A stretch of 64,000 nt of DNA. Source: Paramacrobiotus metropolitanus (lineage: Eukaryota; Tardigrada; Eutardigrada; Parachela; Macrobiotidae). Made by a program: the position numbers and the translations under genes. The notes under the pieces are model-generated. The model worked only from the letters and a program-made list of their open reading frames with translations. It searched no databases and was not told the origin of the DNA. Location of the stretch: NCBI RefSeq assembly GCF_019649055.1, contig NW_026570365.1, forward strand, positions 62,001-126,000, in the 5' to 3' direction. This document shows, piece by piece, positions 1-64,000 of this stretch (the stretch's first letter is position 1; each line of letters begins with the position of its first letter).

Positions 1-1421
1 ACAGAACGAAAACGTTGTTTATCACACCAGTTTGATATTTGAAATTTGGGCTGCGGTTCGAGGCGTTGTACAGTATAACGAGTACGGATCCCGTACACCG
101 CCTTTTTTGTTGATGTTTTACTTGTTATCCTGCCCAGAATAGGAGTTCGGGGTGTAAACAATTCCATAAATCAAGAAGAACTTTTCCGGATAACTGAAAC
201 AGAATATAGTCGAATATCGCGTACATGTAGAATTCTTTAAAATTATTATAATGTTGCAGATTTCTGTATAGCTTCTTGGACTTGGAGTATGCGGGTAATA
301 AGTAGCATTTCAACAAAGGAGTAAATGTCACCTGGGCTCTCTTTTGATAACATCAGCCACCTAAGTCTGCGTAGATGTCACATGCAGTCACATGCAGCTT
401 CCGTAACGAGGACAGTGAAGTTTAATCTCTTATGTACTGTATCCTTAAGTATTCTTAAGGAGTCCTTATGTATTCTTAAGTTTTCTTATGTATTATGTTT
501 TCTTCTGTTTCTTGTTTGTAGAATTTTGTTCTTCGGTGGATTAAGATTACGGAGATTACGGGTTAAGTACATACTCGTATGTAAGATTAAGCGATAGAAA
601 TAGGCGTGACTGCAGAAGACTACAAAAGAAAACTACCAATACATACTGTCCGAGACTGTATAAAATACATGATCTTCAGTACTACGGGTGGCTATGCACA
701 CTACCGCTGATTACAAACACACCGAAAGTTGCTTTAATAATTATTCAAAGTTTTCACGCGTGGCTACGCAGGTTACGGTTCTACCGTACTACAGACTGAC
801 GATGTTGGCCAAAAAAGATTATGTAGAAAACGAACTTAACCGTGCTGTATCTGTACTTGGATTTTTTTCGTAATTTTATCGCTTTAACTATGTATTTGTT
901 TTCATATTTTGCTCTCGACGACTCAGGTCACAGTCAGATGTTGAAAGTTCCTAAGGAAATGAAGTTTACAGAAATGATCACTCTCATAGTGAAAACTTTG
1001 GTTATCAATTTGGAAGCATAAACACCAGACACTCTCCATAAAAAAAACGTAGGAGACAACGCGAACTGGTGGTTGAGCACAGCCGAAGAACCGGTTTTAC
1101 GTGTATGCAAATTTCAAAGATTTCGATTCTCAACACATTCTATTTGTTTAGACAAGTAAAGGACCGAACAAAGCAAGTCGAAAGGCAAGTCGTGCGATCG
1201 GCAGTCGTACATGTAACGTGCCACGTCAGGTGGCACCGGTGACTGGAGAGCAAAATCTGAAAACATATACGCAAAGAGAGCAGAATATGAGAAAAATGGA
1301 AGTATGTGCTAGCTGAATATTTACTACTCTACTATGTTTGCAAAATGTATTATCCTCGTAACCGGAACAATACGGAATGGTGGGATTTTCAGAAAAGCAG
1401 TATTGTGGGATTTGTTTTCAG
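1..1421. other. No recognised gene upstream of the kinase
   Basis: I see no open frame with recognisable similarity here. The N-terminal exon or exons of the kinase that begins at 1422 should lie upstream in this stretch or outside the window, but I could not place them. Confidence 0.4.
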
Positions 1422-4400
1422 GGTTATTTGTACATACCACATTACCTTCCACGATTCCAACGACGGATCTATTCAAATTAATGATTTCCTTATTGAACCG
1501 AATAGCGATTTAGGATGTGGATCGTTTTGTACGTACCACGTAGCGTCGTGTACAAAAGATTTTGGACTGTATGCCATCAAGTCAGTTTCCAAAACGAAAG
1601 CTCAAAGAAACTCCATGCTGTTTAAGTAAGTCTTGCATTCGAAGATTCTGCAAAGTTTGACAATTTTTTGAAGATGTGCTTAGTAGTGCTAAGTGTTTAA
1701 GGGAAGTCGCCCGTGTTCGTGTACATTTCCCCGACAGATCGTTCTTGCACGGATCCGGACTTGCACGATTTTTTTGGAATTTTAAAATAATTTTACAATA
1801 TTTTAAATTCATTTCAATATTTAAAAAACATGCGAGAACAGTGAACATCGTAAGAACGATCTCCATGGCAAGTTCACTTACGTGCAAAGTTTGCAAGAGA
1901 TCGGTCCATAATAAGATTTTAGGCACAAATGAATGCATTGTGTCATAAAGTCCCTTTCGGAATCTTGTTACCGTATCAACTCTTCAACCCGACGGTGCGC
2001 GCGAAAACGGATTTTACGCCTATGTTAACAAATCTTTTGGCCACCCATTGTTGAAAAACGATTCAAAAAAGTTTATGGAAAAGCGCGAAAGCAAACGTTA
2101 CCGTGGATGCGCATGAATTCAGTGCTACGTACCGTACGAGTAATATGTACCTGGCTAAAAAACCCATACAGGTTAAAGCGTTAATGCCGTTCACCGCATT
2201 TTTATTAGGTTTTGTGTTGTCTTGGAAAATGGGAAACTGTTCGAGTTTGCCGCTTGTCAAATTACTAACAGTAACCGTTCATCTTAAATCACAAAACTTC
2301 AGTCTTACTCCGTGATCGAAATACGGTGATTGTTAGAGTACAATATGGGATTAGGAACGGGCCAATTTCGTGGTAGTTTGTCAGTTACCGCTGCATCTGG
2401 CGACAGTTTCTTGAGCACTGGAGCAATACTGCGCCATTGTAGAGTACACTGTATACTGTACACCTGTTTTGGTTATTTAAATGAGTTTTCATTTTAAATG
2501 GTTATTTAAATGGTTTCCATTGTTTTGAAAATCGGAATCCGTATCCGGAAAATCGGAAAATCGTGACGTAGTAACTGATGATAATTTCAGGCAGTCGAAA
2601 AACCCCTTTTACCACATTGAGAGGGAAGCATCCATACTGAAGCAAATTTATCATCCCAACATTGCCAAACTCTTTGAGATCATGGACGATCCGAAAGAAG
2701 ACATCTTGTACTTTGTATTTGAATACATGGATCGTGGTTCCATATTAGTCATTCCAACTGGTAAGTGGTCTTTGGGGGATCAGGAGTTTTAGGTTTATGC
2801 TCGGGTGCGCTGACAAGTATCGCTGACCAGATTAGTTTGAGAAATAGCGGGGTTGACTGCAGCTGATACCATTGGAAAACATGGTCAACAGTGGTACGGC
2901 TTATGTCGCAGTCGCAATGAACGACCTTTTGTTTTGGTTGCAGACGCCCCTTTACAAGAGCCAGTGGCGATATCGTACTTCCGCGATGTAAGTGCAAGTT
3001 CACGAAGTCGATCAACACAACTATAGCACGGCAAAGGACCCAATAACTGTAACGAGCTACAGCGCTCACCCAGCAACTGTAAAATTTTTTAAAGCGCAGC
3101 TGGAAACACACATTGCACTGTGCGTCGGGCAATGTGACTATAAAGGCAATGGAATGACCAGAAGCGGCCACCAATGACCAAAGTAAAAAAGCAAACCTAT
3201 GAAATAGTGAAAAGCTAAGTCGGGAAGGAGGAGAACGATTTTTCTCAACATTCAAGGGGGCGGGCGAAATTTACAGCAAGTTCGTGATCGTTTTGCAAAC
3301 TCCCACAAATTTCGTCGAAGGGTGGGTTTTGCTCTGGGTAATGAATATTATGAGAAGCTGGCATGATTGTGTAATACACGCATTTGATTAAAATCCTTCG
3401 CGAGAAGCCAACGAGCAGGTTGACTGAAAAAATTGTTAGCAATTCAACTGAAAATAACGAATACATTTCTTCTTGGTGATACATGTGCTTTGCTGACCTA
3501 CTCGTACTAAGGTGTTCAGTAAGTTATACCCATTTAAAAAAGACAGCAGTTAAAACCGAGCAGTAAAAAATAGTTGTTGCGTTTTACACTTCGAGTATAA
3601 AAAAAACGGCTGAAAACAAATTTAGTTAACACACCTGTCCCAACTTGGCTGATCAGGGCTGTGTTTCAAATTAATGCCAGAGCGGTCATTTGGTCGCTTA
3701 AGGAAAATTGCCCGGTGCATGGCGTCGAAAATGGGATACATACACTAAAGCTTTCGCTTTCGCGCACTCCAAAATTCAGATCACTATTGTGCACCAAAAG
3801 TCGGGTAATAACCAGATTTTTGGTGCACAACAATGCATTTAAACTTTTCTCCACTTTAGCACGCCATATCTCGACAACCGGATGTTGCACGCGCAAACGG
3901 TTTTCAGAACAATGTATACAAATGTTTTAGCTTTAGAATTACATAAAATATAACAAAAAGGGGATTCGGGGTGCGTGAAAGTTTTAGTGTATGTTTCCCA
4001 TTTTTAACGCTATGTACCCTGCCATTTTCCTTAAGTGGACAACTATCTTAAGTGAATGAGCGATTGTCGTTCAGGTGGCCACCTGAAATATAAAAGTCCA
4101 CAACTAGCTTTTCTTTCGGCTTTTTCGATTCAACAGGGTGTACTCTTCTCAGAGTACCTGAAATTTTTAAAAAGCTAGTTTTTTTGTGGAACTGTAAATA
4201 GCTTTTTCAAAAATTTCTGGTACTCTGTGAAGGATATATCCTGTTTATTTGAAGTTTATTCGAAGAAAAATACCGGCAGAAAATCGAGTTGTGGAGTTTT
4301 CTGTTTCGGAAGGTCGACTTAAACGACCATACGAGTAGATGTTAAGGTTTATCGTACCAGTTCTTTAGTTTCGGCACTGAGAAATCGTGTTTTCAGGTGC

Positions 4401-4546
4401 TGTACGGCGTCGAATATTTGCATTCGAAGAATATCATTCATCGTGATCTCAAACCGGAAAACATGTTGTTAAACTCCTTCGGGAGAGTGAAGTTAGTTGA
4501 TTTCGGCCTGAGTTTCGTCCATGAGGAAGAAAACGATCGGGCAAAG
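1422..4546 (+). CDS. CaMKK-like protein kinase, 5' part (four exons)
   Basis: Ser/Thr kinase of the Ca2+/calmodulin-dependent kinase kinase group, which phosphorylates CaMKI/IV and AMPK. Exons read as 1422-1625, 2591-2760, 2944-2987 and 4397-4546, each with AG before and GT after, and phases that join without a break. Visible elements: a degenerate glycine loop (GCGSFC, third glycine replaced), the VAIK lysine in LYAIKS, the family phrase [11 protein letters not shown], the hinge [20 protein letters not shown], the catalytic loop [10 protein letters not shown] and the magnesium motif DFGLS. CaMKKs usually have an Arg/Pro-rich insert after the VAIK strand; here that link is short and not proline rich. 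The N-terminus is missing. The chain stops at a splice donor (4547) just after DFG, and the remaining lobe is found only on the opposite strand at 5526-6265. CaMKK is the best family match; orthology to a particular member is not claimed. Confidence 0.85.
3697..4036. repeat. Inverted-repeat element (MITE-like) in a kinase intron
   Basis: The left end contains CTTAAGGAAAATTGCC and then ATGGGATACATACACTAAA. The right end, read on the other strand, gives CTTAAGGAAAATGGCAG and ATGGGAAACATACACTAAA. The arms are about 75 bp with scattered mismatches and flank about 190 bp with no coding potential. It lies in the intron between kinase exons 2944-2987 and 4397-4546. No target-site duplication was clear. 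Confidence 0.7.
4092..4300. repeat. Second inverted-repeat element in the same kinase intron
   Basis: Near-complete foldback. The left end reads AAAAGTCCACAACTAGC; the right end on the opposite strand reads AAAACTCCACAACTCGA. The inner arms pair AGAGTACCTGAAATTTTT with its counterpart at 4210-4233. This is a different family from the element 60 bp upstream. Confidence 0.7.
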
Positions 4547-4622
4547 GTAAAGTGGGCCGACCCAGCCACGACTGTATACTTTCTTTATTGTGAAATCATC
4601 GACAAGAGAATGCCGGTTTCAG

Positions 4623-4867
4623 GACAATGACAGCGTCCGTGATTTCGCCAATCATGCGACTTCGTTACTCACCGCTAACTGGATATATGCACCCGTTGTC
4701 ACCATCTTCACCGGTACCGCCGCAGTCCTGCTCAACATATTGGTCCTAAATGCCTTATTGCGACGTGAAAACATGGCCGTGCCCTTTACCGTGTACCTGA
4801 TTAACCTGATGATGGCTAATATTCAGTTTGTTATTTTTGGAAACCCTCTTGATATTGTCAACAGTGG
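4623..4867 (+). CDS. Rhodopsin-family GPCR exon, TM1-TM2 (fragment)
   Basis: A single exon between an AG (4621-4622) and a GT (4868-4869). It encodes a hydrophobic helix with the TM1 pattern [20 protein letters not shown] (the asparagine is the TM1 signature), a short basic loop RREN, and a TM2-like segment [18 protein letters not shown] in which the usual LAxAD is replaced by LMMAN. It starts only 76 bp after the donor of the last + strand kinase exon and lies inside the region separating the two kinase halves, so it does not belong to the kinase. The same-strand TM5-TM7 exons at 14747-15496 could be the rest of this receptor, but no convincing TM3-TM4 exon was found in the 10 kb between. 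It may therefore be an orphan exon. Confidence 0.65.
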
Positions 4868-5164
4868 GTAAAGCACATGGTATTTGGGATGGGCGGTGTG
4901 AACGTTGTATCTGTATGCTTAATGTGTCGTGCAATGCGCTATGGTCTCGGCGCAGGTTAGGGCGCTCTAAAAGATTACGGGAATAAATAAGATGTGTAGC
5001 CTTCCTACTCTATCTGCAGCTATGCGTATTTTTTTTCACTTGACTTTGGCATGGTTGTATCTATGAACAATTTTCGCAGCTATAAACAATCTCGTATTCA
5101 TTTGCGTTAAAATTCTGCTTTATAAGACAGGACAAATAAACGGCCGTATATGAGTAAGTAGTCT

Positions 5165-5290
5165 TTGCCTCCTCCTTCCGTCTTCTTATTTTTGTCAGTA
5201 ACCTTCTCCTTCGCCTTCTCTTTTTGCCTTTTCCGCCTTTTCCTTCTCTTTCCCCTTCCAATTTTTAGGCCTCTGCCTTCTGGCATTTTG
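5165..5290. repeat. Pyrimidine-rich low-complexity tract
   Basis: Runs of CTTCGCCTTCTCTTTTTGCC type. Read on the other strand it resembles the GGCAAAGG-rich repeats at 6694-6835 and 21715-21800, so all three may be one repeat family. Confidence 0.5.
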
Positions 5291-5525
5291 TCATACAGAT
5301 ACTTCAGCTGCCGTGGGCGCTATACTGAATTGACGAGGAATCAGCGATCTCAATAGAAAGCCGGTTGTGTTGACCTTTGAGAACGATAATGACTCCACCA
5401 CATCGTTTTTGAACTTTCCCTCATTACGTTTTACGCAAGTAGTGTCCGAATAATAAAAAGCGTATCGTTACAACTGTAGTACAGTTGTTCATGTACAACA
5501 CCATGCGTTCGATGCCTTCTTGTAC

Positions 5526-6265
5526 TTATGGATCTCTTTGCGGATGTGGATGGTTTTGCATATTATTTAAAAGGACCCAATTGCATGGTTGGAAGGAAAA
5601 ATATTGGCAGGATTTGCAGCGTTCTGGAAGGTAGTGCGAAGAATTTTTCCAAAGAAAAGCCGTAGAAGACAAGATGGCCTTCAGTTGCAGTCGCTCTGCG
5701 ACTATCTTCTCCAACATTCTGGAAAAAAAGCAAAGGCAAGTTTAACAATTTCGTCGATACCAAAACACAATTTTCCGCAAATATGTGTGTCTAATAAGGA
5801 GCCAGCATTCGCGACTTCACCAGTACGATCACAAATGCACCATAACGAAGCAGAAAGATCTTCTAAACTAAAACAGCTTTAAACGCATAAGAGGAATTTT
5901 TCAAAATACGCGAGGTCTGAAAGCCAGAATCAGCTGAAAAACATGCAGAAACAAATATTTTACATAAGAAACACACACAAAATCCAAAAACAGCCATACC
6001 CTTTAAGCAATGCACGGACATTCAGCGAAACCTGGCAGCAAGTTTTTGTGGGGATGACAACTTGGTCCTTCTGAATCATGCGGTAGAGTTGATATAGATT
6101 ATCGTGAACGAAAGGTACTTGTCCAAATAACAATGCGAATAAAGTGACACCCAGTGCCCACATCTCCATGGCCTTTGCGGAGTAACCGCTTGTTATTTCC
6201 TCGTTAAGACATTCGGGAGCGGTAAAGGCTGGCGTACCGTACGGCAGACGAGTAGTACATTTCCT
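5526..6265 (-). CDS. CaMKK-like protein kinase, 3' part (two exons, opposite strand)
   Basis: Two - strand exons, 6265-6000 and 5718-5526, encode the rest of a CaMKK-type C-lobe. The first opens with RKCTTRLPYGTPAFTAPE, matching the activation segment and APE motif, then MEMWALGVTLFALLFGQVPF. The second gives LLKGMLEKIVAERLQLKAIL (kinase subdomain XI with its conserved arginine) and runs to a stop at 5526. The first exon begins in phase 0, exactly the phase in which the + strand half ends at 4546, and the protein joins after DFG with no gap or overlap. The invariant aspartate of helix F is glutamate here (MEMW instead of DxW). The tail after the kinase domain is about 45 residues, with no clear calmodulin-binding helix. 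On the same strand these two exons would finish the gene normally; as written they cannot be cis-spliced. Confidence 0.82.
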
Positions 6266-6693
6266 CTAATTTTAGTTATCGCATTTGTTTTTCTTGTTTT
6301 GAACCCTTTGTTTTGAACCCTACAAAAGAAGGTATTACTGATGTCACATTTTTGCAGCAGTATGTTGCTCTAACAAATGCAATAAAACAACACTAAAACC
6401 ATTGAAGTGTAGGATATTGTAGCGACACGATAACTGAACCTAATTCATTGTGTGGATTTTATTTTTACTTTCGATAACAAATTTTACGGAGTTTCTAAAA
6501 CATCAGGAAGAGGAAAGACATTGTTAGTCAGCGAGTTTTTTAAACTGTACAATGTTCGCACAAGTGAAGATTTCGCAATATGCGATTCCAGGATAAATCA
6601 CTCTTAATGGTTTATTTTTTGTGCGTGCGTACTACTATATATGTACGTGGGACGTCGAAATCGGAAAACTGCCAGGAGGAAGGTAATCATGGC

Positions 6694-6835
6694 GGCAAAG
6701 GCAAAGGTAAAGGTAAAATAGAGAAGGGCAAACTGAAAAGGCAAAGGTAAAGGTAAAATAGAGAAGGGCAAACTGAAAAGGCAAAGGTAAAGGGCGGGCA
6801 AAGGCAAAGTCGAAAAAGGCAAACTGTAAGGGTAG
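6694..6835. repeat. Purine-rich tandem repeat, 40-bp unit
   Basis: A 40-bp unit (GGCAAAGGTAAAGGTAAAAT followed by AGAGAAGGGCAAACTGAAAA) is present twice in full and once in part, followed by GGGCGGGCAAAGGCAAA. The same closing motif recurs at 21775-21795. Long frames across it are an effect of the repeat and do not indicate a protein. Confidence 0.75.
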
Positions 6836-7562
6836 GCCGCCTGTAAGGGTACACTGCAGCAGTATACAGTTCATTTCCTAATTTTTAGTTCAAGCCTACT
6901 GTAGTTAGTGTGGTTGTATACGCACTGTGCTTGCTGTACTGTACTACCGCTGCAATGCATACTGAATTTCATTCTAAAGGGATGTAAATAGAGCGGACGC
7001 ACAGAGCATTCTCGTTCTCTAAAGCTGTGTATAAGCACCACCCTTGTTTCCGCCTCTAAACAAAAAAATTAGGAAATCGACTGTATTCCAAGTTACCAGA
7101 ATCATTGAAAATGCATCTCTGTTATGCGTTTTGAAAAGATATGGCGCACGCGCAGCAGCTAGGGCGGTTCACTACTGTCAAAATTTTTCTACTGAACTGG
7201 CAAAGAATCAGAACAATAGTCGTAATATTTGATGTAACAACAAAGTTTGAACAGGATGACAAGGTTACCGATGTTCAACTAAAAATTTCAAGTCTTTATA
7301 AAATAAAGACATGCACCACCGCGGAGGCTCCATAGGAGCCAGCCAAAAGTGTTTGACACAGCAGTATCAAAAAGGGTAGTATATCACACTAAATCACGAA
7401 TTGCCGATAAATGATAATAACATCGAAGCAGTGGTAACGCAGTCGCATAGCCAAAAAGCTAGAAAGCAGCGCTAGCAGGGAAATTATTTCAACCATAGAA
7501 ATATGGCGTGTCATTTCATACAGTAACTAAAGACTTCACGGTTTTTTTTCCGGACGTGGTTT

Positions 7563-8018
7563 TTATCCGAGAAACCAGTTGGCTCGCGGCGGCACCATAT
7601 ACCGTGAGCGAGATCTTTGGGCAAAGCGGTAGGCCAAAGCTGGATTACGGGGCTGCTCTAGGCCCTCTGAATTTTCCAACATGGCAGCGAGGAACGCTAA
7701 GTTGGAACGTAGCAACGCGGCGGATGCGCTAGATCCGTTTTCTTCGGAGTTTTTGGTGCGGAGAAATTGCGCCGGATATTTTGGGGTTTCTGCAATTTCC
7801 GGCTGGGAGCGGGATTCGATGGCCATCGACGGTTCAGCCCGCTGCATAATGAAAAAGCGTCCTTGCGGCCACGGTTGGACTTGAAGCGAGGACTTGTCCA
7901 TGTTCGTCAACGTCGCTAGAACCCATTGAGACACACTGACCCCCAACAGCGTTACAGTGCCGAGCACAACAACCGCGGCCAGGGTGCGGTGCGCAACACA
8001 TGCTTTGCACTTGCCCAT
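7563..8018 (-). CDS. Small putative secreted or type II membrane protein, 151 aa
   Basis: Not recognised as a known family. The start at 8018 has a good context (AAAATGG). Residues 1-12 are basic and Cys-containing (MGKCKACVAHRT), followed by a hydrophobic stretch LAAVVVLGTVTLLGVSVSQW that would act as a signal peptide or anchor. The rest is polar, with arginine-rich stretches (AQRSRSRYM), and the chain ends in PPRANWFLG and a stop. A terminal glycine after FL, with basic sites upstream, would suit an amidated neuropeptide precursor, but there is only one such ending and no repeated peptide. It could equally be the first exon of a longer gene, since a GT lies in CACGGTATAT near the end. Single ORF, no transcript evidence. 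Confidence 0.4.
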   Translation of the reverse strand: MGKCKACVAHRTLAAVVVLGTVTLLGVSVSQWVLATLTNMDKSSLQVQPWPQGRFFIMQRAEPSMAIESRSQPEIAETPKYPAQFLRTKNSEENGSSASAALLRSNLAFLAAMLENSEGLEQPRNPALAYRFAQRSRSRYMVPPRANWFLG

Positions 8019-11000
8019 TTTAACAAAAGAACAGCAAAATAAGCATGCTCGCAAATTACAGGAACATTGTTTTGGTGCAGATTATCACCGCAAACAAAAC
8101 GTACCCTAGTTGTCGTACGTACTTTCCTTCGCACCCTATATATTCGTAAAATCTGCGCACATTTTAACCGTTCCGCTACGACATTTTAACAACCCCGCTT
8201 CATTTGGGGCGTTGTCCGGTTTGTGCGTCATTATGGGATTTCACTGAGTATTTTAACTCTGTAGTGCGTTTGCGCGATCACAAGTACAACGTCAATTAAA
8301 AAGAAAAGTGCAATAAGGAATAGTGCAATTTTATAACATGGCTGGTGAAGATGACATTGCGTGATGTGCTTGCAAGCTGTTTCCGCCTCAAAATTTCAAC
8401 AGGATGCGCGCTTGAAACAAAAATAAACAGGGATGCATTTTACACCCAAGTGGGATGCTTCCGGATTTAGTTTCCCAATGACTTAATGACCGCCCACCAG
8501 CTCGTATGCGGTAGGGCAAAACGCTCAGCTCTAAATAGACACCTGGCTTTGTACAGATAGATTGCAACTCGTACGCGGTACGCAGGGATTTCGTGGCTGA
8601 GAAGAGGCGGAGAAATGGAAGAAAAGATTTTCGAAGTATGAGCGAAAACTGAAAAACACTGGAAAAGCGCACATTCTGGAAACAGAAAAAATTTTTGCAC
8701 AGTCGACACATAAAAAACGTTTTCGAAATTAATTCTTAAAAAACATACAAATCTGTTACGTTTCCATAAAAACAGAAAATATGAATCCTATAAATTATAA
8801 GCATTTTGTAAACTGATCTGAGACTACTGCAAGACCATTTCTTGTTGCATCGTAAAACGGCAGCCTGTCCGTGCCAGCCCAGTCCAGCAGTACCTGGGTA
8901 ATGCCATAAACATGCTTTATTAGGCATCTGTATCCCAGCTGATTGTTTCCATCTCATGAGAACACCTAAATCGATGCTGACATCACAGTGCCCAATTATT
9001 ACTTCCTAGTTGAGCGACTCAGCAGCATTCTCGTCCGGCAGGCTGCGCATCATGTTTGTCTAAATAATGTTCAATATCCGGTTCGTAATTGGTAACCATT
9101 ACGTACTATGTTGTGATTTTACAAGCCCGTTGCAAAAATCGGGGAAAACTATAACAGTGAAATTCGGTAAAGCCTAGCTTAACCCTCCAGCGGGAGGTAC
9201 CCGAAGGAGTGCGAGTTTCCTTATGAAAATCGGGATTTCCCGATGAAAAAATTCAATTAACAAAGGGAATTTTTTATGAGTTTGTGCTGACCATAGGTCA
9301 GCCGTGGTGACTATGTTGTCGCCTGACGCCAATGCCCATGGACAGTCTACAGCATATAAACGTTTAATTCTGTAATAACTAGTCGAAAAATAATTACACA
9401 AAAGCAACAACTTCATTAAATAGCCCAAAAAAGAACTTTAAAACAGAAGTATAGAAGTGGTCAACGAGTTGACCACTGGTACAATAAATTAAAAATGACC
9501 AAAAGACATTTTCATGCATTTTGACCATTACTACTGTACTGATAAAATATAGATTATTACAGTCACATGGTGCTCCACGAAGCGCTCTTTACAAAGTTTA
9601 ACATAACACTTGCGTCATTTCGGGCACGGCAACCCGCCTTTATGTTTGCTTGTATTGCCTGCGGTTCTATGCTTCCTGGATTGGGCCAGTGGCTACAAAT
9701 GCCATTATCAGAAAAGCGGCGGGGGTAGTCCAGGCTGTCCAGCTGGGTAGGAAAGTAACCCGGAAGTAATGTGCACATCGCCAATGTGCACAGTACAGTG
9801 CGCAATCGTTCTTGTTTGCAATCGCCCGAGTCTAGCCAAAGTTTCCATGTTTTTTTAAAGCTACCCAGCCCCACTTGCTTAGTTTATCCAAGTGATGCAT
9901 CGCAAATGTACGTAGAAACGCGTCAGAGCGTAGTATTGTGCTTCCATTTTACATTGTCATACACACAGTTTCCTCGAACGTGTTGCTGTCTGAACTCTGA
10001 AGGCTGACAACCTTCGAGACAATTTTACTATTTTGAAGACCGCCCGGGGAGCTGATCCGCAGAAGCGCTTTTTGCCAGCTCGCGATAACCGGAACGGTGT
10101 GGCGCATGTCTCCTTACAAACCGACAGCAACTTGATCCGGTTACGTTATAAAGAGCTGATGTCGAAATTGCACCCGCCCGTGTATTCAGGACCCTTCATG
10201 GGCAATGGCGTCAGCCGACGACACACGTTTTTGACGGACTGTGGTCATCTATGGTTCAACCTACAGTGTCCGTGTTAACCGTTTTTAGATAAAGCGTTCT
10301 CAGGTGTACCTTGTGGATTTATCTCCGGTTTAATTATTCATTCACTAATTAATTAATGAGCAAGACCTACGGCAGCTAGAAAAGTCCAAAATTAACGATA
10401 TTTGCGGACCTGTCGTTAGTAATTAACTTGAGACAAAGGCTTCAATTACGTTTTTACTGCTGCTTCGAAGTCCCCTTTTGCTTTTTGTGCATCGGGATAC
10501 CGATTAACTGTTTCCGATCACTGGGAAAAAAATCCCAAACACCTTGTCGTCGCCTGACGCCAATGCCCGTCAACGGGTTAAGCCATTCAAGGTACTTCGG
10601 CACGTCACTCTACTGTTCGTTCGTCACTCTACTGTTCCATTGCGGTGTGGGGTAGGCTACATAAACAGTATAGGACAGCCTGACTGTGTGCTCTACGAAG
10701 GCATCCAGTGCAGAGTAGCTAGATAAAATCTAGCCTTACTACTGGAGCGCATTCGTGATTCTCGCCGAGACTGCAGACTGGCAGTGTGTCATTTTGACGT
10801 CACTAACAAACAGGGATATTACAGTGCGCCAACAGGAGAATCATGCATTCGCTCTGTTTCTGTTCGTGTGCTGTCATATGGGCGGTGGTGTAATACCGTG
10901 GCCATAGCACTAGCGCTTGATTTAAGAATACTGTAAACATTTTGATCACACGTTTTTTGCTCGTTTGCAAAGGATGGTTTTTTTGTGAATTTTCATGTAT

Positions 11001-11927
11001 CTGCCCGATTACCAAACAGCATAGTTTGCAAACGCGCGGTATTTAAAAAGTGCCGGGCTCAGCACTTGTTGTTATGGGCCTACGATGACTTCCCGGCGCA
11101 CCTTAGGCGCACGGCTGCCAACCGCCACAGGGTACCATCCCGGCGAGAATCATCAATTCACTGCGTCGCGCTTAGTGTCCACCGGTGTTTGTTTGAATCG
11201 GGCTTGTGTGTACGTGGATGTGGTGGATGATGCCTTCAGTACCTGTGGTAAATTGTGGTGACAAGCGGTAAATTGTGGCGACATTTACCGTGGTTACATG
11301 TCTGGATCTATGCAGTACTTCGTACTGTCACAAGTAGTGCTACCTACCTATACTTTATAATCTACAATACATATGGGGAAACATGGGGTGTCCCTAACTA
11401 ATAGCTTCTACTCATAAAAAAGGGATAAATGGAAGAAAATACAAAAAAATGGATAAATCAAGATCCGAGACACTGATATCTGAGACCAAAATCCACTTCC
11501 AGAGCGGCACTTCCATAGCTGAACGCCATTATGGGCTGTTACAGTATGCCCCGTCACAGTACTTTACAGTTAACCCGAGGAATAATTAGCACTAACCATG
11601 GTAACTCGATACCAGATCGTCGTATCTGTCCGAAAACTGTGTCGTAATACACTGTCAGTCCCACAAACTATTTATTTGCTTTGGATGTACTAAATCGTAC
11701 TCATTGACAGCCCTTGAAACTGCTTTCCAGCTGTTTCGGGAACTCACAGTTGGTGCAACTAGGCCAAACAACCGTCATTATTGTATACAAATTTTAATAA
11801 ATAGCGTTTGAGTTGAAGACGTCTTAGTAAACCAAACTCTGATGATAAAACTGATAATATTACCGCGAACGTAGACTGTCTCGAAAACCGGTGAATAACA
11901 TAAAAACCAAAAATCTTTCGCGGCTGT
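8019..11927. other. Intergenic stretch, short repeats only
   Basis: No supported gene. A 20-bp word, GTCGCCTGACGCCAATGCCC, occurs at 9318-9337 and again at 10548-10567. GGTAAATTGTGG occurs at 11247 and 11267, the second as part of a palindromic 23-mer that recurs at 12888. Open frames here are short and lack recognisable similarity. Confidence 0.5.
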
Positions 11928-12341
11928 CTAGCCGAGAAAACAGTTGCCTTCTTCAACGAGCACTTTTTTCGGGGATGACGTCACCTTGTCCCATCTTCGG
12001 TGGCATGTGCTGCTGGTTGTGCTGCAAATAGCAGTAAAGAAATTCCTGAAGCCACTCGGCTTCCGGAGGAGTCTGCGGAGTGGTTGGCTGCGGAGTGGCT
12101 GGCTGCCGCCTAAACGATGTTTTCTCAAACTATGCCGTGTGCCTTCACGCTGGCCCAAATCTTTTATAGTATTTGATGACGTGGTTGATAAAGTCCATTT
12201 GTCTAGCGGCGATCTTTCAGATGCACTGTTTTTCCGCTCCAGATGTCCGGGTTGGAGAAAAACGGGCACGGAATGGACAATCACCCTAGTGAATGTTATG
12301 ACTGAGAAAAAGAGCAAGAAGGCGTTCTCCGTCAGAAGCAT
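11928..12341 (-). CDS. Possible small secreted peptide precursor, 137 aa
   Basis: Unrecognised. From the ATG at 12341 the protein opens with a hydrophobic run (ENAFLLFFSVITFTRVIV) that could be a signal peptide. It then has a basic middle with several dibasic pairs (LLRKPSG, CHRRWDK, SPKKVL), a small Cys loop ICSTTSSTC and an ending GNCFLG before a stop. This layout resembles a neuropeptide precursor, but no known peptide motif matches. A + strand frame of almost equal length (11944-12354) covers the same bases, so one of the two is a shadow, and possibly both are. Confidence 0.2.
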   Translation of the reverse strand: MLLTENAFLLFFSVITFTRVIVHSVPVFLQPGHLERKNSASERSPLDKWTLSTTSSNTIKDLGQREGTRHSLRKHRLGGSQPLRSQPLRRLLRKPSGFRNFFTAICSTTSSTCHRRWDKVTSSPKKVLVEEGNCFLG

Positions 12342-12872
12342 GATCACGAGATAGATCACTTTGGGCGTTTCGGCTAAAAGCTTTTGACCGGTATGTGTGC
12401 AAAAATAATGCAGACAATTTCATTGGTACACCACGCTTTGGTGAAGTCAAATTTACCCAGCAAAACTAAAATCTAAATGTTCTTCATGTAGCATTTTATA
12501 CGAGCCGGGATGCAGAAAGTCGAGGTGATGGCCTTACACGTTATCTAGGTGACTGTGACCTATATATATCTGTACGGGATGTTGAATGCGAGCAGTTACC
12601 TTATAGAAGGCAAGGAATTTGCGTTAATAAAATCTATGTACTGTAATTTATGTTAACTGCGTAAATAAATTAGCAGCGCAACGCACGTGCCGGACGCAGC
12701 ATTTCAAAGGGCTGTCTCGTATAGGTGAACAGAAATAAACCGGCAAAGGTCAGTAATTCCTAAAAAAGGGAGATAATTCGATAGATGTTCGAAGCTCTGC
12801 GTTCGTTATTACCGTTGTCATCAGCGCTAAAACTGGTTTTGCGTTATAATAGACGATTACTGTCCTTATGAC

Positions 12873-12925
12873 TTACTTAATGCAGTCGGTAAATTGTGGT
12901 GACATTTACCGCTTGCATTAAGTAA
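12873..12925. repeat. Short perfect-type hairpin around a dispersed 23-mer
   Basis: Arms TTACTTAATGCAGTCGGTAA and TTACCGCTTGCATTAAGTAA pair with two mismatches around a 9-base loop. The inner 23 bases repeat a motif found at 11267-11289. It could be a minimal foldback element. Confidence 0.6.
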
Positions 12926-14746
12926 TGCGAAGCGATTTTAAGTAGCATTTACGCTTACGATGCATTTATTTGCAACCAGTATTCTGTAGTGACTGGAATG
13001 CAATTATATGCTGCCGTGGCTTTATGACTGCGCCCGTATGGTCATCAAAAGTTTAATAAGTGCACATTGTGAAGTTATTTAAGGTCGCTCAGTTAGCTGG
13101 AGAGTGGAGAATGTCAAACGCGTGCTGTGAGCCGGGTCAATTGGACAATTTAGCTGCCAAATAATGGCAAATGTGACAATAAAAAGGGACAGCTCTGTTT
13201 TTGTCAGCATTTTATTCGGCTCAGGTTACCCCGTAACGGCAACTAACGACCATTTTCCGCATGCAAGCGGAAGCTGAGTGCTCCAAACACATGGAAAAGA
13301 AAAACACACTCTTCACGCCGACTAACCCAAGCGTTTAGTTAAGTAAAAACCAAATAGAATCTGACGGCGTAATGTTACTAAACGTGACGAAAAAATTATT
13401 TGTACAAGGAAGCTATTAATGCCCGTCCGGTTTCACCATTTATGAACAAGCGGCTGAGCAAACGTTACTATACTAAGCGAAAAATTAATAACAAACAGAG
13501 AGAAAACCGTCTTTGTTGGAGTTTGTAGTCATCTCCTTATCTTTCACTTGTCTCGATCTCTGAAACTAAGATACCTTTTGTAGAATAAAAGTTTTTTTCT
13601 GTATTTCATCGACTACAGAAATAACAGCGTAGGAGGTCAGCAGGCTAGGATATTTTAAACATTATGGCTACGTGCACGGGTGAACATGAGCGTTGGCTGG
13701 AACGGTGACCCTTTTGAGAGCGCACGGGTGCTAGCTGCTTTGAACGAGTTTACACGTTCGAACTTGCATATGCTCAAATATCTTTGATTTTTCACTCATT
13801 AAAATTTCATTTAACTTCAGTAGCTTTTTTTCACACTTTATTCAGCGCTGATTTTTTCAGCCATTTAGAGATACATTTTGCGGTATGCCACAACTTAGGC
13901 ATAGTCTGAGAAATTTATTGCTTAAAGGTTTAAAGGAAGCCTCAGAAGCTGTTCTACCTTTGGTAAAGGTGACTTCGCTGAATGGGCTGGTTTAAATTGT
14001 TACGAGGGCCGCTGGGTGCTGTAAGGACAGTATCCTGCATTCTGGGTTGGAGAATTAAGTGCGATGAGCAACGCTTTGTGTTCACAATGCAGATCTGATT
14101 ACTGTGTTGACATACCATCCGTAACATTTGCGTCCCTATTACGGCAATACCCGGTTGGGTTAATGGCTTTCTCTTGTCAAAAAGCAAAGAATGATATGAA
14201 AAACATCATTAGGGTCATATCGCATTACACAATATTTCCGCACTTATACAGCATCCAAAAGCATTCTCACTTGCCTCTCCGCCAGGAGCGGGTGCCATCG
14301 TTGGAGACAGCATGCGCGCGTGTGCTTGTTTTCTCCAGATTTTCTTGAACGAATCTCCTCACATCTGGTCGAGCCGCAGAAAGGAGTGCGTAAACGATTA
14401 AAGTCCCCGTGAACCATTTTACTCATGGTTTGCTCACTGGTTAAATAAACCAATTTTTCAGACGTTTAAGCGCAGCTTTGGTGAAAGCACACGTTCTGAT
14501 CACGGTCAACCGATTATGGGCGGTGACCTTTCCCTAAAGCTATCGGAAACACCACACGGTGAAAGTGGCAGTCCTTCTCTCCGCTGAAAGTGGCAGTCCT
14601 TCTCTCCGCTGGCGCGCTAGCTTATGTTCATATGTGGAGCGTGCCCGGAATCGTAATGGACTCGGTCTTTTATCGCGACTCGTTAGAAAAGCTGGAGTGC
14701 GAGTTAAATGTGGATGCCCAAAAAACCTGGGTGGTACTTTTGCAGA
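12926..14746. other. No recognised gene
   Basis: Nothing supportable except a direct 25-bp duplication at 14558-14609 (unit GAAAGTGGCAGTCCTTCTCT plus 5 bases), which lies just upstream of the GPCR exon. Confidence 0.4.
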
Positions 14747-15496
14747 TTTGTGTCTAAGTTTTGTTGGAATTTCATACGGATTTATTGGATATAAGCACAG
14801 ACAACGTCTTAAGGTCAAACAGACTGGACGAACGGCTTCAGGGTTTCCGTCAGTTAAGATTCCACGACCGACCGTCAACGACGTTGCGGTAAGATTATGT
14901 TAATCCCGGCATTAAACTGATCAAATGGCTACATACTTCAGGTTTATAGCAAATTAAAATAGTACTTTCCGTATCGCATAAATATGCTACCGTAAGTATC
15001 ATAATTATTATGGTAGTAAAATACAGTTTATACATAAGTGTGCAGTTCATTTATAAACACCCATTTAAATTTCTCCTGGCTATTCATTCATTTGTTTCGG
15101 CCTGTTGTTCTGCTTTTAAAGCTCCGTAAAAATGTTAGCGGAAAAATACGCCCATGCATTTGTATCAGTGTTACTTTTTTATCGCATTCCAAGCTTGGTA
15201 GCAGTGTTCCTGTTACCAGTGCCGGCGTCAGAACACGAGAGCGCAATCTGAGTGCCCAGGCTTTTGTGGCTTTAACCCTACTGACAACCAGTCTGCTGAT
15301 TACATGGACCCCTTACGAAGTATTGCAGATGATTTCGTTCACCATCCACGATTTCAAGCCCGCTGATGAACTAGAGGAATGCCTGGATATCTTATGGACA
15401 CTACAGGCGCTCTTGGATCCTTTGTTGTCGACCCATCTTTTAGCCGATCTACGGGGTCTATACTCTCTGATCCACTCAAAGACCATCCACCGCTGA
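14747..15496 (+). CDS. Rhodopsin-family GPCR, C-terminal exons (TM5-TM7)
   Basis: Two exons. The first, about 14747-14888, begins after TACTTTTGCAG and ends at a strong donor GCG|GTAAGA. It encodes SFVGISYGFIGYKHRQRLK, a TM5 end running into a basic third loop. The second, 15194-15496, begins after CATTCCAAG and continues in phase with RTRERNLSAQAFVALTLL, a TM6 with TWTPYEVLQM (tryptophan-proline kink), a short acidic loop, and a TM7 LWTLQALLDPLLSTHLL ending at a TGA at 15494. The usual NPxxY is DPLLS, a variant seen in divergent receptors. TM1-TM4 are not assigned; the TM1-TM2 exon at 4623-4867 is on the same strand and might belong. The start of the first exon is uncertain, because an alternative AG exists about 55 bases upstream. 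Confidence 0.6.
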
Positions 15497-18320
15497 CGTA
15501 ATTCCACGCTAAATTTAATCCATTGTGTGCACAAGCCCGCTTCTAGCTCCTCAATCTCAGCTTTTAAGTAACGACGAACTAGGACGTTTTACGCATTCAC
15601 CAGTGAGTCTACCACGGGTTTATGGCATGATCTATTTTAGAGGCTCTTTAGGTTGTTACAGCTTTCAGAGATGCTGTTATGGGACTGAACCATGATACGC
15701 AAACTCATTGCTCCTATACAAGAGCTCCACGCTCTTATAAGCTAGGATAACGCATTTTTTGTTTCTGGTATAAGGTGTGCTTTTGTGTTTGAATTAGTGA
15801 ATCGGTAGTGGTGGTTTTTGTTGTTTGGACCTATTGTATTGTGGAAACCATGTTCGCACTGGCGTTATTATAAATGTGGTACAGACAATATAACGCATCG
15901 CATGATGAGTTTACAATTAACATCGTGATTATATTGAGAAAGCTTGTTTGCATGCATGAAATAGCATATGCTCGGAAATTCGTCTTCACTTAACGAACTA
16001 GTTCTTGTTTCATATTTAGGTTTAAAAACCGGCACCTTGAGCACAAACAAATGAAAGGTCCAATTTAAATATAACATGTTTGACGCAAATGCGGTACAAC
16101 AGTTGGTAACAGTCAACAGAATCATTTCAACACAACACACATTTGTAACCAGTTGAAGGGCATCGATGATAAGGCGCACTAAGTTACTTACAGCCGTTTT
16201 ACCAGCGATCCGCAACAGCTACTTGATATTATAATTATAGAATTACGCTCAAAGGGACAGGTCGATTGTTTTGTTTTTTTGTATGAACTTATTCTTCTTA
16301 AAACGTTGCCATCTCGGCTAGGGGACATAAAATCGAATTGATACGTATGCGCAGTACCACGGTGGAGCTAGTCATGGTCCATTTGTTTAGTCGATATGGA
16401 TAAAGCAAAATGTCTGTCGATGCTTGCGCGCCAGTGTGTGGTGTGCTTGTATTCTGATACCGGTGATTATCTAATATCGTACGAGTTTATATGATGTAAT
16501 CCGATTAATCAAGGAAAGCACGAACGATACACTGAATTATTATTTAGTTCGGGATATGCTGGCATGGTATGATTTATGAAGTATATTGTATGGGCAATGC
16601 AATACGAATAGTTGCCGCTGTTGTTATATGCTTAGCAGTCAGTGAAACGTGGTTGAACGCTGAAAATATGGGCAACTAGGTCAAGGAATTGTCTCCCGCC
16701 TTTACCGACATCCCCAGAGCGGAGTTTCCCGTTTGAATTTGATCGGATTTTCTGCACACATCGCGGTGACTTCTAATTCTTTAATGCAAATGGTTTTCTT
16801 TGAGGCCCTGCTATGTGTCTGTATGCAAATATGCAAATGTCTGCGCGCAACAGAATGTGTAATGAATGCGTATTTAGCACAGGTGTGGATGGAAGTAGAT
16901 TTTTGTTGTACTTGTCGCGAGTACAGTAAAGCCAGTGTAATCTGAACACCTACGGTTTTTTTTAAAGTGTTCAATATTTGTAATTGTTCAATATTCGCAG
17001 TCTACGAGACGCGGCGGCTTATATCCGGGCGTTCAATATTCGCAGTTTTTCGGTTTTTGCGGTTTTTCAGTTTCAAGAGTTTACTGTACAACCAAACAAT
17101 TAATTTTTCACTAGAGTTTATTTCGGCGCTGCCAAAATAATTGTAAACTTAAAACGTAAAGAAAAGCTGAAAGTCATTCACGGGCCGGAGTGCCGCGGGC
17201 AGGGCCATCTTACCAAATTACCATTAGTTAGGCTCAAGATTCAGACACGAAGGTTTCAACGAAGGAAATCTGTGACACACGCTTAAAAAAATCGCACTTT
17301 GAACCTTAACAAACAGCAAATAACTGCACGGCAATGATGCATCACATATCTGCATCGAGCGGGCAATTTTGGGAGCGCAAAAATGTGCGACATTTTGCTT
17401 TACGGTGTGCTTTCATTCCAGTCTGTAACTTAACTTTGCAGTTTGCACCTTACTGCTGCCTATACATGTATTGCCTACCGAATTCAGTGCTTCAAATTAC
17501 AGTAATTAAAACAGTTACTGTAATTAACGATTAATTTAAAACAGTTAATTAACGCTACCTGTTCCAAGTTAATAAACGCCAGCCGGTCAACGAATTAATC
17601 AATACTCTGCACTCCATATTATCCGCAAAATGTTTAATTCTAATAAACCCGTTATTAATTAATTAATTTAAATTAGACATTTTAACACGTCGTGGTAAGA
17701 TATGTTAGGGACTTATGCGCCCTACGCGCACTTTCTGGTTTACGCTACCAGAATGTGTTTGGACGAGCAATTAACACTAATTATAATGTTATTAATTAGC
17801 TATTAAGATTGTGCACGTAGCAGTGTCGACGATACCCGATAGGCGTTAGCAGTACTTATTATTGGATAATTATTGAGGTGTACGATTACGGCATATCGCA
17901 GTGAAAGGTAAGCATTAAAATGTGTGCACATGAGTTTGTATGAGAAATATCTAAATTGGCGACTTTGACGCTCGAATATGCTACTCTCGAGTAGCTTTTT
18001 CTAGAGCAACATTTACGAATATTTGAGGCGTGGATACAAACGTGCAAAAGACACATCATCGCAATATGGACCAGTTATGAGCGCTTATCTTATCTCGTGC
18101 GTTACTCAGCTTTTGCAGAATTCTCACAATTGCCAGGATTTACTAAATTTCCGGTCTATATTGAACCGGACTATTATTTAGATTCTACTCGCACTGTGTA
18201 TACTTCTACAATGTAAGGCTTATCCAGCCATCACTGAAAGTCGACCGTATGCAAACGGTCGCGTTAATTATGATCCAGCGGCCAAAACGTAATACACTGC
18301 ATAATATGGAAAATGCAGTT
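15497..18320. other. No recognised gene
   Basis: AT-leaning sequence. GTTCAATATTCGCAG is repeated around 16985-17045, and blocks rich in AATTAA lie at 17500-17800. No frame shows a domain. Confidence 0.4.
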
Positions 18321-18939
18321 TTATCCGGAACGGGGTCGGCAGGTGGCCATGTCGTAGACTGCCGAAGCACACGTGGGACAATCCCTCAGGCACACACAGG
18401 TGGCGGGACTCAGTAAGGTGTTGTCGGGGCAGCCCTGTATTTGCGGGTTGATAGCCGCCAGTCTCGACACCGAGATTCCGTTCGCCCGCGCGATATCGCT
18501 GCACTGGTCGCCTTTTCCGGTTCGAGTGACTTTCACACAAGATTCCGTTCCAGCCGCGACTGTTGAGTGCGATTTAAATTATTGGGATTCATCTAGTCGA
18601 TTATTTGCGTGAGCACTTTACTCGTTATTTTAGCCAGAAAAGCCAAAAATAGTGACTTTTTCATGCCAAAGCCAAAAATATTTACTTATGATACAGGCCG
18701 AAAATATTGACTTACGATATTTGTACAAACCACAGAGCACATAATAATAATATTATATATATGTTAAGAACGCGCAAAAGACACTCCGGCATAGATATTG
18801 AATATTATTCAATATCTGTGCCGGTGTGCCTTTTGTGCGTTCTTGACATAAGACCCGACTTACAGCTAGCCGCGACGATGAGCGTACTTAGTATGACCGA
18901 TTCGTCAGTAGAGCAGTCCCTGCCTTGAAGCCGAAACAT
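18321..18939 (-). CDS. Secreted LysM-domain protein, 104 aa
   Basis: LysM domains bind N-acetylglucosamine polymers such as chitin or peptidoglycan. Two exons, 18939-18864 and 18559-18321, join in phase (GCT|GTAAGT donor, CTCAACAG acceptor). Exon 1 gives a start and a hydrophobic segment SVILSTLIVAAS that continues into FAAG, a plausible signal peptide though with an unusually polar beginning. Exon 2 is one LysM domain: TGKGDQCSDIARANGISVSR, then LAAINPQI and CPDNTLLSPATCVC, with the GD and IA positions and the N-P of the family and cysteines as in fungal and animal LysM. A short Cys-containing tail follows to the stop at 18321. The single intron holds a long hairpin element. Function in cuticle or immunity is inference. 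Confidence 0.72.
18766..18844. repeat. 79-bp hairpin in the LysM gene intron
   Basis: The left arm begins AAGAACGCGCAAAAGACACT and the right arm ends with its near-exact complement. The arms are about 39 bp with a few mismatches, meeting at a GAATATTATTC turn. It looks like a foldback element, and it fills about a quarter of the intron. Confidence 0.75.
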
Positions 18940-19665
18940 GGATGCTATCCAAGACTTGGTATATACGGTAAGGCGGAATAACTGGTACACAGCATCAAAC
19001 TGTCGTAAACTAAGACAACAGCTGCGCGACCGATCGTCGCAGGACATTCAGATCGTCGCCATTGATAACTTGCAGTGGGAGCTATACGTTCTCAGGCAGT
19101 AGGCGGCAGGACATTAGGCTTTGCGGAGATTTCGTTGAACAACGATCCGGTTTTGTGGCGCAGGGTCGTATGTGACGATAGTTCGCCTCCTTTAATGTTC
19201 GCCATCATCCACATTAGTTCGCCGCCATTAATCCATTAATGGTTAATCGTCCTCAATTTTCCGACTACTGGTACCAAAAGTCGTGCGAGCAAATGCCATG
19301 TGACGAAACGGTTGCGCATTTGTTTGTCCCAGAACGAAGTGTCACCGATCGGGAATAACGTGCAACGAAATATCTGCCACTGAATGTCTCGCAGCCCTTC
19401 CCGGTCTCAGATAAAAGTTAGTGAAAATTAAAAAAAAAACAAGGACAAGAAAATTCAGAATACGTTCACAACAACGGCGAAAATTTTAAACGTCGGTAAA
19501 AGTAAAGTTGGCCACGGCTGCTTTCAAATAAATACTCTACGTACAGAGCAAGCAGAAAAACAGCTGACCAAAAAGATAGGATTATATTCCGAATAACCAT
19601 TGGTTTTTTGGACGATTAGCGCTCTTCTGCAAATATCCATCGAAGAATGTTTTAAGTTACATTTG

Positions 19666-22600
19666 TTAGCGCGTAAAATGTCGTTTCACGAAGATGAACA
19701 TACTTCCACAAGTAATAGTTCGAAAAAATGCTCGTCGGAATGGCGCACTCATAATGGTATACAGGATCGGATTTATCGCTGAGTTGAGATAAATGAGGGT
19801 CTTGGCAAAGAACGAGTACCATTCGTTGAGCCATGGCGTGGCCGCAAAAGTGTTGTACATTAGCAAACCACGGAATGGCAACCAGGCAATGGCAAATATC
19901 AATACGGTCACAAAAAGCATCCGCACTACCTAAATAATCCCATGCAATGTCACAGTTTCGGGAGCCATGTGCCATAAACCAACAGGGTGCTTACTCCGGC
20001 CGTTGCTGAAATGTTTCATCATTCATTGCCACATGCTTACCTGTCTACGTGCCCTGATTTGTCTGCGCTCAAATTTTGATTCGGTTCCAGTGGATGCAGA
20101 GCTGTAACATCTGCCGCTGGTTATACTGCTGGCGGTGTTAGGGAAAACAGACCTCAGTTGCTCTTCCTCATCGTTCTGCCGTATTGTTGGCTTCCTTGCG
20201 AATTTCAAGTCTTCCGCTAAACTTAAGGATCCCCTAATCACCGCTTCACGCTTCCGCAAAGCTTCGCCGATCTTGACAAAGATTACCGCTGCCGCTAACA
20301 GCGGAATGAAATAAAATAATAACAAATCCGCCCCGAAGATCGTCATGTAGTACGCTTGCGTTAAGCGAAAATCGCAGATCTCCCGGTCTGTGCCTTCGAT
20401 GGCTTTCACGACGGTCAAACCCAGCCACGGTGAGCAGTAAACGGCTGCGATGATCCATAAGTAGATGATGATCCTACGCGTTCTTTCCACGGTACACACT
20501 TTTCGGGCTAACAGTGGGCGACAAATGGCAAGGAAGCGCTCGAAAGTCATCATGGACATACTACAAAATAATTTATATGTATGTTTATAATGTTAGTCAT
20601 TATATATGTACTTCTTACGGAGGCTTAAGGCTGTCGGTATACCATCGTTATTGGCTATGTAACTACTATGTAACTCATTACAGTTAACATGTAAACAAAA
20701 TTCAATATCCGGAATTCAGGACATCCTTATTCGATCAAAATTATGAGAGCAAGCCGGAAAACCATTTTCGTACTCTTGGAATAACAAAAAACACATATTT
20801 AAGATTAACAATTTGATCATCATTTTTACATAGATTAATTATTATTAACATTTACGTACTGTATCCTGTACAGCATTATCTACCTACAATAAAATCCGAA
20901 AACAAAACGCTGTCCCCAGTACAGCTCAGCGATTGTCCTGAAATCGCAAGACTGCTAATCCACATCGCCTGGCTCCGACAGTAAACTGCGACTTAAAACA
21001 AGGCGCCGTCACGAAATATTGTGGCAAACTCTTTTCATTATCCGCTGCTGTCGCAAACAACTGTCCGTTTACCCACTGGTAGGATCAAATCCTTTATGCC
21101 GTATACCGGTACACGCGACTTGCATGATACCGATACCGATACTTGCATGCGGCAGTGACGGATGTGGTTTTCCGTTGGATCTTGTGTACCTCTTTTGTAG
21201 TCTTTACCTTTCGTACAACTAGGAGTTAGAGAACCGGTGGAACATCCACCAGCAGCTGGCGACATCCAGCGGCATTAGCACTAGAAGGCAGTTTAGTAAT
21301 TTTTGCACGCTTTCGGTTCCGCAGTGTATTACAACAGTATGTCTTTCTATCTGCGTAATTACTGTATAATTTGCATAGACGTAGCACTCGCCATGTATCT
21401 CACTGTTCTCACGCTACACGGCTGGGGTGCTTACAAATTTTTTTATGCGCCCTGTAACTGATATAGGCCGGGCGGAACTTTTACCATGCGTTGGAAATGT
21501 CATGCCGTCGATTAGAAACGACTAATAAAAAGACTAGAATTCTGATTTTGGTCTAAGGATGCACAGTGCAGAAGCTGCACAGATAAACCCACAAACGGTA
21601 AAGTGTTTGATGGTATTGTGCCTGCAAAAACTAACGGCAAAAATAATAAGGACAAGCCGAAAAGGCCATTGAAAAGGTATTTTTGATCGGGTAATTAGAA
21701 CGGCAAATGTTTCGTGGTGGTAAAGGCAATGGCGTAGGAGAATTTGAAAAAGGCAAGCTGTAAAGGCAAAGGCAAACGGGCGGCAAAGGCAAACTTGGCC
21801 AGCCCGGCTTGACTACTGCTTTTTGAGCAGCAGTTTATTTAAGAAAAGTTCAACGTCCGTTACAGTTCACTTGGCATACAGAGTATACGCACAAAAACAC
21901 AAACGCGTAAACGCAGAAAGCTTGAACGCTCGCCTGAAAGCTTTAAGCAATAAAATCAGTTTGCATAGATGTATTGTACCGAGTTTAAATACCGTGGAAA
22001 AGGTTATGAACTGAAAAATGGATAACCGTTAGGAAAAACGTTGGTTGCTGTTAATATAACTGTACCACGCACGATTGGGCAGCGATGAACACCCGGCAAG
22101 AATTTATCTGCTTTTACTATATGGCGAAAAACGGATAACTGAATGTTATTCAACCCAGTCGTGCATGACATGTTTGCTGCACCTACTTAGAGAGTAAGGA
22201 TGATTACACATGTAGCAAAAAGAAAGAATGTTGATAAAAGCCGAGACACGCTTTAAACATAGCCCAGGCCATTAATTATTTCCTGCTCGCAACTGCAAAA
22301 TAAACCTATCGAGCTCGGAATTGCTGCGCTTTTTGCAAGCATTACAAACGTTCATCTGTCGCTTTATATTTCTATGCACGGGCTATTAAGTGCATTAAGC
22401 ATCGGATACTATGAATTACCGGTGTTTGTAATTACTTCTGATATCTGTGAAAGGAACGGCGTAGGATAATTACCTGCCGACCCCGGAATTGATCCCGAAA
22501 AAATTGAGGAAGACGAATACGGAACAGCCCACTTGACCAAGAAACCACTGATTTTCAAAATGGTACCCAACAATGGCTTCCGGAATGGCCGTTAAACACA

Positions 22601-25238
22601 CCAGTAGATCGGAATAGGCCATGGACACCTACGGAGACCATACCGCGTCATCCAATGATTCCAACCCAACAATGTCGTTATATAATGCTAGGGATATAAT
22701 CTTGAATATATGTTGCGCATTGTTAAATTCCGTACATTTCCCCGGCAGCCGGACTGATATTGTGAATAATATAGGATAGTTTAGTGCGAATCCTGAATCC
22801 GGCGCAGTCTTAATGACTGAACCTTTAAAATATCAGAGTATTACGGCAGATAAATACGCACTAAGTGCGCATGTTTTTAAAAATTATTATCCGCTGGGTG
22901 TGCATAAGCAGATTTTTTGTGTTGAGATAGGTTACGAATTTCCATTTTAAAAAACTGGCACTAATGTTTATAGAATCGCTTATACGTAACACCTTTTCGG
23001 CATCTACCGTAAAAGCGTGCTTTGCAGCAAACGCCGTTAGAAAAAGCTGAGCAACCCGTAAACTTGGCGCAAACTGTGTTATGTTTAATAATTAAACACT
23101 ACGAATTGCAATACGTACGCAGCAGTGCTAACGGGCAACGGGTACCAGCACATACAAATTTTATTATTGTAACAGAATTTGACAGTATATTTTCCTAAGA
23201 AAATCTAGTACGCTCAGCCGTTTAAATATTGTACCTTCCAGTAATTTCTTCATGCAGTCGAATCAAGTCCAACCGCTGCGCCAACCTTTTCTCTCAGGTG
23301 AACTTTATTTCGTAAAATACAGGGTCATCACAGATCAAAGATAGTTGGTCACAATTCACAGCAACAAAACCTCATTTATTGCTGCTGCTCCTTCCGTTGT
23401 TCCGGACGCAAGCGGCGTTACCTCCCTAAATTTCCAGCGATAACCGTTGGCGCAGGAATCCATGAGAACGAGGTCTTCTCTTGCCTTATCGGCTCTTTGT
23501 TTCTCGGGGCAACGCGCGGCTGCCATTTTATCGCGGAAGTTACAGTTGATTTACACAAAGAATGCCGTATACTGATTTCCATCAGCACTTGCTGAGCTAG
23601 AGTGCAGCATCAAATTCAATCCGTCGTGCAACCGGCTACAGTCACGACACACCGGCAGTGGTGTCAAATCAATGACTGTCACGTGCGCGATAAACTGCTG
23701 CGGCGCGACGGTCAGAGGAACCAAATGCCGGTAAGACGAACTAGAAAAAGCGCTCAAGGAGCGCAAAAGGAGCTGCCGCCCCTGTTCCTGCAGACGCCGA
23801 CAGTCCTGCGGCTGCTGCCTGTAGAATGCGTATAGTAGGGGAGTAACAATCTGTTCAAACTGTTTCCCTATACGGCTGCCGTCCCACGCCTGGAGTGGAA
23901 CGTTACGGCAATTTGGCAAATTTGACGCGGCACTTAAGCACCTTGTTCGATGATAACGCCACGCTGCAGCCGGGTACTGTATATAGTCCCACTGACTCCC
24001 ACTCCCACATACATAATTATACGGAAACGGTTAAGATTGAATAGTTTTCTCGCTTATATACGGTCAGGCTACACAAATAGTATTAAAGACGAAAAATATT
24101 AATATTTAATGAAAGGATTATTAATAAAACAAAAAAATTTTGAACAAGAAGGAATTAATACTGCTTAAAAATCTGTACATTTTGGGGTGTTTAAGCTAAC
24201 CATAAGTGACGAAGCAAAAAAACATACATAATAATAATATAACCATCTTATTGCAGGGTCAAAGGTCACTGCGAATCGTAGTGGATGAGAGAGTTTTGCG
24301 CGAGCCGTGCCGACAGACCGATGGACAAGCATGACGTCATATACAGCCGCTAGCTTAAAAAGAACGAACATGTAATGGGAAATTAGCGAGCTGGGCGTAA
24401 GAAATCGGTGTTGTGACGGCAAACGAGCGAGGCGAGCGACAAATTTTCAGCTGATACAGTAACTCACTGGAGGACAATTTGAGTCTATGTAGTCTGAAGT
24501 AAAACAGTTAACGCCTTCGGCCTGGCCTGGAACACGCCTTCCGCTTGGCCAAAAACTGCGATACAGGGAGCCACCGACCAGTGCATTATGCATTCAGAGT
24601 GGTGGCTTTTACACAATTATCAGCATCAGTTTTCCAACTACGTACTTCGTTACCCAACAACAGGCAAAATATGTATCAACAGGGCACAGCAAGCTGAAGC
24701 AGACAATATTTACTCATTCCAAAAGGTATTAATTAGTTTGGTTTAGCTTGTGAAGCCCTTTGCTGTTTATTATGACAAAAATTTGCAGCAGCTGAAACTA
24801 CTGTATAAAACTTACCAAATAGGTGTACATCGGATGTTTGAAGAGTTTTGACTTGTGTGTCACCACGATAAGCATAGCATTACCACACACTCCCAACATG
24901 AAAATAGCTACGTGTGTCACGGTGGCAGTAATGCGGAACGACAAGGACAACCCCTTGGCCGGCTCCATTAATGGAAGCACGTCAGCAGAAAAGTTGGAAA
25001 ATATGTCCATATTATCTGCCAGAAAACGCAATAACTGAGATTCGTTGGCGTACGAAATGTTAGACAGCTGGCGGTAAATTCGTAAGAGCGCGTCAAGCTC
25101 ATCTTCAGTTAACACTGAAGTCAAAGCCAGCGTGTGGTTAGCCAGGTGAGCCGGGTACACAGGTGAAAAACCGAGGATAATTAACGATAATAAACAATGA
25201 CGTCCGCTACAGTGCCTTATTGCCGTTAAAACCCTCAT
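19666..25238 (-). CDS. TRH-receptor-like rhodopsin-family GPCR, 453 aa
   Basis: Complete receptor in four exons: 25238-24816, 22628-22474, 20560-20041 and 19929-19666, with phases 0, 2 and 0 at the junctions. A signal peptide at the start (CLLSLIILGFSPVYPA) precedes an N-terminal domain with sequons NHT, NIS, NES and NFS. TM1 has GVCGNAMLIVV; TM2 has VSMAYSDLLVCLTAIPEAIV; the TM3 cysteine is in GQVGCSVF; the DRY position is FERFLAICRPL; the loop-2 cysteine is in REICDF. TM5 is followed by a long Ser-rich third loop. TM6 is IFAIAWLPFRGLL, and TM7 is LIYLNSAINPILYTIMS with an intact NPxxY. The TM3-TM4 phrase ERTRRIIIYLW and the TM6-TM7 stretch (LPFRGLLMYNTF, YLNSAINP) are typical of vertebrate TRH receptors, whose protostome relatives bind EFLamide-type peptides. 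The GPCR call is firm; the ligand is inference. Confidence 0.88.
21715..21800. repeat. Purine-rich repeat in a GPCR intron
   Basis: GGTAAAGGCAATGG, GGCAAGCTGTAAAGGCAAAG and GGGCGGCAAAGGCAAAC. Shares its words with the tandem array at 6694-6835. Confidence 0.5.
23356..23526 (-). CDS. Hypothetical 56-aa ORF
   Basis: Unrecognised. From an ATG at 23526 it reads MAAARCPEKQRADKARED and then a stretch with ANGYRWKFREVTPL, ending at TGA 23356. An AATAAA lies inside the last codons. It sits 25 bases after the stop of the next ORF, inside the large second intron of the TRH-receptor-like gene. No transcript support. Confidence 0.2.
   Translation of the reverse strand: MAAARCPEKQRADKAREDLVLMDSCANGYRWKFREVTPLASGTTEGAAAINEVLLL
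23551..23919 (-). CDS. Hypothetical protein or exon nested in a GPCR intron
   Basis: Unrecognised frame of 122 residues. A splice acceptor CCACTCCAG falls just before AWDGSRIGKQFEQIVTPL, so the true start may be an exon boundary near 23890 and not the nominal start. The sequence continues LLYAFYRQQPQDCRRLQEQG, a Ser-rich piece SAFSSSSYRHLVPLTV and VIDLTPLPVCRDCSRLHDG, ending NQYTAFFV at the stop. It is denser in charged and aromatic residues than random frames nearby. It lies on the same strand as, and inside, the first long intron of the TRH-receptor-like gene. I cannot name a family. Confidence 0.3.
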   Translation of the reverse strand: MPNCRNVPLQAWDGSRIGKQFEQIVTPLLYAFYRQQPQDCRRLQEQGRQLLLRSLSAFSSSSYRHLVPLTVAPQQFIAHVTVIDLTPLPVCRDCSRLHDGLNLMLHSSSASADGNQYTAFFV

Positions 25239-27164
25239 TGTAGCAAAGAATGGTCAACTTCACAGGCGTTCCACGAGGTGCTGACAGACTGCTCAACTAC
25301 AGCCGCGCTGGATGTACGGAAAAACTGAGATATGTGAAGAAGTTATTTGTTCTAGCAGCAAGCATACATGCACGTAAGGTAACTGTCGCATTGTTTGAGA
25401 CGCGCAACTGAGCAGACGAGCCCCCAAGGCGGCAGATAGATCAAGCCAATCCGTAACGTAAGACAAAAGAAAGGCAGTTTACTTCTCCGAAGTACAAAGC
25501 AGTGCATCCAGTTGACTTATTGATTTTATGTGAAGTACTTGCTCATCTGAAACGTGCTTCTCGGTCTACTGCGAAATTATATTGCGCAAGTGTAAGTATA
25601 TTTAATTTGCGCTCTCTTTCTGCGATACAGGGCTGCATCTCGCACTTATGACGGAAACTAATGTCACCGCGTGACCACTGTACACTTCCTTTGATGTAAT
25701 GAAAGCACAGGGGATTTGAGATTCATGTTATGAGCGCGGATTTTTCCGTCACGATGCCATGGATGTGTGGTTTTCCTGCCTCGTATAAACACACCGGCCT
25801 TCCGGCCTTAAATTAATATGGGCCTCGGAAGTCCTCGTTGCTGCTATTTTTGTGAGCTTTCATTAAAATATATAAGTTCATCGAGCACCCTTTTCAGCAT
25901 CATGTGAAGCACATACGTCTGCGTAATTAATAGCTTCACACACGCTTCCATTTTCAACCGGAATTGTAATATCCATGTAAATATGCCTGCTTAGTCGTCA
26001 ATCTGTCAAAATGCCTCTAGGCCGAAACCTGCCACGCCTACGGGTGTGGCACTGTCGGTAGTTGCATGTTTCAAAGATATACTTGGGAAAACTGAAAATA
26101 CGCGCTACAGTGCGACTGCAAAAGCTGTTGGTGTTTTCAAAAACCTTTATGGGTGTTTTCAGTGTTTTTCTTTAGCCGTTGCTTTGCGCATACGAAAGGT
26201 GGACATTTCATGTTTCCTTAAAGGTGACGAGCAGACCGGATGTGCGCTGGACGCGAATTAAAATATTTGGCAAAATATGGCCGTGTGTTGCGCTAAAATA
26301 CACCGTGGTACGAACTGATGATAAAAATGTAATAACGTTGCTTTATAACATACGAGAAGTGCACATGCTGCAGTTTTAGCGTGCCTCCGCAAGCAGTTAG
26401 CCACTTCAGGGAACGAATATAAAAATCTTTGACAATATTCTGATTTCGCATGCTGTGTGTTTTATGGTCTATCTGCGAGGAATGTCCGAAAACGAAAGGG
26501 ATTTTAACGGCAAGCAGAAGAAAAGTCAGGGTTGGGAGTTCACCAGCCATCAGCGGAAGGCCACAGACAAAGACATTGAGATATACCCTGTTATATCGGG
26601 TTGAAATGCGGTACGGTGATCTTGCACCCATAAGAAAGAAGCCAAAATAAAAATACAGACTGTAGAAATATTCGACATCTTGGGGCAGTCTCAAAAGCTT
26701 CGCTTCGTTTGATGGATTACTGAAATGCAGTTAAGTGTGGCTGAATGTCCGGAGTGGCATGAACGGCTCGGAAAAGCGGGTATCTGTGTGCAACGGTTAA
26801 CTGCCGTTTTCCAACCGAATGGCCTATTTCTTTAAACAGCGTATAGGTATCATGTTGATTTTCTATTTTGCGGAAGCAACCGTAGGTACGTTCAATTGTC
26901 AACCTTGAATAATAATTTTCTTTAAATAAGCAGCAATAACCATTAAGAGCGGAATAGGGCTCACTTAACGCCCCCTCCCACCCCCATCCCTGCACCTCAG
27001 AGCCAAAGACCCTTCACAATGCCAGACAGTCCGTAGAAATGTATTCTCCGCTATGGAGCGCATCCTGTCTCGAAAAACGTGAGAATTTCCTACTACAGTC
27101 GTTCAGAAAGCAGCTACATTGCGGCACACATCAGACTGATATACAGCGCTGAAGAAAATAGTCA
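25239..27164. other. No recognised gene
   Basis: Region between the start of the TRH-receptor-like gene and the end of the ODC gene. No domain seen in any frame. Confidence 0.4.
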
Positions 27165-29316
27165 TTATTGAACTTTTCCCACGTGTGTTCGGCATTTATG
27201 GGACATTAAGGACAAGTGACTTTTGGACACGAGGACGACGGTCTTGGGCGCGGGGAAGCCGTTGAAGCCGCTGGCCAGCTCGTTGGTGTAGGCGCCCATA
27301 TTGCGGAATTCCAGCCAGTCACCGGTGTGCGCTTCCGGCATGGAATAGTCGCTGACCAGCTTATCCAGACTGTCGCATGTCGGTCCGCACAGTGTCACCT
27401 TTACCTTTTCAGGCTCACTGACGAGCTGGTGCGACGGATGAACGCAGATGTTCGGCTGCAAGTGGAAGGTGGCGATGTCGCGGCAGGCGCCGTACAGACC
27501 GTCGCTAAGGATGTACGTATCTTGTGCCTGGCCGTCGGCTTCCTGCAATAAAACTTTTTAATAATTTTTGATATCTTCTTTCATCATTTTTGTAATCCTG
27601 AAACACAGTTTTGCTTATTCATGTTCAAAATTTTCGTAAACTTTTTTGCGGTTATTTTATACTTTATTTCATTACTTTTACTTTTTTAAATCTTTTTCAT
27701 TGTACATTTTAATACGTTTTTGAGTGTCTGCTTGTGCATTTTTAACTTTTTAAATAGAAGCATGCTTAATGCTTTTCTACTGATTTGTTCTCCCTTTCAT
27801 GAAGCGTTTAAGCATTTTTTTTCAGACTTATGTATTTGGTTAATATCTGTGCGGGCTCAAGAAATATCAACGTACGGATTTGTGGCCAATGACGGAAGTG
27901 AATAAGGACTGGGCGGTGGTTACCAAGAACTGTCCCGGCTCCGCTATAATTTCCACTCCGCTTTCCGGTGGAAAATGTTCATCCAACGCTCTATTGATGG
28001 GCGCACAAAACTATAAAAATATTTTTAACATTATAAATCTAACAGGTAACAATATAACAACTAAATAAAAATCGCTTGCATTTCAAAATGTTAATTTTAG
28101 AATTAAGAACAACACTAAGATTAAAAAATATTAACTAGTAATAAAATTAATGTAAAATATTACTTTAAATAGTTTGTTTTACTTCTCTATCTAAATCATT
28201 TTCTTGACGTGCCATACTTCCGGGAACGACATGGCAACCTTGGTGAGAACCCCCGGAAACCCTCCGCCCATATCCAAAACCCGCAGCGGCTTCCCGGCCT
28301 GCTGCGCGAAATCAAATACCTTCCGGCTCTCGGCGATGGCCTGGACGTAGGCGCCGGGATCACTGCTGCCACAGCCCACATGAAACGCGACGCCCACCAC
28401 TTCCAGCTCCAATTGCCAGGCGGAGGCGATCAACCGCAGTGCGGTGGCGGTGTCTACCCCAAAGCGGCCACCCATGGGGATGGCCGCGTGCGGGTCCCCG
28501 TAGCGCAAGCGTACCATCAGCTGGATACCGGGGAACAGTCGGTGTAGTTTGTGCAACTCGTCGTCGCTGTCGAAGACGGTGAGATGGAGGGCGTGGTGGT
28601 GGGCGTGGAGCAGGTGGGAGGCGGCTTTGCAGGTGTTGGAGTAGACCAGGCGGTCGGCCGGGACACCGGTGGATAAGGCTTTGTGCATCTCCGCTTTGCT
28701 GGCCACGTCGAAGCCACAGCCGGCCGCCGCGACGACGCGGAGGATCGCCGCGCTCGAGTTGCATTTTACCGCTGTTGAAACCAAAAAAACAACAATGGAT
28801 ATAGTAGTGATCCGAATTTTTCTGAAGTTTACTAACTACCGTACTGGAGATTACTAATTTTGATGAATATAATGCAGGATAGATATGGTGATCATGTTTA
28901 AATAAAAAAATCAAAGGCCCTAGAGACAATCAAAAATTTTTAATTTAATAAGTAAGCAAACTGGCAACTTTTAATGGCAACTTGGCGTGAAAGACCTGTA
29001 TAAATTTTTGTCATCCTAGCTTTGTAACGTAAAAATGTTCTGCGACTATGAAAACGAGCTAAAAACATCCATAATGGACTTGAATTTTGAGTAAAAAAGA
29101 AGAAGAATTATTTTTACTTCTATAGCTAAGCAGGAAATTACCGTAGAATAATCCGACGCGCGGCATGCAGCGCTTCCACTGGTCGATCTTCTCCAGCACT
29201 TCATCCAGATCCAGCACGTAAAACGAATCATCTAGCCGGTGCTGAACGCGCTCACGCAGAACGTGCTCGATAATATCCTGTTTCTTCACGCCTTCTTCCA
29301 CCACGACCACCTCCAT
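27165..29316 (-). CDS. Odc: Ornithine decarboxylase homologue, 413 aa
   Basis: PLP enzyme that makes putrescine from ornithine, the first step of polyamine synthesis; cytosolic homodimer. Exons 29316-29142, 28771-28218, 28010-27876 and 27542-27165 join with phases 1, 0 and 0. Visible residues: the PLP lysine in FYAVKCNSS, FDVASKAEM, a substrate-side HVGCGSSDP, the glycine loop DMGGGFPG, SGVEIIAEPG, the acidic pair position in ILSDGLYG, the catalytic cysteine in CGPTCDSLDK, and NMGAYTNELASGFNGF. The length is typical. The key oddity is EPGQFLV where ODCs have EPGRYYV: the arginine that holds the PLP phosphate is glutamine. That makes reduced activity, or an antizyme-inhibitor-like role, possible. 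The start is either 29316 or the in-frame ATG 15 bases upstream at 29331. An alanine-histidine run (LLHAHHHALHL) lies in the middle. Confidence 0.9.
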
Positions 29317-29480
29317 ACTACACAGGCACATGTCACGTTTTCTGCACCGTTCTGTCACTTAGCTGCACCGTTAGGTATACTCATTAACTAGGCGAGTATG
29401 CAACAACAGTTGTACAGTACACTATAATGCAAGTCACTGCAAGTATAATGCCGCTTGACGCGGTCGGCCGGGGCCCCGGC

Positions 29481-29522
29481 CTGTCAGCATCATCATTGTC
29501 GCCGGTGGAACGATGCTGACAG
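29481..29522. promoter_or_regulatory. Hairpin upstream of the ODC start
   Basis: CTGTCAGCATC and GATGCTGACAG are exact 11-bp arms around 20 bases, next to the palindrome CCGGGGCCCCGG at 29468-29479. It is about 165-200 bp upstream of the ODC start codon. The GC-rich palindromic setting suggests a promoter or 5' leader element; that function is inferred. Confidence 0.35.
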
Positions 29523-31714
29523 TAACGGCGTAATTACCAGGCGCAGCTGTTTGCCCATTTAAGCAGCCATTATTTAAGGACATCAACGGCAGGTGGCTAC
29601 CAGCTCGGTTCCTTTGCGGAAAGGCGAACCGCAAAGGAAGTTATATATTAATTGTAGGTTCCGCAGTGATTATTAATTTTACTGCAGATTAGTGCACTAG
29701 ACAGAAAAAATTGCCTACAAGATGAGCTATGCTTGTTTTCAGGGATTGTTGTTAGAAAACGGCTAGCCACTTCGTGTTTATTGGGCTTCTGTTAACTTAT
29801 TTACCAACACCCACGTGTGATAATTAAGCGGCAGCAGCCGCTCACTTGGCCTTTTTCGTGGACGGTGCATGACGGGCATGTATGAGTCACACATTAGCCG
29901 ATACCTCCGCTTAATGGAGAGTTTATTTTCCATTTTACAATAACGCAGGGATAAATGATAATCAACACGCGGCGTACTTCACGGTGCCGGGCTAATCAAC
30001 CGTGTCATCCATGGAATGCTATCGCTGCTGCGCTGTGAAGTTCACTTCACGTTGGTAAACGTGTCAACTGTCAAGAATGCGATGTTTGCGTTAATTATAA
30101 CAACAAGAAATCTAAGTCTGAGAAGCTTAGAGGGAAAACGTTCGATTTTCTGTCTATACGCATGATACTGTTGCGCTTGCATCGAGCGCATTTGTACCCG
30201 TTTTTATCCGACCGGTACTGTTAACTGCCTGCAAGCATTTCAGTTGCCGAATCAGCTTCACACCGCGTCGCTGCTCGGTAAGTACTAGTTTCCAGTGAGT
30301 ATGGTGATTTCCTGAAATGAGTGAATCATAATGCTCGAAATTTTATTTGTTTGTTCGTCCTTCGGCATTTGTTATCAACACACCGCAGAGTGAGAACGGT
30401 AAACGCGCTAGATGTTTCGCCGGGCTACGGTGGGCGCCTGCTGACCTTGAATAATCATATGCAGGATTTACAGCATTATCAGCCAATGGAAAGCAGAAGG
30501 AAAGCATGCCTCAGTAACCTTGCCACAAGATACAGATTTGAACTGAATCGATAAGATGCCGATTTTATTACACAACCTACAGCATTATCCTGCAATGGAG
30601 AGCAAAAAGAAAGTGGGGCACAACTGTCTGAATTATAACAGTAAAGTATGCATAAAATGCCTCAGTCAGGGCACATGTGTGGAAAGACGCTGTTTGTTGG
30701 TTATTCGTGCTAGCGCGTTACTATCGTCATCTAATTTATTTTCTGGTGTGATCTTAGTAATCTGAACGAAGTGAAGCCTAACTGGTTTTGACTATGTACC
30801 ATCATATAATTATGTCTGTATAACATGACTATAATTACTTATTACATTACTTATCTAATATTTACCTGCTACAATACCTATAACTCGTACATTACGCATG
30901 CTAGTACTGTACATAGTAAGGGCTTCCCCGCACCCGGCGATCTGGAACAGCAAATATTCCGGGTCTTTGCCGGAATGTCGGCGCACCATCGCCTCTTGGC
31001 ATCGGTTTGTTGGTTTGCCTAGAACATGGAATGGTGTAAAAACGGGATAGTTTTGCGGTTTACGGCAACCAAAATGACGGGGCGCCCACTTACATGATGC
31101 ACAGACATGTCGATGGTATTTTAATTTATATATATTTAAATACAAGAAACAGCTTCGGCTTCGCGTTTCTTTTGGTCACCGGCCACTTTATTTGATTTCG
31201 GATGGATATGTATATATATTTTGTTAGTACGAGTATAACATCTACTCTACGTATATTTTGTCGAAACATAAGTGCTTCGAAACAGCGAAATAACACAGAT
31301 TTCATATAAAATTGATTCCTGATTCTGTCAACCTGGACAGCATTCCTTTTGGTTGTAATTTCTGTTTTATCGCTCTACCCGACAACAAACTCGAGGTCTG
31401 AACTCACAGTGCGAGTGCACCGGACACTGTCACTAGCTGGGCTTGGTGACTCCATTATTCCACAGGCTATCTTCAATGGAGAGTGGTGCGTGTTCGGTGT
31501 TGTTTGTCCGGTAAAAAATACAACCTTTATTGCGATTTCGTCCCTACATACATACTCATACCTTATAACATCAGACTACGGTGGGCTCCTATACTTGCAG
31601 CTGCGGACAGGCCGAGATGTGTCTTTTTCTTTATGTTTAGCCTTACAAATTATGTATCCAATTTATATGACTATATAGGTATGTATTGCTTTGTAGTTAC
31701 AATACAAATTAACG
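29523..31714. other. No recognised gene
   Basis: Intergenic between ODC and the retrotransposon copy. The word ACAGCATTATC recurs at 30469 and 30580, each followed by similar A/G-rich text (AATGGAAAGCAGAAGGAAAG and AATGGAGAGCAAAAAGAAAG), so a short imperfect duplication is present. Nothing else supportable. Confidence 0.4.
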
Positions 31715-32035
31715 AGAATAAGAAATCTCCCCGGCTAACCAAAAACCCGCTACCTATCTACGACTACTTACAGGTTAATTATTTGAGAAAATTTTCTTTG
31801 AGAATAAAAATACATTTCGGGAAAAAAGGAAATTTAAGTGTCAAAAGACAATCGGCCTGCCTTAACCGGTGCTGCGCAGCCATTTCAGATACGAAGGAAA
31901 AGAAACATAATCGCAATAAGGTAAATTGTAACAGATCATCGAAGTCACAGCAACAATCATCATACACCATGAGAATCAAACAGCATCATTATCGGCCGTG
32001 CTGAGGACGACCGGCAAAGAAGAGAGGAGTAACGG

Positions 32036-35000
32036 CTAACGTACGGATGACGTGAACAGGCTACTCGGACCTGGGACAATCCAGTCCTTATTGGACTTAT
32101 TTAAAAAAATAATGTAACTGCAACTGAGCGCAATAATTGCCAGGTTTTTAAACAGGGGTTTAGTCTGACAGATTTTCGAACGGAGTCGGATGGTGTTGGC
32201 AGTTCGCTCAATGCTGGACATAGCAGTGCGGGCGACCGTTCCCCTTAATCCAACAACGAGGTGGTGGTAATCGGTCTGCCAGCCGGCACTAGTTAGTTCA
32301 GTGACCAAGGAAGCATACCGGGCGTGCTTCCTGGATTCGGCATTAGCAAATCCGTTCACGGTTTCAAAGGGAATGGTCAGTTTTGCTAACACAATGCGCT
32401 TTTCGGCGCGGTTGATGCAACACAAATCAGGACAAAGAGAGGTAGGAAGAACATCAATTGGAATAGTATTAACATGGTTCTTATACTTATCAGAGCCTAA
32501 ATCACTTATAATTTCCCATTTACTATTATCAGCCACACCGGTTAGGAAATCGAAAATAGCTGACAAGACACTGTTATGGCGACAAGTATAGCGATGGCTG
32601 TTTAAAGAGACTGGGCAGTAGTTAACAATGTGACTGAGAGTTCCCTTGTCAGCCCCGCATAACTCGCATTTCCCTCAGACAGTTTTGCCCCGCTTAAATA
32701 AATTAGTAAAGGAAGGGGAGATATTAAGCGCCGCTTCGACAATAAAAGTAACAACTTTTTCAGGTAGATCATACAAGGCCGATTTCCAGAAAGTATCAGC
32801 TATCTGTGCTTTTGTTACTTCGTGCCAAGCTCCCTGTTGGACTAGCGACTCTAGCCTGTTTTCTTTTGCTGTCGAAATGTGCTGCTTGACTTTCTTGCTA
32901 ACAAACTTTCTGATGGCTGCCTTGTTTGCTCTTCGCTCCCTCCCGGTGACTACCGAAGTCTGAACGATGTCCACAATTCCACAATCATTTCCACAAGCCG
33001 AATTCAGGTTGTCCTTTTCCACCTGCGCTACAACAACGTCGTTCGAGGAAAGTGCATCCGCGATGAATGTGGCACGCCCTTGTACATAAACTGATTTTAT
33101 CGATTTAAAATCGAACCCATCCGGAATGTAGAGAATATCGCAATTAGCAGACCCATTTAAATTTAGCCACTTTTTGAAATATTTATTAGCAATAGCTTCG
33201 AGTTCATTCACAGTCGAAAGAGAAAGGTCATGCATTGTCAAGGCAAAGCGCATGCATGCCACAACATAGTCATTAAAATACGGACCTTATAAGTGGCACG
33301 GAGATTAAGCCGATCTACTTTTTCAGTTAAAGAATTAAACGCAGATTTGATTAAAATGCCACTCGACGACGACTGGTTTTTTTCAAAAATATGGACACCG
33401 AGAAACTTCATAGGATCTTCCGATATATTAGTCACATTTTGTCCAATAATTTCAAACGCAGTTTCACAAGAAATTCCTCTGATAAGTGAAAAGCAGCGGC
33501 ATTTTTCAACGTTTAAATTAAGGCCAATCGAACTCATACAGATGTTGATTTCGCGAAGCAGCCGGCTCATACTCGATTTATTATTGGTAACAATGGTTAA
33601 ATCGTCTGCAAATGCAGGATCAATAATTTTCTCTTCTGTTATGCATCGAACGCAATCCCGCATTTTTTATTTTCCTTTAAAAATTCAAGAATACAATTAA
33701 AAGCAATAAGGAACAATGCACAGCTCATAGTGTCCCCCTGAAACAAACCTACATTAAACGGAATATTTTTCGAAAATTTATCATTCTAGTTAATTTTAAT
33801 TGACAGGCCGGTATAGTAATTATCAATATATTTAACAATGTATTCAGGAATATTATATCGACGTAAAACTGCCAAGAGGACCTCCTTTCGAACAGAAGGA
33901 TATGCATTTGCGACGTTTAGCCAGGCCACATGCATTGCTTGTCTTTTCGCTCTCTGCTGCTCAATTAACTTCTAACAGTTGCATAGAATGTTCCCCGCAT
34001 CCGTTAGTAGCTTCAATGAAACCCTTCTGCACATCCGTGTTAATCAGTTTATTTTTAAAACAGTACGACATTAATCGATTAGAAATGACAGAGTGAATAA
34101 CCTTTGCAATACAGCTAGTCAAAGTAATAGGTCGATAGTTTCCCGGCATATTATATTCGCCTATCAGCAGGGCGCAATCCGAGGGAAACCGAGAAACGGC
34201 TGAAAAAGGCGCCGATGGGGGAATCGAACCCCGGCTACGTCGTTAGATCCGCGTAGGCAGTACCACTGCACCACGGCGCAATTTTTTGAAATCATTTGAA
34301 AGATTTTGTCGCTGTATGTGAGCCGGCAAGATATCTGTATTATCGAAGCCGGTGTTGCAGGTCTTATTCTTTAATTTATTTATTCATGAAAAATTAAGAG
34401 GAGAAAGATTCTGGGGGTTGCAGATATTCTTAAAATAGTTTTCAATATCGATCATTTTCATAGCATTAGAAGAAGCCGAAGAAGATTTTATCTATACATC
34501 AATAAAATTCCACATACGCTTTGTGAACCAGCTATCATTTTCTTTCCGCTCGGCATTGTAACGTAGCTGTGAAATTTTAGAGGAAAGAGTTTTTCTAATT
34601 AATTTTAAGCTATGCAACCGTTCCGCATAAGAGAGGGAAAAATCACGATCGACGACTTTCATTCTTCGCTTCTTTCGTTTCAGTTTATTAATTTCGGTAG
34701 AAACAGCTAGCCTTTCCCTGATTAATTCTGCCGGAACTGCTTACTTAGAATTTTTACTGAAAAATTTACCGGTAGATTGTTCGCAATGTAGCACAGTTAG
34801 AGCATATACAGCTAGCCCCCAAGAAAATATTTCCATGATTTCATGAGATGCCCATAAGCCGAGATTACAAGCAGAAATCAGTTGATTACAAAAATCTCCC
34901 AAAAAGAGTGAAAACGAACCGGTGCGGACTGATGTAACTTATGCCATTTAGGAGGTAAAATTTTCATACGGGAAGTATTAGCAGATATAATATTATTTAA

Positions 35001-35099
35001 ATCGATTCGTACGGTACCGAATACCACGTCATGCAGATGTTGCGTTAGCCGATCTTCTTGCCGGATTGGACGGGAGTGACTTTGGGTGGAAGTAGTCAT
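32036..35099 (-). pseudogene. Degenerate RT and endonuclease ORF, copy A
   Basis: Pieces of one polyprotein in order: an N-terminal region from the ATG at 35099 (SANTSRMKILPPKWHKLHQS); a decayed central part; RT blocks at 34149-33961 (MPGNYRPITLTSC, NGCGEHS); the RT active site AFADDLTIVTNN at 33663-33238; thumb and linker at 33262-32675; a Cys-Cys-His-Cys knuckle (CELCGADKGTLSHIVNYC); and the restriction-like endonuclease (TSLCPDLCCINRAEKR) ending at 32036. It is broken by several frameshifts and stops. In the endonuclease the acidic residue of the PD-(D/E)xK core is lysine (LAKLT; copy B has LAEVT), so this copy is probably catalytically dead even if the frame were open. The R2, CRE and NeSL groups share this domain order; which one is not settled. 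Confidence 0.82.
34208..34279 (-). tRNA. tRNA-like sequence or tRNA pseudogene inside copy A
   Basis: 72 bases with a 6-bp acceptor stem (GCGCCG with CGGCGC), an A-box-like TGGTGCAGTGGTA, a perfect B box GGTTCGATTCC and a GGGG/CCCC T stem. The D arm is one base short and pairs poorly. The anticodon stem CTACG/CGTAG encloses 12 bases instead of 7, so no anticodon can be assigned. It replaces the stretch of the retrotransposon ORF that encodes the first RT motifs. Most likely a pseudo-tRNA or SINE head rather than a working tRNA. Confidence 0.5.
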
Positions 35100-35334
35100 G
35101 GTAAAGATCAATCCGATGATGTTGTTAGTGACTAAGATAAAGGTTCCGTATTTTGGTAGATGGAGTACGGCAGTTCTCAAAAAGAAAACGCCAGATTTAA
35201 AAGGTTACCGCTGTATAAGGTGGATTTTTATACAGCAACTCGGTCAGCCAGCTCAGAGCAGCATTCGCGAATGAGCAGCATTCGCGAGTGAGCAGCATTC
35301 GCGAGTGAGTGTGTAGGTTAGCTCAACTACTGCT

Positions 35335-35640
35335 CACCTAGCGGTCTCTGTGCAATGGACAGCAGTGATGACTTTTTTTGAGACCGTCAAGGTGAAGAAC
35401 GTGTCCTTTAAGAAAGATGTTAACCTAACCGACTCTGTACACTGGACAGTAATGGTAGCTCGGAAATTATTCACCTTACGGGCTTTGTGCACTGAACAGT
35501 GATTGTAGCTTGGTGACGTGTGCACTGTTCACCAAACGAGCTCTGTGCATTGGACAGTAATGGCAGCTCGGTCACTCGTTCGCCTAAAGGGCTCTGTGGA
35601 CTGGACGGTAGTGAGAGCTTGGTCACTTCCACTCAACAAT
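35335..35640. repeat. Minisatellite containing a duplicated piece of the PP1-subunit gene
   Basis: About five copies of a 50-65 bp unit with words CTCTGTGCATTGGACAGTAA and GGCAGCTCGGTCACTCGTTC, many copies diverged. Between units, 35373-35422 is a near-identical copy (one mismatch) of the coding segment at 36437-36486 of the CBM21 gene downstream. Confidence 0.75.
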
Positions 35641-35895
35641 CGCTGCACAAATGCACTTTTATGGAAATCTTTTAATTGCGAACGATTTTCAACCGAAGCG
35701 TAGCGAAGGTCCTCTCTACTCTATATTGATAGCTGCTGCTGTAAGGCATTCCCGACGGTTTTCCCTTGTCAAGAAAATAACTTATTTATTGACCCCGCGG
35801 TTCACATTAAACATTATGATGATTTTGGGAATAGTTGGGATCTGCAAACGCTCAACGGAATCCGTACCCACTTCGCTTACCTACCGCAATCGGGG

Positions 35896-36795
35896 ATGAA
35901 TTCTCCCGTTGTCGCTAAGCCGAACAACAACAACACCCAGTCGATCCTCAGTGTCTGGAACAGCCCGCGTGTCGAGCGTTTGCACCGGCTGAATTCACTG
36001 GAGGACGGTTTTACATCTGAGGATTCAGACGATAATTGGGTACCCCCCATAACGCTTATCCTTAGGGATCCTACGCGACGGGGTCTTGGGCGGAAGAGCG
36101 ACACCGCCACCAGCACGTCCACCGGCAGAAGCTATGAAAAAAGGAACAAAGCGAGGAAGACGGTCCGCTTCGCAGATGATGTGGGGCTGGATCTTACCAG
36201 TACTTTGGAATTCGCTGAAGTGGAGGATTACGGCTACTGGGGACCGGAAGCGAAACCGCACGCTGACATGTTCGGCCTGTCTGCCAAACCACAGAATGCG
36301 AATAATCTGGTGGTGGAACTATCTGAATGGCAGGTTAATTTCAGCCATCCGGCAGCTGATTACATGGGCTTTTGGGAAAAACTGGATAACAATGTTGTAG
36401 CCCTGGAGAATGTGATAATAAAGCAGAAGTCAGAGATTTTTTTGGGACCGTCAAGGTGAAGAACGTGTCCTTTAAGAAAGATGTTATTGTACGCTGCACC
36501 TTTAACGTCTGGCAGACGTACTCGGATTTTCCCTGCCAACTACTGTAGCAGTAACACGGACCTCTACGATACGTTTAGTTTTGAGATTGCAATTCCAGAA
36601 GATGCCGAGCAGAGTCATGTGATTGAATTCTGTGTGGCACTGCGGGCAGATGGTAAGGAGTATTGGGATAACAACAAGGGAAAAAATTATCAACTGACTG
36701 CAGGACATATGAACCACGAAGACACACTGGAAAAGCGCACGGATGCGTGCAGAATACATTTGCCCTGCAAATCTTGGGACGAATTTGCGCAATAA
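35896..36795 (+). CDS. Glycogen-targeting PP1 regulatory subunit (PPP1R3 type) with CBM21, two frameshifts
   Basis: Targets protein phosphatase 1 to glycogen, promoting glycogen synthase activation. From the ATG at 35896 the frame carries a Ser/Asp-rich N-terminus, then the PP1-docking motif in [15 protein letters not shown], then the start of the CBM21 domain (VALENVII). CBM21 hallmarks follow: [57 protein letters not shown] and KGKNYQ, ending CKSWDEFAQ at the stop 36793-36795. Reading through needs two frame changes: one at the T7 run near 36437-36443, and one at the CCC near 36529. Both are one-base homopolymer differences, so they could be sequencing errors or real inactivation. There are no introns, unlike the neighbouring genes; a retrocopy is possible. 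Confidence 0.85.
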
Positions 36796-37174
36796 ATTTT
36801 GGTTTTTTAGTGAACAAAACATTTTCTGCCGTATTTGGGTCTCTGTCGCGTACAGTTTAAGTGGTACCTAACTAATCTAAGTGATTTTATTAGTTGTATT
36901 GACTTCTAATTACAGACTCGTACTTGCATAGCGAGCAGGCATGGGCTGATGTAAAGTTGTTAACGACCAGCTGTCATTAATTGTCACCGCTGAACGGGTA
37001 AAATTGAGAAAATCGTAGTGAAATTTTTCGCTGGTACGACTTTTTGGGAAAACTGCATTAACTTTAATAACTATGAGTGGAAAATTTCACCGTTGGAAAT
37101 CGGTGAAATCGGCAGAATACCGGTGTCCGAACTAATAGTATAGTTGACATAAATTTTGGTGGTAACGCTCACTT

Positions 37175-37255
37175 CTGGGTCGGTGGTTAAGTTCTCTGGG
37201 GGGCAGTCAGCCAACGACTGGAAATTTTGAATTTTCACCTGGTTCGAATTTCGGT
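37175..37255 (+). repeat. Possible tRNA-derived SINE fragment
   Basis: GTCGGTGGTTAAGTTCTCTG resembles an A box as in serine or leucine tRNAs, and 55 bases on GGTTCGAATTTC resembles a B box. There are no matching stems around them. Weak. Confidence 0.2.
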
Positions 37256-37410
37256 TAGCGTCTGAACCGCATAGCGCGCAGCCAAGAAACCATTACTTAA
37301 AAATTTCGCGAGAATGGAATAATTTTGATACGGAAATGGAAAGTACGTATATGCCCGCTACTAGTGTCTATGGGAAATCGTGTAGTACCTGCACTGGCTG
37401 CACAGGGTAA

Positions 37411-37596
37411 AATTTAGGCCTTGTCCCGAATTCGAAACGAATCTCGCTATGGTACGATTGCCCAACTGCACGAGGTGGCTGTATCAGCCTGTATGTAGTG
37501 GCCACGCCTGCAGATACGGTACGCGAAGCCACCTCGCAAGGTGGAGTTGCTGTATCGCAACGAGATTCGCTTCGAATTCGGGACGAGCCCTTAAAT
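37411..37596. repeat. MITE with long inverted repeats
   Basis: The left end TTTAGGCCTTGTCCCGAATT and the right end, read on the other strand, TTTAAGGGCTCGTCCCGAAT, both continue into TCGAAACGAATCTCG or TCGAAGCGAATCTCG. Arm similarity continues to GAGGTGGCT, so most of the 186 bp folds back. The word CTCGCTATGGTACG also occurs at 48091, hinting at a related element there. Confidence 0.75.
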
Positions 37597-38924
37597 ACAT
37601 ATATCAGAACACGGAAATGTTACTTCTGTGGTAAGTGCTTTGCCTTTTTAAACGCGGGTGGACAAAGATTTTGACTGCTTTTTAATGTTAAATTTCAACT
37701 ATGAAGTAGTGCATCCGCGCTTGCATTTTCTGTTATTTTAATGGCTGTTGCAACTTTATAGTGCTCGTAACAATGATGTTTCATCTGTCTAATGCCCATA
37801 GTATTAAGTTCGGTGTTAGAATGCATTTCCCGGGCGTGCATGCTCCAGATTATTGGGACGAAGAAAAACATTTTCACTTTTCTAATACGTAAAATACCGT
37901 GCATAAGAAACAAATGAAAGTGAAACGCACGAAAACAGCAGAAAAGCATAAAACACAAGAGTACAGAGTACATCAGAAAGTTAAGCGAAACGTTGTTGTT
38001 TCGTTGTTTTTTTTTAACATGACTGCGCGATATGATTTCTAATATAACATACATAATCATTCAGTCTGGGCGGAAGAAAGGAACTAGCTGGTTAAATTAA
38101 GATACATACAATAATATGAAATCAGGAATTCCATCCCTTCAACCTAGATCCAATCGACTAACGTTTCAAACATTGAAAAACTTTGTCTACTGCAGTTTAA
38201 AGAATGTTGATTTCTGCCCGGCGCCATTTGACGTGGCGTTATTTCAACAGGAAGCAAGTGATCACTCTTATAATTCGCTGTATCTGTAGAAGTACGCTCT
38301 ACTGCTTTGAACAGCTCGGTACTATTTGTACCCATCTACCGTATCTACTAACATCTTTCGACAACATGACCTTTACTTGTTTTTATGACGATGCCATGCG
38401 GCATTACGATTCGCAGTAGTTTTCTTCCTTCATAAATAATAAAAAGACGCAGGAATGACCTTTGCAGTTTCAGTGAGGTTGGTTTGCAACTTTGATGTAA
38501 CCGGTCAGTACTTTGACGCTCCAAGATTTGTACTGAAATATAGGCCAATACTGCGTGTGGGTTTCCCTGGGGCATTGGCCAACCGATTCCATATCCCGGA
38601 AACAGCCATTACGCACCATATACAGACTGTACAGATCAGATGCTTACTGGCGGAAATTTGCGATTCCCCGATGACTAATTCAGAGACTGGCATTTATCGC
38701 ACCACTAGAATAGGGTGCAGGTGGTCTTAAGCGCTTACACGGTTTACCGATCATGCTGTCGACGAAAAGTCCATCAGGGCGCAAGTAATTTAGTAAATCC
38801 AAATTATCTGCAATTACCCAGGCCTTACCGCTCTGATACTACAATTATTTCGCAACGCCAGCTGGCATCCATATGCTGCAGTTGAACCCCTAAGATTTTA
38901 CTCCATTAGGCATTTCCTTTAACC
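37597..38924. other. No recognised gene
   Basis: Stretch upstream of the gustatory receptor; no domain in any frame. Confidence 0.4.
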
Positions 38925-40979
38925 ATGGCAGCATATTTCGTCGGCAAATGCGTCACTTTCAGCGTAGTTGCAACCTGCATCTACGGTATCAGTATGAGTT
39001 TTCGAAAGCTGCACCATCCGTCGTCAGACACCTCGGCCATCGTGTACCCTCATCTGGCCATTATTCCGTGCAATTTCGTGCGATGGATGAGGATGTTTGG
39101 CTTATTCCCTTATCCGACATCCTTTCTCACCCATAACCAACGAGTGAAATCATCACGATTCCGTGTCGAGCGGTTGTGTTGGCCGGTGTGGACGGCGGTA
39201 TTCTGGTTTACGCTCATGCTGTTTTTCTTAATGCAGGAATACGATTACTTCAAGCGTGTCTCCTCATTATTGGTGGATCTAGAGTTCTTCACACTGATCG
39301 CGTTTGACTTCAAATCGGTGATGGTTTTACAGGGTCCATACATGGTAACGTGCATGCTGTTTATCAGCAGCCGCATTCCGGAGATTACGAACGACGCGCA
39401 GATGACGCTAAGGCGCTTATTAAAGAAACGCGATATCATTCACTCCCGCCGGTATTCAATCTTGATAATCACGCTAACCGCCGTCTCCATAGGTGTCTGT
39501 GTGATCAGGAAATTATTGGGCATAATCGCGCTTACCCGCGCCAAGTACTACGAGCCCGGCGTCACGTCGCCCTATTTTTTCAGCAGCAAAACCGTTCATC
39601 CAGAAGTCCACTATGCGACTCATCTTATAGGCATATTTTTAACCGTAACTTGCGAACTTCTTCCGTCAGCCCTCATAATAATTTTTATGGTTCACTTCCA
39701 TTCCGGTTTTGAACGACTCAACCGTCGACTGATGGATTGGTGCCGTGGCGAGTTGGAAGTGGATGCGCTCCGGCTGCGCCAGCTCTTCCATTTGCACAAC
39801 AAACTGACCGTGATGGTCACCCAGTTGGGGCGGGCGTTTGGGCCGGTGGTGTTGGTGGGATGTTTGAAGGACATTTTCACGTGGGCGGCGTTGAGTGGCA
39901 CATTGCTGCAAGTCCCTAAAAGAGAGTAGAAGGACACGGAACGGTTTGCCCAGGCCCTTACGTACATAAATAACATGGAGGTGTGCACGATAACCTATAC
40001 GGCTGTGGGATTGTGTAATATGGTCGTGCGGATGGTGGTCTTTTTGGCCGTGTATGATCAGGTCTGTATCTTTTCTCTTATTTTCAGGCTACAAAAAAGC
40101 AGCTATTAAAAACCTATTAGATGTTCTTAATGCCAAGAGCGTATATCAAAATGTTTCCCACAAAAACAAACCACATGACTGACTTTTCTTTTTACTCAGT
40201 TTACAAATAGGTACTACTTATATTACTGAGTACGGACATAACGATCGCTGCTTTACAGTACATAATGCAAAACCACGGACGTTAACAGCAAAAACTCTTT
40301 CTTTGTAAATAACTTGCGCAAATACCATGAAAAACTTACGCCTGACAGTCTTAGTCACAAGAAATTTTGTAGCGTTTGCAAAGCGCGGCTAACTAATTAA
40401 TTATTTTGTAGGCTTAGGCCTCACGGACGCTCTTGACACGGATCGCAGCGGAGAGTAACGACACGGCTGTCCTAATGGAAAGCCATCGCCTAACGGCGCA
40501 TATTAGTACTCGTGACGGTGCGCTGTCAATCTGCGGCTTGCTTCACCTCACCAAGGAGTATATTGTTGCAGTAAGACAAGCTAGTGGTACCAAGCATTTG
40601 AAAGAACAAGTATGAGAAAAACTGTAATTTTCAATACTATTAAATAATATGTAATGAGAAATAATACATATGGAGTTCATTTGGAGATTAGTTCTGTAGC
40701 CTGTTTTTGTAAAATGGAACTGAATCATACAGTAGCCTGATTTATGTTTAACTCGAAAAACCTACATAAAATCTTAAATGCGTTATCATTTATCAACAAT
40801 ACGTTTTGGTATTAACACAGGTTGTGGGTTTGCAGTTTGGTTGTTTGGCCGTGACTTATCTATTGGTGATCTATCAGACACGAAATTCCCGCTATGATAA
40901 TGAAAGCATGAAGGAAATCCTCAAGCGGCAGGAAATTTTGTTGAATGCTCTGTGGAACGCGACCTCGCGGCGCTGTTAG
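38925..40979 (+). CDS. Gustatory-receptor-family chemoreceptor, three exons, one internal stop
   Basis: Seven-helix ligand-gated cation channel of the insect Gr/Or superfamily (also in other ecdysozoans). Exons 38925-40061, 40418-40570 and 40821-40979 all join in phase 0, giving about 482 residues. The start ACCATGG is a good context. Near the N-terminus FVRWMRMFGLFPYPTS fits the family's first intracellular segment, and several hydrophobic helices follow (PVWTAVFWFTLMLFFLM; GIFLTVTCELLPSALIII). The last exon has FGCLAVTYLLVIYQTRNS, matching the TM7 signature TY(x5)Q, and ends in NATSRRC before a TAG. A TAG at 39927-39929 interrupts exon 1 in frame (VPKRE, stop, KDTERF), while coding similarity continues on both sides. 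The gene is therefore a recent pseudogene, an allele, or subject to readthrough. It lies between two head-to-head retrotransposon copies. Confidence 0.83.
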
Positions 40980-41721
40980 CAAATACATTAAAGTGATTAA
41001 ACCACCACAAAATAAAAGGAAATAATGGTAAGTACTAGTACTGTCGTATTGCAATCAAAACCTTTAGTGGATTGTATCTGTCAGCGGATTACGCCGGGTC
41101 ACGGAGAAAGCAGAAGTGAATTCTAGAAGCAAACCGACTAACAAATAAACTGACAATTTAAAGCCACTTATATACCATCGTACGCAAATCATTTACATTA
41201 GAAGCGAGAAGCCACACGAAAAAAGCTGGGCGCTGCAGTGCGATGAGAGCGCAAAGCATCCCAGCAAGTGGAAACAAGCGGCATGACAACTTTGTCCTAA
41301 CAATGAGCAGTCCCCATTCACTTTTCCTTTTTTAGAAATATACGTACTGCTGGTCAGCTCAGATGGCTTTTGCAAACTACAGTCTCGGACAGACGGTAGA
41401 CGCAAGCGCATCGATGAAATTTGTGATCGGTAAATGCTAGTAAATCGCTTCTTTTTGTGCAATGTATATTTGTTTTATGTAACTGAATTTGCGCTCAGCG
41501 CACCGGAAGCCAAATTTTATACCTGACATTTGAACAGCTCTGTTATCTGGCTATCCAAAGGAAACTCAGTATTTGTTATCAACTAGTACAAGCCAATGCC
41601 ATTTACATTTAAGCTTTTAAAAAACCCCATGATTAGAATACTTATCCCATCCTCGTATCGCAAATATCGTACATTAAGTACGACAGGTACATGAGGGACA
41701 CTGGAAAGTAGATACATGGCT
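40980..41721. other. No recognised gene
   Basis: Short gap between the chemoreceptor and retrotransposon copy B; nothing coding seen. Confidence 0.4.
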
Positions 41722-43400
41722 TACATCGCGATTGCTGCTCACTCGCGATTGCTGCTCTGAGCTGGCTGACCGAGTTGCTGTGTAAATGACCATCGCGTTA
41801 TACAGCGGTTTTCCCATAAAACTGGCGTTTTCCTCGTGAAAACTGCCGTATTCCAGTCCATATAATTACGGAACCCTTATTTTTGTCACCAACAACAACA
41901 CCCTGAATAATATTTGCCACCATGGGCGATTCCTTTCGGACCGCACCTTTTCCCACCCGGCAAGAAGAACGGCTTAAGCAGTATGTACAGGACGTGATCT
42001 ACGGTTCCGCTAAAATTGATATTAATTTAATTATTTCTACTAATACTTCTCGCTCGAAAATTCTTCCACCTAATATGTCTAAACTCCATCAGTCCGCACC
42101 GGTTCGCTACCAATCTTTCCTTAACGATTTCTATAATCAACTTCAGTCTGCATGTGATCTTGGAATATGGGCTCCGCATGAAATTTTGGAAATTTTCCCA
42201 TGGGGTATATCTCAGTATGCGTTAACAATTCTACAGTGCCAGCAGTCTAAAGGAAAATATTTTAGTAAGAATACCAGAAATGCGATTCCGGCAGCTTTAA
42301 TTAGGGAAAGGGAAATGGTATCGTCGGAGATCAAGAAGCTTAAAAGGAATCAGCGTAGGAAGAGGGCTAGTCATAGGGAAGTTTTAGTTGATTATGCCGA
42401 ACGTCTGCGTAGCTTAAAAGCTATTAGAAAAACCCTGTCGGCAAAAATTTCTCAGCTTCATTTAACAGCCGAACGTAAAGAAAACGATAGTTGGTTTAAC
42501 AAAAAAATGTGGAATTTTATCGATGCCAAATTAAAGGCCGGATGCAACGCTCCTGCGGACGCTCTTAAAATGTGTGATATTGAAAATTACTTTGAAAGTG
42601 TTTGTAATCCTAAAAATCTTGACCCGCTTAATCTTGCCTAGATAAACAAGCTTAAACAAAAAGAAATTAATTCCGATTTTGATAAATCTGAAATTTTGCC
42701 GTGTGACATTAAAACGATTCTGTCACAGAAATATTCCACTGCTGGATCCGGGTTAGACGGCATTAATTATTCGTTTTTGAAACAATACCCGGTTGTGCAT
42801 GCCTTTTTAGCTAATATGTTTAACAGGATTTTGAAATCCGGTATTGCGTGCAGCTCTTGGAAGACAGGTAAGACAGTTCTTTTGTTCAAAAAGGTGATTT
42901 TTCCTCTCCAGCTAATTATCGACCAATCACTCTTACCAGTTGTATTGGCAAGCTTTTTCACTCTGTAATATCTAAGCGGATAATGTTGTATTGTATTAAA
43001 AATGGCATTATTGATACCAGTGTACAGAAGGGACTTATCGAAGCAACGAACGGATGCGGCGAACATTCTCTTAAATTATGGGTGGTCAAAATCTTCTGTG
43101 TAATCGATGCGTGTCGGGTAAAGGCCAGAACAAGTAAACCCAACCCGATGAATCAGCCAAAAAACTGTCAACAAATGATAAGACGAGTATGTTTGCGTGC
43201 CAGGAAGGAAACTGACCACCGAAGTGGAAACAACACAGTTACGTTTAATTCCAAATGCGGCGCCACACGAGCTAGCCTGCATCATGCGACGGCATAAGCA
43301 AGACATCGCTGCGCCAGCCATAATGCAGGTGTTCTTTATCTGCGAGGAGTTCAAAAATTAATTACACGTGTATAAACTTGTAACTGTTGTGATTTCTGCA

Positions 43401-43900
43401 ATGGCCCCACCATCTAAACGGCAAAAATTTCTTAATTTATGCGGCAAAAGGATTATCAGTTTAAAGATCGAAGAGTTAATCAGTGATGAATCGGAGTAAG
43501 CCTTATTAGAAAGCGATTCCTACAGCATCAGCGATAGTGATTCTGATATTCCGCTTGAGTCAGAAGACGAGGATGTTGAGCTCATGTTGAAATTTAAAGT
43601 GTGTCTTCAAAGCCGTCGGTATTTAAGCCGGCAAAAAATTCCTAAAAGCAGGTTTTTTTGGAACATGTTTTACCGGCTTTAGACGATGACAGTTTGCGCC
43701 AGGAACTGTGAATGTCCAGAGATGCTTTTTTTAAAATTGCATCTTTAATCGAAAATCACTCCATATTTAATACCGTATCTGACAATCCACAAGCAAGAGC
43801 AACTCGTTGTCGCTTTGCACCGTTTCAGCACTAATGCTGCCTCCAAAGGTATGGCACGGTGTGGGTATGGTGTCAAGGAAATTTGGAATTAGCGCCGGGA
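43401..43900 (+). pseudogene. Degenerate Harbinger-like transposase
   Basis: From ATG 43401 it reads MAPPSKRQKFLNLCGKR, a stop at 43497, then an acidic tract (SDSDSDIPLESEDEDVE), RFFWNMFYRL, and in another frame MSRDAFFKIASLIENHSIF, then VALHRFSTNAASKGMARC. MSRDAFF with the HRF...NAASKG phrase is typical of the N-terminal half of DDE_4/Harbinger transposases. Frames shift at least twice, and the catalytic DDE region is not found, so the gene is truncated. Confidence 0.6.
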
Positions 43901-43947
43901 CACGGTATATGTGCTCTATTATAATATACTGGTAATTCCGTAATTAA

Positions 43948-44142
43948 TTAAACAAGCGACATATCAGTCCATAATATATAATACTTATGGGACACAAATA
44001 TAAATATAAACCAAGAAAAGCACTTTGTCCATCTTCGTTGCGTAATTCCACTTTCTTTGTGATCCTTTTCAAAACTGCATTTTACTTTACTGTAGCTTGT
44101 AAGCATATTACTGCGGTCTGTAACAAAATCTTCCCAACGCAT
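43948..44142 (-). pseudogene. Possible Myb/SANT-like second Harbinger gene fragment
   Basis: A 64-residue - strand frame beginning MRWEDFVTDRSNMLTSYSKV and then CSFEKDHKESG, with a tryptophan pattern loosely like the Myb-like partner proteins of Harbinger elements. The call rests mainly on position within the element and opposite orientation to the transposase. An inverted repeat pairs 43984-44005 with 44853-44873. Confidence 0.3.
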
Positions 44143-47100
44143 TTAATGTAGCTCCTTCAAGCACGGTATTAATAAATTAAAATGTTAATAAAATGTGTGA
44201 AAACTACAGCTCTTTTAGTTTTTTCGTTTGTCAAAATCTCAAATTCGAGCAATTATGCGGGCCACGGCAGTGGGTTTCTCTCCGTCGCTTTTAGAACCAA
44301 TCCCTGCCTCGTGATGTTTACCAAATTTAAATGACTTCCATCTACCAAAATCAGCTGCTCTGCCGCCATTTAACTAAAACTTGGTCTTCATGTTTCGACC
44401 AGTTTATGTATTTTCTTCAGACCGAACTGTGATCACCGTAGGAACAGGGTAGGAACAGGCACAGGTTCAGGTACTGATGGCTCGGAGACGAAGAGCAGAT
44501 CATGATTAGTTCAGAAACAAGACGGAGTTACAGACTACCGTACTTATGGTTAGGTGCTAAACAAAACTATTTCAAACATAACAGCACTAGTATGCGAAAG
44601 AAACATCACGGAAAACGTGAGGAACCTGCTGATAAGCCTCCTGATCTTAACACATTTCTGTACGATGTACGTTCAAATAAGCTGCTTATTTGAGTTGCCA
44701 TCTCAAAAAAACTACTCTGGAGTAGTTTCTTTATTTTGCTTATTCTGGGCGGGATATGCAAGTTCTGCATATTTGCGTCACGCAAAATGGACCAACTGCC
44801 GTAAAGGGGAGGTCGTTGTGACGTGAACAAAAGTGCTTATCTGGGTTTGCATATTTATATTTGTGTCCCATAATTATACAAATCCGGTGTACACAGTTGT
44901 TGGCAAGACGTTTAAAGCAGAGTTCTGCTGGCTGACATATGTGTGTAAGTCTGGGTAAGTAATGGTTGCGCTTCGATATCGAAGCGCAACGCTTACATGG
45001 AAGAGTAAGCTGATAACCCATCCCAAAATTCTTGTTTACGAATGAGCACGTTTGCTTGTTTACGCGCCGTTGACTCACGCTTTTTACCCAACTGCCGCGC
45101 AAACTGCCGCGTAAAGAATACACAGAGATTTTGACCACCCATATTGTTGAAACTGATTGAACAGCAGCGCACAAAAGGATGCACTATGCACGTTGCATGG
45201 TTGGATGTCGCTAATGCGTACGGGTCGGTCAGAAAAGAGGTTTTGCTAGCTGCGTTGCGCCGGTACAATATTCCAGATTATATAATTAATTATATTGACA
45301 ATTATTATACTCGGTTAACGATTAAAATTTTCCATAATGAGTCATTTTCTAAAAATATACCGTTCAACATTGGTGTTTTTCAAGGCGATACAATGAGTTG
45401 CGCTTTGTTCTTGGTTGTTTTTAACGCGGTTTTGGAATTTTTGAAAGAAAACAAAAATTGTGGCGTTGCTTTTGATTCGTTGCCAAATGAGAAAATCGTG
45501 GATTTAGCTTTTGCGGATGACCTTACTTTAATTACGAATAATAAAACGAGTATGAGCCGACTACTGCGTGATGTGAACAACCGTATGAACTGGATTGGGT
45601 TTAAGCTGCAGCCGGCTAAATGTCGGTGTTTTTCACTTTCCAGAGGCGTTTCTGTTGCAACCGACTTTGCGATTAACGGGGAAAAAATCGAGAATATTAG
45701 TTCTGACCCTATGAAATTTCTAGGTGTTCATGTTTTTAATAAAAACCAGCGGGCTAACAGTGGTAATTTAGTTATTAAATCGCTTGATTCTTTATTAACG
45801 CGTGTGGATAATCTTAACTTACGGAGTGCGTTTAAAGTGAAAATTTATAAATGTTATGTTGTTTCGTGTATGCGGTTTGTACTCGCCATGCACGATTTGT
45901 CACCGCCTACAGTTAATGCCTTAGAATCGACGGTCAATAAATATTTGAAAAAATGGATAAAGGTAAATCCGTCTGCTAATTGCGATTTTTTCTAAGTTTC
46001 TGATGGATGTGATCTTAAGTCTCTAAAGTCTGTGTATGCCCAAGCGCACGCTGGTTTTATTGCCGATGCTCTTTGCTCTTCTGACGATGTTGTTGTGCAG
46101 CTGGCCAGTGAGAATATACAGGCGGCATGTGCTAATGAGACTGCAATTGTGGACATTGTCCAGTCCTCTGTCGCTGCCGGCAGACAATGTGGAGCTAGCA
46201 AAGCGGCAATTCGTAAGGTCGTTAATAAGAAAGTGAGTCAGCACGCGTCAGCGCTAAAAGAAGACCGGCTACAATCACTGGTACAGCAGGGAGCGTGGAG
46301 GGAAGTTGTAAAGGCACAAATTGCCGATACTTTTTGGAAAAGTTGTTTGTTTGATCTCCCTGAGAAGGTGATTCGCTTTATGATAGAGGCTGCGCTTAAC
46401 ATTTCTCCTCCGTTCACTAATCTATTAAAGTGGGGCAAGACCGTATCTGCTGCATGTGATTTGTGTGGAGCGACTAAAGGCACTCTTTGTCATATTCTTA
46501 ATTGCTGTCCGATTTCACTTAATAGCCATCGTTACACCTGGCGTCATAATAGCATTCTGAAAGCTGTTTACGATTTCATGACCGGTGTGGCTGATCATAG
46601 AAAATGGGAAATTCTTTCTGATCTAAATCAGTCTAGCTACGATAACCACACTAGCACAATTCCTGTTAATGTTCTCTCTACCTCTCTGTGTCCGGACTTG
46701 TGTTGCATTATCCGCGCGGAGAAGCGCATTATTTTGGCAGAGGTGACTGTACCGTTCGATACGATCAACGGGTTTAACAATGCGGAAGCCAGAAAGCGAA
46801 CTCGTTACGCGTCCCTCGTAAACGAACTTACGGGTGAAGGCTGGCACACCGACTACTACCACCTAGCCGTTGGATCATGAGGGATGATAGCCCGCCAAGC
46901 CATACACAATATCCTTAGTATGGCGACACTGATGCGAGCTCCTTCGAAAGTGATCGAGACTAAATCTCTGTTTTCTAACCTGGCTAAAATTTCGATTAAC
47001 TGCAGCTATGTTATCTTTTTAAATAAGTCTAACAAAGATTGGACCGTTCCTTCTCCTGATCAACTGTTCACTGTCAGTACTCGCTGAGCCGTTCTGTTTT

Positions 47101-47425
47101 GCCGGTCGACCTCGGCACGGTCGCAAACGATGCCGTTTTTGCCTCAGATTGGTGTGTTGGTGAATGACTGTTCCGTTACATTTTACCTTTATTGCGATGA
47201 ATGTAATTAATCTATGTAATATCACATTGTACAGTTGCATACTGAAGAGGCCAGTTTAACGTTGCTATGAATAAGTTTCCCTGACTTTCCTTTTTTCCCG
47301 AGTTTCTATTCAGTATTATAAAATGAAAATTTTTGAAAATTACATCTAATCGTTAAATGTACTGTATGTTAGATAGGTAGCGGGTTTTGGACAGCCAGGG
47401 AAACTTAAACTTAAGCTTTAATTGA

Positions 47426-48547
47426 ATTTATTTCGAATGACATAAGTGACATAAGCATATGATCGTATATTGGCCTCTCCCCACTTGCAACTATAAGACC
47501 ATTTGAATGATGTAAAAAGATGCAGACTTGCGCGCCTGCTGAAGTTAGAAGTATGGTTTCAATCGCAATAAAGGCTGTATTTTTTTTCATTGAAGTTAGC
47601 GTTTAGTCGCTAACTTCTTTTAACGACGTGAGAGAAACGCCGGCACGGCTGTTCTCTCATTCTGCGGCTCACGAACAATAGCCTTTGTTCGTATCACCTA
47701 TCGCCTTCCGTTGATGGCTTGGAATGTGAAGTTACTTACCTGTTGCATTTACCTGCGTCAGCCAGCCTGGCTAATTCTTCGAAAGCTGCCTGCCTGTTCT
47801 CTATCGCTCAGCGGAGGATGGCCTAGTTATGTTGACTGCATTCGAGAAGATGGTTACTGGTTGTGTGCCACGATCTGTGTCTGGCATTTTGTTTTTGCAC
47901 GCGGACTGGAATTTAGAAGTTGTTCAGTGATTGTTGAGTGTGCTTTTTGCCGTGCTATCACAGTTTACCCGCCATCCCACCCTGACGCTTGCTTCTGATG
48001 TCTTCCAAGATTTATTTTCGTTATGTAGCAAACTTTCTCCGCAGCGCTGTACAAAATTCTGATTAAAGGTCTGACTTCACTCGCGCAGCTCTCTCGCTAT
48101 GGTACGCGCAGAACCGCACCGGAAGGCAGTCTCAACCCCTGGCCACGAATCAGGTGGTGGTCCCAACTCCCTAGATGGGAGTCACCTGGCCACGTATCAG
48201 GTGTCGCCAACCTCCCTGGCCACGAATCAGGGAGGACACCTGGCCACGCATCAGGTGTCTGCGATGGCATACACGCGCATCCGCATACGCATACACTCCT
48301 TCCCGGTGGCGGTGCATGTTCTGACGATACCACGAGAATCCGCGGCCGAGCTGAGGCTGGCCATTTGCCCCAAACCATTTGTCGGCGTTTCTCGAACATA
48401 GGCGTTAATATGTAATGTATTGTGAGCAGTGTAATGTGGTTCAGTGGTAGCATTAGGACATTGTAGTGGATTTGTACAATATTCACTTAACTACAGTCTG
48501 TACTTGTAGTGTCTTTAGCATTGTACAGTTTTTCACAAAACCAGTCA
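47426..48547. other. No recognised gene; short repeats near the 3' part
   Basis: Between copy B and the inverted-repeat island. Four copies of CCTGGCCACGNATCAGG lie at 48136-48262, several flanked as CACCTGG...CAGGTG so that each is a near-palindrome. Nothing coding is supported. Confidence 0.5.
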
Positions 48548-48740
48548 AAATATTTTGCCGCAGTGGCTATTTTGCCGCAGTGTTTGCGGCTAAATAGCCA
48601 GTTGGCTATTTTGCCGCACTAGGGTGGGCGAAATAGCTTGTTGGCTATTTTACCGCACACTGCGTTAAAATAGCTGCTCAGCTATTTTGCCGCACTATGG
48701 TCGGCAAAATAGTAAGTTGGCTATTTTGCCACACCGTTAT
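48548..48740 (+). repeat. Left inverted repeat of the island
   Basis: Built from sub-repeats of the form GTTGGCTATTTTGCCGCA alternating with GGGCGAAATAGC and TTAAAATAGCTG, so it also folds on itself. About 140 bp (48564-48702) match the right repeat in reverse orientation with few differences. Confidence 0.8.
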
Positions 48741-51576
48741 TGCAGCCTGTCTCGCCGCGCACTTCCAGTGCACTCTGTACGCTTAAGTGCCGGAATTTCT
48801 GTAAAACAGCGTCAAGAGGACCAGATGTTCTCCCAGGGTTTTCCGGTTGTTCTCCGGTAAAGCCGCCTTACTCTCCGGTGACGTGGATATCCGAACTGGT
48901 GAATTTGGGTTACTCACCGTTAACTTGCGTTGCATAGTCGTCCCCTGGGACCGTGTAGTCGTTTTGGCTGATATCCGGCTTAAGTTGGGTTCCATGTCAC
49001 CCTGCCACCAACTGCCGGCTGGTGGGGGTGACACCAAGCCGTCCCAGTTTCGCGAAGCCGCGGCACTAGTTGGCGCCTAGTGCATTATTCCGTCTCTCAA
49101 GAAATCAGTTATTTGTGGCACCAGATAGGCACCTATTGGGCGTTCAAGACCGGATTAAGGTTTCACTGGGTTCACCGTATTCTCGCCCAAAAAGCAAGCT
49201 GATCCCGGGCTGAGCTTCAACTGGCTCGGAGGAAGCTCTGTTCTGGGCGTCCTTATAATTGTCAGTTGGGCTAATCGGGTAGGTTAGTTCCTGGTCCTCA
49301 GGTTTCGTCCGTCGGGTCTGAACTGGTTTGCTATTCCACTCGGTGAATGGTGCGACCGTTTTCCCCAGTTTAACCGTATGTACCGACTGTTGGCTGCCTC
49401 TGGTATCGGGACAGAGGCTACCATCGGATTGGGCGCATCTAGAGTCCGGTCAGCGGATTGTTCCATCAGGACTTTGCATGGTGGCCTACGTTTCTCTGCA
49501 ACAAATCCGTAATGCTGGTGACCGATGGGACCGCTTGGGTGATGGCGTGCTCAGTGAAATGGGTAACTGCTCCGTTGCCGTTGCGCTTGGGCGTAAGCCT
49601 CTTTGCATTCAGCGATTGCCACTGCCGTTGACGGGTCACCTTTCCTAGGCCCGTGGGAGGCAACAATGCCCGCGGTTTATGCAGACGATTCATTAACGGC
49701 TTTACCGAGAGAACCTTCCGCGGTTTCGACTAGCATTATATCCGCAGTACACATGGTGAACGGCCTACAAGGCATTACTGCGTCCTGGGAACTCGTAGCG
49801 CATTGTTTATCTGAACCACGAGATCCGGTTGCCCGGTTTTTGGAGCTTTTCGGTATAGTCGGCCCGGCGTCGCCATTGGCACCGGCCGATTAGACGACGT
49901 TGTAGACGGTAGTCGACCCGCGAGTCACGGTGACGTTGTTGGCGCCGATCGATCTGGTGGCGTTATTGACGGCAGACGCTCCGGAAGCTTTACTGCATTC
50001 GGGTAAAAACGATCTCATTTTCGCTGCAGTTGAGATATTCTTATCACGCTGAGACCCACTGAAGCCTGTTTGGACTACCCTAGTGGAACTAATGCCGGTG
50101 TGGTTGCTTCGTCCGGTAAAAGAAACTTGTCATGGGTGGCCACTGACCATATCCGGAGCGAGGCGACGGCGTTGTCGTCGTCGTCTGTCGGTTTAACGGT
50201 ATCCTGCGTTCAGGTTGCCCGGCTGCGTTATTGTATCCGGATGACTCGGTTTTTTGCAGACCGTCCTAGGTTCTCTTGTCGGGTCGCATTTTGCCGGCGC
50301 AACTATTGTCCTTATAAGCCGATCTTGCTATGGTTAGTTTCCGACTTCTACGTTTAGCACGGTCCCGTTCTGGGCTTTTAGTGTGACAAGAGTTTTGTTG
50401 CCGGGCGGAAAGTCATTGGCGTAATGTTGGGCACATGTATCAGGTCCCGTGACTGTTTTCAAAGATTTCTTCCGCTCCCTCTTTTGACGGTTTTCTGATG
50501 CACCGGGTTATCTTTCCGGTGCTTTGGTTGGTTGCAGGAGGTCAGTTGAGCCACCAGTGCTCACTGACCATATAGGTTTCCTGTCGAGTAAACCGGTGGC
50601 AATCCACCACCGTTGGTGGGGGGAGAGGAAACCGGTCCAGTGTCTGAGGGCTGCTGAGCTATTAGCTGTTGCATTTGGCCGGAGATGGTTTGGTATCGCC
50701 CCTGGCCATGGTAATATTACTACCTACCACCGTCCCGTAGTCTCCCTCCGTTGGCTCCATTTTCGGTTCCTTGTGGGAAGATGGGGGCAAATCGTGATAT
50801 ATCGCACCTCGTGGACGCGGTGGTCCAACCAAGGCTACGCGGTTCGGGTTTGCTGCATCGGTTGGGCCACCGACATCATGACTCTGATGCCAGTTCCTGT
50901 ACCATCCCCCGGTTCGAGTTACAAGCCAGGTCGACGGTGGCGTACGCGCATGTATTGCTGAGGTGGTTCCCCACATGAAGTACCCGTAGGGTATCCCATT
51001 TTGGATTACCCAGTGCCTGAACAGGTTTCTTTTGCCTGCTTCTGGGTTTCGTTGGTTAAATCCTGGTTTAACCCCGGCGGGTTCTGACCATTCTGGCCAG
51101 GGTTTTTTCCCTGACCCCGGTTATTACTGCCGCCATTTCCGCTGCTGCATCCTTCGTTGTGGAATCCGTTATCTAGAGTACCGACTGAGGCCTCCATTAC
51201 CGCCGTAGTATGCAGTGGGTTTCGGGTCTGCACGGGCGGAATCCCTATTGCGGACAGAGTGCATAGCCTGCCCCATCATTGGGCAGCTGGCGCATTCGGC
51301 CGATGGCTTTCCCAGTCGGCACGTCGCACTTCGCCTTTCAGGCGCTTAACTGCCGGGTGTGCTTCAGGAAGCCTGCCGTTGTTTCCGGCATCCCAATGTC
51401 CAAGTCCCATTGTAATGCCTGTTCGGTTACGTTACTCTAAGTGATCCTAAGCCAGCTGTTCTCAGAGACCGCCACGTAGTTATATGTTCACCATGACACC
51501 GAAATATTGCTCCGGCGTTTCTTGCCCGAAGCGGTAGATGTGCTTCGCATCCGATCACTTCGACCGCGTTACATAT

Positions 51577-52303
51577 CGGCACAGCCGGGAACGGCACAGC
51601 CGGGAACGGCACAGCCGGGAACGGCACAGCCGGGAACGGCACAGCCGGGAACGGCACAGCCGGGAACGGCACAGCCGGGAACGGCACAGCCGGGAACGGC
51701 ACAGCCGGGAACGGCACAGCCGGGAACGGCACAGCCGGGAACGGCACAGCCGGGAACGGCACAGCCGGGAACAACACAGGAACAACACAGTAAGAACAGC
51801 AACAGCACAACCGGGAACAACAGCAGGAACAACACGGAACAACACAACCGGAACAACACAAGCCGGGAACAACTGCCGGGAACAACACAACCGGAACAAC
51901 ACAGCCGGAACAACACAATGGAACAACACAATGGAACAACACAACCAGAACGGCACTGCCGGAACAACACCGAACAACACCCGGAACAACACAGCCGGGA
52001 ACAACACAGCCGGGAACAACACAGAACAACACAAGAACAACACAATAGGAACAACACAGCCGGAACAACACAGCCGAACAACACAGCCGGAACAACACAG
52101 CCGGAACAACAGCCAGGAACAACACAGCCACAACACAGCCGGAACAACACAGCCGGGAAACGCACAGGGGAACGGCACAGCCGGGAACGGCTCAGCCGGG
52201 AACGGCACAGCCGGGAACGGCACAGCCGGGAACGGCACAGCCGGGAACGGCACAGCCGGGAACGGCACAGCCGGGAACGGCACAGCCGGGAACGGCGCGA
52301 CCG
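51577..52303. repeat. 15-bp tandem array (CGGCACAGCCGGGAA)
   Basis: Thirteen near-perfect copies at 51577-51771, a degenerate middle rich in GGAACAACACAGCC, then about nine more copies to 52303. The unit has no stop codon in any of six frames, so pentapeptide-repeat frames appear on both strands (for example GTAQP, RERHS, NGTAG; AVPFP on the other strand). Confidence 0.9.
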
Positions 52304-54335
52304 GTCGTTTTGGGCGGTTACAGGTGGTTTGCTGGACGTTCAACTATTTACAGCCACCAGCACTTGCTGGACGTTCAAGTATTTTGTGACCTTGCCCCGG
52401 CTGCCGGACGTCTGTTTTGCAATCTGGACTGACGCCATCTGGCCGCTCCTGTCACTGCTGCACCCTGCTGCGCTCATCGCGGCTATTCCAGTTGCCGCCC
52501 AGGGAGGCTTCCGTCGTTGTACCCGTCCGTCATCTCCGTTCCCCAGTGTCGTGCCAGGCCAGGCTGATTCGTGCCCACTAGATTTCTGAAGTTCTGTCCG
52601 GCTACATTCCATCCTCTTGATCGGATAAATTTTGGCTAAGCTAACCTCCGCGAAACTGCTGCGGCCCCTACTTTGCGGTTGGCTGAAGTTTCCTCCATAG
52701 CCGTAGTTCCCGTCGTATCCTCCAGTGTACCTACTTGCCCCGGCGGGGTCGGTTGGGGCTCTCCGTACTGTTCCGGGGATGCAGACGCAGGGGCAAAAGG
52801 TGTCCAGTTTACGGCAAATGCATGCCCGGGCGACGCGAATCCTTATGTCGCCTGCATTGTCCAGCACAAACATCACCTTCTGGTCGGCAAATCGAGTCGT
52901 CAATTTGGCCGTCCAGACACATCGAATGGCCAACCGTCTATCAGTTTATTTGCCGTTGGTTCCTAGTATTAGTCCGCCACATGCCCGGTTGGAGCCTGTT
53001 AACGTGCGACCATGAATTCATCGATTACTGTGCTACCGACTAATTCGTGTCTTTTGTGTTGGCGGCAAAGCTGGTATACCCATCTGTCCTGTTTTCGCAT
53101 ATCGCAGTCGAACTTAACGGGAGGTCTGTCATCCGGCTGGCCGATATTAGCGCTCGCCCAAGATTATTTGATTCCGATCAACATCAGCCCGGCCGCTCGG
53201 TTTCTCTTTTCGGTCGTGTCGTTGGTCTCGGTCGGCATCGGCCTGGCCTCCCGTCAATCAGGGCACTTCGCGGCCCGGCAATTCTCGCCGGGACAGCTGA
53301 TTGGCATGATGCGATACTGGAGCATGAAATTCGGACAGCCGGTCGGCCGGATGTATCAGCAGGGCCGTGTTGCACGGGCTTAGTACAGCATGGACAGTTA
53401 CCCGTATTAGTTGGAGCGCAGCCTCGCCCGACACATTCGCCAGCTGTCGGTGAACAATGGCCAGCCGCGGTCACACGACAACCGGAGGATGAACCCTGCC
53501 GACCAGAACGGACCGTGCGGGAGCCCACGCTGGCGCGAACACGACATTGGTCCCACGACCAAAGTCAGCGAAACCCGTCGAAAAGTGACAGCCGGACAAC
53601 GGCGGCCGCGATTACGATGACCGGCATCGAGGAAGATCCTTGCCACCGACATAAATTGGTCCGGCCTCGGCGAGACGCCAACATAACGGCGCCGGAGTAA
53701 TTGACGGAAGAAGAGTCGCGAGAGCGACCGGGTTTGACAGCAAACCACCAGAAAATCCGAGAGGCGCCTTGCCGGGCTGATATCGAAAGTTCATCCTGTC
53801 GGATGTGTCCCAATCGTCCACCACGTCCATCAGGTTCCTCGTGTCAGCCTGTTTCTTCGGCCGTTTAGATCCATCGCTCAGGATGGGTTCATGCGGCTGC
53901 GGCGTTCGTTCTTGAAGCCTTCTATATGTTCCGCTCTGTTTCGACTATCCGTCCGGCTTCGGTGGTTTTGTCCGTCTCACCGCATCGGTAGTCCGGGGTG
54001 ACGTGTCGTTCAAACCAACCTAGGGGACGCAGAGTAGCATTCCGCGGCGGCGGGCTGCCGTCAGATTCGTCGCCAAGCCGGCTACTCGTTTCTCAAGTTG
54101 TTCCGTCGGTGCATCGTTGTTTCCAGTTCCTATTCTAGGTTGACGTATTTCAAAAACAGTTTCGCCGGCTCCTTTGGAACTTTGACGGTTTATGCGATGA
54201 TCTCGGTTGACTAGACCAGTGACTTTTTTAGCTTTCCTTTTAAGCGTCCCTTCTTTTGTTGCCGTCCATAGCTGTCGTTGTAGCATCTCTATCGCTTGGG
54301 TTTTTTTCCTTGCACTCCTGCCTAAGGTAGACGCT

Positions 54336-54719
54336 CTAGGTTGCGAAAGTGTCCACACGTTTTTGAAGTCGGTCGGTGGCTTCTGCAATGTCCGCATTCT
54401 CCGTGTTCAAGGTAGCAATAGTCGCATCCCTTTTCGCCAAAGCTGCCTTCTTCCAGTCGATCTTGTTCCGGGCGGCTGCTAACTGGACTACCAGATGGTC
54501 CGATTGTTCGTTCATCCTGCCATCGGGGATCTGGTCCGGCGGCCCGCTAAGTTTCTGGAATCGCTGCCCTTCTGGCGCCTGAAATACCGGTTCGTTCGGG
54601 TCGGGTCGAGTTCTGTCCGTCTTCTGTGTCGATTCCGGGCTGCCGCCTACTAGAGACACCGGAACAATTCCGGCTTGAACAGTGTCGACCGGCGACGGAA
54701 CGGTCGACTCGCCCGTCAA
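54336..54719 (-). CDS. Possible coiled-coil protein in the island
   Basis: Unrecognised 127-residue frame. A Pro/Thr-rich first half is followed by a heptad-like stretch (VVQLAAARNKIDWKKAALAK, then RDATIATLNTENADIAEATD) that would form a coiled coil. An overlapping frame continues downstream to 54020 with further Lys/Gln-rich helix-like sequence, as if separated by a frameshift. It might be a decayed Gag-like or structural protein of the element, but no zinc knuckle or enzyme follows. Chance frames are common here. Confidence 0.22.
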   Translation of the reverse strand: MTGESTVPSPVDTVQAGIVPVSLVGGSPESTQKTDRTRPDPNEPVFQAPEGQRFQKLSGPPDQIPDGRMNEQSDHLVVQLAAARNKIDWKKAALAKRDATIATLNTENADIAEATDRLQKRVDTFAT

Positions 54720-55046
54720 GCGGTCGACTGAGCTCTCGGTCGAACTCTGTCGAGTGACCGTTTATATAAGCTAGTCCGCTCCATCCGGGCCGGGTGATCT
54801 GGCTGCCGTGCCGGGTTACGATCCACCCCTGCGGTTTCCGCTGCCGTTCTTCGGATTTTGCGTTCACCGGCTCGGTTTGATCCGCTGTGTCCACCGGGAT
54901 GTCGGGTTGCCGAGCGGGCGTGTGTGATGCTCGCCCTTCTTCAGCGGGCTGTCCGTGCGTGTCCGAAGGATGTTCCGTCCGTTTTGTTAAGTGCGGTTCG
55001 AATAAAGTGCTAGCTGGCTACAGACGTGTGCAACCGACCAAAACTG

Positions 55047-55070
55047 CCGGCGGTCGTCTGAGACCGCCGG
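55047..55070. terminator. GC-rich hairpin near the right end of the island
   Basis: CCGGCGGTC and GACCGCCGG form exact 9-bp arms around GTCTGA, followed by TTGTTTTGG. It is the strongest simple stem in the island. A terminator-like role is only a guess. Confidence 0.3.
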
Positions 55071-55269
55071 TTGTTTTGGACGGTTACATGTTATTACGTC
55101 AAAAAATTCGGAAAACATAAAACAGAATCAAACCAGCCAATACGTAAAAAAACACAAAAATTAATTAAAATGCCGTGCATAACAGTCAACGCCCGTGCAC
55201 GCAGCTAACACACGTGTTCCCCGTGCACGCAGCATCGACCAGGATTCGACCTTATAATTATCCTGTTCC

Positions 55270-55459
55270 CGTCCATAGTGCGGCAAAATAGCTAACGAGC
55301 TGTTTTAACGCCGTGTGCGGTAAAATAGCCAACAAGCTATTTCGCCCACCAGAGTGCGGCAAAATAGCCAACTGGCTATTCCGGCGCAGTGTGCGGCAAA
55401 ATAGTCTAAGGGCTATTTAGGCCCTTATTGTTATACTGCGGCAAAATAGCCATAGCCAT
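55270..55459 (-). repeat. Right inverted repeat of the island
   Basis: Reverse-orientation counterpart of 48548-48740; shared blocks include CGAAATAGCTTGTTGGCTAT, TTTTACCGCACAC and TTTTGCCGCACTATGG. It carries about 45 extra bases with another AAATAGCCC/GGGCTATTT pair. Confidence 0.8.
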
Positions 55460-58400
55460 TCTCTTTTGTAGTGCCACTGCCATTAGCCAAATTATGATGC
55501 GGACTGTAGTGACAATTGTGTTTTGTTGTGAACTGTAGTGGCAGTAGCATTCGCCTAATGTTTATACTGTTATGGACATCAAAGCAGTCAGCTGGGTGCC
55601 AGCAAAATTTGCCACGAGATGAACATTGGTCACAATCAACAACGTCTGGTAAATTTGTTGCAGGAATTGCTGCATGAACGTACGAGTCAATAAAATTATT
55701 AATAAACCACCGTGGGAATTTTCAGAAAGTACTGTACAATGTCTGTACTTGGTTAGTCTGCCTTATAAGATTGGCTCATCCGATAAAAGTTCGCTGAAAG
55801 GAAATTAAATTTTAAATGGCGTTATCTCGTGTGATCAAAGAGCGAATCCAGCGCTCCAGCCGGAATGCAAGGGGAAGAAGAGAAGAGTTTGTTTTGCACT
55901 TTTCTTGCTACTTACAATTTATGTATGTTACAAGCACAGGCTGCATAGCTATATTCTACATTATTATATGCTAACAAACCCCAGATTTTAAAGGCAAACG
56001 TGTTTATCATCCGGCAAAGCCTACCATCAGTGCAATCTGGGGTCAGCAGCACGCGTGTATTCCGGGACATATTTAGGACTCACGGCCGGAGCATAGTCGT
56101 AGTGGTCCTGTGTTTGTGCTAAAATATTGCGATCTGAAACGACATTTATAAAATGTCAGACCTTTTACGCTGGTTACCTGAGGACATCACTATATGCTTG
56201 TTTATCGAATGAAATTGTTATCAAAAAATTTTTAAAAGAAGGCCTGTTTGATTTGTCACTAACGGAAATGTGATAACAATATCGCAAAGCATTTTACCCT
56301 ATGGATTTATCATCCAAGATATTAACATACGTAAATTTCAATATATGAAATTTTCCTCAGAAGACTGAACAAAAAATTTTTGAACATCGTTTTTCGATTC
56401 ACAGAATTAATATTGTTTTCACGGGCTGACGGCTGACATAATTAGAACTAGGTATCCATATAAAAGGGGGGTGCCGACAGTTTAAGTGGATATGTTGATG
56501 CGAAAGAGGGTGTGTAATTTGCAACGGTGGCTATAGGAAACGAGGGTGAAAAGGGCTGCCTATAGGCATTTCCGCTTATAATACATCCTGACCAGCGCGC
56601 CCTGGCGTAATATGGAAGGCCGTGCTCGACGGAGGGTGCGATCCACGATTAAAATCCTTTGTACCAATCAATGAAGCACCCCCATGCTGTATTATATGCA
56701 TCTAACTTGCAACAAAAATAAATTTTACCGTGATTCGGTCTAGTCAGCTCTGTTATCATTCTTTCCGACCCATTCTTTTTGGAAGTAAAATCAACAACCG
56801 TGCCGGACTCTGACGGCATATCCGAAGTGTTTTTGCTGCAATATTAATGTTATTCGTTGTTTTTATTGTATAATTATTTATTGATTATATATTTTTATTC
56901 TTTTATGTACATTGTTTTTATTGTATATATTGTTTTTATTGTAGAAAAAAATCGCTAATATTGTACTGTATAAATATTTTTATTGTATATTATATATGTT
57001 ATTGTATAATATTATATTGTATTCGTTGTACATTATTCAAGTATATTATTGTATATATTGTATTTTATTTTACGTTTATTGTACATGTTGCTATCGTATT
57101 AGAATAGCACTATAGTTAAATGAAAATCAGAACAACGGAAAATGATGTCCTGCGAGGCCCCTGCTGCATGGACTATGTCCAACGTACCAGATATGCACAG
57201 AAACCTGCACCGCACCAACCGTTAAATTTACCTAAGTTCGATAAAATTGTCTTTAATAGTTTGTACCGTTGTCGAGAACGGCGAACGGCCTCAGACATGT
57301 TATCATTTATTAATATCGTTGTTCTGAATCTTTATCAGAATGTGGTGTTATAATGCGTATATTTTTAGGCTTTGAACTGACTGTTCAGGTCAGTGATTCT
57401 TGTTTTCTTAATTGCTTGCACTACTTGTATACCATCATTACGCTTTGTAAACATAATTTGGCACTGAGTTGTGATTGCAGTCTTTCAAGCAGCATTCCAT
57501 TTGTTGAAGTCTTCTCGGCGCATGCAATGTCAGAGTATTATCATCCCGTCAGCAGTGGAAAACGAAAGTCTTTTTCTAAGGTTTGACGTGATTTGCTTTG
57601 GTGCTCACAGCAGCAGCGAACTGCGAAACGCATTGCCGGAACCGGCAAAACCGTCCGGACGGATGAACCTTCTTTTCCCCAGACGCTTTTGCCTGAAAGC
57701 TGGCAGAAGAGCCGCGCGCCTCCGAATATGCAGTCCTGGTCGTTCTCAAGATCGAACAAAACCGTAAAACAGGGGGGGGGGAATATACGGCGCTAGTTTT
57801 TTTGGACCACCGGACGGTTCTGCCGGCTTACAGGCAAAGCATTCGGCAGACGGTTCAATTCCGGACAGTTTTTCCGATTACACGCCGCACAGGTTGAAAC
57901 TTTACAATTATACTGCAGCGACAACACTGAGCGTTGCTGTTTGTTGTGAAGTATTTCTTATCCAGATTCTTCCGAAACCGGCGAACAGTCTGGTGAGGCT
58001 GCAATCCGAAACCTAATCGACTCTCAGAACAAATTGATTACACCTAAGGTAAGTAATGGATATTTTGCATTTGATTGTCTATTCGTCGAAGTTACTTCAC
58101 GTTCACCACGATACAAAATACGAAGACATATAGTTAAAATCGCACACAGCCGACAGCAAAAAAATGCAAAAACCTTGCGTTGCAGGCGCGGATTTTCAGT
58201 TTTCTTATTGGAACTGACAGTAATGCACGAAAGTTGTCGTATTCCAGCGGAGGTGGTCGGTTTAACGACCACGGACGATTTGATCGACCTCATGCAACCG
58301 TATTTTGTCTGCTTGGCACTACGAACCGTGGAATGGACAGGGCAGTGGACTCCGCCTGAGCGGAGATATGGAAACAAGTTGTGGTCAAACAATGTAACAT

Positions 58401-58573
58401 AATATACTGTGGCCGCTGTCAGCAAGATGACGATGAGGTACAGTATTTAGGACTGTGTAAAAAACGCATGAACCCGAACTTACATCTGATTATTACAGTT
58501 CCTGCCAATCAAAATATTTTTATGTAGTGAGTCATCATACAAATATGCGGACATCATTCATACGGTATGAATG

Positions 58574-58633
58574 TCAGTTCTAATTGTACTGTCGGGTATT
58601 AATCATACCCGACAGTACAATTAGAATTGACTG
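58574..58633. repeat. 60-bp hairpin
   Basis: TCTAATTGTACTGTCGGGTA and TACCCGACAGTACAATTAGA are exact complements around a short TTAATCA loop, with weaker pairing outside (CAGT and ACTG). Confidence 0.8.
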
Positions 58634-61528
58634 GAAGAAGAATGATTTTGGGGAATCTTTTGCATATTACGAAGAACTGCCTATGTTTATGCAGCATTTC
58701 AATACATCTTGCAAAAATTTCGGCTTTTGATCATAACTTCGTTCTTATTTTCTGTTTGAAAGAAATGCGTACATATAGGTTTGTACATCGCAAAAATCTT
58801 CGCATCAAAGTTAAACCACGCTGCAACGCCAGAAGGCAGCTGTGGGTTTACCAACCGACAGCGGCTGTGATAATAGGCTTACTAACCGAAAGGTTTACTA
58901 ACCGAAAGCGGCTGTGTGGCTTTGATTTCATTTGTTTGTGCTAAACGTTTAAGACAAGTTGTAGGAAAACTTTAACAAAGTTTCTGAGGATTTTCAGGCT
59001 AGGTGGCAAGCAATCCAGTGCGGGCGTGAGGTTGCTTGAGCTTCTGAATGGAATATATCAGCGTTTCGTGCATCTAGACGAGCGTTAACTACGTAGCTTA
59101 TTGTATGGTTTTGCAAGATTTTGTAAAAGACTGCGCATTTTGTAAAAGATTATAAGGGAATGAGCCGAATGACACAGTTTGTCTTCTTAGAACTTTGGGC
59201 TTCGCTGCTGTGGATCTGACGTTAGCTTAAATCGAAGAGGTTCTTACCGACACAAATGGGCTCCAGGTTATATTTTCGTTATCGACCGCAAGGGCAGGAC
59301 AACCATACATCCACAACTCAGACAAAACATGCAGGTAATTACAGCGTAACCTGTATTGTTAGCTGCACAGCCTGCACTCATAAAAAAGAAGTTCTTCGTT
59401 TGAAGACCACAGTTAAAAACATCAACCAGCGTTGCACAGCTATCAGACAGCTTTGTAAAAAACATGCAGCATATAACGACTCGTAGGCTTCGCAAGATCC
59501 TCCATCAATTAACACCAAAGCGTTGGAGCAAAACGGGACGGGTGAGCCCGAGTTCTTCACTGCCCTTGAACAGGCTATGCGGAGGGGAGAGAAAGGTTAC
59601 AAAACACTCCTTACGGTAATCTTACACTAGCCATAAGTCTATACAATATTATCTTCTGTGAAAAAGGTGCTAAATTATCACTAAATGTGAATGCGTTATG
59701 TATGTTAACAAAATGTCATGATTCCAGAAAAATATGATCTATTACTACGCGCCTGCCAGTAAGGAATACAGTTTCGCTTTCGTCGTAACCCATTCGCATA
59801 CCCTTGATCCAATCACTGATAGTGCGAATAAGGTCATGCGCAAGCAACTAGGTGAGATTTCCAACGTTGGTGAAGAACCCTGTAATATGATCCTCACGAC
59901 GAAGAAGAAGACCAGTGCCCTGCTATGCGAGACGATGCGCTAATCCGAATCCCATGCGGAGGTTCATTCTTTCTTCACGGATTACCATCGTACAGTGTTC
60001 ATTCTTTAGCAGATTAGAAACAAAATCGTGAGATCGCTTTATCTTGATCGTGTAATCGTGTTGTCTTTTACTTTGGAAAAAATGTTACGGGAATGATATT
60101 ACAAATTTGACCCTAGAATTCACATTTAGCCAGAGTATATTAGCAGTAATATCAAATCACGTTTTACAATACGCCGGCACCGGATCTTTCCAGCTCTATG
60201 GCAGTCTCCTCCGACTCTCCTGTACCTGTAACGTTTTTAAGTGATAAACGTAGACGTACAATGCACAGATGCGATTCTCGCACACAGTTCCAGCTCTAGA
60301 ATGCATGCTGTCCGGATATTCTTTACCATCTATTTCCAAGATGATGATCGCATAAGTGACAGTCGCACCTGTAAGCTACAGTACAACAGTTCTGTATTAA
60401 TGCTGCTTTCTGTCAGCTGAGCCTTCTTTCTGGCTTTTATTACCGTTTTAATGAGCAACACTACGTAACCGGATGCGTCTGAATTCGAACTTTTATAAAA
60501 CAGCAAGCTTATGAGGCATCACGATTGCCAAGAAGAAACGACATATTTTTGAATAACGACTGCTGCTAGTTAGCGAAGAAGAGCTCCATGACTCGGCGCT
60601 GACAGAAATCTTTGGTGTCTGTCAATGAATGCAGATGCTGATTTAATGTTCGTTATGTCGCCGATGGTCAAAACCGAAGATGCTTTCTTTCAACGGTTCC
60701 AGGAGCTTATTTGCTCCAGCGCGACACAAGCGCGTCGCCAAATGCTGTTTGCGCCTTGACAAATTCTTTTAATGCTAACACGGGCCCTAATAAGCTAGTT
60801 TTCACTGACATAAATAAAATAACGCATATTATGTTACAATCACAGGCTGCAGCAAGCGTTTTCCTCTAGTGAGGGTCAGGGATTATAATAGTAGAAATTC
60901 AATAATACACACTTTCCTCGCACACCCAGGGGGCTTCCCCACGCACCCCGGGGGAAGGGGTAGTGGCCCAGCATTCTTGTGCAGTAAGTACGTATACAAA
61001 TGTGACATGACAGACATCTTATATCAGTAACCTTATGATACATATCGGTTGAATTATTATTTTCTTGCGGTTTTGGAGTTTCGCTCCAAACCCAATAACG
61101 ATACAAAAGCAATGAGTACACTGGACCGCTTATATAATAATTAAATAAATGACCAGATCCATGCCGGTCAACGTAAAATGAACCGGTTATTGCTGTTAGA
61201 ATGTTAGTGCAGGTTTTTGGAAGTTCGATTTTTGCCAAAGATACAGAGAAACGTAAAGCATGTTCGAATTTCAAGAAGGGTAACAATCAATTTTTCTTGA
61301 ATGAAAGGTTTTTTGGGGTGTCTTCAATGTACGATGACCACCGTGACAAAGTGTTGCATAGAATTATACCAGTTTCGCGCGAAGCGCGAAGCCTACGGCA
61401 GATTTTGGCTTAAAAGATTAAGAAATTCCATTAAAAGTACAAATTTAAATGGGATTTTGGTAAAGGTAAAGAACCGTACCAGCACAGTGCAGATGACAAT
61501 ACTAATAGCGACAAGTCAATTGCTTGCA

Positions 61529-61612
61529 CCAGCTGGGATTGCAATGTGATGCTGTATCTAGTATTGCATGCTAGATACTATACTATCCAGCCGGCTGGAC
61601 ATCACATTGCAT
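61529..61612. repeat. Nested palindromes
   Basis: The outer arms TTGCAATGTGATG and CATCACATTGCA enclose an inner pair GTATCTAG / CTAGATAC around TATTGCATG. CCAGCTGG and CCGGCTGG also pair. Confidence 0.55.
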
Positions 61613-62244
61613 ACCAGATACTGAACTTGCTGTCAATAATATACAGTAAGACACCACGATACAATCGTGTGTGTACCGGTACAGTATCAATCTGCGGCTT
61701 ATATATACAAGTGTAATGACTTGTCGTCGTCGCTGCACTATAATGCACCACGATGAAAACGTGCCTGTGTTATTTTCCAACTGTTGCTACTGTATCACAC
61801 GCCCACCACCTGTATTGCGTAGATTTGTTATTTAAATGCAATACGGTTAATAATTCTTTGCACCACAGTGCAGATTATGTTTTCATTAGTACTGCAATCT
61901 TCAGTATCTCCAGTGGTATACAGCACTGTGCATTATAATGCACCGTACTTTACTTTGACGCAACTTTACAATGACGTTTTTGTATCAGTACGGTGCAGAT
62001 ATGCAAAGCAGACAAGCATTAAAAGGCTGCCGTCGTTGCCCGTTCACCATAATGCAATGCATATTAAAAATGTAAAAATGAGAAATCTCCACTAATTAGT
62101 AAGTTCTAAGATCTGATGCTAAGATCAGTCCACTAACACCGATTACCTAACCGGTGCCGCGTCAGGGGTTGGGGTTCGGAGAGGGGTTATAGTACTTCAA
62201 AGTACTGCTTCATCTACAAATTAATGCAATACTTTGCAGGAGAA

Positions 62245-62355
62245 AATGTGAATGAAAAAATGTAAAACGTGAAAATACAAAATTTGAAAATGTGAAAATA
62301 TGAAAATGTGAAAGTTCGAAAATGTAAAAATGTGAAAAACGAAATGCAAGAATGT
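62245..62355. repeat. Simple A-rich tandem repeat
   Basis: About ten imperfect copies of GAAAATGTGA. Confidence 0.75.
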
Positions 62356-62499
62356 GAAAAACTGGTTGGTGTCGCTTCAGAGGGTTGGGGTGTTAGCCCA
62401 GGGGGGGGGAGGTGCGAGAACATGAAAAAATGATCGCCTAATCGAAGATTAAAGGCGCATAATCGTCCGTATCGGCCTTTCCGGAAATCAAACGCGTCT

Positions 62500-63920
62500 A
62501 CCACAGTACTTTCAAAGTATTGCTTTACTTCGCAGTACTGCTATACTTTAAAATGCCCCAGAACTTAATCGTCAGTTTCGGCCTGTTCAGGGATGTTCGG
62601 GAAGGTCACCTTGGTACTGAAAGTAATACAATACTTTCAAAGTATTGCATTACTTTCGAAGAACTGCCATACTTTCAATTGCCTCAGCACTTAATCGTCA
62701 GTTTCGGCCTGTTCGGGGATGTTCGGGAAAGTCACCTTGGTACTGAAAGTATACAATACTTTCAAAGTATTGCATTACTTCCAAAGTAATGCAATACTTT
62801 AAAAATGCCACAGCACTAGATCGTCTGTTTCGGCCTGTTCGGGGATGTTCGGGAAGGTCACCTTGGTACTGAAAGTTATGCAGTACTTTAAAAGTATTGC
62901 ATTACTTTCGAAGTACTGCCATACTTTCAAATGCCTCAGCACTTAATCGTCTGTTTCGGCCTGTTCGGGGATGTTCGGGAAGGTCACCTTGGTACTGAAA
63001 GTAATACAATACTTTCAAAGTATTGCATTACTTCAGAAGTACTGCAGTAGTTTAAAATGCCTATGCGCTTGATCGTCTGTTTCGGCTTGTTCGGCGATGT
63101 TCGGGAAAGTCACTTTGGCACAACAATACTTTGAAAGTACTGTTGTACTTTCATAATACTGCAATACTTTAAAAGTACAGGAATACTTTAAAAGTATTCC
63201 TGTACTTTAAATACTTTAAAAGTACTTTAAATACTTTAATACTTTAAATACTTTAATACTTTAAAAACTTTAATACTTTAAATACTTTAATACTTTAATA
63301 GTATTCCTGTACTTTTAAAGTATTGCATCACTTTTAAGGACAGCAATACTTTTCAAGTATTGCTTTTAAAGTTTTGCAGTACTTAAAAACGCCTCAGCGC
63401 TTGATCGTCTGTTTCGGCTTGTTCGGAGTTGTTCGGGAAGGTCACTTTCGCCCAGCAATACTTTGAAAGTACTGTTGTACTTCAGAAGTATTGCTGTACT
63501 TTTCAAGTACTGCAATACTTTAAAATGCCTCAAGGCTTTATCCTTTGTTTCGGCTTGTCAAAGTGCAAAATGTAACTCTAAAGTGCTGCTGTACCAATGT
63601 GACCTTCCCGAACAGCGCCGAACAAGCCGAAACTGACGATCAAGCGCTGTACTGCAATACTTTAAAAGTAATACTTTAAAAGTATTAGTACTAGAACTAC
63701 AACCATAGTACTACAACTCGGCGACGACAATACTTTAAGTATTGCAATACTTTAAAAGTGCATTAATACTTTAAAGGTATTGCTGTACTTTAAAAGTAAT
63801 GCAATACTTTAAAATGCCTCAGCGCTATATCGTCTGTTTCGGCTTGTTCGGCGTTGTTCGGGAAGGTCACTTTGGCATAGCAGTACTTTGAAAGTACGGG
63901 TGCACTTTAGAAGTATTGCT
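62500..63920. repeat. Satellite with a unit of about 126 bp
   Basis: The conserved core GATCGTCTGTTTCGGCCTGT continues into TCGGGGATGTTCGGGAAGGT and CACCTTGG. The word GTTTCG recurs at 62575, 62701, 62827, 62953 and 63079, an exact 126-bp spacing; later copies at 63411, 63547 and 63836 are irregular, and one is inverted near 63600-63640. Between cores lie palindromes such as CAGTACTTTGAAAGTACTG and AATACTTTAAAAGTATT. The array probably continues past the window. Confidence 0.88.
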
Positions 63921-64000
63921 GGACAGAAAGCCAGCAGTACGTACTGTCTCCAGGCAATACAGTATGCAAAGCAATATGCAAAGCACTTCGATTAACAAGC

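Follow-up and report, generated by a model that had tools for sequence, protein, structure and literature searches.

Kinases of the CaMKK family carry an Arg/Pro-rich insert between β3 and αC, and a C-terminal autoinhibitory/calmodulin-binding segment. The closest described gene arrangements are of two kinds. In Drosophila mod(mdg4), as described in PMC4528330, the parts of one protein lie on opposite strands at one locus, separate precursor transcripts are spliced together, and small inversions are likely in the history of the locus. In humans, the chromosome 19 inversion at ZNF257 breaks a gene at one breakpoint, where a fusion transcript arises (PMC4591017).

Here, these systems are compared with a locus of the tardigrade Paramacrobiotus metropolitanus at which two halves of a kinase domain lie on opposite strands, within a window of 64,000 nucleotides (the whole stretch of DNA analysed; contig NW_026570365.1, positions 62,001 to 126,000). 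At a probability of about 0.84, an inversion of ~1.72 kb (4538–6256) broke one of four CaMKK-like copies (Table 1). A recent gene-breaking inversion was the first option offered by an initial annotation of the window, and it is well supported, as re-inversion restores the broken exon to the base.

The kinase family and the fit of the two halves

The kinase gene family has four copies in the genome, of which two lie close together on C8, and the three paralogues of the window copy (C49, C8a and C8b) have whole reading frames. When the joined form proposed by the initial annotation was searched against the PDB, the top four of the best 60 distinct sequences (of 2695 matched) were CaMKK2 (three) and CaMKK1 (one). 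A midpoint-rooted tree of 14 chosen rows, covering CaMKK-like relatives and, as the one other kinase family, three fungal PKA rows, gave a tardigrade clade with support of 98/99 and a split from the PKA rows of 100/100; its six insect and nematode rows include one named Lok-like and one unnamed. The window copy clusters with sequences from Hypsibius and P. metropolitanus, mostly named CaMKK-like. By sequence, the kinase domain is closest to CaMKK1/2 of the CaMKK family. By eye, the Arg/Pro-rich insert is absent, with just 24 residues between β3 and αC in the window copy and a similarly short stretch in the whole copies, and the label 'CaMKK-like' is therefore used. The whole relatives terminate shortly past the kinase domain.

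Table 1. Features at the split kinase locus (window positions)
Feature	Position	Strand	Basis
Kinase exon: N-lobe, glycine loop, β3 lysine	1422–1625	+	translation, splice sites
Kinase exon: αC to hinge	2591–2760	+	translation, splice sites, paralogue comparison
Kinase exon, 44 bases	2944–2987	+	translation, splice sites, paralogue comparison
Broken exon, 5' part, 141 bases: HRD loop, DFG, up to HEEEND	4397–4537	+	paralogue homology
Inverted block, ~1719 bases	4538–6256		re-inversion restores 398-base exon, unites repeat tip and body
Transposon-like repeat with inverted ends, outermost 26 bases, outer end at 4563	4538–4563	+	96% to tips in L056, L057, L058, L066, L069
Decayed exon, rhodopsin-type GPCR	4581–4957	+	80% DNA identity to C96:80903-81280
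Second repeat family with inverted ends, terminal piece, GGCTATATATGAGT tip	5140–5293		sequence comparison
Last kinase exon, stop 5526–5528	5526–5718	-	translation, splice sites
Broken exon, 3' part, 257 bases: TTRLPYGTPAFTAPE to LLKG	6000–6256	-	translation, paralogue homology
Repeat family of the tip: body and worn right end	6257–6841	+	79–84% to L056/L057 from 6308 on; sequence inspection
Further MITE-like repeat, 23-base inverted ends, outside inversion	6854–7086		sequence comparison

The first base in the table, 1422, is the final base of a codon that starts in an exon upstream of the window. Additional exons lie there, and a public model has its ATG at C145:60993, C145 being the contig of the window. 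This first exon has 71–78% amino acid identity to C49 and C8a, and lower identity to C8b. All four introns between the kinase exons start with GT and end with AG, and the final residues of the last exon are unlike those of the paralogues. The proposal of four plus-strand exons from the N-lobe to DFG was borne out, as was that of two minus-strand exons from the activation segment to the stop; their inner limits, placed at 4546 and 6265, were wrong, since the nine bases 4538–4546 and the bases 6257–6265 are transposon-like repeat DNA.

In three of three colinear paralogues, the break point lies inside one 398-base exon. DNA homology of the plus-strand half to the paralogues stops at 4536, and the two pieces in the window add up to exactly 398 bases, with an overlap of 0–1 base. 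Turning 4538–6256 back restores the exon with the continuous frame HEEEND/TTRLPYG, and the Hypsibius exemplaris protein (protein sequence only) continues across the point with zero extra residues. Both halves are real, and they are most likely parts of one gene, a claim of the initial annotation that is well supported. Its further claim of a meeting point at an intron, in matching phase 0, was not confirmed: the three colinear paralogues lack an intron at this site. Repeat sequence adjoins both breaks, so the supposed splice donor and acceptor belong to repeat DNA, as do the residues RAK and RKC on which the matching phase depended.

With the splice-junction argument wrong, the trans-splicing of opposite-strand transcripts into a restored kinase, as in mod(mdg4), loses its main support. 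In favour of such a route, small inversions are regarded as likely events in the past of mod(mdg4) (PMC4528330), and a GT and an AG lie in one frame close to the breaks. On the other side, both borders are repeat DNA at a place where three of three colinear paralogues lack an intron, and the proposed acceptor GATAACTAAAATTAG is without a pyrimidine tract, while the true acceptors end in TTTCAG, TTGCAG, TTTCAG and TTTCCAG. The product would also be lengthened by six residues (RAKRKC) within the activation segment, and no C-half protein from C145 was among the three matches of a search limited to 84–266 aa (E up to 1e-20). Restoration of the kinase by trans-splicing is very unlikely.

The halves could alternatively be independent fragments of two paralogues that came to lie in opposite directions. 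The family is duplicated, with the two close copies on C8, and in codon fits of each half by itself, the paralogue preferred as nearest was C8b for the N-half (by 1.7 log units) and C8a for the C-half (by 3.8). These preferences are weak, however, the inner branches are short, and conversion between copies could produce the same pattern; the window branch is also of similar length in the two halves (0.58 and 0.72). Unrelated truncations would need ends within ~1 base of each other, for which we estimate a chance of ~0.3% over ~950 coding bases. A second intact CaMKK gene, with each half a separate fragment, had been named as grounds for rejecting a single broken gene: intact paralogues do exist, yet a fit to the base is hardly expected of separate fragments. 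We consider this origin very unlikely.

Repeats at the junctions and the course of the probable inversion

The repeat tip at the first junction, which supplies the GTAAAG donor at 4547, has 63 matches in the assembly at two or fewer mismatches, its own included, compared with none for a reversed control. Beside the minus-strand break at 6256, sequence internal to this repeat family runs from 6258 onward, and base 6257 may itself be part of the exon. The body begins internally, at the equivalent of base 377 of L058 and base 383 of L056, and its right end was set by eye. With the block turned back, tip and body share one orientation and the outer end of the tip points outward, as a left end should; measured against L058 and L056, the repeat lacks ~350 bases at this second junction. 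Of 12 loci of the family that were compared, 11 have inverted ends (L059 has none), and target duplications of 8–10 bases were recognized by eye in at least five of 13 loci (L053, L054, L056, L057 and L060). Inverted ends together with target duplications in other copies suggest a DNA transposon-type family with terminal inverted repeats.

In the proposed course of events, the first break would have fallen inside the exon coding for the DFG-to-APE stretch, and the second in downstream sequence of this transposon-like family. After joining, the N-terminal exons on the plus strand would face the final 26 bases of the repeat; on the minus strand, the activation segment and C-lobe would lie beside its body. 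End joining is the probable repair route. In an ungapped search of 3400–7600, no inverted repeat shared by the block and the DNA around it, or by the two sides of the block, exceeded 23 bases.

The second break did not cut a single full element cleanly, because the flanks of the window's tip and body show no matching target duplication (left GTCGTGGCT, right TGTAAGGG), ~350 bases are missing, and the turned-back junction has no match in other assembly copies at three or fewer mismatches. A single element cut in two is unproven for the same reasons, and two elements or a deletion may have been involved. Other candidates were set aside. An inverted duplication from staggered breaks was suggested by an apparent overlap of 8–10 bases (GGAAATG beside the C-half), but those bases are the interior of the repeat. 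Recombination between inverted repeat ends was considered for the similar tips at 5140–5293 and ~6680–6830, but the breaks fall outside those tips. The 10 bases AGTATACAGT recur on either side of the element; this was put down to chance, since the right copy is part of the end of a MITE-like repeat.

Age of the break and the assembly

Over 271 codons, omega was estimated at 0.15 for the window's branch, against 0.16 for the other branches. Because purifying selection on this branch is about as strong as on the paralogues, the break is likely recent. Allowing a neutral share of 0.05 of the window branch costs 0.7 log units and a share of 0.10 costs 2.1; if both halves turned neutral at the break, its age is less than ~9% of the branch.

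Such strong constraint on both halves also fits an allele just broken or unbroken, as would be found if the inversion were an assembly artefact, or heterozygous with only the inverted haplotype kept, and an intact gene existed in the animals. The published assembly was built by Canu with heterozygosity kept and then merged to haploid by HaploMerger2 (PMC8277472), a step that could have dropped another haplotype. However, the lack of longer inverted repeats between block and surroundings counts against this account, and breaks in an exon and a repeat, with repeat bases missing at one join, resemble end joining. Only one near-identical place in the assembly was found per exon (150 of 559 candidates scored, and 53 of 53 in a second search). 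Coverage was 45x Nanopore and 62x Illumina (PMC8277472), with a Nanopore read N50 of ~17 kb given in a later paper (PMC11191345), so many reads should span 1.7 kb. No sign of mis-assembly was noticed. An artefact or a lost haplotype is therefore unlikely, and we infer that the inversion is present in the animal and not in the assembly alone.

Fate of the halves and comparison with known systems

Because neither half can yield a whole kinase domain, the window copy is most likely a recent pseudogene, with the three whole-frame paralogues as backup; its loss of function is our inference. Downstream of the N-half lies the decayed GPCR exon, which has lost its start ATG and, aligned with C96, contains three stops in the frame of its relative. 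The C96 exon scores above the Pfam 7tm_1 cut-off (35.2 bits), whereas the window piece falls below it (15.8). Searching the window with C96 by tblastx gave only weak matches besides this exon, the best near 14.5 kb.

The public protein model P0005 (372 aa), placed on a contig of 299542 bases, as long as C145, joins the N-half through the repeat's donor to the decayed GPCR exon. It raises the possibility of a newborn fusion gene, compatible with the inversion, in which transcripts of the N-half would be spliced from the repeat donor at 4547 onto an acceptor that arose by chance at 4622, giving the kinase N-lobe and catalytic loop followed by two membrane helices. P0005 carries exactly the junction expected (ENDRAK/DNDS, the final 82 residues being the GPCR piece), and the inversion placed this piece on the plus strand. 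Nevertheless, P0005 may be a mere gene-finder product; the acceptor arose at the position of the relative's start codon, the GPCR exon has its three in-frame stops, and the product is without APE and C-lobe. Expression of such a fusion is unlikely. A still more speculative suggestion is that repeat-tip donor and GPCR acceptor made, in one step, a gene for a membrane-anchored, catalytically dead kinase that could interfere with the three whole paralogues. If expressed, the fusion would give a new tardigrade example of a gene born through an inversion; the public model should in any case be flagged, because a different, decayed gene supplied its last 82 residues.

Considered together with the described systems, the locus looks like an ordinary recent gene-breaking accident rather than a gene read from both strands, which corrects an attractive but wrong split-strand reading. 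Where the coding strand switches, a matching phase can arise from repeat DNA at the joins of an inversion, and the question is settled by comparing paralogues. The best solved relatives of the kinase by sequence are in the CaMKK family, from which the window copy differs in being short between β3 and αC, short at the C-terminus, and broken. Like mod(mdg4) as reported (PMC4528330), the locus has parts of one protein on opposite strands; in contrast to the separate precursor transcripts spliced there, the tardigrade gene is cut inside an exon, its parts do not end at true exon–intron borders, and its apparent splice sites are repeat DNA. The human ZNF257 inversion (PMC4591017) is 415 kb long and polymorphic, with transcripts shown, whereas the tardigrade one would span 1.72 kb, with one break inside a coding exon; in both, one breakpoint breaks a gene.

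A kinase exon divided between strands

Translation confirmed that a CaMKK-type kinase is coded on both strands, with GT..AG introns between the plus-strand exons. The plus exons code the N-lobe to DFG and the minus exons the activation segment to the stop. To the left, at about C145:60.7-61.3 kb and so outside the window, are upstream exons with the ATG that a public model uses. In the assembly searched (169.8 Mb, 533 contigs; window at C145:62001-126000), one near-identical place was found per kinase exon among the candidates scored, and CaMKK2 and CaMKK1 were the best solved relatives of the joined protein among the matches listed. Four P. metropolitanus copies make up this CaMKK-like family, which the tree separates from Hypsibius; two of the copies are close together on C8. 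A further CaMKK-like gene lies at C26:225.7-227.1 kb.

In all three colinear paralogues, the split point falls inside a single 398-base exon (HEEGND-(T/I)TRLPYGTP), the length to which the two window pieces add up; the T at 6257 is assignable to either side. At the protein level, Hypsibius exemplaris is continuous at this point, with no added residues.

Features of the window, and its colinear kinase paralogues
Feature	Position	Strand	Remarks
Kinase exon	1422-1625	+	Translation, GT..AG introns
Kinase exon	2591-2760	+	Translation, GT..AG introns
Kinase exon	2944-2987	+	Translation, GT..AG introns
Broken kinase exon, 5' piece	from 4397, homology up to 4536-4537	+	141 bases, ends HEEEND
Repeat, outermost end	4538-4563		Directly after exon break; 96% to family loci L056, L057, L058, L066, L069
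Decayed rhodopsin-type GPCR exon	4581-4957		Inside putatively inverted block; 80% to C96:80903-81280
Second repeat family with inverted ends, end	5140-5293		Tip GGCTATATATGAGT; C50, C114, C13 and C47 (L062-L065) carry elements of about 1.9-3.1 kb
Last kinase exon with stop	5718-5526	-	Translation
Broken kinase exon, 3' piece	6256 down to 6000	-	257 bases, opens TTRLPYGTP
Repeat interior, family of 4538-4563	6258 to worn right end near 6841		Beside minus-strand break; sequence comparison
MITE-like repeat	6854-7086		About 230 bases, inverted ends of 23 bases; matched in part at the DNA level at C191, C104, C236, C66, C52
Open frame	7563-8054	-	Contains MGKCKACVAHRTLAAVVVLGTV...; start membrane-anchor-like
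Tandem array	51577-52296		GC-rich, about 50 copies of 15-base CGGCACAGCCGGGAA; within GC-rich stretch 48-56 kb
Dense tandem repeats	62503-63814		AATACTTTAAAAGT-like units; includes 126-base unit, about 5 times over
Colinear paralogue	C8 about 2056.5-2058.3 kb		Whole copy
Colinear paralogue	C8 about 2061.6-2063.9 kb		Whole copy
Colinear paralogue	C49 about 936.8-939.1 kb		Whole copy

Repeat DNA at the breaks and the inversion model

Because the same repeat family adjoins both breaks, it is repeat DNA that supplies the GTAAAG donor at 4547, the TTAG acceptor before 6265 and the residues RAK and RKC, and the matching phase 0 that the initial annotation had noted at the strand switch is a by-product of it. 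The tip pattern has 63 assembly matches at <=2 mismatches, window place counted (reversed control, 0). Inverted ends occur in 11 of the 12 fetched loci and flanking duplications of 8-10 bases, judged by eye, in five, on which grounds we call the family a putative DNA transposon. The open frame at 7563-8054 belongs to a multicopy family, since it has DNA relatives at C145:128.5 and 143.0 kb, C81 and C52.

Turning the block 4538-6256 back recovers the exon with single-base precision and brings the repeat tip against the repeat body, outer end outward. A single inversion would account for both the exon split and the repeat placement, and is the favoured option among those first proposed. At the second junction, 350 repeat bases are missing relative to L058 and 356 relative to L056, two loci of this family; no target duplication matched around the repeat parts (left GTCGTGGCT, right TGTAAGGG), and an assembly search found the junction in no other copy. 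Such an unclean junction suggests that the event involved a deletion or more than a single element, namely two; we infer end joining as the repair route.

Trans-splicing of opposite-strand transcripts, also proposed initially, is disfavoured, since the colinear paralogues have no intron at the split point, both borders are repeat DNA and the acceptor is poor (GATAACTAAAATTAG, versus TGCTTTTTTTCCAG and similar at true introns). For the trans-spliced mod(mdg4) locus, one account considers small inversions likely in its history (PMC4528330). Less probable alternatives to a fixed inversion are mis-assembly and a heterozygous inversion. The published assembly is described as using Nanopore reads and Canu with heterozygosity kept, then HaploMerger2 (PMC8277472), with a reported read N50 of about 17 kb (PMC11191345). 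When the block was compared with its surroundings, and its two flanks with each other, ungapped searching gave no inverted repeat longer than 23 bases.

The GPCR piece and the P0005 model

The GPCR exon has lost its ATG, carries three in-frame stops and fails the Pfam 7tm_1 cut-off, which its C96 relative passes. P0005, the public protein model, joins the kinase N-half via the repeat donor to part of this piece (ENDRAK to DNDS...VNSG) across a 76-base intron, 4547-4622. P0005 is probably a gene-model product; the boldest reading we keep is that the current locus may express a kinase-GPCR fusion.

Selection, timing and a published parallel

A four-copy codon model (271 codons, exons 1 to 5; the last exon was omitted as its C8b counterpart was not cut out) gave an omega of 0.15 on the window branch versus 0.16 elsewhere, and a neutral window branch was worse by 34 log units. 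By half, the values were 0.18 versus 0.14 (N-half) and 0.12 versus 0.21 (C-half). Neutral shares of 0.05, 0.10 and 0.15 of the window branch cost 0.7, 2.1 and 3.9 log units; by interpolation, the neutral period would be under about 9% of the branch if both halves turned neutral at the inversion. In the last exon, the window's final residues and stop are unlike those of the paralogues, a difference that may reflect early decay.

In a protein tree built from 14 chosen rows, the window copy and the three paralogues form one group (89/92) with no resolved internal order, and Hypsibius falls outside it (98/99). The nearest paralogue is C8a for the whole codon set (by 1.8 log units) and the C-half (3.8), and C8b for the N-half (1.7). 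This difference weakly suggests two separate paralogue fragments in opposite directions, an unlikely alternative that requires two truncations at the same base.

The closest published case that we found to the favoured inversion is a human one that likewise breaks a gene, ZNF257, described as having formed through end joining of transposable elements, with a fusion transcript as a result (PMC4591017). The window case is a small new example of this type of gene-breaking inversion.
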